This document shows, one piece after another, positions 1 to 34,978 of a stretch of DNA of 34,978 bases. The notes beneath the pieces were generated by a model. It saw nothing but the letters and a program-made list of their open reading frames with translations, did not search any database and had not been told where the DNA came from. The stretch lies in NCBI GenBank assembly GCA_017408725.1, contig JAFQUA010000045.1:1-34978 (forward strand), read 5' to 3'. Within the stretch, counting starts at the first letter, position 1. Each line of letters opens with the position of its first letter. Source of the DNA: Oscillospiraceae bacterium. Lineage in GTDB: Bacteria; Bacillota_A; Clostridia; Oscillospirales; Oscillospiraceae. Position numbers and translations under genes: made by a program.

Positions 1-141
1 CTGCTTGCCGGTATAGAAAGGGTGGCACTTGGAGCAGATTTCAACGCGGATGTCCTTCTTGGTGGAGCCGGTCGTAAAGACGTTGCCACAGGCACAGCGA
101 ATGGTAGTCTGTTCGTAATTGGGATGGATACCTTCCTTCAT
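1..141 (-). CDS. rpmE: 50S ribosomal protein L31, C-terminus cut by window edge
   Basis: Structural protein of the large ribosomal subunit. The 47 visible codons begin [10 protein letters not shown] and contain the L31 zinc-ribbon cysteines in CACGNVF and [13 protein letters not shown], so this is the zinc-binding (C+) form rather than the zinc-independent paralogue made under zinc starvation. The start has a ribosome site, AGAGGTG, 6-7 nt upstream. The last roughly 20-25 residues lie outside the window. It has its own promoter and appears to be a single-gene unit downstream of the aminopeptidase on the same strand. Confidence 0.95.
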
Positions 142-208
142 GTCGTTCACCTCTTTCTTATCATGTAAAAGGGCATAATAGCCCTAAGCAATCTTTAATC
201 GCCCGGAT

Positions 209-237
209 ATCATAACACATCTATTTGCGAAATGCAA
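209..237 (-). promoter_or_regulatory. Promoter of rpmE
   Basis: Read on the minus strand: TTGCAT, a 17-nt spacer, TATGAT, about 68 nt before the rpmE start. Good sigma-A spacing. It sits in the 125-bp gap after the aminopeptidase gene, where I see only A/T-tracts and no convincing terminator hairpin. Confidence 0.6.
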
Positions 238-266
238 GTGTTTTTTTCGTTTTTTTCGCTTTTTTA

Positions 267-1490
267 TCAGAACGCCCAGTTGCCATTGCGGAAGATGGGA
301 ACGACCTTGCCGCCGGCACAAACGGCATCGATATTCATGCTGTCGCAGCCGATCATGAAGTCCTCGTGGATCATGGAATCGTTAATTCCCAGCTCACGGC
401 ACTCCTCCAGAGTCTTATTGTGATGATCATTTATCGTATCGGCATAGCCCATGCCCAACGCCAGATGGCAAGCGGCATTTTCGTCAAACAGGGTGTTGTA
501 GAACAGAATGCCGCTTTCGCAAATGGGGCTTTTCTGGGGAACCAGCGCGCACTCACCAAGATAAGCTGCGCCCTCGTCCATATTGATCATGGTATTGAGA
601 ACCTCTTCTCCCTTCTCTGCCTTGGCTTCCACAGCCTTGCCGTTTTCAAAGCGGATGAAGAAGTTTTCGATCAATTGACCGTTGTAGGAAAGGGGCTTGG
701 TGGAATACACGATACCCTCTGCCTTGCCCCGCATAGGAGAAATGAAGCACTCCTCGGTAGGAATGTTGGGATTGAAGAAGATACCCTGCCGGGATACTTC
801 ACCGCCGCCGCAGAAAATTGCTTCGGGGATCATGCCCACAGTTAGATCCGTACCATTGTCGGCAGTATAATGCAAGGATTCAATGCCCAGGCTGTTGAGA
901 TAATCGCACCGCGCCTTCAGATCAGCATTGTGCTTCTCCCACTCCTTCACGGGATCTTCGTTTACGCGGGAGGTAAAGAGAATGGCTTCCCACAGCTTTT
1001 CCATAGCGACGCTGGTGCGCTCACCGGGGAAAACCTTCTTGGCCCACGCCTTGCCGGGGACGGCGGCGATGCACCACTGCTGCTTGCCTTCCAGCTGGTC
1101 TGCATAAGGCTTGAGAATTGGGTAAGTCATCTGGCGGGCCTTGGCAACCTTCTTCATATTCATGCCCTTGAGGCCATCGGGATCTTCGGAGATCAGATGG
1201 ATCCGGGCAGGTACAGTATCCACCATATGCTGGCGGCGGGCCTTCTGCCATTCGGGGACAGTGCCCATGGTCTTGAGGGACTGGTAGCGGACATGGATCT
1301 TGCTCAAGGGCTGATAGTTCCACTCCACAATGACCTTGGAGGCCTTTGCCTTATAGGCCTCTTCCACTACCATCTGTACAAATTCCGGCTGATCAAGGTC
1401 AGCATAGACCATAACCTCCTGCCCTTTCTGCACATTGATACCGCAGCGGACGATGAGCTTTGAATATTCTCTCAAAACAGTCTTTTTCAT
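267..1490 (-). CDS. Aminopeptidase, peptidase family M29 (AmpS/AmpT type)
   Basis: Cytoplasmic metallo-exopeptidase removing N-terminal residues from peptides. The 407-residue length is that of family M29. The N-terminal half has the family opening (LREYSKLIVRCGINVQKGQEVMVYAD). The C-terminal half has the acidic and histidine metal-site neighbourhoods: IPTEECFISP, GECALVP, HLALGMGYA and MIHEDFMIG. I assign ligands by resemblance to the family, not by alignment. The reading frame stays open 27 codons further upstream, but the start at 1490 is preferred because AAAGGAG lies 9 nt before it and the upstream codons overlap the promoter. It is divergent from the homocysteine methyltransferase gene. 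Confidence 0.9.
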   Translation of the reverse strand: MKKTVLREYSKLIVRCGINVQKGQEVMVYADLDQPEFVQMVVEEAYKAKASKVIVEWNYQPLSKIHVRYQSLKTMGTVPEWQKARRQHMVDTVPARIHLISEDPDGLKGMNMKKVAKARQMTYPILKPYADQLEGKQQWCIAAVPGKAWAKKVFPGERTSVAMEKLWEAILFTSRVNEDPVKEWEKHNADLKARCDYLNSLGIESLHYTADNGTDLTVGMIPEAIFCGGGEVSRQGIFFNPNIPTEECFISPMRGKAEGIVYSTKPLSYNGQLIENFFIRFENGKAVEAKAEKGEEVLNTMINMDEGAAYLGECALVPQKSPICESGILFYNTLFDENAACHLALGMGYADTINDHHNKTLEECRELGINDSMIHEDFMIGCDSMNIDAVCAGGKVVPIFRNGNWAF

Positions 1491-1521
1491 AGTTTTATAG
1501 CTCCTTTTCTTCGTTTTATTT

Positions 1522-1550
1522 ATAGTAGCAGAATTTTGAAATACAGTCAA
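1522..1550 (-). promoter_or_regulatory. Promoter of the M29 aminopeptidase
   Basis: Minus strand: TTGACT, 17-nt spacer, TACTAT. It lies 32 nt before the chosen start, which supports the shorter protein. It is back to back with the promoter at 1557-1585. Confidence 0.7.
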
Positions 1551-1556
1551 TCTTTG

Positions 1557-1585
1557 TTGCATTATTTCCACCGCGGCGGTATAAT
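1557..1585 (+). promoter_or_regulatory. Promoter of the homocysteine methyltransferase gene
   Basis: Plus strand: TTGCAT, 17-nt spacer, TATAAT. Only 6 nt separate its -35 box from that of the divergent aminopeptidase promoter, so the two probably compete or share regulation. No riboswitch fits in the roughly 25-nt leader. Confidence 0.7.
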
Positions 1586-1616
1586 AATCTTAAATATTCA
1601 TATAAGGAAGAAACCT

Positions 1617-2483
1617 ATGCTTACAAAAGAACAGCTTCACGACAAATTTGCTTCGGGGATCCGCTTTCTGGACGGCGCCACCGGTTCCAATTTAAGAAAG
1701 CTTGGTATGCCCAGGGAGGCCTGCACCGAAGAATGGGTGCTGGCTCATCCCGAAACGCTCATCACTTTGCAGCGAGGCTATGCCGAAGTGGGCTCACAGA
1801 TTGTATACGCGCCTACTTTTCAAGCCCAGCCCATTGCGCTGGAGCGGGTGTGCCTTGACCGGCAGACCGAGGCTGTGAACGCCCAGCTGGTAGCTCTCTC
1901 CAAAACTGCAGCCCCAGGCTGTCTGATCGCGGGAGATTTGACCACCCTTGCCGCTTTTACGGAAAGTTGGAATCCGGATAATTTCGATCTTCTGGTGGAT
2001 AATTACCGCCGCCAGATCCGGGGCCTTATCGATGGCGGTGCAGACCTTCTTGTTGCCGAAACGCTGATGTATTCCCAGGAAGCGGAAGCCATCTTCACAG
2101 CCGCAGAATTGGAGCAGGCCGGTGCCGTCATGTACAGCTTCACCATGACCGGTGACGGATCTTTGTTCTCCGGTCCCGATGCAGGACCCGTTTTGCAGGA
2201 ACTGGAACAGTCCGGTGCTGCCGCGGTGGGTTTTAACTGCGTGGCAGCGGATATGATGACCCCGTATCTTGTCAGCAAACTGCGCCGTTTTATCCGCGGT
2301 CCGCTGATCTGCAAGCCCAACGCGGGTAACCCCGTGATCAACGCAGCAGGCATTGCGGAATACGCCATGACCCCCGCAGAATTTGCATCCATTATGGCAG
2401 AATGCGCCGCAAACGGCGCGACCTTACTGGGTGGCTGCTGCGGCACAGACCCTGCCTATATTTCTGCACTTGCTAACCGTTAA
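1617..2483 (+). CDS. Homocysteine S-methyltransferase family protein
   Basis: Zinc-dependent methyl transfer to homocysteine, making methionine. The 288 residues form a stand-alone TIM-barrel domain corresponding to the N-terminal module of MetH or to betaine/S-methylmethionine-homocysteine methyltransferases. Signatures: FLDGATGSNL near the N-terminus, the first zinc cysteine in GFNCVAADM, and the paired zinc cysteines in LGGCCGTDP at the C-terminus. No folate- or cobalamin-binding domain is attached, so the methyl donor is unknown; it could work with separate corrinoid partners. The ATG at 1617 follows AAGGAAG by 6-7 nt and gives the canonical N-terminus; the 27 codons upstream overlap the promoter. 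Monocistronic, ended by a strong terminator. Confidence 0.88.
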   Translation: MLTKEQLHDKFASGIRFLDGATGSNLRKLGMPREACTEEWVLAHPETLITLQRGYAEVGSQIVYAPTFQAQPIALERVCLDRQTEAVNAQLVALSKTAAPGCLIAGDLTTLAAFTESWNPDNFDLLVDNYRRQIRGLIDGGADLLVAETLMYSQEAEAIFTAAELEQAGAVMYSFTMTGDGSLFSGPDAGPVLQELEQSGAAAVGFNCVAADMMTPYLVSKLRRFIRGPLICKPNAGNPVINAAGIAEYAMTPAEFASIMAECAANGATLLGGCCGTDPAYISALANR

Positions 2484-2488
2484 GCTCT

Positions 2489-2518
2489 GCAGCAGTTCTT
2501 TTGAACTGCTGCTTTTTT
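2489..2518 (+). terminator. Intrinsic terminator after the homocysteine methyltransferase gene
   Basis: Perfect 10-bp stem (GCAGCAGTTC / GAACTGCTGC), TTTT loop, then six T. It starts 5 nt after the stop codon. Confidence 0.93.
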
Positions 2519-2535
2519 CATTTCGAAAAATATTG

Positions 2536-2564
2536 TTGAATTATGGCGCTGCGGCGAGTATAAT
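2536..2564 (+). promoter_or_regulatory. Promoter of the NodB-like deacetylase gene
   Basis: TTGAAT, 17-nt spacer, TATAAT, about 54 nt before the start codon at 2618. Confidence 0.7.
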
Positions 2565-2617
2565 AAACAAAAAGCAACAAAAACTAATTACGCCTTTTCC
2601 GGACTGGAGGTTTCCTT

Positions 2618-4090
2618 ATGCCCGAAGAATACATCAATCCTCAGCGCCGCCCCAGAAAGCGGAAGCGCCGTTCTAAATTTCAGCGCTTTGTACACCGCTA
2701 TTTTCCCTCCATCATGCTTGTGGTACTTTCCGTGTGCTGTGTCAGTGCCGTTGTTTTCACCATCGGCACCATCTCAAACATGGCACAAAATCGGCCAACA
2801 GATCCGCAGCTGAACAGCCATCCCTCTACCACCGATACAGAGCCTACCGATGATACGGTAACCTTGCAAATAGAGGCGCTGATCCGTCAGGCAGACAAGC
2901 TGGCTGTGGGTTATGACTACACCGGCGCCATTGCTCTGCTGGAAGGCTTTGCAGGCTACGAAACACAAACCGCGATCACAGATAAGATCGCGGAATATAA
3001 AGAAGCAGACAAAAAGCTTGTGTCCTATTCCGATCTTGACAACATCACCCACATTTTCTTCCATTCGCTGATTGCGGATCCATCCCGCGCCTTTGACGGT
3101 GACACGGAGCAGGACGGTTTCAATCTGTATATGGTCACCGTTACCGAGTTTGAAAAGATCATGCAGAGCATGTATGACCGGGGTTATGTTCTTGTTTCGC
3201 CCTACGATATTGCATATGAAGTCAGTGACGAAAACGGCACGCGCTTTGTTTACGGCAACATCCGGCTTCCGGAGGGCAAAAAACCTTTCCTTATGAGCCA
3301 AGATGATGTTAACTACTACGGCTATATGATCGGCAGCGGCAACGGCAAGGATGAGACCCCCATTTTCGCAAGCATGGACGGAGACGGCTTTGCCAGCCGT
3401 ATCATCATCGGCGAGGACGGCTACCCCACCTGCGAATACATGGACAAGGACGGAAATGTTACCGTCGGCGACTATGATCTTGTGCCGGTGCTGGAAAAGT
3501 TCATTCAGGAGCATCCCGACTTTTCTTATCACGGTGCCCGGGCCATTCTGGGTGTCACTGGCTACGAGGGAGTATTCGGCTACCGCACCAAGCCCTCTTA
3601 CGAAACAGCCCTTGGTACTGCCGCTTATCAAAAAGAAGTGGAAGATGCCAAGAAGGTGGCTGAATGCTTGAAAGAACACGGCTGGATCCTTGCAAGCCAC
3701 TCCTACGGTCACCCCGCCTACGGCAATCTAACCCCCGAACGGGTAGAGGCTGACTCCACAAAGTGGGAAAATACCTGTGAGTATATCGTGGGCGAAACGG
3801 ACATCATTCTCTTCCCCCACGGATCTGACATCGGTTCCTTCCGCAACTACGCGCCCGATAACGAAAAGTTCAAGATCCTCTACGAGGATGGCTACCGCTA
3901 TTTTTTCAATGTTGACTCAAAGATCGCGTGGACCCAGATCGGTGAGAACTACTACCGCGCTTCCCGCAGAAATATCGACGGCTACCGCATGTTCCACCAT
4001 CCGGAAAAACTGGAAGACCTCTTTGATGTCAGCAAAGTCTTTGACTCCGCAAGGCCCACCCCCGTTCCTCCCTTGAGCGGCGGTATGTAA
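2618..4090 (+). CDS. Membrane-anchored polysaccharide deacetylase-like (NodB fold) protein
   Basis: Probable extracytoplasmic carbohydrate esterase acting on cell wall or surface glycan. The 490 residues start with a very basic tail (RRPRKRKRRSK), then one membrane segment (about residues 32-54), an acidic linker, a short helical stretch (about 75-130) and the NodB-like domain. Visible motifs: DD at 229-230 in MSQDDV (the usual motif 1 is TFDD), H361-x3-H365 in SHSYGH (motif 2), FFNVDSKIAW (motif 4) and YRMFHHPEKL (motif 5). Motifs 1 and 2 are about 130 residues apart because of an insertion rich in Gly and Asp, so it is a divergent member. Substrate unknown. Start supported by GGAGG 7 nt upstream; single-gene unit. 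Confidence 0.8.
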   Translation: MPEEYINPQRRPRKRKRRSKFQRFVHRYFPSIMLVVLSVCCVSAVVFTIGTISNMAQNRPTDPQLNSHPSTTDTEPTDDTVTLQIEALIRQADKLAVGYDYTGAIALLEGFAGYETQTAITDKIAEYKEADKKLVSYSDLDNITHIFFHSLIADPSRAFDGDTEQDGFNLYMVTVTEFEKIMQSMYDRGYVLVSPYDIAYEVSDENGTRFVYGNIRLPEGKKPFLMSQDDVNYYGYMIGSGNGKDETPIFASMDGDGFASRIIIGEDGYPTCEYMDKDGNVTVGDYDLVPVLEKFIQEHPDFSYHGARAILGVTGYEGVFGYRTKPSYETALGTAAYQKEVEDAKKVAECLKEHGWILASHSYGHPAYGNLTPERVEADSTKWENTCEYIVGETDIILFPHGSDIGSFRNYAPDNEKFKILYEDGYRYFFNVDSKIAWTQIGENYYRASRRNIDGYRMFHHPEKLEDLFDVSKVFDSARPTPVPPLSGGM

Positions 4091-4105
4091 ACACAATACG
4101 CACAA

Positions 4106-4136
4106 AGCCGACGGCTAATGCCGTCGGCTCTTACTT
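4106..4136. terminator. Shared terminator between the convergent deacetylase gene and recR
   Basis: Perfect 10-bp stem AGCCGACGGC / GCCGTCGGCT with a TAAT loop. T-rich on the plus side (CTTACTTTT), weaker on the minus side. It lies between the stops at 4090 and 4137. Confidence 0.85.
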
Positions 4137-4736
4137 TTAAATCTCTTGTCTGCCCTCCAAAGCTCTGGACAGAGTCACTTCATCCGCGTATTCCAGCTGG
4201 CTTCCTACGGGAACACCGTAAGCAAGCCGGGTCACCTTAACCTCCATGGGACGCAGGAGACGGGAAATGTACATCGCCGTGGCTTCACCCTCTGTATCAG
4301 GATTGGTGGCCATAATAATCTCACGGACCTCGCCGGAAGCCACACGCTGCAGCAATTCACGAATCTTAATATCATCCTGTGTTACATGGTTCAGTGGACT
4401 GATTACACCGTGCAGAACATGGTACACGCCACCGAATTCCCGGCTGCGCTCCATGGCGATCACATCCTTGGGTTCCGCAACCACGCAGATCACACCGTGA
4501 TCACGCATATCATCATTGCAGATGGGACAAAGCTCCCGGTCCGTCAGATTCTGGCACACAGGACAGGTATGCACTTCTTTTTTGGCAGCGATAATGGCTT
4601 CGGCAAAACCCTGCGCTTCCTGCTCCGGAAGGGAGAGGACATAAAAAGCCAAGCGCTGGGCCGTTTTTCCGCCAATACCGGGAAGGCGGGCAAACTGGTC
4701 CGTCAAATTCTGCAGCGCCGCAGGAAAATACTGCAT
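4137..4736 (-). CDS. recR: Recombination protein RecR
   Basis: Acts with RecO and RecF to load RecA onto SSB-coated gapped DNA. The 199 residues have all parts: an N-terminal helix-hairpin-helix (LPGIGGKTAQRLAF), the four-cysteine zinc finger (CPVCQNLTDRELCPIC), and a Toprim domain (VVAEPKDVIAMERS ... TNPDTEGEATAMYI). Length matches the family. The start has AAGGAGG 6 nt upstream, and that site overlaps the ybaB stop codon; the gap is 9 nt. Last gene of the SRP RNA-dnaX-ybaB-recR block, the order known in Bacillus subtilis. Confidence 0.97.
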   Translation of the reverse strand: MQYFPAALQNLTDQFARLPGIGGKTAQRLAFYVLSLPEQEAQGFAEAIIAAKKEVHTCPVCQNLTDRELCPICNDDMRDHGVICVVAEPKDVIAMERSREFGGVYHVLHGVISPLNHVTQDDIKIRELLQRVASGEVREIIMATNPDTEGEATAMYISRLLRPMEVKVTRLAYGVPVGSQLEYADEVTLSRALEGRQEI

Positions 4737-4745
4737 AGCGCCTCC

Positions 4746-5090
4746 TTAGAACATGCCGCCCAGATTCAGACCGCCGGTCAGTCGGGACATATTGTTGGCA
4801 GCATCCGTATCGGCAGCGCGCATGGCTTCATTGACAGCAGCGATCACCATATCCTGCAGCATTTCCACATCATCGGGATCCACAGCCTCGGGATTGATCT
4901 CCAAGCTTACCAGCTCATGCTTGCCGTTGACAGTGGCATTAACCATACCGCCGCCTGCGGCTGCCGTGTAGGTCTTAGCTTCCTGCTCCTGCTGCATACG
5001 GATCATTTCCTGCTGCAGCTTCTGGGCCTGCTTCATCATCGCGGCCTGATTCATTCCGCCGGGCATACCCCGGAAATTATTCTTTGCCAT
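4746..5090 (-). CDS. YbaB/EbfC family nucleoid-associated protein
   Basis: Small dimeric DNA-binding protein usually encoded between dnaX and recR. The 114 residues have a Gly/Met/Gln-rich N-terminus (RGMPGGMNQAAMMKQAQKLQ), then the family core with GGGMVNATVNGKHELVSLEI and PDDVEMLQDMVIAAVNEA. Its low-complexity tail also ends in Gly (LTGGLNLGGMF), as is common. It begins 18 nt after the dnaX stop with GGAG about 11 nt upstream, and is almost certainly cotranscribed with both neighbours. Confidence 0.95.
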   Translation of the reverse strand: MAKNNFRGMPGGMNQAAMMKQAQKLQQEMIRMQQEQEAKTYTAAAGGGMVNATVNGKHELVSLEINPEAVDPDDVEMLQDMVIAAVNEAMRAADTDAANNMSRLTGGLNLGGMF

Positions 5091-5108
5091 GGCTTACAAT
5101 CTCCTATC

Positions 5109-6728
5109 TCAATTATCCTTGATCTTAACAATATCGCTGTGTTCCCTACCGAAAGAAAGTAGTTGCTCCATTCGGGCATTATTTTCCGGTTTAGCCGTTC
5201 GGTCCACTGCTTTTGCGGTCACGGGCCGGTTCAAAATAGTGCTTGCCTTTCTGCTGACCAGTGCCAGAATATCCGGCTTGTTGATCATTTCCAGAGTGAA
5301 GTCATTGGCACACTTCAGCACCACTTGATTCCCATGAAGTTCTCCTTGTATGGGCGCGTTGGGTGTGGATACAAAGAAGCCGGAAACAGGGGGTCTTAAT
5401 TCCTTGCGAATAGCGCTGACCAGTTCCGACCAGAAACCAACCGGGGTATCTTCCTTCACTTCCGGTTCATCCGTCAGCTCCGGAGGCGCATCCGCGTCTG
5501 TAGGCATGGGCGGACGGTCATCTTCCTGCTCAGGGGCAGGATGGGACTGTACCGGCTGTGCACATGTAAGCGCGCCGCTTTTGATCTGCTCTTCCAAGCG
5601 CGTTAATCTTGCGTTCAGGCTTTCCGCATCCAGCTGCAGTTCCGGCTGGCACATGGTGATCAGGCACAACTCCGCATCCAGCCGCCGGCTGGCGCTGCGG
5701 GTAAAGCCCACCATGGTATCCTCCAGCAGGGTCAGCATCCGCATCAGCTCGCCGCCGGAAAAGCGGGCAGCCAACTGCTTTGCCTGCGCATCCTCCGTCA
5801 CACCGGACAGCATGGTAATACCGGAATCCGGAGCTATTTTCAAGATCAGAAGATCACGGGTAAGGCAGGCAAGCTCATCCAGCAGTGCACTAACATCCTT
5901 GCCATCGGTATACAGGCGGTTAAACAACTCCAGCGTTCGTCTGGTATCGTGGTCTGCAATATAGCCCATCAGTTCACCGCATTTCTGCTCACCGGCAATG
6001 CCAAGGCAGGCATAGACCCGCTGAGCAGTCAGCTCACCGGTGGTTGCGGAAGCGCACTGGTCAAGCAAACTCAAGCCGTCACGCATACCGCCGTCCGCCA
6101 TTCTGGCAAGAACACGGGCTGCGCTGTCATCCAGATCAATATTCTCCTGATAGGCAACAAACTGCAATCTAGCAGCAATATCCTCTTGAGACAGTCGGCG
6201 GAAAGAAAATCTCTGGCAGCGGGAAAGAATGGTTGCAGGCACCTTGTGCAGTTCCGTTGTCGCCAAAATAAACAGCAGGTGTTCCGGCGGTTCTTCAATG
6301 ATCTTCAGCAGCGCATTGAAGGCAGAAATCGACAGCATATGCACTTCGTCGATGATGTATACACGCATTTTCACCTGAGAGGGTGTATAGATGGCATCGT
6401 CCCGCAGGTCCCGGACATTGTCGACACCATTGTTGGAAGCGGCATCGATCTCCAGAACATCCATACAGCTGCCGGAATCGATCGCCTTGCAGGCGCTGCA
6501 GCAATTGCAGGGATTGCCGTCCTGAGGATTCAGGCAGTTGACCGCCTTAGACAGAATTTTGGCGCAGCTGGTCTTGCCGGTTCCTCTGGATCCGGTAAAG
6601 AGATAGGCATGACTCATTTTTCCGCTGACGATCTGGGTCTTCAGGGTTTGGGTCACCGCCAGCTGACCGGAAACATCGTCAAAGGTCTGGGGGCGGTATT
6701 TACGGTAGAGCGCTTGATAGGCGGACAT
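5109..6728 (-). CDS. dnaX: DNA polymerase III subunit gamma/tau
   Basis: ATPase of the clamp-loader complex and organiser of the replisome. 539 residues. Walker A is GSRGTGKT at 46-53; the zinc module uses C65, C74, C77 and C80; Walker B is IIDEVH; the sensor/arginine-finger region contains ILSRCQRF. After the AAA+ and collar domains comes a Pro/Glu/Asp-rich linker (about 390-440) and a short C-terminal domain for polymerase contact, so the frame encodes a tau-like form. I did not find an obvious slippery site for a shorter gamma form. Start has AAGGAGGGGG about 4-8 nt upstream. Confidence 0.97.
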   Translation of the reverse strand: MSAYQALYRKYRPQTFDDVSGQLAVTQTLKTQIVSGKMSHAYLFTGSRGTGKTSCAKILSKAVNCLNPQDGNPCNCCSACKAIDSGSCMDVLEIDAASNNGVDNVRDLRDDAIYTPSQVKMRVYIIDEVHMLSISAFNALLKIIEEPPEHLLFILATTELHKVPATILSRCQRFSFRRLSQEDIAARLQFVAYQENIDLDDSAARVLARMADGGMRDGLSLLDQCASATTGELTAQRVYACLGIAGEQKCGELMGYIADHDTRRTLELFNRLYTDGKDVSALLDELACLTRDLLILKIAPDSGITMLSGVTEDAQAKQLAARFSGGELMRMLTLLEDTMVGFTRSASRRLDAELCLITMCQPELQLDAESLNARLTRLEEQIKSGALTCAQPVQSHPAPEQEDDRPPMPTDADAPPELTDEPEVKEDTPVGFWSELVSAIRKELRPPVSGFFVSTPNAPIQGELHGNQVVLKCANDFTLEMINKPDILALVSRKASTILNRPVTAKAVDRTAKPENNARMEQLLSFGREHSDIVKIKDN

Positions 6729-6761
6729 AAGCCCCCTCCTTCATCAGTAGAATAAAGCCGT

Positions 6762-7063
6762 GACCGGCTCATAACAAGATCGCACACCCACATTTGAACA
6801 AGCCGAATACCCGAAACCTGCGCAGCCAGCTCAGAAACGGCAGCCCCGCGGCACACGAGAAGATCCGCTTAATGCTGCTTGGTTCCCCACCTGACATGGT
6901 TCACGGGATCTCGTTGCGCAAGACCGTTCCTTCAACACCGCTTACGAGGTCCTGACAGTACTCAAGCTTGCCCGGGTGTGGGAATTCATCCCTGCTATAG
7001 CGGATTGCAGGCAACAGGGCACCGCTATCTCCCCGACTAGTGCGACCTTGTTACAAGCCGGTC
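6762..7063 (-). ncRNA. ffs: Signal recognition particle RNA, large Alu-containing form
   Basis: RNA scaffold of the SRP that with Ffh targets membrane proteins. On the minus strand it has the Firmicutes Alu-domain 5' part (GTCGGGGAGATAGCGG-like, then TGCAATCCGCTATAGCAGGG) and the universal domain IV core GTCAGGTGGGGAACC followed by AAGCAGC. The two ends pair over 24 nt (7040-7063 with 6762-6785, differing only at G-U-compatible positions); the mature RNA of about 270 nt may be trimmed inside this helix, as RNase III does in Bacillus. It precedes dnaX, as in B. subtilis. The 3' end also folds as AGCCG-gtca-CGGCT followed by TTATT, a possible weak terminator. It fills most of the gap between acpP and dnaX. 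Confidence 0.93.
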
Positions 7064-7090
7064 AGCTGTAATAAGGCTATTTGATTTGGC

Positions 7091-7312
7091 TCAGTTGATT
7101 CTGGCGTCAATAAAGTCAGCAAGCTCACGGAAATTGGTGATCTTCTGATCTTCCATATCCAGCTCAATGCCCAGCTCGCTTTCCAGATCCATGATCATTT
7201 CCACAATATCCAGAGAATCGATACCCAGGCTCTCGAAGGTGCTGTCGGGCGTGATCTCAGCAGGATCCAGCTCCAGCTGCTTAGCTGCATAAGAAACTAA
7301 CTTTTCATACAT
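7091..7312 (-). CDS. acpP: Acyl carrier protein
   Basis: Carries growing acyl chains on phosphopantetheine during fatty acid synthesis. 73 residues, acidic, with the attachment serine S33 in LGIDSLDIVEM and the usual four-helix pattern. The start follows a GGAGGT site about 7 nt upstream. No fab genes are adjacent; the neighbours are SRP RNA downstream and a flavoprotein gene upstream. It has its own strong promoter, whose -35 box overlaps the stop codon of the upstream gene. Confidence 0.95.
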   Translation of the reverse strand: MYEKLVSYAAKQLELDPAEITPDSTFESLGIDSLDIVEMIMDLESELGIELDMEDQKITNFRELADFIDARIN

Positions 7313-7351
7313 AAGGGATTACCTCCACATAAGTAGTTGGAAACTACATGT

Positions 7352-7380
7352 ATTTTAGTACAGGAACGCCTGTTTGTCAA
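7352..7380 (-). promoter_or_regulatory. Promoter of acpP with a leader inverted repeat
   Basis: Minus strand: consensus TTGACA, 17-nt spacer, TAAAAT. The TGA of the preceding flavoprotein gene is inside TTGACA. Just after the -10 box is the inverted repeat GTAGTT-tcc-AACTAC (about 7333-7347), a possible operator for a fatty-acid regulator; it does not clearly match FapR or FabT sites that I know. Confidence 0.75.
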
Positions 7381-8606
7381 CGATTCTTTTCCACCGCCGC
7401 CACTGCCGCAGCATAGGCTGTTGCCCATGCAATCTGCAAATTGAAGCCACCGGTATAAGCATCGCAATCAATGATCTCGCCGGCAAAATACAGCCCGGAA
7501 ACCAGCTTGGATTCCATTGTCTTTGGATCGATTTCCGAAACTTTAATACCACCGGAGGTAATAATTGCCTCAATAACGGGCCTTTTTCCGGTAATTTCCA
7601 AAGAAAAACCTTTGAGTAATTCCAAAAGAGCACGGCGCTGCTGCTTTTTCAGGCTGTTCGCCTGCATCACAGGATCGATCCCCAGCCGTTCCAGCACCAC
7701 AGGGATCATGGATCTGGGCAGCAGATCTGTCAAAGCATTTTCCATGGAACGATTCTTATACATCTGAAGATCCCGCAAAATTCGCTCGTCCAGCTTGCTT
7801 TCCTCCAGCGCCGGTTTCAGATCAATGACTAGACGGCAGCGTTCCCCCTTTAAATGGGCACTGGCACTGAGCACTGTGGGGCCAGATACGCCAAAATGGG
7901 TAAACAGCAGCTCTCCAAAATCCTGATACAGCACTTTTCCTTTTTCGCTCAGCAGCTTAACCGCCACATTCCGAAGGCTTAGCCCCTGCATTTTGGGACA
8001 ATCCTCCCCCGCCGTTTCCAGCGGCACAAGAGAACCTTCCGTGGGGGTAATGGTATGACCCAGAGCGGCAGCCATACGGAAGCCATCACCGGTAGATCCT
8101 GTAGTTGGATAGCTCAAACCACCGGTTGCGAGAATAACATGATCTGCGAAATATACCTCTTTTTCCGTCCGCACGCCGGTAACCGCACTGTCAGTGGACA
8201 AGACCTCCATAACTCTTTCCTTCAAAACAGTAACGCCTGCTTTTCGCAATCCGTTTTGCAGGCACTCCAAAATCGACGCAGACCTGTCTGTAACCGGGAA
8301 CACACGGTTTCCCCGCTCCGTTTTCAGTTCGCAGCCGTTCTTTTCAAAGAATTCCATCACCGCTTTGGGCGGATGGGCGGCCATGGCACTGTACAAAAAG
8401 CGGCTGTTCTTTGGGATATTCTGAAGCACTTCCTGTTCAGAACAGTGATTGGTCACATTGCAGCGGCCTTTCCCGGTGATCAACAGTTTTTTCCCCAAGC
8501 GGTCATTTTTATCCAGAAGAAGGACACGCCTTTCTTTTTCTCCCGCCGTGATAGCTGCATACATACCGGCAGGTCCGCCGCCGATGACGATCAGATCATA
8601 CTTCAT
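7377..8606 (-). CDS. NAD(P)/FAD-dependent oxidoreductase, HI0933/YhiN family
   Basis: Flavoprotein of the HI0933-like family (often labelled aminoacetone oxidase or BaiN-like); the true substrate is not established for most members. 409 residues. N-terminal Rossmann motif VIGGGPAGMYAAI, then the family signature KLLITGKGRCNVTN, a central domain and a C-terminal FAD-closing segment (ISSGGIKVSEIDP-like, GLYFAGEIIDCDAYTGGFNLQ). The ATG overlaps the stop of the RpiR-type regulator gene by 4 nt, so translation is probably coupled. Confidence 0.9.
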   Translation of the reverse strand: MKYDLIVIGGGPAGMYAAITAGEKERRVLLLDKNDRLGKKLLITGKGRCNVTNHCSEQEVLQNIPKNSRFLYSAMAAHPPKAVMEFFEKNGCELKTERGNRVFPVTDRSASILECLQNGLRKAGVTVLKERVMEVLSTDSAVTGVRTEKEVYFADHVILATGGLSYPTTGSTGDGFRMAAALGHTITPTEGSLVPLETAGEDCPKMQGLSLRNVAVKLLSEKGKVLYQDFGELLFTHFGVSGPTVLSASAHLKGERCRLVIDLKPALEESKLDERILRDLQMYKNRSMENALTDLLPRSMIPVVLERLGIDPVMQANSLKKQQRRALLELLKGFSLEITGKRPVIEAIITSGGIKVSEIDPKTMESKLVSGLYFAGEIIDCDAYTGGFNLQIAWATAYAAAVAAVEKNR

Positions 8607-9472
8607 GGTGCCTCCACCCGCTTTTCATAGACATTATATTCTTCCCAGATATGCTCCAATTCATTAAATGTCTTGGCAAGCTCTTTCTCCCGCTGGGATG
8701 CCAGTGCCACGATCAGTGCATTTGTCACACTTAAGGGTGCCACAAGAGAGTCAACCAGAGAGACCATATCGCTTTTGGTGAGCAGCACATGGTCGCAGTT
8801 CTGACCCAACGGCGACTGGCGGTTATCTGTCACACCAATCACCGTAGCACCGGTAGAACGGCAATACTGGGCTCCTTTGGCTGTTGTAGTGGAATATCTG
8901 GGAAAGCTGAAAGCAATGACAGCATCCTCCTGCCCCACTCCAACAATCTGTTCAAACATTTCACTGGTACCGGAAGCGGTAATGACATGGACATTGGGAA
9001 ACATGTAGTTTAGATAATAGCCAAGGAAGCTTGCCAAAGTAGCAGCGGAGCGCACGCCCAGAATATAAATATTCCTCGCACTCAAAACCGCGTTCACTGC
9101 ATTTTGAAATTCATCCCTATTCAGCGTTTCTTTCGTCTGGTGGAGTTTGTCCATATCCGCCTGCAAAACCATAGATACGATGTCCTGATTTGCAAGCCGA
9201 TCATGGGCAACCTCTATACGCTGGACAGATGTAAGACGGTTGACCACCATCTCCTGCATGGCCTTTTGCATACTGGGATAGCCATCATAGCCCAATTCCA
9301 CCGCAAAGCGAACCACTGTGGATTCAGAAACACCCACAGTCTTGCCAAGACGGTTTGCTGTCATAAAGGCAGCTTTGTCATAGGATTCTGTAATGTAGTG
9401 CGCAATCAAGCGCTGGCCTTTGGAAAATTCTTGAGCCTTCTCCTGTAGCAGAGCCAAAATATCACTGTTCAT
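8603..9472 (-). CDS. MurR/RpiR family transcriptional regulator
   Basis: Likely sugar-phosphate-sensing repressor or activator. 289 residues: N-terminal winged helix-turn-helix (about 1-80, with AAFMTANRLGKTVGVSESTVVRFAVELGYDGY, the serine-rich recognition helix) and a C-terminal SIS domain (about 125-260: IYILGVRSAATLASFLGYYL, DAVIAFSFPRYST). The ATG at 9472 is chosen because GGAGGT lies 7 nt before it; ten more codons are open upstream. Its stop overlaps the flavoprotein start by 4 nt. No sugar gene is next to it, so the ligand is unknown. Confidence 0.9.
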   Translation of the reverse strand: MNSDILALLQEKAQEFSKGQRLIAHYITESYDKAAFMTANRLGKTVGVSESTVVRFAVELGYDGYPSMQKAMQEMVVNRLTSVQRIEVAHDRLANQDIVSMVLQADMDKLHQTKETLNRDEFQNAVNAVLSARNIYILGVRSAATLASFLGYYLNYMFPNVHVITASGTSEMFEQIVGVGQEDAVIAFSFPRYSTTTAKGAQYCRSTGATVIGVTDNRQSPLGQNCDHVLLTKSDMVSLVDSLVAPLSVTNALIVALASQREKELAKTFNELEHIWEEYNVYEKRVEAP

Positions 9473-9547
9473 GCTGCTGACCTCCGATCCGGTTTCTTGC
9501 ATTTATGATAACAGAATACCCATATATTTGCAAGATAATGAAGGAAA

Positions 9548-9577
9548 AATTGCAGGACTTATTTCAGTCCTGCAATT
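9548..9577. terminator. Terminator overlapping the end of rluB
   Basis: Perfect 12-bp stem AATTGCAGGACT / AGTCCTGCAATT. On the minus strand the first arm encodes the last codons of rluB and its TAA lies at the stem/loop edge; the tail is TTTTCC. On the plus strand the tail is TCTTTTTC. It ends the scpA-to-rluB operon. Confidence 0.85.
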
Positions 9578-10266
9578 TCTTTTTCTGTTAAATACCGCCA
9601 AGCGCCGTATTTCAATGTACCTAATTGCAGATTTCCCTCTGCAATACGCACCAATCGAATGACTTGCATGCCCGCCATGGCGCACATTCTTCTCACCTGC
9701 CGGTTTCTCCCCTCATGGATCATCACCTGCAGCAGCGCTCTGCCGGTAATATCCGGGCCTTCAACCAAAACGGCTTCCGGCTTGGCAATGGTGTAACCAT
9801 CCAAGGTTACAGGTTGTTTCAGGCGCTCCAGCGCTGTTTGGGAATAACCGTCCACCGTCACACGGTAAGTCTTATTCACCTCATGCTTTGGGTGCATCAA
9901 GTTGTTTGCGAAATCTCCGTCATTGGTAAACAGCAGCAATCCCTCAGAATCCATATCCAGCCGTCCCACCGGATACACACGGACACCGCAGTCCGCCACA
10001 AGCTGGGCAGCATTCTTTCTCCCCCGCTCGTCGGAAAGAGTGGTCACATATCCTCTGGGCTTATGGAGCATAATGTACACCTGCTTACTTTGTGACGGAA
10101 GGGGGCTTCCGTCCAGCAGGATCTCATCGGCATCCGGATCCGCGCTGTCACCCAACGCGGCTACGCGGCCGTTGACCTTAACGCGGCCTGCGGCGATCCA
10201 CTCCTCTGCCTTTCTGCGGGATGTGACACCACGAGCCGAGAGTATTTTCTGCAATCGTTCCTTCAT
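9559..10266 (-). CDS. rluB: Ribosomal large-subunit pseudouridine synthase, RsuA/RluB family
   Basis: Isomerises a uridine in rRNA (U2605-type position of 23S in characterised RluB). 235 residues: an N-terminal S4 RNA-binding domain (MKERLQKILSARGVTSRRKAEEWIAAGRVKVNG), then the catalytic domain with the aspartate motif VGRLDMDSEGLLLFTNDG and the ending GRNRQVRRMCAMAG. It starts 14 nt after the carboxypeptidase stop with GGTGA upstream. B. subtilis rluB also lies downstream of scpAB and dacB, which supports RluB over RsuA. Confidence 0.9.
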   Translation of the reverse strand: MKERLQKILSARGVTSRRKAEEWIAAGRVKVNGRVAALGDSADPDADEILLDGSPLPSQSKQVYIMLHKPRGYVTTLSDERGRKNAAQLVADCGVRVYPVGRLDMDSEGLLLFTNDGDFANNLMHPKHEVNKTYRVTVDGYSQTALERLKQPVTLDGYTIAKPEAVLVEGPDITGRALLQVMIHEGRNRQVRRMCAMAGMQVIRLVRIAEGNLQLGTLKYGAWRYLTEKEIAGLK

Positions 10267-10280
10267 TATCTGTCACCAAA

Positions 10281-11357
10281 CTATTTGTCCCAAAAGTGTT
10301 TCTTTTTCGGCGGCTGTTCCTGCTCTACCGTCTGGGAGTAAACGATGGGCACCTTGCCCACAGCTGCATCACCGATACAGACATAAGCATACCCCGCCAT
10401 CTCTCCCTGCACCACCGGTGCATAGGCAAAGCCGGGTCCCGAAAGGATAATCTGGGGCTTTTCATCCTCTGCAAGCGGGAAGAAAAAGTCCTCTTTCGCC
10501 AGCAACTGCACCTTTCCGGATTGCCCTCCGGCGATGTCTACCGTTCCTACCGGATCCCCTTCTGATATGATCTGCCACAGCCGGTACTTGGAGAAGCCGT
10601 TTTCCAAAAGTGTAGCATGATCCTGCCAGTCATTACCGTCATTGATCGTTACGCAAACCAGCCTGCGCCCATCCCGCATCGCACTGGACACAAGAATCCG
10701 TCCTGCTGCCTTGGTAAAACCGGTCTTGACACCGTCAGCACCCGCAACACGCCACAAAAGCTTATTGTGGTTGGTAAGGCTTCGCTGCTCGATCTTGACT
10801 TTTTTCGCAGAAACCGTCTGGGCAAAGATGGGGTTCTTCATGGCATAGGCAGAAAGAGTCGCCAGATCTCTTGCTGTAGAATAATGCCCCGGACTATCAA
10901 GACCGTTGGGGTTTTCAAAATGTGTTCCCGTCAAGCCAAGCTGACGGGCCTTATCGTTCATCAGTTGGGCAAAGCCCTCCACCGTACCGCCGCAGTAAAT
11001 TGCAAGTGCCACCGCCGCGTCATTTCCGCTGTGGAGCATCAACCCATAAAGCAGTTCCTGCAGTGTCAGCTCTTCCCCCTCACGTAAATAGATGGAAGAA
11101 CCCTCAATGCCCACGGCTTCCTTGGGAATCCGCATTCTATCCAGCACATTGCACTGCTCACAGATGATCAGCGCTGTCATGATCTTTGTGGTACTGGCAA
11201 TTAGGCTTCGGCTGTCCGCATCCTTTTCATACAAAACCCGTCCAGTATTGGCATCCGTCAGAATCGCCTTTTGTGCGGAAATTGCGGACACGGATACCGG
11301 TAAAAGCAGGACGGCAGCCAGAAATACAGCTGTCGTCCGCAAAAGAAATCGTTTCAT
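10281..11357 (-). CDS. D-alanyl-D-alanine carboxypeptidase (DacB/DacF type, PBP5-like)
   Basis: Trims the terminal D-Ala of peptidoglycan stem peptides outside the membrane. With the ATG at 11357 it has 358 residues: a signal peptide (about 1-25, ending SVSA), S55-x-x-K58 (STTK), S110-G-N112, and K211-T-G213 (VKTGFTKAAG), the full serine-enzyme triad of family S11, followed by a C-terminal beta domain. A GTG three codons upstream is possible but less well placed relative to GGGTGA. Operon position next to scpAB, gerW and rluB recalls B. subtilis dacB, so a role in spore cortex is plausible. Confidence 0.92.
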   Translation of the reverse strand: MKRFLLRTTAVFLAAVLLLPVSVSAISAQKAILTDANTGRVLYEKDADSRSLIASTTKIMTALIICEQCNVLDRMRIPKEAVGIEGSSIYLREGEELTLQELLYGLMLHSGNDAAVALAIYCGGTVEGFAQLMNDKARQLGLTGTHFENPNGLDSPGHYSTARDLATLSAYAMKNPIFAQTVSAKKVKIEQRSLTNHNKLLWRVAGADGVKTGFTKAAGRILVSSAMRDGRRLVCVTINDGNDWQDHATLLENGFSKYRLWQIISEGDPVGTVDIAGGQSGKVQLLAKEDFFFPLAEDEKPQIILSGPGFAYAPVVQGEMAGYAYVCIGDAAVGKVPIVYSQTVEQEQPPKKKHFWDK

Positions 11358-11396
11358 AAACTTCACCCGACATTAGTGTGACCGGGAAAAGGGATT

Positions 11397-11789
11397 TTAT
11401 TCCGCCTTTTGATTCATGCGGGAGTCGATAAACGCCGCGATCTTATCCAGTGTGTCGGGAATCTGCTCTACAATTCGGTCAGCCGTGGTATTGGCAGGGG
11501 TAGCTACCGGCAGCATACGGACATTTCCCTCTTTCACGATCAAAAATGCCACGGGAGTCACTTTGACACCGCCGCCGGCACCGCCGCCAAAGGGGTTCTC
11601 CTGCTTATTGACATTCTTGGAAACATAGTCACTTCCGCCGCCACCGAAACCGACACTAACCTTGGAAACTGGAATGATGGTCACGCCGTCGGGGGTGGTA
11701 ATAGGATCACCGATGACGGAATTCACATCCACCATTTCACGGATCTTGGCAATGGTATTTTCCAGCATGTTGGGTAAGCTCTTACTCAT
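11397..11789 (-). CDS. gerW: GerW family sporulation protein (YtfJ)
   Basis: Spore protein family needed for proper germination in Bacillus (YtfJ/GerW). 130 residues with the family hallmarks: NMLENTIAKIREMVDVNSVIGDPI, IIPVSKVSVGFGGGGSDY, a glycine-rich loop (NPFGGGAGGG) and VTPVAFLIV. No signal peptide. Its start overlaps the DUF2953 gene by 4 nt, the same pairing as B. subtilis ytfI-ytfJ. It is the main sequence evidence here that the organism forms spores or descends from spore formers. Confidence 0.93.
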   Translation of the reverse strand: MSKSLPNMLENTIAKIREMVDVNSVIGDPITTPDGVTIIPVSKVSVGFGGGGSDYVSKNVNKQENPFGGGAGGGVKVTPVAFLIVKEGNVRMLPVATPANTTADRIVEQIPDTLDKIAAFIDSRMNQKAE

Positions 11790-12397
11790 TGAAGTACACC
11801 GCCTTTTCTAAGTTTCATGATTTTCAGTAGTTCCTTAAGGGCCCGGCTTCCGTGGCGGAATAGCTGCACGATCAGCCAACCGAGGGTAATGGTCAAGTCC
11901 AGCCTAGCAATGATCAGTGTTTTATCTTCCACAAAATCGCATTGAACCTGAACATCTTTTTTCTTGATCACAAAAAACCGTTCCAGCTGCGGATCCAATG
12001 CTGCCACAGCAGCGCAGGCTTTGCCGTAATTTACTGCCAGATCGCAGGGATCTCCACCTGCCAAAACGATTTTCAATTCCAGAATCTTCACCCGAAGCTT
12101 CCGGCGAAAATCCGCAAGGAAATCAAATACGATCCGCACAAGAGGAACAAAATCCGTAACACTGCCGCCCTTTTTTTCCGTCTTTTCGGAAGCAGGCTTT
12201 TCGACCTTTTTCTTCTTAGCTTCTTCCGGTTTTTTCTCCGTATCCTTTGTTTTCTTCTTTCCGGGCAGGAGTTTCCACCGCACAGGACCTGCAATACCCC
12301 ACAGCTGAGGCCCTTGTTCATCGTATTTTGCACTGATACCCAGCGGCAGCACTGCAAGCAGCGAAATTACCGCCAGCGCGATCAGCCAGCCCATCAC
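11786..12397 (-). CDS. DUF2953 domain membrane-associated protein (YtfI-like)
   Basis: Function unknown. 203 residues: an N-terminal hydrophobic helix (about 3-22), a long Lys/Glu-rich charged stretch (about 48-80, KKKTKDTEKKPEEAKKKK and following), then a beta-rich domain ending with two amphipathic/hydrophobic stretches (DLTITLGWLIVQLF). Paired with GerW/YtfJ here and in Bacillus, so probably sporulation-linked. Four-nt ATGA overlaps with both scpB and gerW indicate translational coupling. The identification rests on context and general form. Confidence 0.8.
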   Translation of the reverse strand: MMGWLIALAVISLLAVLPLGISAKYDEQGPQLWGIAGPVRWKLLPGKKKTKDTEKKPEEAKKKKVEKPASEKTEKKGGSVTDFVPLVRIVFDFLADFRRKLRVKILELKIVLAGGDPCDLAVNYGKACAAVAALDPQLERFFVIKKKDVQVQCDFVEDKTLIIARLDLTITLGWLIVQLFRHGSRALKELLKIMKLRKGGVLQ

Positions 12398-12972
12398 ACT
12401 TCCTCCGCAGCGGCAGCCGCCTGCTCCATGGTCATCTGCTCCTCTGTGGGCTCACCGAAATTGATCTTCTCAATAGGGGGAAGCTCTTCCAGGCTCTGCA
12501 AGCCGAAAGTACGCAGAAAATCCGGTGTGGTCCGGTACAAAATGGGTCTGCCGGGCACATTCAGCCGTCCTGACTCCTCAATCAGCATCTTGTTCAGCAG
12601 CGCAGCCACACTATAGGAACTGTCCACGCCCCGGATCTGCTCCACCATAGCCTTGGTAGCCGGCTGATAATAAGCAACGATAGTCAGTGTTTCCAGCTGG
12701 GAAGAAGAAAGCTTCGGCGGTTTTCTCGTTTCCAGCGCCTTGGTTACATAGTCCGCCATTTCGCCGGAGGATACCATCTGGTAGCCTTTTTCCAGCTTAA
12801 CGATGCGAATGCCTCTGCGTTCAAAAGCAAGAGCGCCTGCCAGCGCATCGGCAGCGTCTTCTTTATCTGCTTCATCCACTTCCAGAACGAAAGCCAATCT
12901 GGAAATCTCCACACGCTCGCCTGCGGCGAACAAAATCGCTTCAATGGCGCGCTGCAATTCAGTTTGTTCCAT
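12394..12972 (-). CDS. scpB: Segregation and condensation protein B
   Basis: Winged-helix subunit of the Smc-ScpA-ScpB condensin that compacts and segregates chromosomes. 192 residues, with the family landmarks AIEAILFAAGERVEI, QLETLTIVAYYQPATKAMVEQIRGVDS and GRPILYRTTPDFLRTFGL, then a short acidic/Ala-rich tail. Overlaps the end of scpA by 14 nt and the next gene by 4 nt. Confidence 0.96.
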   Translation of the reverse strand: MEQTELQRAIEAILFAAGERVEISRLAFVLEVDEADKEDAADALAGALAFERRGIRIVKLEKGYQMVSSGEMADYVTKALETRKPPKLSSSQLETLTIVAYYQPATKAMVEQIRGVDSSYSVAALLNKMLIEESGRLNVPGRPILYRTTPDFLRTFGLQSLEELPPIEKINFGEPTEEQMTMEQAAAAAEEV

Positions 12973-13768
12973 CCGCAGTCACCTCCGTGTTGACTTTTGT
13001 TTCATCCAGCAATCGGATACTGGGATCCTCGCCGGAAATATCATCTTCCAATCTTACAGAACCGGTTTTGCACATTTCCAATACGGAAATAAAGGTTGCC
13101 ACGATCTCCGAACGGCTCCGATTGCCCTTGAACAAGTTTCTCAGCTTCTCTACACCCCGCAGGATCAACCGCCGCAGAATCTCGCCGGTCTTGCGGCTTA
13201 CCGGGTAGACTTCCTTACCAACGATGCCCTTAAAATTCACCGTCGGCGGGGGCAACCTGCGCTGATTTCGCTCAGATATCTCGTCCAACGCCAGAAGAAG
13301 ATCCGCCACATCATGCTGATAGCGGTAATTCAGCTCCTTACGCAGCGGTTCCGGTTCTTTGGTAAACAGGCATCTGCCGATCTCGTTACGGGGTTCCAGC
13401 CAAGACACCGCCGTACGAACCGACTCCATAGCCTCTTTGCGCTGGCGCTCCACCAGTGACTGGCGCAAAAGATCCAGTTCGCTCTGGGCCTCAGCCGCTT
13501 CCGCCGCGGACAAAAGCATCTTGGTCTTAATCAGCATCAAATGGGATGCCATGGTGATAAATTCACTGGCGATCTCCATATCCAGCCGCTTCATTTCGTC
13601 CAGATACGCAAGATACTGCTCCAAAATCGCGGTGATGGACACATCCTGTATCTCTATTTTATTTTTGCTCAGCAGCAGAAAAATAACATCCAGCGGCCCC
13701 TCAAAATCCTCCATTTGCTCTGATCGGGTGCGGACGATTCCTTCCAGCCGGTATTGCGGTTCTCCCAT
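12959..13768 (-). CDS. scpA: Segregation and condensation protein A
   Basis: Kleisin subunit bridging Smc heads and binding ScpB. 269 residues with the N-terminal signature DFEGPLDVIFLLLSKNKIEIQDV, the MASHLMLIKTKMLL helix and a C-terminal winged helix (SEIVATFISVLEMCKTGSV). The start follows GAGGAG by 6 nt. First gene of the scpA-scpB-DUF2953-gerW-dac-rluB operon. Confidence 0.96.
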   Translation of the reverse strand: MGEPQYRLEGIVRTRSEQMEDFEGPLDVIFLLLSKNKIEIQDVSITAILEQYLAYLDEMKRLDMEIASEFITMASHLMLIKTKMLLSAAEAAEAQSELDLLRQSLVERQRKEAMESVRTAVSWLEPRNEIGRCLFTKEPEPLRKELNYRYQHDVADLLLALDEISERNQRRLPPPTVNFKGIVGKEVYPVSRKTGEILRRLILRGVEKLRNLFKGNRSRSEIVATFISVLEMCKTGSVRLEDDISGEDPSIRLLDETKVNTEVTADGTN

Positions 13769-13809
13769 AATTGCTCCTCGAACACTACTTACCCATAGTA
13801 ATTGTTTGT

Positions 13810-13838
13810 ATTATAGCACCGAAATCGAAGGCTTGCAA
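13810..13838 (-). promoter_or_regulatory. Promoter of the scpA operon
   Basis: Minus strand: TTGCAA, 17-nt spacer, TATAAT, about 42 nt before scpA. Expected to drive six genes down to the terminator at 9548-9577. Confidence 0.75.
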
Positions 13839-13874
13839 GTGTTTCCCCAAAAAACGCCAAAAATACGCAAATAC

Positions 13875-13903
13875 TTGCTTTTTCCGCAAAAATATGATAT
13901 AAA
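13875..13903 (+). promoter_or_regulatory. Promoter of the small membrane protein gene
   Basis: TTGCTT, 17-nt spacer, TATAAA in an AT-rich stretch; a second TATAAT lies a few bases on. Divergent from the scpA promoter. Confidence 0.55.
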
Positions 13904-13933
13904 TATAATAAATAGCAACGGGAGGGATTTTAT

Positions 13934-14224
13934 ATGGCAAACCATAGCCGCTATAGAGAAATGGAACAGTATCTTACCATTTTCCTTATCGCATCAGCAG
14001 TTGATTTTACCCTGTATTTGATCTTCGCAGGCACAGGAATTATCTGGCTGAAGGTGATCACCGCTATTTTTGCCATTTTAATGCCTGTTTTATGCCTTGC
14101 CCTGCTGTATTTGACAAAGGAACTGCTGAAACAGCGCAGCCTTTGGATGACCGCAGGCTTCTTCGGTATCTTTTTGTGCACTGTAGTTTCTCTGATCGCT
14201 AATTTCCCCAGTCCCGCTGTTTGA
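13934..14224 (+). CDS. Small integral membrane protein, function unknown
   Basis: I do not recognise a family. 96 residues with a short charged N-terminus (MANHSRYREMEQY) and three hydrophobic segments at about 15-35, 38-60 and 70-88, separated by a basic loop (LTKELLKQRS), so it is probably a three-pass membrane protein. The gene is well supported: promoter, GGGAGGG 7-8 nt before the ATG, codon use like its neighbours, and an immediate strong terminator. It stands alone between divergent scpA and convergent GNAT genes. Confidence 0.8.
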   Translation: MANHSRYREMEQYLTIFLIASAVDFTLYLIFAGTGIIWLKVITAIFAILMPVLCLALLYLTKELLKQRSLWMTAGFFGIFLCTVVSLIANFPSPAV

Positions 14225-14237
14225 TCCTCAAAATTTT

Positions 14238-14268
14238 CTCCCTGCAGTGTTCCTGCAGGGAGCTTTTT
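14238..14268 (+). terminator. Terminator of the small membrane protein gene
   Basis: Stem CTCCCTGCAG / CTGCAGGGAG, 5-nt loop, then CTTTTT. The T-tract overlaps the stop codon of the convergent GNAT gene. Confidence 0.9.
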
Positions 14269-14758
14269 ATTTACTGCACATAGTACAGCAATTGGTGAAA
14301 ACAGAACCGTCGGCATACACGGCGTGTTCCAGTATCCTGCGAAAGCCGCATTTTTTATGGGTACGCAAAGACGCCACATTTCGCTTTCCCACATGGGAGT
14401 ATATCTTTTCCTCACCCGCAAAACGCAGCACTTCTGTTACAAGCTCTGCTGCGTATCCCATTCTTCTCCGGTCAGGCTTGGTTTCCAACGCTTCCAGAAG
14501 TAGGCCATCCTGATAAGGCTCTAATCTTAGTGCGCTGACGTATTCCCCATCCACATTCCAGATACAGTACCGTGCGCCATCCGTCCTGAAAAAGCACTCT
14601 TTTAGATATTGATGGAAGCTTTGCTCTGCCAGAAGCAACCACTGTTCCTTCGGCTCATAGGGGAAGAACTCCGCAGCATTCTCAAGATTCCCTTCCTCGT
14701 AAACATCCATCAACTGCCGAAAATCCAGATCCTTCATTTTTTCCGCAATGTAAAGCAT
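14267..14758 (-). CDS. GNAT family N-acetyltransferase
   Basis: Acetyl-CoA-dependent N-acetyltransferase of unknown substrate. 163 residues. The N-terminal part is helical and acidic; the acetyl-CoA fold is in the second half with ALETKPDRRRMGYAAELVTEVL (R-R-M-G-Y-A as the pyrophosphate-binding motif) and a conserved ending RTHKKCGFRRI. The start at 14758 has AGGAGGTG 5-6 nt upstream. It is expressed from its own promoter through a roughly 170-nt leader with a small reading frame and a terminator-like hairpin, so it may be induced by what stalls ribosomes, for example an antibiotic; that is inference. Confidence 0.85.
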   Translation of the reverse strand: MLYIAEKMKDLDFRQLMDVYEEGNLENAAEFFPYEPKEQWLLLAEQSFHQYLKECFFRTDGARYCIWNVDGEYVSALRLEPYQDGLLLEALETKPDRRRMGYAAELVTEVLRFAGEEKIYSHVGKRNVASLRTHKKCGFRRILEHAVYADGSVFTNCCTMCSK

Positions 14759-14771
14759 TCCGCACCTCCTC

Positions 14772-14810
14772 AAAAAGCTAAATAACGGCCCAAGCCAAAG
14801 CTTGCGCCGT
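14772..14810 (-). terminator. Terminator-like hairpin (possible attenuator) before the GNAT gene
   Basis: Minus strand: ACGGC-G-CAAGC, TTTG loop, GCTTG-G-GCCGT, followed by TATTTAGCTTTTT. The stem has one G/G mismatch and the U-run is interrupted. It lies 10-15 nt before the GNAT ribosome site and after a leader reading frame, the arrangement of attenuators. Mate sequence CTTGCTCC within the leader frame could pair with its 5' arm (GGCGCAAG). Confidence 0.55.
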
Positions 14811-14836
14811 ACAGCAACATCCCTCGAGGGTAACTC

Positions 14837-14896
14837 TTACCGCGCAGAACACCAAGGAGCAAGTCTATGACAGATAACGGCATTCATGCTGTTCAT
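14837..14896 (-). CDS. Putative 19-residue leader peptide upstream of the GNAT gene
   Basis: Short open frame MNSMNAVICHRLAPWCSAR on the leader RNA, preceded by AAAGGAGG 11 nt upstream of the ATG (or 8 nt upstream of an in-frame GTG one codon earlier). An ATG-TGA minimal frame also sits at 14899-14901. It is the first translatable frame after a consensus promoter. The frame ends 27 nt before the terminator-like hairpin, so a ribosome paused within it could change leader folding. No homology is claimed. Confidence 0.5.
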   Translation of the reverse strand: MNSMNAVICHRLAPWCSAR

Positions 14897-14935
14897 CACA
14901 TTAACTTCCTCCTTTCCCTTCAAATTTTCGGGGTG

Positions 14936-14964
14936 ATTGTAACATACATAATTTCCCTTGTCAA
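14936..14964 (-). promoter_or_regulatory. Promoter of the leader-GNAT transcript
   Basis: Minus strand: consensus TTGACA, 17-nt spacer, TACAAT. Predicted transcript start near 14929, giving a roughly 170-nt leader before the GNAT gene. Confidence 0.75.
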
Positions 14965-15067
14965 ACCGAAATTGCCAAAACGAAAAAATTCCTGCAAGCA
15001 AGATATATAACCACTTTTATCTCAAAAAAGTTCTGTTTTTTGTGCATACACATTATGCATTTTTCTG

Positions 15068-15131
15068 TTATACACCCATAATACACTGCATATTCAAAAA
15101 GTTATTCACACTTTCCACAGGTTTTTCCACA
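15068..15131 (+). other. DnaA-box-like cluster in an AT-rich gap
   Basis: Four same-direction 9-mers near the consensus TTATNCACA: TTATACACC (15068), TTATTCACA (15102, exact), CTTTCCACA (15111) and TTTTCCACA (15123). The surrounding 14965-15278 is very AT-rich, with small inverted repeats (TGCATA-cacat-TATGCA; TTGCAT-gaata-ATGCAA), and holds no credible gene. Could titrate DnaA or mark an origin-like site. Confidence 0.45.
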
Positions 15132-15278
15132 GGCTAACCCCGTATAAACCCTTTGTCGAAATTTGTTGAACTTAGTAAAATCCCTTGTTTTCTTAACATT
15201 TCATCCATAAAGTTGTCATATTTTTTAACACTCACAAACTGATTATACATTATTTGCATGAATAATGCAAAAACCCGC

Positions 15279-15315
15279 AAAAAATGCAGAAGTCCAAAAG
15301 GACCTCTGCATTTTA
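15279..15315 (-). terminator. Terminator of the cysS-polA-rimI-tsaD unit
   Basis: Minus strand: AAAATGCAGAGGTCC, TTTT loop, GGACTTCTGCATTTTTT. A 15-bp stem with one G-U pair, beginning right after the tsaD stop. Confidence 0.9.
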
Positions 15316-16332
15316 TCACACAGTTTCTCCTAAAATGGACTTAGTGGCGTAGGCGTTTAAGCTCATATCCGCCATATTTCCTGCTTGCCATTCGTAGTAT
15401 GCCTGGGCGCCGATCATAGCGCCGTTGTCACCGCAGAGCTTCAGCGGGGGCATATAAACCTCTGCGCCCAAAGCTTCCGCAGCTGCCAAAATATCCTTAC
15501 GGATCCTGGAATTGGCCGCCACACCACCGGCTACCGCAACCTTCTTAAGTCCCGTTTCCCGCAGTGCCTGTACTACTCGTGGCACCAGCGTATCCGACAC
15601 GGCAGCAGTAAAGGATGCGCACAGGCTGGGGATATCCAGTTCCTCCCTCACCTGCTCGGCGTGGTGGATCAGATTCAAGGCTGCGGTCTTCAAACCGGAA
15701 AAGCTCATGTCGTAGGGATTAGTGCCAGGACGGCTTCGGGGAAGATCGTACTTTTGATCATCACCCTGTTGGGCCATTTTATCCAGCGCTGCACCGCCGG
15801 GATATGGCATTCCCAACACACGTCCAACCTTATCAAAGCATTCACCGGCAGCATCATCGAGGGTAGTACCTAAAATCCGCATATCCGTGTAGTCCTTGAC
15901 CTCAATGATCATGGTGTGTCCGCCGGATACCACCAGACACAAAAAGGGTGGCTCCAACTCCGGATAGGCAAGGTAATTCGCCGCGATATGACCGCGGATA
16001 TGGTGGACGGGAATCAATGGCTTCCCAAGAGCCAATGCTGCCGCCTTTGCAAAATTCACGCCTACCAGCACCGCGCCGATAAGCCCCGGAGCATAGGTAA
16101 CCGCCACGGCATCGATATCCGTCCGGTTCAATCCGGTTTCAGCCAATGCCTGATCCGCAAGGGCATAGATGGCCTCAATATGCTTGCGGGAAGCGATCTC
16201 CGGTACGACACCGCCGTATTCCCGATGCAGCGCCACCTGGGAAGCGATACAATCGCACAGCACTTCCCGCCCGTCGCGGACGATGGCAACCGCAGTCTCA
16301 TCACAGGAGGATTCCACTGCCAAAATATTCAT
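15316..16332 (-). CDS. tsaD: tRNA N6-adenosine threonylcarbamoyltransferase
   Basis: With TsaB and TsaE, transfers threonylcarbamoyl to A37 of ANN-decoding tRNAs. 338 residues, ASKHA fold. N-terminus NILAVESSCDETAVAI; metal site H111-x3-H115 in VHHIRGHIAANY; CLVVSGGHTMI; FSGLKTAAL; and VAVAGGVAANSRIR. The ATG at 16332 has AAAGGAG 8 nt upstream and is inside a 4-nt overlap with the rimI stop. A GTG three codons earlier is less likely. rimI-tsaD adjacency is typical; tsaB, often nearby, is not in this window. Confidence 0.97.
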   Translation of the reverse strand: MNILAVESSCDETAVAIVRDGREVLCDCIASQVALHREYGGVVPEIASRKHIEAIYALADQALAETGLNRTDIDAVAVTYAPGLIGAVLVGVNFAKAAALALGKPLIPVHHIRGHIAANYLAYPELEPPFLCLVVSGGHTMIIEVKDYTDMRILGTTLDDAAGECFDKVGRVLGMPYPGGAALDKMAQQGDDQKYDLPRSRPGTNPYDMSFSGLKTAALNLIHHAEQVREELDIPSLCASFTAAVSDTLVPRVVQALRETGLKKVAVAGGVAANSRIRKDILAAAEALGAEVYMPPLKLCGDNGAMIGAQAYYEWQAGNMADMSLNAYATKSILGETV

Positions 16333-16772
16333 ACTTCCCACTCCTTTCGCAGGATTAAAGCATCCTCTTTTGGATTTCTGTAATAATTTGGCCTGCGTCC
16401 CACCTGACAGAAGCCCAACTTTTCATACAAAGCAATGGCAGGCGCATTGGATGACCGAACCTCCAGAGAAAGGCTGCTGCTACAGCGCCTTTTCAGTTCC
16501 ACAATCAGCTGCTCAACGAGAATCTCACCGATCCCTCTGCGCCGCCAATCGGGGTGAACTGCCACGTTCATCATATCCGTTTCTCCGCACACGGTCTGCG
16601 AGCCAACATAACCAACCACGGTATCATCATGCAGCGCAACCATCCACAGCGCCAGATCATTTTGCAGTTCAGTGGCGATACTCTTCTCGCTCCATGGAGT
16701 GGAAAAGCACATTCTTTCCAATTCCGCCACCTGAGCAACATGGCATTCCTGCATTTGCGTAAATTTCATCAT
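16329..16772 (-). CDS. rimI: Ribosomal protein S18-alanine N-acetyltransferase
   Basis: GNAT enzyme acetylating the N-terminus of ribosomal protein S18. 147 residues: FSTPWSEKSIATEL near the N-terminus (typical of RimI), VHPDWRRRGIGEILVEQLI as the acetyl-CoA loop, and SLEVRSSNAPAIALYEKLGF near the end. It overlaps polA and tsaD by 4 nt each. The position next to tsaD supports RimI over other GNATs. Confidence 0.93.
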   Translation of the reverse strand: MMKFTQMQECHVAQVAELERMCFSTPWSEKSIATELQNDLALWMVALHDDTVVGYVGSQTVCGETDMMNVAVHPDWRRRGIGEILVEQLIVELKRRCSSSLSLEVRSSNAPAIALYEKLGFCQVGRRPNYYRNPKEDALILRKEWEV

Positions 16773-19297
16773 TTTGCTTCAAACCAGCTCTTTCCTACTT
16801 TTGCCTCCGCCGTCAGCGGCACGGACAAATTCGCCACCTGCTCCATTTCCCGGCTGATCAGCGCAGCTACAGAATCAGCAATCATTTCCGGGCACTCCAC
16901 AATCAGTTCGTCGTGAACCTGCAGCAACAGCTTTGCCTCCGGATAATTCTCCCGCAAGGCCTTGTCCACACGGATCATAGCCATTTTGATCAAGTCCGCT
17001 GCCGTACCCTGAATAGGCGTATTCAAAGCAATCCGCTCTGCTCCGCTGCGGATATTGAAATTACTGGACTTCAGTTCCGGAATATACCGTTTTCTGCCAT
17101 ACATGGTTTCCGTGAAGCCCTTCTCCCGAGCATCTACGATCACCTGCTTCATATAGGTGCCCACGCCCGCATACTTGGCTAAATAGCTTTCGATATAGTC
17201 CTTAGCCTCATACCGACTGACACCGATATCCTCCGCAAGGGAGAATTCAGAAATACCGTAAACGATACCAAAATTAACTGCCTTTGCATGCCGGCGCTGC
17301 AACGCGGTCACCTGCTCCGGTTCCACACCAAAGACCTGCGAAGCTGTCACCGTGTGGATATCCATACCGGATGTGAAAGCATTTCGCATCACCACATCGT
17401 CCGCAATGTGGGCAAGCACACGCAGTTCGATCTGGCTGTAGTCCGCATCCACAAGCACATACCCCGGTTTGGGAACGAACATCTTACGAATCTCTGCACC
17501 CAGATCGGTACGCACCGGAATATTCTGCAGATTGGGTTCTGTAGAAGATAGTCTGCCCGTTGCCGTCACCAGATTCTGGAAGGTGGTGCGGACTCTGCCA
17601 TCGTCACAAACCGCATGCATCAATCCGTCGGCATAAGTGGATTTCAGCTTGGTCAGCATCCGGTAATCCATGATGGCAGGAATAATGGGATGCTTATTCT
17701 TCAGTTTTTCCAAAACATCGGCATTAGTGGAATAGCCGGTCTTTGTTTTCTTCACCGGAGGAAGCCCAAGCTTTTCAAACAGCAATTCGCCCAATTGCTT
17801 GGTAGAATTGATATTGAAGGGCTCTTCACTGCAGCTGTAGATCAGTTTCTCACAATCATCGATCCGCTGCGACAGCATATCGCCAAACTGCTGCAGCTGC
17901 AGCCGGTCAATGGCAATACCCTCTTTTTCCATCCGGTAAAGCACGGAACAAAGCGGAAGTTCAATATCAAAGTAGAGTCCTTCCATCCCCTGCTTCTTTA
18001 GTTCTTCCTGCAATACGGGGTACAGATTCCAAATTGCTTCCGCGCAGGCAGCAGCATCCCCATCATCCACCGTTACGCCAAGGAAATTGGTAGCCAGTTT
18101 GGAAACGGGATAATCTGACTGGGAGGGATTCAAATCATAAGCAGCCAATGCCGTATCGAATACCACTTCCCCAAAGGACAATCCCTGCTCGTTAAGCCCA
18201 TGCATCGCTGTCTTGGAATCGTGGCAGATCAGTTTCCCTGAGGGCAATGTGCCACCCATCTGCACTTCCATAGGTGTCAAGGCACATACGCCTGCTTCCC
18301 ATGCCACGCCTAAAGAGCCGTCGGGTGCAAAATAAACTGCGCAAATCTCTGCTTTTTCCGGCAGCGCATCCACTCTGGGCAGAGAAACCGTGCTCTTTTT
18401 CTCCGGCTTGGGTGCTTCCAGTTCTGCGCCCCGCAGGCCGTACTTGTCGATCAGCCGCACAAATTCCAGTTTCTGGAACAGGTCATAGAGGGCAGGCCTG
18501 TTGTACGGCTGCACAATGGCATCCCGAGGTTCAAAATCAATAGGCGCTTCGCAACGAATGGTCGCGAGGTCATAGGAAAGATAGGCATTGTCCTTGTCCT
18601 TCTCCAGTTTTTCCCGCAGTTTCGGCTTAATGGAAGGATCGTCAAGATTTGCGTAAACGCCATCCAACGAGCCGAATTTCACAAGCAAGTCCGTAGCCGT
18701 CTTGGGACCCACACCGGCGACGCCGGGGATATTGTCGGAAGAATCACCCATCAGTGCCTTCAGATCCACCATTTTCTTCGGCTCAAAGCCATATTCTTCC
18801 TTAAACTTATCGGCAGTATAGAGAGTCGCGGTGGTCTGGCCGGGCTTGGAGATCACAAGCTTCACATGGACATTCTCATCGATCAGCTGCAAGCTGTCCC
18901 GATCACCGGTAACAATCACGCATTCCCATTCATTGTTGGAGCAGATTCTGCCAACCGTACCGATGACATCGTCCGCTTCCCAGCCCTGACATTCATAGAT
19001 GGGAATATTCATTGCCCGCAGGACATCCTTCATCACCGGCATCTGCATAGCAAGTTCTTCGGGCATACCATGGCGGGTGGCTTTATACCCGTCATACTGC
19101 AAGTGGCGGAAGGTAGGGCCGTGAAGGTCAAAGGCGACACAGACCGCTTCCGGCTGCTCTTCCTTTTCCATCTTCTCCAGAATGTTCAAAAAGCCGTAAA
19201 TGGCATGGGTATAAAGCCCCTCCCGTGTGGTAAGGGGCCTGACACCGAAAAACGCTCGGTTGATGACGGAGTTGCCGTCAAGAATCAGCAACTTCAT
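16769..19297 (-). CDS. polA: DNA polymerase I
   Basis: Gap-filling and Okazaki-fragment polymerase with 5' nuclease. 842 residues: the 5'-3' exonuclease/FEN domain (about 1-290; VCVAFDLHGPTFRH, GDSSDNIPGVAGVGPKTA), a central 3'-5' exonuclease-fold region (about 310-460) in which I do not see the usual acidic catalytic set, so probably without proofreading as in many Firmicutes, and the polymerase domain with motif A DADYSQIELRVLAH, motif B RRHAKAVNFGIVYGIS and motif C LLQVHDELIVE. ATG at 19297 follows GGAG by 6 nt. Its start overlaps cysS, its stop overlaps rimI, each by 4 nt. Confidence 0.97.
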   Translation of the reverse strand: MKLLILDGNSVINRAFFGVRPLTTREGLYTHAIYGFLNILEKMEKEEQPEAVCVAFDLHGPTFRHLQYDGYKATRHGMPEELAMQMPVMKDVLRAMNIPIYECQGWEADDVIGTVGRICSNNEWECVIVTGDRDSLQLIDENVHVKLVISKPGQTTATLYTADKFKEEYGFEPKKMVDLKALMGDSSDNIPGVAGVGPKTATDLLVKFGSLDGVYANLDDPSIKPKLREKLEKDKDNAYLSYDLATIRCEAPIDFEPRDAIVQPYNRPALYDLFQKLEFVRLIDKYGLRGAELEAPKPEKKSTVSLPRVDALPEKAEICAVYFAPDGSLGVAWEAGVCALTPMEVQMGGTLPSGKLICHDSKTAMHGLNEQGLSFGEVVFDTALAAYDLNPSQSDYPVSKLATNFLGVTVDDGDAAACAEAIWNLYPVLQEELKKQGMEGLYFDIELPLCSVLYRMEKEGIAIDRLQLQQFGDMLSQRIDDCEKLIYSCSEEPFNINSTKQLGELLFEKLGLPPVKKTKTGYSTNADVLEKLKNKHPIIPAIMDYRMLTKLKSTYADGLMHAVCDDGRVRTTFQNLVTATGRLSSTEPNLQNIPVRTDLGAEIRKMFVPKPGYVLVDADYSQIELRVLAHIADDVVMRNAFTSGMDIHTVTASQVFGVEPEQVTALQRRHAKAVNFGIVYGISEFSLAEDIGVSRYEAKDYIESYLAKYAGVGTYMKQVIVDAREKGFTETMYGRKRYIPELKSSNFNIRSGAERIALNTPIQGTAADLIKMAMIRVDKALRENYPEAKLLLQVHDELIVECPEMIADSVAALISREMEQVANLSVPLTAEAKVGKSWFEAK

Positions 19298-20709
19298 ACT
19301 TTTCTCCACTTTGCGCCCTGAGGTGTGTCGATGATCTCGATACCCCGAGCCTTTAGTTCGTCACGAATCCGGTCCGCTTCTGCCCAATTCTTAGACTTTT
19401 TGGCTTCCGTACGGGCAGCAACCAGTGCGTCGATCTCAGGGTCGGCATTGGCCGCTTCCTCCTCCGCCTGCTTCTTTGCAAGCTTCTGGGCAGCTTCGAT
19501 CAGATTCAAAGAAAGCACCTGATCAAAGTCTTTCAGTGCTGCCAGCTTGGTGGCATCGTTGCACTTTGCCTTCAGAACATCATACACAGCGGTGACTGCC
19601 AGAGATGTGTTAAGGTCGCCATTGAGTGCGTTTGCAAACTTCTCCTTCAGCTGAGCAAGAGCAGCTTCATCCACATCGCCGTCTGCCTTGAAAGTAGCGA
19701 TCTTTGCGATCAGCTTATCGTAAGCAATGACAGCATTATCGAGGTTCTCCCAGCTGAACACCAGGTTGCGGCGGTAGTGGCTCTGGAGGCAGAACAGCCG
19801 GTAAGCCATGGGATCATAGCCCTTGCTCTCCAGCAGAGAAACTGTCAAGAACTCGCCCTTGGACTTGCTCATCTTGCCGGTATCGGTGTTCAAATGGTGA
19901 ACATGGAACCAGTAGTTGCACCACTTGTGACCCAAAAAGCTTTCAGACTGGGCAATTTCATTGGTATGGTGGGGGAATGCATTGTCAATACCGCCGGCAT
20001 GAATATCCAGATCCTCGCCCAGGTGCTTCATAGAAATGCAGGAGCACTCGATATGCCAGCCGGGATATCCAACACCCCAGGGAGAATCCCACTTCAGCGC
20101 CTGATCCTCAAACTTACTCTTGGTAAACCACAGAACGAAGTCATTTTTATTCTTCTTGTTGGTATCCTCTTCTACACCGTCACGGACTCCGGTAGCCAGA
20201 TCTTCCTCGTCATGGTCATTGAACACATAATATTTCTCCAGCGTAGAGGTGTCAAAATACACATTACCGCCGGCAAGGTAGGCACTTCCCTTTTCCAGCA
20301 GTGTCTGCACCATGTGGATATACTCGTTGATGCAGTTGGTGGCAGGCCCGATAACCTCGGGGCGCTTGATGTTCAGCTTGTCGCAATCGGCAAAGAAGGC
20401 CTCGGTATAGAAACGGGCAATGTCCATAACAGACTTATTCTCCCGCTTGGCGCCCTTGAGCATCTTATCCTCACCGGTATCGGCATCACTGGCAAGATGG
20501 CCTACATCGGTGATATTCATAACCCGCTTGACATTATAGCCACTGTAGCGCAGCGCCTTTTCCAGCACATCCTCCATGATATAGGTACGAAGATTGCCGA
20601 TATGGGCATAGTGGTACACCGTAGGTCCGCAGGTGTACATCTTTACCAAGTCAGGATTTCTGGGGGTAAACAGTTCTTTTTTATGGGACAGAGAATTATA
20701 AAGATACAT
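19294..20709 (-). CDS. cysS: Cysteinyl-tRNA synthetase
   Basis: Charges tRNA-Cys. 471 residues, class I. HIGH-type motif YHYAHIGNLRTYI, zinc ligands in YTCGPTVY and WHIECSCISM with the HTNE segment, and TGKMSKSKG as the KMSKS loop. The C-terminal domain has the usual charged region and ends NWAEADRIRDELKARGIEIIDTPQGAKW, complete. The ATG at 20709 has GGAGG about 7-8 nt upstream. A T-box leader precedes it. Three genes follow with 4-nt overlaps. Confidence 0.97.
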   Translation of the reverse strand: MYLYNSLSHKKELFTPRNPDLVKMYTCGPTVYHYAHIGNLRTYIMEDVLEKALRYSGYNVKRVMNITDVGHLASDADTGEDKMLKGAKRENKSVMDIARFYTEAFFADCDKLNIKRPEVIGPATNCINEYIHMVQTLLEKGSAYLAGGNVYFDTSTLEKYYVFNDHDEEDLATGVRDGVEEDTNKKNKNDFVLWFTKSKFEDQALKWDSPWGVGYPGWHIECSCISMKHLGEDLDIHAGGIDNAFPHHTNEIAQSESFLGHKWCNYWFHVHHLNTDTGKMSKSKGEFLTVSLLESKGYDPMAYRLFCLQSHYRRNLVFSWENLDNAVIAYDKLIAKIATFKADGDVDEAALAQLKEKFANALNGDLNTSLAVTAVYDVLKAKCNDATKLAALKDFDQVLSLNLIEAAQKLAKKQAEEEAANADPEIDALVAARTEAKKSKNWAEADRIRDELKARGIEIIDTPQGAKWRKV

Positions 20710-20735
20710 ATTGGGTTCCTCCAATCGTTATTTGC

Positions 20736-20931
20736 AAAAACAAAACGCCCCCTGCACATTCGTACAAGAGGCGGCAAAACCGCGGTTCCACTCTCATTTA
20801 TTCCTTGATATCCACTTTGCCGCTCCCGGACGCACTTTCACAGTCCATACCTGCCGATGTTTCCAGCCATGACACCGGCTCTCTGAAGGTTCGACTTCTG
20901 CTACTCTTTCCGTTCATTGCAGCATATATTC
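20736..20931 (-). promoter_or_regulatory. T-box riboswitch leader, cysteine-type
   Basis: Senses uncharged tRNA-Cys and lets transcription pass the terminator. Minus strand: stem I with AGAGAGCCGG and GGCTGGAAAC; candidate specifier TGC at 20832-20834 in GAAAGTGCGTCC; the conserved T-box core AGAGTGGAACCGCGG at 20780-20794; and a terminator at 20736-20773 (CGCCTCTTGTAC / GTGCAGGGGGCG, 12 bp with G-U pairs, GAAT loop, then TTTTGTTTTT). Fills the gap upstream of cysS. Confidence 0.92.
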
Positions 20932-20937
20932 TTTGAT

Positions 20938-20966
20938 ATTTTAGCATTTCCATACCCCCTTGTCAA
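20938..20966 (-). promoter_or_regulatory. Promoter of the T-box-cysS-polA-rimI-tsaD unit
   Basis: Minus strand: consensus TTGACA, 17-nt spacer, TAAAAT, ending 7 nt before the T-box leader. Confidence 0.82.
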
Positions 20967-20977
20967 GTTTCCTTCTG

Positions 20978-21006
20978 TTGACTTTAAAAGTGCAGAATAC
21001 TATAAT
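20978..21006 (+). promoter_or_regulatory. Promoter of the PDZ-metzincin-MORN gene
   Basis: TTGACT, 17-nt spacer, TATAAT; back to back with the cysS promoter, 12 bp apart. Confidence 0.8.
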
Positions 21007-21035
21007 ATTTGCAAAACCATTTACCGGGAGGTATT

Positions 21036-23264
21036 ATGAGTAATACATCGACGAAGAAAAAATTCAGCTTTTGGAAACTGCTTCTCTGGATCTTCGCAAT
21101 CCTATTTGTGCTGAATGCTGTTACAGACGGCGAATTCACAGACCAACTGTCTTCGCTGTTTGAAGATCATGGTTCCTATGAGCCGGACAATGAGCAAAGG
21201 CCCGGCTATCTTGGTATTTCCATTACGGAAAAGGAAGGTATTACCGGCGGATATATATCCGAAGTGAAACCAGGAGCTCCCGGTGCGGATGCCGGTCTTT
21301 TACCCGGGGACATCATTGTTACAATTGGTAATATCCCCATTAATTCTTATGACGATGTTGTAGCTGAGATCAGCACCTTCTGTGCCAGTGACAGTACCGT
21401 CTTCACGGTACTGCGTAACAACCAATATGTCACGCTTGAGATCTATTTCGGTGTAAAACCACCGGAGGATCCCATAGAGCCTCAGGGCACCGTCCCGCAA
21501 CAGACCGTTCCTGCAGGCACCGGACCCTCCGGCACTATGCCTCCGGTAACCACGCCTCCCGCTGTAGATTGGCTTTCCTCTGTTCCGGCAGAGCTGCGCA
21601 GCCATGTGTATTTGGATTCCCGAGGCAAAGGGTATTGTGAGACACTGACCGGCAATGTCGTCGTTACCGTGATCTTCGTCAGTGACCCGGATGCCGGTTG
21701 GTCAGATGGGGAAATCGAGAACGCAAAAGCGCAATTCCAGACCATCGCTGACCGGATTATCGCTGATGCTGTCAACTACGGCGCACAGGTCAATCTCTCA
21801 TTGCAATACAAAGCCGTGTCCACCTCCGTCAAGATTGTGGACAACGAAACGGATGACTGGGCAGCCAGCGCATTGGCAGCCGCAGGTCTTCCGACACTCA
21901 AAGATTCCAACCCCACCTTAGAAACTACCTACAGAGTCGATGCCGCACCTGTTATCTTCATCGCCAATCACGGTGGAAGAGCATTTGCTTCCTCTAACTA
22001 TCAAAGTGAATACGCGATTCTGTATCAGGACACCCACGCATTTTATCATGAACTTAACCATATCTTTGGTGCAAAGGATTTTTACTACCCTGCTGATGTG
22101 AAAACGCTGACAGAGACCTACCTTCCCAACAGCATTATGGTAAATTCCTCTCAAGGCGTCATGGACGATTTCACCGCATATTTGATCGGTTGGACAGACA
22201 CGCTGACCGACAACGCCTTAGCTTTCCTAAAGGAAACCGCCTACTTGACAAAGGAATATTTGGCAGCGGAACACGAAAAGGAAACTTACACCGGCTATGT
22301 AACTGATTTCACCTACGGCGGCGGCTCATATACCGGTTACCTTGTCAGGGGTGTACACCATGGGCAAGGCAAGTGGATTCGGGATGACGGCACCGTTTGG
22401 GAGGGCACCTTCAATCATGGCTCCTTTACAGGAAAAGGAAATATTATTTACTCCAATGGAAATACCTACGACGGGGAATGGGTCGATGGTCGTTGGCACG
22501 GTACCGGTACCTATAAATGGGCAAACGGGGGTATCTATACCGGCGCATATGTAAACGGCGAACGGACCGGTCAGGGCATTATGGTATACTCCGACGGAGA
22601 TATTTATGAAGGCGATTGGGTAGACGGAAATCGGCACGGAAAAGGCACTTACAAATGGATCGAAGGCAACAGCTATACCGGTGATTTTGTAGAAAATGAG
22701 AGAACTGGGCAGGGTACATGGACCGGCAGTACCGGCAACACCTACACTGGCGGTTTCCTGAACGGAAACTTCCACGGTCAAGGAACTTACAAGTGGGCAA
22801 CCGGCGGCAGCTATACCGGTGGCTATGATAACGGAATGTGCTCCGGGCAAGGCACTATGGTATATTCGGACGGAGCCGTATATGTAGGTCAGTGGTCCGA
22901 CGGAAAGCGAAGCGGACAGGGCACTATCCAATACGCCGACGGTTCTTCCTATGTTGGTCAGTGGGCTGACGGAAAACGAAGCGGACAGGGTACACTCTCT
23001 TACGCAAACGGCAATGTCTACACAGGCCACTGGGTTAATGACACCTGGAATGGTGAAGGCACCTTCACATGGACCAGCGGTGACAAATACACCGGTACAT
23101 TTGTCGATGGCAAACGCCACGGTTACGGCATCTATTACTTCCCCAGCGGAAACCGTTACGAGGGCAACTGGGTAAATGGAGAGCGGCACGGGCAAGGTAC
23201 TATGTACTACGCCAACGGTACATCCCAATCCGGAAACTGGGATAACGGCAAATTTACAGGATAA
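21036..23264 (+). CDS. Membrane-anchored PDZ / metzincin-like protease / MORN-repeat protein
   Basis: Probable cell-surface zinc protease of unreported architecture. 742 residues. Basic N-terminus, one membrane segment (about 13-30) acting as signal anchor; PDZ domain (about 57-145, GYLGISI ... GLLPGDIIVTIGN); Pro/Thr linker (about 146-180); a domain (about 185-400) holding H338-E339-x-x-H342-x-x-G345-x-x-D348 in HELNHIFGAKD, the HExxHxxGxxD pattern of metzincins such as snapalysin, with SIM at 366-368 as a candidate Met-turn; then MORN repeats from 431 to the end. The family of the protease domain is not otherwise recognised. Start chosen for GGGAGG 5-6 nt upstream. Single-gene unit with its own promoter and terminator. 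Confidence 0.85.
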   Translation: MSNTSTKKKFSFWKLLLWIFAILFVLNAVTDGEFTDQLSSLFEDHGSYEPDNEQRPGYLGISITEKEGITGGYISEVKPGAPGADAGLLPGDIIVTIGNIPINSYDDVVAEISTFCASDSTVFTVLRNNQYVTLEIYFGVKPPEDPIEPQGTVPQQTVPAGTGPSGTMPPVTTPPAVDWLSSVPAELRSHVYLDSRGKGYCETLTGNVVVTVIFVSDPDAGWSDGEIENAKAQFQTIADRIIADAVNYGAQVNLSLQYKAVSTSVKIVDNETDDWAASALAAAGLPTLKDSNPTLETTYRVDAAPVIFIANHGGRAFASSNYQSEYAILYQDTHAFYHELNHIFGAKDFYYPADVKTLTETYLPNSIMVNSSQGVMDDFTAYLIGWTDTLTDNALAFLKETAYLTKEYLAAEHEKETYTGYVTDFTYGGGSYTGYLVRGVHHGQGKWIRDDGTVWEGTFNHGSFTGKGNIIYSNGNTYDGEWVDGRWHGTGTYKWANGGIYTGAYVNGERTGQGIMVYSDGDIYEGDWVDGNRHGKGTYKWIEGNSYTGDFVENERTGQGTWTGSTGNTYTGGFLNGNFHGQGTYKWATGGSYTGGYDNGMCSGQGTMVYSDGAVYVGQWSDGKRSGQGTIQYADGSSYVGQWADGKRSGQGTLSYANGNVYTGHWVNDTWNGEGTFTWTSGDKYTGTFVDGKRHGYGIYYFPSGNRYEGNWVNGERHGQGTMYYANGTSQSGNWDNGKFTG
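22326..23261 (+). repeat. MORN repeat array, 13 full units of 69 bp plus a partial one
   Basis: Coding tandem repeat. Each unit is exactly 23 residues (69 nt) with the pattern Y-x-G-x-W/F-x-x-G-x-x-x-G-x-G-T and a second Asp/Asn-Gly turn, with no indels over 13 units; the 14th stops at 13 residues. Units 9 and 10 are nearly identical at protein level (YVGQW.DGKRSGQGT), hinting at recent duplication. In other proteins MORN repeats bind lipids or act as beta-hairpin scaffolds. Confidence 0.93.
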
Positions 23265-23266
23265 GC

Positions 23267-23300
23267 AAAAGAGGAAGCAGATCGCGCTGCTTCCTCTTTT
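23267..23300. terminator. Shared terminator between the MORN gene and the aminotransferase gene
   Basis: Perfect 14-bp stem AAAAGAGGAAGCAG / CTGCTTCCTCTTTT with loop ATCGCG; T-rich tail on the plus side, A/T on the minus side. It lies between the convergent stops at 23264 and 23305. Confidence 0.92.
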
Positions 23301-23304
23301 ATTT

Positions 23305-24504
23305 TCACATTACCTCTTCCCGGTAGCGCTGAATTCCCTTCGCCAGAATGTCCATCGCCCGTTCCAGTTTTTCCTTTTCCAGAACATAGGCGATCCGCAC
23401 CTCATTGATGCCCTTACCCGGGGTTTCGTAAAAGGGCGCACCGGGGGCGAACATGACCGTATCCCCATTATCGTCAAAATTTTGCAGAAGCCACCGCTGG
23501 AATTTGTCCGCATCGTCCACCGGAAGGCTCGCCATGACATAGAAAGCGCCCATAGGCTCTTCCACGATCACACCGGGCATTTCCTGCAGACGGCGTACGA
23601 CCGTATCCCGCCGCTGACGGTAAACTTCCTTGGATTGCCGGAAGAACTGATGGTCTATGCCATAAAGCGCAGCAGCACCGATCTGATCAATGGTGGCAAC
23701 CGACAAGCGGGATTGGCAAAACTTTAAAAGTGCCTGCTGTAGCTCCTTATTCTTTGTAACAACACAGCCAATGCGGGCGCCGCAGGCAGAAAACCGCTTG
23801 GACACGGAGTCGATAAGCACCAGATTGTCATTAATATCGTCGAAACTGGCCATGGTGGGCACACCGAATTCTTCATCATAGCAGAATTCACGGTACACTT
23901 CATCGCAGATCAAAAACAAATCGTGCTTCTTGGCAATATCTGCAATCATCCGCATCTCACTCTTGGTCAGCACAACGCCGGTGGGATTACCGGGATTGGT
24001 GATCAGAATTGCTCGGGTATTCTGGGTAATCAGGCTTTCGATCCGCTTTCTGTCCGCGTATCGGTAGCCTTCCTCTGGACTTGTGGGCAGAGCACGGATC
24101 CGGCCGCCAGCTGCATGGACAAAGGTCGTGTAGTTAGGATAATAGGGCTCCGGAACGATCACTTCCGTGTAAGGATCCAGAATGCTCAAGCAGGTCAGCA
24201 GCAGCGCCTCGCTGCCGCCGGTGGTGACCAGAATATCCTCCGGTTCCAAGGACACCCCGATCTGGGCATAGTAATTCCGGATTGCCTCGATCAAAACCAG
24301 AGCACCGGGAGATTCCGCATAGGCCAAGGTACTGCTGTCAAAATCCCGGACGGCATCATAATACGCCTGAGGCGTTGCGATATCCGGCTGACCGATGTTC
24401 AGATGATATATCGTTTTGCCCGCTTTTTTTGCCTGAACTGCCAACGGATGAAATTTCCGCATTGGCGACGGCTCGCAGCGGTTGGCATTGATGGATACTT
24501 TCAT
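23305..24504 (-). CDS. PLP-dependent aminotransferase, class I/II (AspC-like)
   Basis: Transamination of an amino acid, probably aspartate, alanine or an aromatic one; specificity cannot be read. 399 residues, fold type I. Motifs: HLNIGQPDI near the N-terminus, VTTGGSEALLL, ITNPGNPTGVVL, LICDEVYREF, and DSVSKRFSACGARIG with the Schiff-base lysine; ending INEVRIAYVLEKEKLERAM. ATG at 24504 has AAGGAGG 6 nt upstream. The 3' end of the symporter gene overlaps its first 149 nt in another frame. Confidence 0.92.
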   Translation of the reverse strand: MKVSINANRCEPSPMRKFHPLAVQAKKAGKTIYHLNIGQPDIATPQAYYDAVRDFDSSTLAYAESPGALVLIEAIRNYYAQIGVSLEPEDILVTTGGSEALLLTCLSILDPYTEVIVPEPYYPNYTTFVHAAGGRIRALPTSPEEGYRYADRKRIESLITQNTRAILITNPGNPTGVVLTKSEMRMIADIAKKHDLFLICDEVYREFCYDEEFGVPTMASFDDINDNLVLIDSVSKRFSACGARIGCVVTKNKELQQALLKFCQSRLSVATIDQIGAAALYGIDHQFFRQSKEVYRQRRDTVVRRLQEMPGVIVEEPMGAFYVMASLPVDDADKFQRWLLQNFDDNGDTVMFAPGAPFYETPGKGINEVRIAYVLEKEKLERAMDILAKGIQRYREEVM

Positions 24505-25891
24505 ATTGACCTCCTTCGGCTCGTTTCCGGGCCGATATATGTTTATATTCTTTTGTCAGGCGTACAAACTCCGGACTCAAATAGGCCAAAGCGATCAGAT
24601 TGGGGATTGCCATCAGCCCGTTGACCGTCTCCGATAATAGCCATACCGTTCCGGTTTTCAGCACAGCGCCCAGCACCACGGTCACCGCTTGCAGGAACAC
24701 AAACCGTTTCCATACATTTTGCCCGAACAGGTACTGAGCACACCGGGCTCCATATAACCCCCAACCTAAGACAGTTGCAATGGCAAAACAACATAGAGCA
24801 GCAGCAATAACAACGGATACCCAGTCACCGTATACGGAGGCAAAGGCATGGGCTGTCAGACTTGCGCCAACATCTTCTCCATAGTGAATCGGTACACCAC
24901 TGACCAGAATCACAAGCGCTGTCATGGTGCAGATCACGATGGTATCCAGAAACACTTCCATGATACCCATAAGTCCCTGCTCAACGGGATGCTTCACATC
25001 CGCAGCGGCGTGGGCAATGGATGCCGTTCCCATTCCCGCCTCGTTGGTGAAAACGCCTCTGGACACGCCGGTCCTCAATGTAACAAACACCGAACCTACA
25101 GTACCTCCCGTAACTGCATGGGGAGATAAAGCGCCTTCAAAGATGGTGGAAAGTGCTGGCATGATTTGCTCTGCTCTTGCAATCAGAACGCCAAGACCCA
25201 GCAGCAAATACAAAACAGACGCAAACGGGACCATGCGCTCCGCCAAATAACCGATCCGTTTCATTCCTCCAATTAAAATCGATGCGATAAGCACTGCCAG
25301 CGCAATACCGAGGAGAAGATTTCCGGCCATCGTTTCCCGTCCGCCAAAGGCTATCATCGCCTCGTTAATCCCGGTTACAACGGCATTGATCTGAGTGGCA
25401 TTTCCCACACCAAAGGCGGCCACAACACCAAAAAAGCTGTAGATGCCGGCGAGGGGTGCCCAACTCTTTTCCATGCCGTTTCGAATCATGTACATAGGAC
25501 CACCCACATACTCTCCCCCGGCATCCTTCTGACGGTAGCGCACAGCAAGGGTCACTTCCGCAAACTTGATCGCCATGCCCAAAAATGCGCATATCCACAT
25601 CCAGAAAATTGCTCCCGGTCCGCCGATGGCAATGGCACCTGCCACACCCGCAATATTTCCTGTTCCTACCGTTGCAGCCAATGCTGTACACAACGCCTGA
25701 AAGGGAGACACAGATCCGCTTTCCAAACTTTTTGTTTTTAATTTCCGCAAAAAAATCCAAAAAGCTTCAAAAAACAGCAATATTTGCGGCAATTTCGTTC
25801 GGACACTCAGCAGGATTCCAATCCCTAAAATCAGAGAAAGTGCCGGTACTCCCCATACGATTTTATTCATTTGTTCCAAGCCTTTGGTCAT
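24356..25891 (-). CDS. Sodium:alanine symporter family (AGCS) transporter with C-terminal extension
   Basis: Imports alanine or glycine with sodium. 511 residues, about 10-11 membrane segments. Family motifs: TALAATVGTGNIAGVAGAI, GGPGAIFWMW, GGEYVGGPMYMIRNG, SRGVFTNEAGMGTASIAHA. The usual end comes shortly after LAYLSPEFVRLTKEY (about residue 450); here about 60 further residues, polar and Ser-rich with no family look, run over the aminotransferase ribosome site and first 149 nt. This suggests that the original stop was lost. Start at 25891 has AGGAGGG 4-5 nt upstream; the alternative ATG at 25870 has a poorer site. Confidence 0.9.
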   Translation of the reverse strand: MTKGLEQMNKIVWGVPALSLILGIGILLSVRTKLPQILLFFEAFWIFLRKLKTKSLESGSVSPFQALCTALAATVGTGNIAGVAGAIAIGGPGAIFWMWICAFLGMAIKFAEVTLAVRYRQKDAGGEYVGGPMYMIRNGMEKSWAPLAGIYSFFGVVAAFGVGNATQINAVVTGINEAMIAFGGRETMAGNLLLGIALAVLIASILIGGMKRIGYLAERMVPFASVLYLLLGLGVLIARAEQIMPALSTIFEGALSPHAVTGGTVGSVFVTLRTGVSRGVFTNEAGMGTASIAHAAADVKHPVEQGLMGIMEVFLDTIVICTMTALVILVSGVPIHYGEDVGASLTAHAFASVYGDWVSVVIAAALCCFAIATVLGWGLYGARCAQYLFGQNVWKRFVFLQAVTVVLGAVLKTGTVWLLSETVNGLMAIPNLIALAYLSPEFVRLTKEYKHISARKRAEGGQYESIHQCQPLRAVANAEISSVGSSGKKSGQNDISSEHRSAGYRNASGVL

Positions 25892-25902
25892 AACTCCCTC
25901 CT

Positions 25903-25931
25903 ACTATACCACATTTTTGTGCATATTGCAA
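25903..25931 (-). promoter_or_regulatory. Possible promoter of the AGCS symporter gene
   Basis: Minus strand: TTGCAA, 17-nt spacer, TATAGT. The start site would fall inside the ribosome site, giving an unusually short leader, so this may be wrong. Its -35 box lies inside the palindrome at 25918-25946. Confidence 0.4.
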
Positions 25932-25946
25932 CACAAAATATGCACA
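25918..25946. promoter_or_regulatory. Inverted repeat, putative operator upstream of the symporter gene
   Basis: TGTGCATATT, 9-nt spacer, AATATGCACA: 10-bp perfect arms, centred about 40 bp before the AGCS start. It shares the TGTGCAT/ATGCACA half-site with the palindrome at 29786-29803. Confidence 0.5.
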
Positions 25947-25948
25947 TA

Positions 25949-25985
25949 CAAAAAAGCAGTCCCTCCTTTTGGAGAAACTGCTTTC
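25949..25985 (-). terminator. Terminator after the ArsC-like gene
   Basis: Minus strand: AAAGCAGT-tt-CTCC, AAAA loop, GGAG-gg-ACTGCTTTTTT. It separates the truA group from the AGCS gene. Confidence 0.85.
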
Positions 25986-25988
25986 GTG

Positions 25989-26330
25989 TTATTCCCAAGT
26001 CGCCCAAATTTCCGGGCAGTAACCAATCGTCGCATCTTTTCCGTTGCGTACTATGGGTGTTTTCATCAAGGCCGGATTATCGAAAACCTTGTCCTCTTTT
26101 GCGATCTTGTCATCCATGTATTTCATCAAAGTAACATCCGGATCTTTGCTGTTCCAGTCGATCAAATTGTCAATTCCGCCAACAGAGCGAAGGACACTGT
26201 CAAATTCCTTTCCGGATAATCCGAACCGCAAAAGATCCACTGACTGGTACTTGACCCTGCGTTCCTTGAACCATCGCTCCGCTTTTTTTGTATCAAAGCA
26301 TTTGCTTTTTCCAAATATCTGAATATTCAA
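25989..26330 (-). CDS. ArsC/Spx-family protein (YffB-like)
   Basis: Thioredoxin-fold protein of the arsenate reductase/Spx superfamily; role unknown. 113 residues. One N-terminal cysteine (GKSKCFDTKKA) rather than the CxxC of Spx, and the conserved TPIVRNGK near the C-terminus. The start is taken as TTG at 26330, because GGAGGTGAG lies 6 nt before it and the product then begins NIQIFGKSKCF, the normal length. This TTG overlaps the truA stop by 4 nt (TTGA), a coupled start. No ars genes are nearby, so arsenate reduction is unlikely to be the main role. Confidence 0.82.
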   Translation of the reverse strand: MNIQIFGKSKCFDTKKAERWFKERRVKYQSVDLLRFGLSGKEFDSVLRSVGGIDNLIDWNSKDPDVTLMKYMDDKIAKEDKVFDNPALMKTPIVRNGKDATIGYCPEIWATWE

Positions 26331-27061
26331 TATCTCACCTCCATCAAGCAAAGTCCCTGTGCTGGGACCAGATAGCCTGCTTCTTCTCTGGCAGCACCGA
26401 AGAGTGCCGGTATGGATTCCGCGCTACGCTGCCCCAGACCGATCTCCAAAAGCGTTCCAACCATGATCCGCACCATATTGTGCAGAAATCCGTTGCCGGT
26501 AACCGTAATGCGGATCTCATCCTTCACTCGCTCAACAGACACAGATTCAATGCACCGAACTGTCGATTTTTTCATCTTTCGGTTCGCGCAAAATGCGGAA
26601 AAATCATGCGTTCCCAAAAATCCTTGCGCAGCACATCGCATTTCGTCAATATCCAGCTTGTCTGCAACAACATAGACATAGCGGCGATCGAAAACGCAGG
26701 GCTTATCCGAATTCCAGATGCGGTAGCAGTAAGTTTTGCTGTGAGCGTTCAATCTGGCATGGAAACGCTCAGACACTTCTCTGCAGGAGTATATGCCGAT
26801 ATCCTCCGGCAAATACCGCCGCAGTTCCTGCAAAAGCTGGTCGCAGGGCATATCGCTGGCGCAGTGGAAATTTGCAACCTGCCCCAGTGCGTGAGCGCCG
26901 GCATCGGTTCTGCCGCTGCCGGAGATCTCCACTGTTTCTCCCAATATCCGTGACAGAGTCGTTTCCAGTTTTCCCTGTACGGTACTGTCCACTCCGGGCA
27001 GGCGCTGCCACCCCCGGTATCGGGTGCCGTCATAACAAATATCAAGCCGCAGATTCCGCAT
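26327..27061 (-). CDS. truA: tRNA pseudouridine(38-40) synthase
   Basis: Makes pseudouridine at positions 38-40 of tRNA anticodon arms. 244 residues, with N-terminal RLDICYDGTRYRGWQ, the catalytic aspartate D53 in SGSGRTDAGAHALGQVANF, and FLHNMVRIMVGTLLEIG. The ATG at 27061 is preferred as it gives the family N-terminus; its ribosome site (AGAGGAAT/TTGGAAG) lies within the small gene upstream, which it overlaps by 20 nt in another frame. The frame is open for 31 more codons upstream but these are unlike TruA. Confidence 0.95.
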   Translation of the reverse strand: MRNLRLDICYDGTRYRGWQRLPGVDSTVQGKLETTLSRILGETVEISGSGRTDAGAHALGQVANFHCASDMPCDQLLQELRRYLPEDIGIYSCREVSERFHARLNAHSKTYCYRIWNSDKPCVFDRRYVYVVADKLDIDEMRCAAQGFLGTHDFSAFCANRKMKKSTVRCIESVSVERVKDEIRITVTGNGFLHNMVRIMVGTLLEIGLGQRSAESIPALFGAAREEAGYLVPAQGLCLMEVRY

Positions 27062-27170
27062 AGGCTTCCAATTCCTCTCTTGCTTCCCGTTCCGTATCCG
27101 CGGAAAACAGGAAGTTTCCCTTATTATCGTATACTTGAATGTGTCCGTAAACATAACGCATAGAATACAT
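27042..27170 (-). CDS. 42-residue protein overlapping the truA start, unknown function
   Basis: Small frame starting MYSMRYVYGHIQVYDNKG and ending EELEAYAESAA: a beta-rich first half with FLFSADT in the middle and an acidic helical C-terminus. The ATG has AAGGAG 8 nt upstream, better than the site of truA itself. It shares its last 20 nt with truA, which suggests coupled translation. I recognise no family with confidence. Codon use and the strong ribosome site argue that it is real. Confidence 0.7.
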   Translation of the reverse strand: MYSMRYVYGHIQVYDNKGNFLFSADTEREAREELEAYAESAA

Positions 27171-27234
27171 AGCAGTCACTCCTTCTTGCTTTCTGCCAGT
27201 ATTCTATCTCATGTTCAGTACAATAATTTGGACT

Positions 27235-27432
27235 TTATCCAACTACCTCATAGCCGGCATCCGTGATGGCTTTCTTCAGTGTTTCCACAGACGCATCTCC
27301 GGTAACCATCACATTCTTTGCCTGCAGATCCACCACTGCATCCACCGTTCCGGGGATCGCCTTGCACACCTGCTCCACCCTTGCCTTGCAGTGGGGGCAC
27401 ATCATGCCTTCCACTTTGATAACCGTTGTCAT
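27235..27432 (-). other. Possible internal start giving a free CopZ-like copper chaperone
   Basis: Within copA, in frame, an ATG at 27432 (M758) is preceded by AAGGAGG with 8-nt spacing, an ideal ribosome site. It would give a 65-residue CopZ/Atx1-like protein (GMMCPHC, ending DAGYEVVG), exactly a complete HMA domain. Either copA yields both a fused and a free chaperone, or a copZ gene was recently fused by loss of a stop codon. Confidence 0.55.
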
Positions 27433-29703
27433 GCTTTTTTCCTCCTTGATCACTTCTTTTTGCACGGGCTGCAGCTCCGGTTTAAACCGCTGCAGCCGCA
27501 ATGCGTTGCTTACAACGAATACGGAGCTTAAGCTCATTGCCGCAGCACCGATCATAGGGCTAAGCTGAATGCCAAAAGGCAGAAACAGCACTCCCGCCGC
27601 AACGGGAACACCGAGGCAATTATAGAAAAACGCCCAGAAAAGGTTTTCCCGAATATTACGGATCGTTGCCTTGCTCAGTTTTACTGCATTGGCAACGCCT
27701 GCAAGAGAGCCGGACATCAGCACAACATCCGCAGATTCCATAGCAATATCCGTTCCTGCACCGATGGCCATTCCCACATCCGCGGTAACCAGTGCAGGGG
27801 CATCATTGATGCCGTCACCAACCATCAAAACACGCTTTCCCTCAGATTGCAGCTTCTTCACCGCATTTGCTTTGTCAGCAGGAAGCACATCGGCGATCAC
27901 TTCATCGATCCCTGCCTTTTGCGCGATTGCTCTTGCCGTCTTTTCATTATCTCCGGTGAGCATAACGACCGACAGACGCTGCCGTTTCATGGCTGCCACA
28001 GCCTCGCGGGAGTCCTCTTTCAGGACATCCGCTGCCGCGATCGCGCCAAGATACCGCCCGTTCTCATCGGCAAAATATAAAGGGGTCTTTCCCGCATCCG
28101 AAAGATCGGAATGGTCCGGAACCGATACTCCCAGTTCCTCCATGAGCCGGCGATTACCGCCATAGCATCGAACGCCGTCAACAGTTCCTGCTACACCTCG
28201 GCCCGGAAGGGTTTCAAAGCTTTCCGCTTCCGTAAAACAGATATTTTCTGCCTTTTCCAAAATGGCCTTCGCAAAGGGATGCTCAGATCGACTTTCCAAT
28301 GCGGCTGCCGTTCGCAGCAGTTCCATCTCCTCCATGTCTCCCGGCAGAATGTCCGTAACTGCAGGCTTGCCGGTAGTCAGCGTTCCGGTCTTATCCAGAA
28401 TCACAGTATCCACACTATGCAAATGCTCCAGTGCCGAACCGTTTTTAAACAAAACACCCAACGATGCTCCCTTGCCGGTACCAACCATGATTGCGACCGG
28501 TGTGGCAAGTCCCAAAGCGCAGGGGCAGGAAATAACCAGAACAGAAATTGCGCAGGTCAGGGAGAATTCCAGTCCCTGTCCTGCAATCGTCCAAGCGGAG
28601 AAAGTAACAAGGGTTATCCCCATCACCACCGGCACAAAGACACCGGCAATTTTATCCGCCAGACGGGCAATGGGTGCCTTGGAGCCGCCTGCCTCCTCCA
28701 CCATGCGGATCACCTGCTGCAAGGTTGTATCCTCTCCCACCTTTTCGGCCCGGAAACGGATATACCCCTCCAAATTGACAGTGGCGGCAGATACCTGCAT
28801 TCCCGGTTCCACTTCCACCGGTACACTTTCACCGGTCAGCGCACTTTGATCAATTGAGGCTCTTCCTTCGACTACCGTTCCGTCTACCGGAATTCTTCCG
28901 CCGGACCGGACAACTACAATATCGCCCACGCGAACCTGCTCGGCAGGAACCATTACTTCCTCGCCGTCACGCAGAACTGTCGCCGTTTCCGGACGCAGAT
29001 CCATCAGCGCCCGGATCGCATCACCGGTTTTTCCCTTAGCCCGGGTCTCCAGAAATTTGCCCAATGTGATCAGTGTCAGGATCATAGCCGCGGATTCAAA
29101 ATAAAGATTTTCGCTGTAAAACTGTACCGTATCCCAGTCGCCGTGTCCCATCGCATAAGCCATACGAAACAGCGCCACAATGCCATAGATCAGTGCCGCG
29201 CCGGAGCCAACCGCAATGAGACTGTCCATATTCGGACTTCGGTGCCACAAGGATTTTAATCCTCTTGTATAATATACTCGATTCAAAAACACTACCGGTA
29301 ATGTAAGAAGAAACTGCAGCAAGCCGGCCATCAGTGCGTTTTCCTTGCCATGATACCAGTGGGGGGCGGGAATACCCACCATATGTCCCATAGTAAAATA
29401 CATCAGAATAACAAGAAACACCGCAGACCAAATGATCCTTGTTTTCATTTCTTTTATGGAGTTATCCGGCTTTTCACCGGCTTCCGTTTTCTTTTCTCCG
29501 GCAAGGGCAGCACCGTAACCTGCGTCTTGCACTGCGGCAATGATTGGTTGCGCAACAGCTTCTGTTTTCGCCTCCACCACCATGCTTCCAGCTAAAAGGT
29601 TTACTTCCACAGCTTCCACATCCGCTACTGCCTTTGTGACCTTCTCGACTCTTGCAGAACAGGCGGCACAGGTCATGCCGGTAACCGTTAATTTCAGTTT
29701 CAA
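27235..29703 (-). CDS. copA: Copper-exporting P1B-type ATPase with heavy-metal domains at both ends
   Basis: Exports Cu(I) across the membrane using ATP. 822 residues. N-terminal HMA domain with C12-x-x-C15 (GMTCAACSARV); eight predicted membrane segments; metal-channel C393-P-C395 (SCPCALGLATP); phosphorylated D437 (DKTGT); SEHPFAKA; GDGINDAPAL. After the last membrane pair comes a linker (about 735-757) and a second HMA domain with C769-x-x-C772 (MMCPHCKARV). CPC plus CxxC support copper (or silver). The start is taken as TTG at 29703, since GGAGGTG lies 6 nt before it; a GTG five codons earlier would lie on that site. Divergent from hxlR. Confidence 0.93.
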   Translation of the reverse strand: MKLKLTVTGMTCAACSARVEKVTKAVADVEAVEVNLLAGSMVVEAKTEAVAQPIIAAVQDAGYGAALAGEKKTEAGEKPDNSIKEMKTRIIWSAVFLVILMYFTMGHMVGIPAPHWYHGKENALMAGLLQFLLTLPVVFLNRVYYTRGLKSLWHRSPNMDSLIAVGSGAALIYGIVALFRMAYAMGHGDWDTVQFYSENLYFESAAMILTLITLGKFLETRAKGKTGDAIRALMDLRPETATVLRDGEEVMVPAEQVRVGDIVVVRSGGRIPVDGTVVEGRASIDQSALTGESVPVEVEPGMQVSAATVNLEGYIRFRAEKVGEDTTLQQVIRMVEEAGGSKAPIARLADKIAGVFVPVVMGITLVTFSAWTIAGQGLEFSLTCAISVLVISCPCALGLATPVAIMVGTGKGASLGVLFKNGSALEHLHSVDTVILDKTGTLTTGKPAVTDILPGDMEEMELLRTAAALESRSEHPFAKAILEKAENICFTEAESFETLPGRGVAGTVDGVRCYGGNRRLMEELGVSVPDHSDLSDAGKTPLYFADENGRYLGAIAAADVLKEDSREAVAAMKRQRLSVVMLTGDNEKTARAIAQKAGIDEVIADVLPADKANAVKKLQSEGKRVLMVGDGINDAPALVTADVGMAIGAGTDIAMESADVVLMSGSLAGVANAVKLSKATIRNIRENLFWAFFYNCLGVPVAAGVLFLPFGIQLSPMIGAAAMSLSSVFVVSNALRLQRFKPELQPVQKEVIKEEKSMTTVIKVEGMMCPHCKARVEQVCKAIPGTVDAVVDLQAKNVMVTGDASVETLKKAITDAGYEVVG

Positions 29704-29755
29704 TTTAACACCTCCCACAGAGGAAATATTGACAGAATTCCTTCTTTATGTTACC

Positions 29756-29783
29756 ATTCTATCATGTAATTCAAAAATCGCAA
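29756..29783 (-). promoter_or_regulatory. Promoter of copA
   Basis: Minus strand: TTGCGA, 16-nt spacer, TAGAAT, about 50 nt before the start. The palindrome at 29786-29803 touches the upstream side of the -35 box. Confidence 0.55.
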
Positions 29784-29785
29784 GT

Positions 29786-29803
29786 ATGCACATTTATGTG
29801 CAT
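29786..29803. promoter_or_regulatory. Palindromic operator candidate between copA and hxlR
   Basis: ATGCACAT-TT-ATGTGCAT, perfect 8-bp arms, midway between the divergent genes, and the obvious candidate binding site for the HxlR-family protein. Confidence 0.6.
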
Positions 29804-29834
29804 TGCTATCCTTTTGGGTACTAAGGAGGTGCCT

Positions 29835-30203
29835 ATGCAGAAAACAGACCGCTGCCCGGTGGAAGCCACACTGGAGCTCATCGGCGGCAAGTACAAAGCA
29901 TTGATTCTTTGGCATCTTTCCTGCGGTAAGCTTCGCTTTAACGAGCTGCACAAGCTAATCAAAGGTGCCACACCGAAAATGCTGACCCAACAATTGCGGG
30001 AACTGGAAGCGCAAAACTTAATCCACAGAGAGATTTATCCGGTTATTCCTCCCAAAGTGGAGTATTCCCTGACAGAGCTGGGACGTAGCCTGATGCCGAT
30101 TCTCGCCGCCATGCGGGATTGGGGCGCCGATTATTTAAAGTCTAAGAATCTAGAAACTTCCTGCTTTATGATGAATATAGAGCCCGTACCCCAGACAAAC
30201 TGA
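29835..30203 (+). CDS. HxlR family winged-helix transcriptional regulator
   Basis: DNA-binding dimer of the DUF24/HxlR family, many of which sense oxidants, quinones or aldehydes through an N-terminal cysteine. 122 residues: C7 in [17 protein letters not shown], winged helix with [24 protein letters not shown], wing [18 protein letters not shown] follows AAGGAGG by 5-6 nt; the 29 codons open upstream lie over the palindrome. The divergent arrangement with copA suggests that it controls copper export, where CsoR or CopY would be expected. Only 18 nt separates it from degV, so the two are probably cotranscribed. Confidence 0.9.
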
Positions 30204-30221
30204 TTGTTAAGGAGAAAGATT

Positions 30222-31064
30222 ATGAATATTAAAATTATATCCGACAGCACCTGCGACCTTTCCCCCGAGCTGATCGCCAAGTATGACATTGACTTGAGCC
30301 GCCTTTCTGTTATCAAAAACGGTGAGGAATTCAAAGACGGTCTGACCATCACCCCTGCCGATATTTTCGCCCATGTGTCAGCCGGCGGTGACCTGTGCTC
30401 CACAACCGCTTTTAATATTGGCGAGTATGCTGAACTATTTGAAAAGTATGCCGCAGAATACGACGGCGTGATTCAGATCTGCATCGGTTCCGGCTTCTCT
30501 TCCTCTTACCAGAACGCCTGCATCGCAGCGGAGGATTACCCCAACGTCCGGGTCATCGACTCTATGAACCTTTCCACAGGACAGGGTCATGTGGTACTGG
30601 AAGCCTGCCGTCTGGCAAAGTCCTGCGAAAGCTTGGATGAGATCGTGGAGAAACTGAACGCCTTTGCCCCCCGTGTGGAAGCCAGCTTCCTGCTGGATCA
30701 GCTGCAGTACATGGTCAAGGGCGGCCGCTGCTCCGCTGCCGCAGCTCTGGGCGCAAACCTGCTGAATCTGAAGCCTTGTATTGAAGTCAAGGATGGCAAG
30801 ATGAGCGTTGTCAAAAAGTACCGCGGCAGCTACGCCAAGTGCCTTGCCAACTATGTCAAGGACCGGCTTGCGGATCGTGAGGATATCATCCGCGACGAAC
30901 TGTTCCTCACTTACACACCCGTTACCGACGAGTGTCTTGCCGCTGTTAAGGATGCCATCGCAGCCCACGGCAATTTCCAGACTGTTTATGAGACCACCGC
31001 TGGCTGTACTGTTTCCTGCCACTGCGGCCCCGGCACCTTAGGTGTACTGTTTGTCAGAAAGTAA
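30222..31064 (+). CDS. DegV family (FakB-like) fatty-acid-binding protein
   Basis: DegV proteins bind a fatty acid; FakB members hand it to FakA kinase for phospholipid synthesis. 280 residues: N-terminal IKIISDSTCDLSPEL with the loop that contacts the carboxylate, ICIGSGFSSSYQNA, IDSMNLSTGQGHVVLEA, LDQLQYMVKGGRCSAAAA, and a C-terminal GPGTLGVLFV. Start has AAGGAG about 8 nt upstream. No fakA nearby. Its link with hxlR may be only cotranscription. Confidence 0.92.
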   Translation: MNIKIISDSTCDLSPELIAKYDIDLSRLSVIKNGEEFKDGLTITPADIFAHVSAGGDLCSTTAFNIGEYAELFEKYAAEYDGVIQICIGSGFSSSYQNACIAAEDYPNVRVIDSMNLSTGQGHVVLEACRLAKSCESLDEIVEKLNAFAPRVEASFLLDQLQYMVKGGRCSAAAALGANLLNLKPCIEVKDGKMSVVKKYRGSYAKCLANYVKDRLADREDIIRDELFLTYTPVTDECLAAVKDAIAAHGNFQTVYETTAGCTVSCHCGPGTLGVLFVRK

Positions 31065-31068
31065 TTGA

Positions 31069-31098
31069 TTTCCGTCGGTTTTTCCGGCGGAAATTTTT
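31069..31098 (+). terminator. Terminator after degV
   Basis: TTTCCGTCGG, TTTTT loop, CCGGCGGAAA (one G-U pair), then TTTTT. Starts 4 nt after the stop. Confidence 0.88.
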
Positions 31099-31099
31099 C

Positions 31100-31127
31100 T
31101 TGTATTTCTTTTCCCATATGATATACT
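31100..31127 (+). promoter_or_regulatory. Promoter of the threonine/serine exporter gene
   Basis: TTGTAT, 16-nt spacer, TATACT preceded by TGA; about 36 nt before the start codon. Confidence 0.6.
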
Positions 31128-31162
31128 GAATTGCAGAAAACAAACCCTTTGGAGGACTCTTT

Positions 31163-32419
31163 ATGGAGTATTCAAAACTGCTGGATGTGGCTACGGAGCT
31201 GGGGTATCAACTGGCCATGTGCGGCGCGGAAACCTTCCGTGTGGAAGAAAGTGTGGTCCGCGTTCTTGGCGCTTACGATATTGAAGCAGAGGTCTTTGCC
31301 ATCCCCAACTGTCTGCACATAAGCATCGAACCGGTAATCGGCCGCCCTCTGACCCGTATGCGCCGCATCGGCTTTCACGGAAACGACTTAAATGCCGTGG
31401 AACAGTTTTCCGGTTTGAGCCGTAAAATATGCGAGCAGAGGCCTGCACCGGAGATCGCAGCCAAATGGCTGGAAGAAACCAAGCAGAAAAAAAGGCAATA
31501 TTCCCTGCCCATGTACCTTGCAGGCAACTTTCTTGGTGGCTTTGGCTTCTGTCTGCTGTTCGGTGGTAGACTTACAGACGCAGTTTGTGCCGGATTTTGC
31601 GGTATTCTTGTTGGACTTATTAACCGCTTAATGGATCGGGTTGGTGCGAACCAATTCTTCCGAATCATTGCCGCATCCTTTCTCATGGCACTTACCGCCT
31701 ATGGTCTGGGCGCTGCTGGACTGGCAACCAATACAGATGCTGCCATTATCGGTACATTGATGATACTGGTTCCCGGCCTGCTGTTTACCAACGCCATGCG
31801 AGATATTATTTACGGCGACACCAACTCGGGCATGAACCGGATCGTGCAGGTGCTTTTGATCGCTATGGCCATTGCATTGGGAACCGGCGCTGCCTATGCC
31901 GTTGCCATTGAGTTCTGGGGTGAGATCCGTTCTGCTGAACCTATTACATACAGCTACTGGTTTCAGTCTGTTGCCTGCATCCTTGGTTGTATCGGCTTTT
32001 CGATTCTCTTCAACATTCACGGTCCCGGCGGCCTGCTGTGCGCATTGGGCGGTGTTATCACATGGCTGATCTACCTACTGGTTGTGGAATTCACAGGCAA
32101 TGATCTGGCCGCCTATTTCTGGGGCACGATGTTTGCTTCCATTTATGCCGAGATCATGGCCCGGATCCGGAAATATCCAGCTATCTCTTATCTGGTCGTA
32201 TCCATCTTCCCGCTGATTCCCGGTGCCGGCATTTACTATGCCATGAATTACGCTGTAAAAGGTCAAATGGAAGCATTTGCAAATCAAGGCACCCATACCG
32301 CAGCCATCGCAGGCATCATGGCTGTCGCTATCTTGCTGGCATCTACCACAGTAAGGATCGTTACCACATTTCGGCACAAAAAGAGTGACTCAAAACCTCT
32401 GGCCAAGCCCGAGGCTTGA
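31163..32419 (+). CDS. Threonine/serine exporter family protein (ThrE, one-piece)
   Basis: Exporter-like membrane protein of the ThrE family. 418 residues: a cytoplasmic N-terminal domain (about 1-120; LAMCGAETFRVEESV, LTRMRRIGFHGNDL), then about ten membrane segments in two halves: five (about 125-260, ending IYGDTNSGMNR-IVQV) corresponding to ThrE-1 (DUF1212), and five (about 280-400, FSILFNIHGPGGLLCALGG) corresponding to ThrE-2 (DUF3815). In many Clostridia the halves are separate genes; here they are fused, as in Corynebacterium ThrE. The substrate is inferred from the family only. Start has GGAGG 7 nt upstream. Confidence 0.88.
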   Translation: MEYSKLLDVATELGYQLAMCGAETFRVEESVVRVLGAYDIEAEVFAIPNCLHISIEPVIGRPLTRMRRIGFHGNDLNAVEQFSGLSRKICEQRPAPEIAAKWLEETKQKKRQYSLPMYLAGNFLGGFGFCLLFGGRLTDAVCAGFCGILVGLINRLMDRVGANQFFRIIAASFLMALTAYGLGAAGLATNTDAAIIGTLMILVPGLLFTNAMRDIIYGDTNSGMNRIVQVLLIAMAIALGTGAAYAVAIEFWGEIRSAEPITYSYWFQSVACILGCIGFSILFNIHGPGGLLCALGGVITWLIYLLVVEFTGNDLAAYFWGTMFASIYAEIMARIRKYPAISYLVVSIFPLIPGAGIYYAMNYAVKGQMEAFANQGTHTAAIAGIMAVAILLASTTVRIVTTFRHKKSDSKPLAKPEA

Positions 32420-32454
32420 TTAAGCCCTAGAAGGACATTCTACAGACTATTACA

Positions 32455-32521
32455 CCTAAAGGGCCCCGAACGGTTTGCCGACCGCATTCCTTTCTCGGGC
32501 CGCCCCTTAGGGGGCTTTTTT
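32455..32521 (+). terminator. Complex terminator with competing hairpins after thrE-like gene
   Basis: Terminal hairpin GCCCC-ttag-GGGGC followed by TTTTTT (32502-32521). Its 5' arm can instead pair with AGGG at 32460-32463 around inner stems CCCGA/TCGGG (32465-32469 with 32495-32499) and CGGT/ACCG (32471-32474 with 32481-32484). It may be partly the end of the IS200 remnant. Confidence 0.7.
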
Positions 32522-32572
32522 ATGCCTACTTATTCTTGCTACACGTAAACAGGTCAATGAATCCCTTTAGCC

Positions 32573-32921
32573 TTACTTGATCGGCTGTTTAATATTCTTG
32601 AATTGGTTGCGGATGTACTCTTGTACTTGAGATTTGCGTGTCTATTAAATATCATCAGGCTACTCTTCCTTTGAGAAATCCCATTATCTACGACACACTA
32701 TGCTTGGGTGGTATATTTAGGAGCATATGGATATGATCCGGTCATGCTTCTGCTTCGATGATTTCTGCACCTTTCTGCTGGCACAACTGCCGTAATAGCT
32801 TTCCTGTGTTTGCCGTGATTGCTCCGTATATTTCTAACCTGCGATATTTCGGCGCGAACACTACATGGTATTGACATCTCCATGTGGTATGGTCTAAACT
32901 ATTAATGTTTTTTTCTTTCAC
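32573..32921 (-). pseudogene. tnpA: Decayed IS200/IS605-family transposase TnpA
   Basis: Remnant of a HUH-type transposase for single-strand transposition. Reading from the GTG at 32921 (AGGAGG 8 nt upstream) the product matches TnpA: SLDHTTWRCQYHVVFAPKYRR ... AEIIEAEA. Then comes TGA at 32742-32744 where a Cys is expected, and the same frame continues PDHIHMLLNIPPKHSVS with the HUH histidines. Next are TAG at 32688-32690, MGFLKGR, a 1-nt frameshift, SSLMIFNRHANLKYK, a deletion of about 28 codons, and QEYIRNQFKNIKQPIK with the likely catalytic tyrosine, ending at TAA. No tnpB follows, so the ancestor was IS200-like. The copy is inactive. Confidence 0.88.
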
Positions 32922-33029
32922 GATTAAGACCTCCTCATTATGGTAGTTGTGTGGTCGGCAAACCACTTCTACTATAATGGGGAGCTTTTTTCCTGTCTAC
33001 TTTACTCCTCGCTAGAAGCTATTTTTTTG

Positions 33030-33048
33030 CCACCGGCTGAGCCGGTGG
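33030..33048. repeat. Hairpin, probable IS200 left-end structure
   Basis: CCACCGGC-tga-GCCGGTGG, 8-bp perfect stem, about 110 bp upstream of the tnpA start. IS200/IS605 ends carry subterminal hairpins recognised by TnpA. It lacks a following T-run, so it is not a normal terminator. Confidence 0.5.
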
Positions 33049-33069
33049 TTGTCTTTGGTACAAGCAAAG

Positions 33070-33101
33070 CAACCCTGCAAATCCTTCGATTTGCAGGGTT
33101 G
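33070..33101 (+). terminator. Strong hairpin at the edge of the accessory region
   Basis: CAACCCTGCAAATC-CTTC-GATTTGCAGGGTTG, perfect 14-bp stem, then TTGTAATTTT. Looks like an intrinsic terminator whose gene is no longer adjacent; it may mark the junction between chromosome and integrated element. Confidence 0.65.
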
Positions 33102-33174
33102 TTGTAATTTTGGGAATGAAAATTAATCAAGAGGCTTCATTGTGGGGAAATGTTTTGAAACCTCTTCATATTGC

Positions 33175-33233
33175 TTCATATTCATTCATAACCCTCTATT
33201 TCCTATGTTTTCCCCTATTCATATTCATTCATA
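33175..33233. repeat. Direct repeats TTCATATTCATTCATA, putative integrase arm sites
   Basis: Two exact 16-bp copies at 33175-33190 and 33218-33233 (43-bp period) plus a partial copy TTCATATTGCTTCATA at 33165-33180. The position just beyond the 3' end of an integrase gene is where arm-type sites are expected. No gene in this stretch. Confidence 0.55.
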
Positions 33234-33255
33234 TTACTACAGGATAAAAACATAA

Positions 33256-33294
33256 TTGTTGTCAAATTGTTGTCCTCGCAGGAATTTTGTTGTC
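33256..33294. repeat. Three direct copies of TTGTTGTC near the integrase 3' end
   Basis: At 33256-33263, 33267-33274 and 33287-33294, with a near copy TTGTTGTA at 33099-33106. Candidate second family of integrase-binding or core sites; possible attachment-site region. Confidence 0.5.
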
Positions 33295-33317
33295 AGCCTT
33301 TACGCTGAGAACCCTTC

Positions 33318-34550
33318 TTAGAAGATATCCAGTTTCGACAGGTTTTCGAATGTTTCTTGCTTCTTGCGTTCCGTTGCCTCGGCATAAATGTCCATCGTTG
33401 TTTCAATGTTCCGACGACCCATAATTGCCTGAATCACTTTCAGATTTGGTTCGTGTTCACAAAGCCTGGTACAAAAAGTATGCCTGAGATGATGGCAAGA
33501 GAAGTCCGGAAGGATGATTGGATTGCGGTGCTCTTTCTTAGCCTGTACAATCTCTTCCGAATTGTAGTTATGGGCGATTCGTTTGATCGTCCGGTTGATG
33601 GTCTGCGGGTTGGGCACACCACCGTACCGGTTCACAAATACAAAACCGCTCATTCCATCAATAACGGTTTGGTTAAAGCCGCTCTCTTCTTGTTCTTCCC
33701 GCTCGAACATAAAGGCATCGTATACCATGTCGAGCATTGGAACTGTTCGAATGCCAGCCTCGGTCTTCGGTTTAGAGATTTTCTGTACAGAGGTTCGGGA
33801 TTCGCCCACCGGGTAATATACCATGCTATGGTTGATATGGATGACTCTGTTCTCAAAGTCTAGGTCTTCCCATCTCAGGCCCAAAGCTTCGCCAATTCGG
33901 CATCCAGTACCGAGCAGAACGGTGAACATAGGCCACCAATGGTAATACACCGGGTGCTCCGCTATGTAATCCATGAATGCTCGTTGCTGTTCAATGGTCA
34001 ATGCTCTGCGCACGCCCCTGGTTTTATCTGTTTCCTTGGCAATCTCCTTCATCACGCCATCGGAGGGATTCTTACGAATCACTTCATCCCGAACCGCCAG
34101 CTGAAATGTCGGATGCAGCAGAGTGTTGATATTGTCCAGCGTACTTAACGCCAGTCCTTCTACGTTGAGCAAATAGAGATAAAACTGCAGGACATCGGAG
34201 TACTTGATTTCCGCAATCTTCTTACATCCAAATGTATCCCGGACATACTTGTCGTACATATAAATATAGTTACTACGAGTAGTGTCCCTCAATTTGAATT
34301 TAGTGGAAAGGTATCGATCAAAGGTGTCATTGACCGTAGCCTTGCCAGCCACATACAGATCAAGTCCATCTAACTGATCCCTTACCAGTTTCTTCTCTTT
34401 CTCACGAAGCTCAGCCAAATCATTCGCATATATATACTTACGACGACCCAACGGATCGGTATAGGTATACATATAGCGCTTATCCGAAGCTCTCTGAACC
34501 TCACCCTTTCGAAGTGCTCTTCCACGGTCGTCTTTACGTGCTTTTGCCAT
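33318..34550 (-). CDS. int: Tyrosine recombinase / site-specific integrase (Tn916/phage type)
   Basis: Integrates and excises a mobile element. 410 residues: N-terminal arm-binding domain (about 1-65, KRYMYTYTDPLGRRKYIYANDLAELREKE), SAM-like core-binding domain (about 73-170), catalytic domain with R218 (GTGCRIGEALGL), K262 (SKPKTEAG), H353-x-x-R356 (HHLRHTF) and nucleophile Y389 (TTMDIYAEAT). The third position, usually His in LGH, is R379 (MGRRN). Start at 34550 is fixed by AAAGGAGG about 7 nt upstream; 16 more codons are open upstream. Full length, no visible damage. Lies 48 nt after a small ribbon-helix-helix gene on the same strand. Confidence 0.93.
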   Translation of the reverse strand: MAKARKDDRGRALRKGEVQRASDKRYMYTYTDPLGRRKYIYANDLAELREKEKKLVRDQLDGLDLYVAGKATVNDTFDRYLSTKFKLRDTTRSNYIYMYDKYVRDTFGCKKIAEIKYSDVLQFYLYLLNVEGLALSTLDNINTLLHPTFQLAVRDEVIRKNPSDGVMKEIAKETDKTRGVRRALTIEQQRAFMDYIAEHPVYYHWWPMFTVLLGTGCRIGEALGLRWEDLDFENRVIHINHSMVYYPVGESRTSVQKISKPKTEAGIRTVPMLDMVYDAFMFEREEQEESGFNQTVIDGMSGFVFVNRYGGVPNPQTINRTIKRIAHNYNSEEIVQAKKEHRNPIILPDFSCHHLRHTFCTRLCEHEPNLKVIQAIMGRRNIETTMDIYAEATERKKQETFENLSKLDIF

Positions 34551-34598
34551 GTTGATTCCTCCTTTACATAACGATGATAAAGAAGGATTCCATAGCAC

Positions 34599-34766
34599 TC
34601 AGTCTTCCTTGGATAAAAACTTCTCCAAGCTTTGCAGGGCAACATCTGTCTTTGAAAGCTTGTGCTCGGTAGCATATTCAACGATTTTCTTATAAAGCTC
34701 CTCTGATAAACGAATGGTAATCGTCTTACGTTTCGCGTTATCTTCTTTAGGTCTTCCAGTTCTCAT
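34599..34766 (-). CDS. Ribbon-helix-helix (CopG/Arc-like) DNA-binding protein
   Basis: Small probable regulator. 55 residues: RKTITIRLSEELYKKIVEYA forms the ribbon strand and first helix, followed by HKLSKTDVALQSLEKFL as the second helix; the basic N-terminus (MRTGRPKEDNAKRK) is typical. The ATG at 34766 has GGAGG about 10 nt upstream; seven more codons are open before it but overlap that site. Cotranscribed with the integrase, so it may control it or act as excision factor or antitoxin-like repressor; no toxin partner is visible. Confidence 0.82.
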   Translation of the reverse strand: MRTGRPKEDNAKRKTITIRLSEELYKKIVEYATEHKLSKTDVALQSLEKFLSKED

Positions 34767-34791
34767 TGTACAGCAACCTCCGCACATCTAT

Positions 34792-34820
34792 ATTATACTT
34801 ATTGTAAGACAGAAAGTCAA
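34792..34820 (-). promoter_or_regulatory. Promoter of the RHH-integrase unit
   Basis: Minus strand: TTGACT, 17-nt spacer, TATAAT, about 25 nt before the RHH gene. From 34821 to the window end I see no gene or clear structure. Confidence 0.78.
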
Positions 34821-34978
34821 GCCTTTGTGCCAGAAATGTATGTGTCAAGTAAATATTGGCAAGATTCTATTTGGGGAATTTTGGGGGTTATGTGTTAAGT
34901 CTGTGAGTTAGTTGTCAGTGCGGCAGCGGCATACAAGGAAAAATAGGGTATGCTTCGCCTGACATAGTCGCATCCAAC

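What the first reader, a model, noticed from the sequence alone, without database searches (positions are those of the whole stretch)
21036..23264. Cell-surface PDZ + metzincin-like protease + MORN-array protein
One protein joins a signal anchor, a PDZ domain, an HExxHxxGxxD zinc site (HELNHIFGAKD, residues 338-348, with SIM 18-20 residues later as candidate Met-turn) and about 13.5 MORN repeats. HExxHxxGxxD with Asp as third ligand is the metzincin variant known from snapalysins. I know of no described enzyme with this domain order. A surface protease whose PDZ selects C-termini and whose MORN rod reaches lipid or wall would be a new kind of system. The motif and repeats are seen directly; activity and localisation are inferred.
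Basis: partly seen in the sequence, partly recalled or inferred. Interest (0 to 1): 0.78.

Follow-up and report, generated by a model that had tools for sequence, protein, structure and literature searches.

The report
Membrane-anchored protease with MORN rod
A bacterium, probably from an animal gut, carries a membrane-anchored protein that joins a peptide-gripping PDZ domain, a previously unlabelled zinc-protease domain and a long MORN-repeat rod; many relatives keep the same zinc site, so it is very probably a real but uncharacterised type of surface protease.

Summary
ORF 21036-23264 (+, 742 aa) has a signal anchor, an HtrA-type PDZ (57-136), a P/T-rich linker, a zinc site HELNHIFGAKDFY (338-350), a candidate Met-turn Met368 and 13 MORN units in exact 23-residue register. 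The middle domain (about 185-412) matches no Pfam or NCBIfam model above cut-off. HExxHxxGxxDxY is kept in 59/59 of the closest set (query included) and 256/258 overall; Met368 is in 59/59. The leading strand pairings give sheet order II-I-III-V, all parallel, with a helix between I and II: the published metzincin upper subdomain, though other zincins may share it. Sequence comparison alone proves no kinship: similarity to M6 is explained by the zinc motif, and no snapalysin (M7) match was found. Twelve of 40 chosen distant loci, all from a Bacteroidales genome set, have a broken zinc site, so the family also holds pseudo-proteases. PDZ is exchangeable; MORN as lipid reader is unsupported. Best reading: an undescribed metzincin-type ecto-protease family, here as PDZ-protease-MORN.

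The parts
20978..21006 (+). promoter-like site TTGACT-17-TATAAT, 11 of 12 consensus matches
   Evidence: 5 promoter-like sites found in the region; shuffles mean 3.0
21026..21031 (+). ribosome-binding site GGGAGG, 4 bases before ATG 21036
   Evidence: sequence
21036..23264 (+). whole gene, 742 aa (P0001)
21066..21122 (+). signal anchor, residues 11-29 (N-in inferred from KKK before it)
   Evidence: hydropathy 2.28
21204..21443 (+). HtrA-type PDZ domain, residues 57-136, carboxylate-loop-like GYLGI
   Evidence: Pfam PDZ_2 E 8.4e-11; loop alignment
21456..21587 (+). P/T-rich linker, residues 141-184
   Evidence: 12 Pro and 6 Thr in 44 residues
21588..22271 (+). metzincin-like zinc-protease domain, residues about 185-412
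   Evidence: family of 258 proteins; coevolution
22047..22079 (+). zinc site HELNHIFGAKD, residues 338-348 (Tyr350 follows)
   Evidence: 59/59; 256/258
22137..22139 (+). Met368, candidate Met-turn methionine
   Evidence: 59/59; SxM in 254 of 256
22287..23261 (+). MORN array, residues 418-742, 13 full units of 23 residues plus partial ends
   Evidence: Pfam E 1.7e-64; register

Best explanation
An N-terminally anchored ecto-protease of a monoderm (Clostridia-like) bacterium. The middle domain is a metzincin-type zinc endopeptidase: H338, H342 and D348 hold zinc, E339 activates water, Met368 is the Met-turn and Tyr350 may be a tyrosine switch. PDZ and MORN are polypeptide-gripping modules on either side of the catalytic domain: the PDZ near the membrane takes C-termini or hydrophobic tails, and the MORN rod (about 11-12 nm if it scales with solved MORN structures) offers an aromatic groove or a dimer interface reaching away from the cell. 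Together they capture and present extracellular protein substrates. Shown by sequence: domains, register, conservation. Supported by computation: the sheet topology. Inferred: zinc binding, activity, orientation, substrate capture. The natural substrate is unknown; dietary, host or neighbour-cell proteins in the gut are the likeliest.
For: HExxHxxGxxDxY and Met368 in 59 of 59 of the closest set, whose 58 relatives are 33-79% identical to the query in the matched part. Motif in 256 of 258 family proteins; SxM in 254 of those 256, 20 residues after the Asp in 166 of the 254. In 29 very diverse members (mean column identity 22%) the invariant columns are H, E, H, G, A, D, Y, M and G. Coevolution: strand I(207-)/II(253-) parallel, offset 46, rank 1; I(208-)/III(305-) parallel, offset 97, rank 2; III(307-)/V(327-) parallel, offset 20, rank 6 of 41,820 overlapping pairings. 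The active-site helix packs on strand III (A303-F344 z 9.1, A304-L340 z 5.0). Of 300 column-order shuffles 2 reached both top values. This is the published metzincin order II-I-III-V with a backing helix between I and II (PMC12237041 passages); that paper also reports, for IgAse, a Tyr two residues after the Asp as a possible tyrosine switch. The lowest Pfam E-values among diverse members, all below cut-off, are metzincin families: Reprolysin_5 0.0009 and Reprolysin_3 0.002. P0226 joins three cell-wall-binding CWB2 domains to this protease domain. The 27 of 27 PDZ carriers by Pfam annotation have a hydrophobic N-terminus and an intact motif.
Against: No structure prediction could be run. Profile comparison with M6 (probability 84%) is matched by 5 of 40 column-permuted nulls, so it rests on the motif alone; M6 itself scores 63-68% against the unrelated zincins M78 and M48. 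The best solved-structure hit, 4on1 (E 0.002), fell to 0.036 with a wider profile, level with a chance GTPase hit at 0.033. In the 20-member scans unrelated families score as well as or better than the metzincin ones. The first coevolution value alone is reached by 17 of 300 shuffles; strand III/V is weaker in half-samples (26-394 pairings score higher); strand IV was not resolved; other zincins may share this sheet. A Bacteroidales branch has lost the zinc site. No activity data exist.
Confidence: 0.7

Rival explanations
1. A zincin outside the metzincins (an Asp-zincin or mini-zincin-like protease): same zinc ligands, but Met368 is not a structural Met-turn.
For: HExxHxxGxxD is also the Asp-zincin and mini-zincin motif, without a Met-turn (PMC3890501 passages). 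The coevolved sheet is not unique to metzincins.
Against: A Met follows at conserved spacing (SxM in 254 of 256). About 60 domain residues follow the motif, with a crudely predicted C-terminal helix, unlike mini-zincins. No DUF1025/PF06262 match is listed in the Pfam scans.
Confidence: 0.15
2. A pseudo-protease: the fold is kept as a peptide-binding domain and the window protein has little or no catalysis.
For: 12 of 40 fetched distant loci match the family over its length but have a broken motif; P0154 and P0264 are natural variants.
Against: In the window's own branch the catalytic Glu and all three ligands are kept in 59 of 59 and in 27 of 27 PDZ carriers.
Confidence: 0.1
3. A zinc or iron enzyme with HExxH that is not a peptidase (for example a peptide-modifying oxygenase).
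For: HEXXH enzymes with oxidative chemistry on peptides exist (PMC12636437, title and start of abstract in a search listing).
Against: The full HExxHxxGxxD...Met pattern, the strand order and export favour a peptidase; no conserved neighbour genes were found.
Confidence: 0.05

Closest known systems
Thuringilysins / immune inhibitor A (M6 metzincins)
   Same: Asp as third zinc ligand (PMC12237041 passages); fetched M6 sequences show D-x-Y after the motif, a following Met and in several a later GW-like segment
   Different: No PF05547 match listed; TIGR03296 hits 2 of 20 members, best E 0.068. Profile similarity is no better than motif-preserving nulls
Snapalysins (M7 metzincins)
   Same: HExxHxxGxxD and a following Met (PMC3890501 and PMC12237041 passages)
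   Different: Their Met is about ten residues after the Asp against 20 here; no Pfam M7 match in the scans; no M7 sequence was available for direct comparison
Adamalysin/reprolysin-type metzincins (M12) and fragilysin-type MPII (PDB 4on1; type name recalled)
   Same: Best sub-threshold profile hits; possible helix between strands II and III
   Different: Third ligand is His in the 13 M12 sequences fetched; hits are below the curated cut-off and the 4on1 hit is not robust
Igalysins (M64)
   Same: Metzincins with Asp as third ligand, one of them from the human gut (PMC12237041 passages)
   Different: One extra residue before the Gly in the motif; hhalign probability 18%
M60-like/PF13402 mucin-degrading peptidases
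   Same: A zinc-peptidase family spread among gut microbes with surface features and accessory domains (PMC3267712, abstract)
   Different: Different family: 1 of 71 members hits PF13402, E 0.095; its partners are glycan-binding modules, here PDZ, MORN or CWB2
HtrA/DegP/DegS proteases
   Same: Protease plus the same kind of PDZ
   Different: HtrA are serine proteases with the PDZ after the catalytic domain (recalled; PDZ matches lie late in those models); here a metal site follows the PDZ and MORN is added

Membership tests
metzincin clan MA(M) | zinc motif HExxHxxG/NxxH/D | tested here: met
   338-348; 59/59, 89/90 and 108/109 in the three protein sets; lost in 12 of 40 distant loci
metzincin clan MA(M) | Met-turn methionine after the motif | tested here: met
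   sequence level only: Met368 in 59/59, SxM in 254 of 256; geometry not seen
metzincin clan MA(M) | upper-subdomain strands II-I-III-V parallel, backing helix between I and II | tested here: met
   by coevolution only; pattern as in PMC12237041; other zincins may share it
metzincin clan MA(M) | antiparallel upper-rim strand IV | tested here: inconclusive
   weak couplings only
metzincin clan MA(M) | three-dimensional superposition on a known catalytic domain | not testable with these tools
metzincin clan MA(M) | zinc binding and proteolysis | not testable with these tools
   needs protein
snapalysin M7 | match to the M7 family model | tested here: not met
   no M7 hit; one search found no M7 sequence to compare with directly
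thuringilysin M6 | match to the M6 family models | tested here: not met
   TIGR03296 2 of 20, best E 0.068; no PF05547 hit listed; permuted nulls as good
reprolysin/adamalysin M12 | score above the Pfam cut-off and His as third ligand | tested here: not met
   15.9 bits against cut-off 27; Asp instead of His
igalysin M64 | motif HExxHxxxGxxD | tested here: not met
   one residue fewer here
mini-zincin M94 | motif close to the C-terminus, no Met-turn | tested here: not met
   about 60 domain residues follow, with a conserved Met
PDZ domain (HtrA type) | Pfam PDZ above cut-off and carboxylate-binding-loop pattern | tested here: met
   aromatic-hydrophobic-G-hydrophobic loop seen in most of the 27 aligned carriers; peptide binding not tested
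MORN repeat protein | tandem 23-residue repeats with GxG | tested here: met

The most novel reading that the evidence does not exclude
A so far unnamed family of the metzincin clan (Asp third ligand, D-x-Y, SxM), found in Bacillota, Bacteroidota and Chloroflexi records, many from animal guts, with exported and signal-less members, a Bacteroidales pseudo-protease branch and exchangeable PDZ, MORN and CWB2 modules. In this architecture two peptide-binding modules, PDZ and a 13-unit MORN groove, flank the protease, making a surface capture-and-cut machine for which I found no described counterpart.
Probability: 0.5. Interest if true: 0.68.

Novelty: new variant of a known kind. Interest (0 to 1): 0.58.

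Why it matters
It would add an unlabelled zinc-peptidase family to gut bacteria, where such enzymes shape protein breakdown and host contact, and give bacterial MORN arrays a concrete job next to an enzyme. The conserved motif, the dispensable PDZ, the varying MORN number and the natural pseudo-protease branch make function directly testable. The case also warns that a protein search by shared exact words (256 of 258 intact) showed almost nothing of a degenerate branch that a profile search of genomes brought up.

Tried and rejected
Rejected: chance motif (shuffles). Plasmid carriage: no match in the collection of 72,556 plasmid records. Phage carriage: matches to the MORN part only, in 2 of 50,697 phage records, and none of 15 pattern hits in viral contigs encodes a relative. 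Conserved operon: cross-comparison of the flanks of the window and 24 loci found no partner gene beyond generic families and pairs of loci. M6 kinship by profile comparison: 32% with 2 M6 rows, 84% with 12 rows, but column-permuted nulls scored as well, and comparing only the parts before or after the motif left no signal to any of five peptidase families. These yardstick sets were rough (13 M12, 12 M6, 12 M64, 17 M78, 20 M48 rows; loci without a plain HExxH were dropped, and a few rows may be wrong frames). PDB kinship to 4on1: not robust. Single-sequence genome scan: 129 pattern hits, no relative. Direct M7 comparison: nothing rang in 81 genomes or 14 controls, so no sequence to compare. Paper searches: eight of ten had MORN among their terms. 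'MORN repeat' with 'metzincin' gave 0 papers; two searches listed all 7 and all 3 papers found; some searches showed only the top of longer lists. No title or abstract start shown was about a bacterial MORN metalloprotease. This covers an open-licence library only, not MEROPS or subscription journals.

Full report
The gene. ORF 21036-23264 on the + strand encodes 742 aa. It has a promoter-like site at 20978-21006 and GGGAGG at 21026-21031. Its neighbours lie on the other strand: upstream a gene that I read as cysS (19294-20724, recalled from its sequence), with a T-box leader signal at 20764-20926 on the minus strand (60.3 bits, E 8e-13, below the gathering score of 93); downstream a PLP aminotransferase. 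It is therefore a stand-alone gene.

Anatomy. Residues 11-29 form a hydrophobic anchor after KKK. Residues 57-136 are a PDZ domain of the HtrA type (Pfam PDZ_2 E 8.4e-11; the best NCBIfam partial hits are MamE and HtrA/DegP-like proteases). Residues 141-184 are a linker with 12 Pro and 6 Thr. Residues 418-742 are MORN repeats, with GxG anchors at exact 23-residue spacing from 443 to 719. Residues 185-412 match no Pfam or NCBIfam model above cut-off; the only Pfam hit on the isolated piece is Reprolysin_5 at E 0.016.

The family. A search with residues 1-415 gave 67 proteins (only the 8000 candidates sharing most words were scored). P0001-P0059, the query among them, are the family; P0060-P0067 are serine proteases or other PDZ proteins and were dropped. 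Two profile searches gave 90 and 109 further proteins, 258 in all; one search lists the best 120 of 148. A genome scan found 24 loci: titles name Oscillospiraceae, other Clostridia, Lachnospiraceae, Ruminococcaceae, Prevotella/Prevotellaceae, Chloroflexi/Anaerolineaceae, Bacteroidales and the isolate Massiliimalia massiliensis; 10 of 24 titles name a ruminant gut site. Spread is patchy: with alignment A2, 4 of 300 genomes of one family and 1 of 398 of the phylum, both counts including the seed genome. With the wider profile A3, 57 of 384 genomes in the order of G001 and 67 of 384 in the order of G009 match at E 0.001; by my count of the listings 48 and 32 of these have E below 1e-10, and the weak rest are mostly short matches around the motif. 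Two of 12 genomes hold three copies on one contig.

The zinc site. In the 59 proteins of the first set, query included, H338, E339, H342, G345, D348, Y350 and M368 are invariant, with W222, A245, R315, T380, A381, G385, W386, F397 and L398. Of all 258, 256 keep HExxH-x-[FYV]-G-x-x-D-x-Y; P0154 has lost the site and P0264 has Gln for the first His. SxM follows in 254 of the 256, 20 residues after the Asp in 166 of the 254, and a TAYLIGW-like segment in 252 of the 256. In 29 and 71 very diverse members the invariant columns are H, E, H, G, A, D, Y, M and a late G. PMC12237041 (passages) gives the metzincin marks: HExxHxxG/NxxH/D with Asp in snapalysins and thuringilysins, a Met-turn and a C-terminal helix; in IgAse a Tyr two residues after the Asp may be a tyrosine switch. 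The domain fits these at sequence level.

Against: broken members. That count comes from searches that need shared exact words. Of 40 loci that I chose from profile hits in genomes, 28 keep HExxHxxGxxD and 12 do not: 20 of 20 from the order of G001 keep it, 8 of 20 from the order of G009, whose seed locus is a Prevotellaceae record. The 12 match the family model nearly end to end (E 1e-28 to 1e-42, one of them in two pieces) and show sites such as AHNFLH or AQEIMH; by eye their N-termini look exported. In the first genome scan 23 of 24 loci keep the motif. The family thus has a pseudo-protease branch, distant from the window's protein.

Sequence kinship tests. hhalign of the family (145 rows) against fetched M6, M12, M64, M78 and M48 sets gave 84, 51, 18, 11 and 4%. 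But permuting all columns outside the motif gave scores as high (5 of 40 at or above the real one), comparing only the parts before or after the motif gave nothing for any family, and M6 itself scores 63-68% against M78 and M48. The PDB hit 4on1 (E 0.002) weakened to 0.036 with 71 sequences, level with a chance GTPase hit. So sequence alone says 'zincin motif, nearest to metzincins', no more. Among 71 members the most frequent sub-threshold Pfam hits are Reprolysin_5 (5, best 0.0009) and Reprolysin_3 (5, best 0.002); in the 20-member scans Reprolysin_5 is again the most frequent (6 of 20), but unrelated families reach lower E-values.

A fold test without a model. Mean-field coevolution on 254 sequences (effective number 186) gave, out of 41,820 overlapping five-residue strand pairings, the top two and the sixth as parallel pairs: 207/253 (offset 46), 208/305 (offset 97), 307/327 (offset 20). 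This is the order II-I-III-V. The helix 224-248 lies between I and II, and helix 333-345, holding HExxH, packs on strand III (A303-F344 z 9.1, A304-L340 z 5.0). Both top values together were reached by 2 of 300 column-order shuffles, the first alone by 17 of 300. In six half-samples 0-30 pairings scored above I/III, 1-93 above I/II and 26-394 above III/V. With 28 or 40 more sequences 0, 4 and 7-8 pairings scored above I/II, I/III and III/V. Adding the broken members brings up H338-D348 as a coupled pair (z 5.1), as expected of two ligands lost together, though one clade drives it. PMC12237041 gives this sheet for metzincins (II up, I up, III up, V up, IV down). Strand IV is not resolved here, and other zincins may share the core. 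The crude secondary structure broadly agrees.

Modules. On a quick tree of 159 domains PDZ needs 5 changes, MORN 12, and export (crude hydropathy) 27. P0012, next to the window protein on that tree, has anchor, linker, protease and MORN but no PDZ. MORN number is 9-14 in 18 of 19 close or PDZ-bearing relatives listed and 0 in the 19th, the short P0022. P0226 has three CWB2 cell-wall domains before the protease. Members without a visible signal sequence exist. The protease domain is the constant part; the rest is exchangeable.

Mechanism. I propose a surface protease that holds polypeptides with PDZ and MORN while the zinc site cuts. PMC7725318 (passages) reports MORN proteins that form dimers, measure about 80 A per nine repeats and did not bind liposomes, though one co-purified with PE and bound lipid chains; it cites a MORN4 structure with a peptide held in the aromatic groove. 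The array here is slightly acidic (22 K+R, 29 D+E), which does not favour lipid binding. Thirteen repeats would reach about 11-12 nm (inference). Substrate and activity are unknown.

Novelty. Ten searches of an open-licence library showed no described enzyme with this order in the titles and abstract starts listed, the sharpest being 'MORN repeat' with 'metzincin', 0 papers. Subscription papers and MEROPS were not searched. The clan is known; the family and its PDZ-protease-MORN format appear undescribed, so I call it a new variant of a known kind.

Noticed in passing
L160, L162-L166, L168, L169, L171-L174 (Bacteroidales-set loci): A branch of the same domain family with a degenerate zinc site but full-length similarity and exported-looking N-termini: natural pseudo-proteases.
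   Followed up: partly
window 20764-20926 (-): T-box leader signal (60.3 bits, E 8e-13, below the Rfam gathering score) upstream of the gene read as cysS.
   Followed up: partly
window 6780-7045 (-): Bacterial large signal recognition particle RNA (193.4 bits).
   Followed up: no
window 27235-29718 (-): Copper-type P-type ATPase with a CopZ-like metallochaperone domain at its C-terminus (residues 766-825) as well as a copper-binding domain at its N-terminus.
   Followed up: no
window 24356-24504: The end of the AgcS-like carrier ORF overlaps the start of the aminotransferase ORF by 149 bases on the same strand in another frame; the carrier match ends at residue 448 of 510.
   Followed up: no
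window 33318-34598 (-): XerC/D-like tyrosine recombinase, below the family cut-offs, near the window's end.
   Followed up: no
P0226: Three CWB2 cell-wall-binding domains precede the same protease domain.
   Followed up: partly
L005 and L019: In both loci the gene sits near a shared block of eight consecutive ORFs that look like housekeeping genes, one of the longest shared neighbourhoods seen.
   Followed up: no
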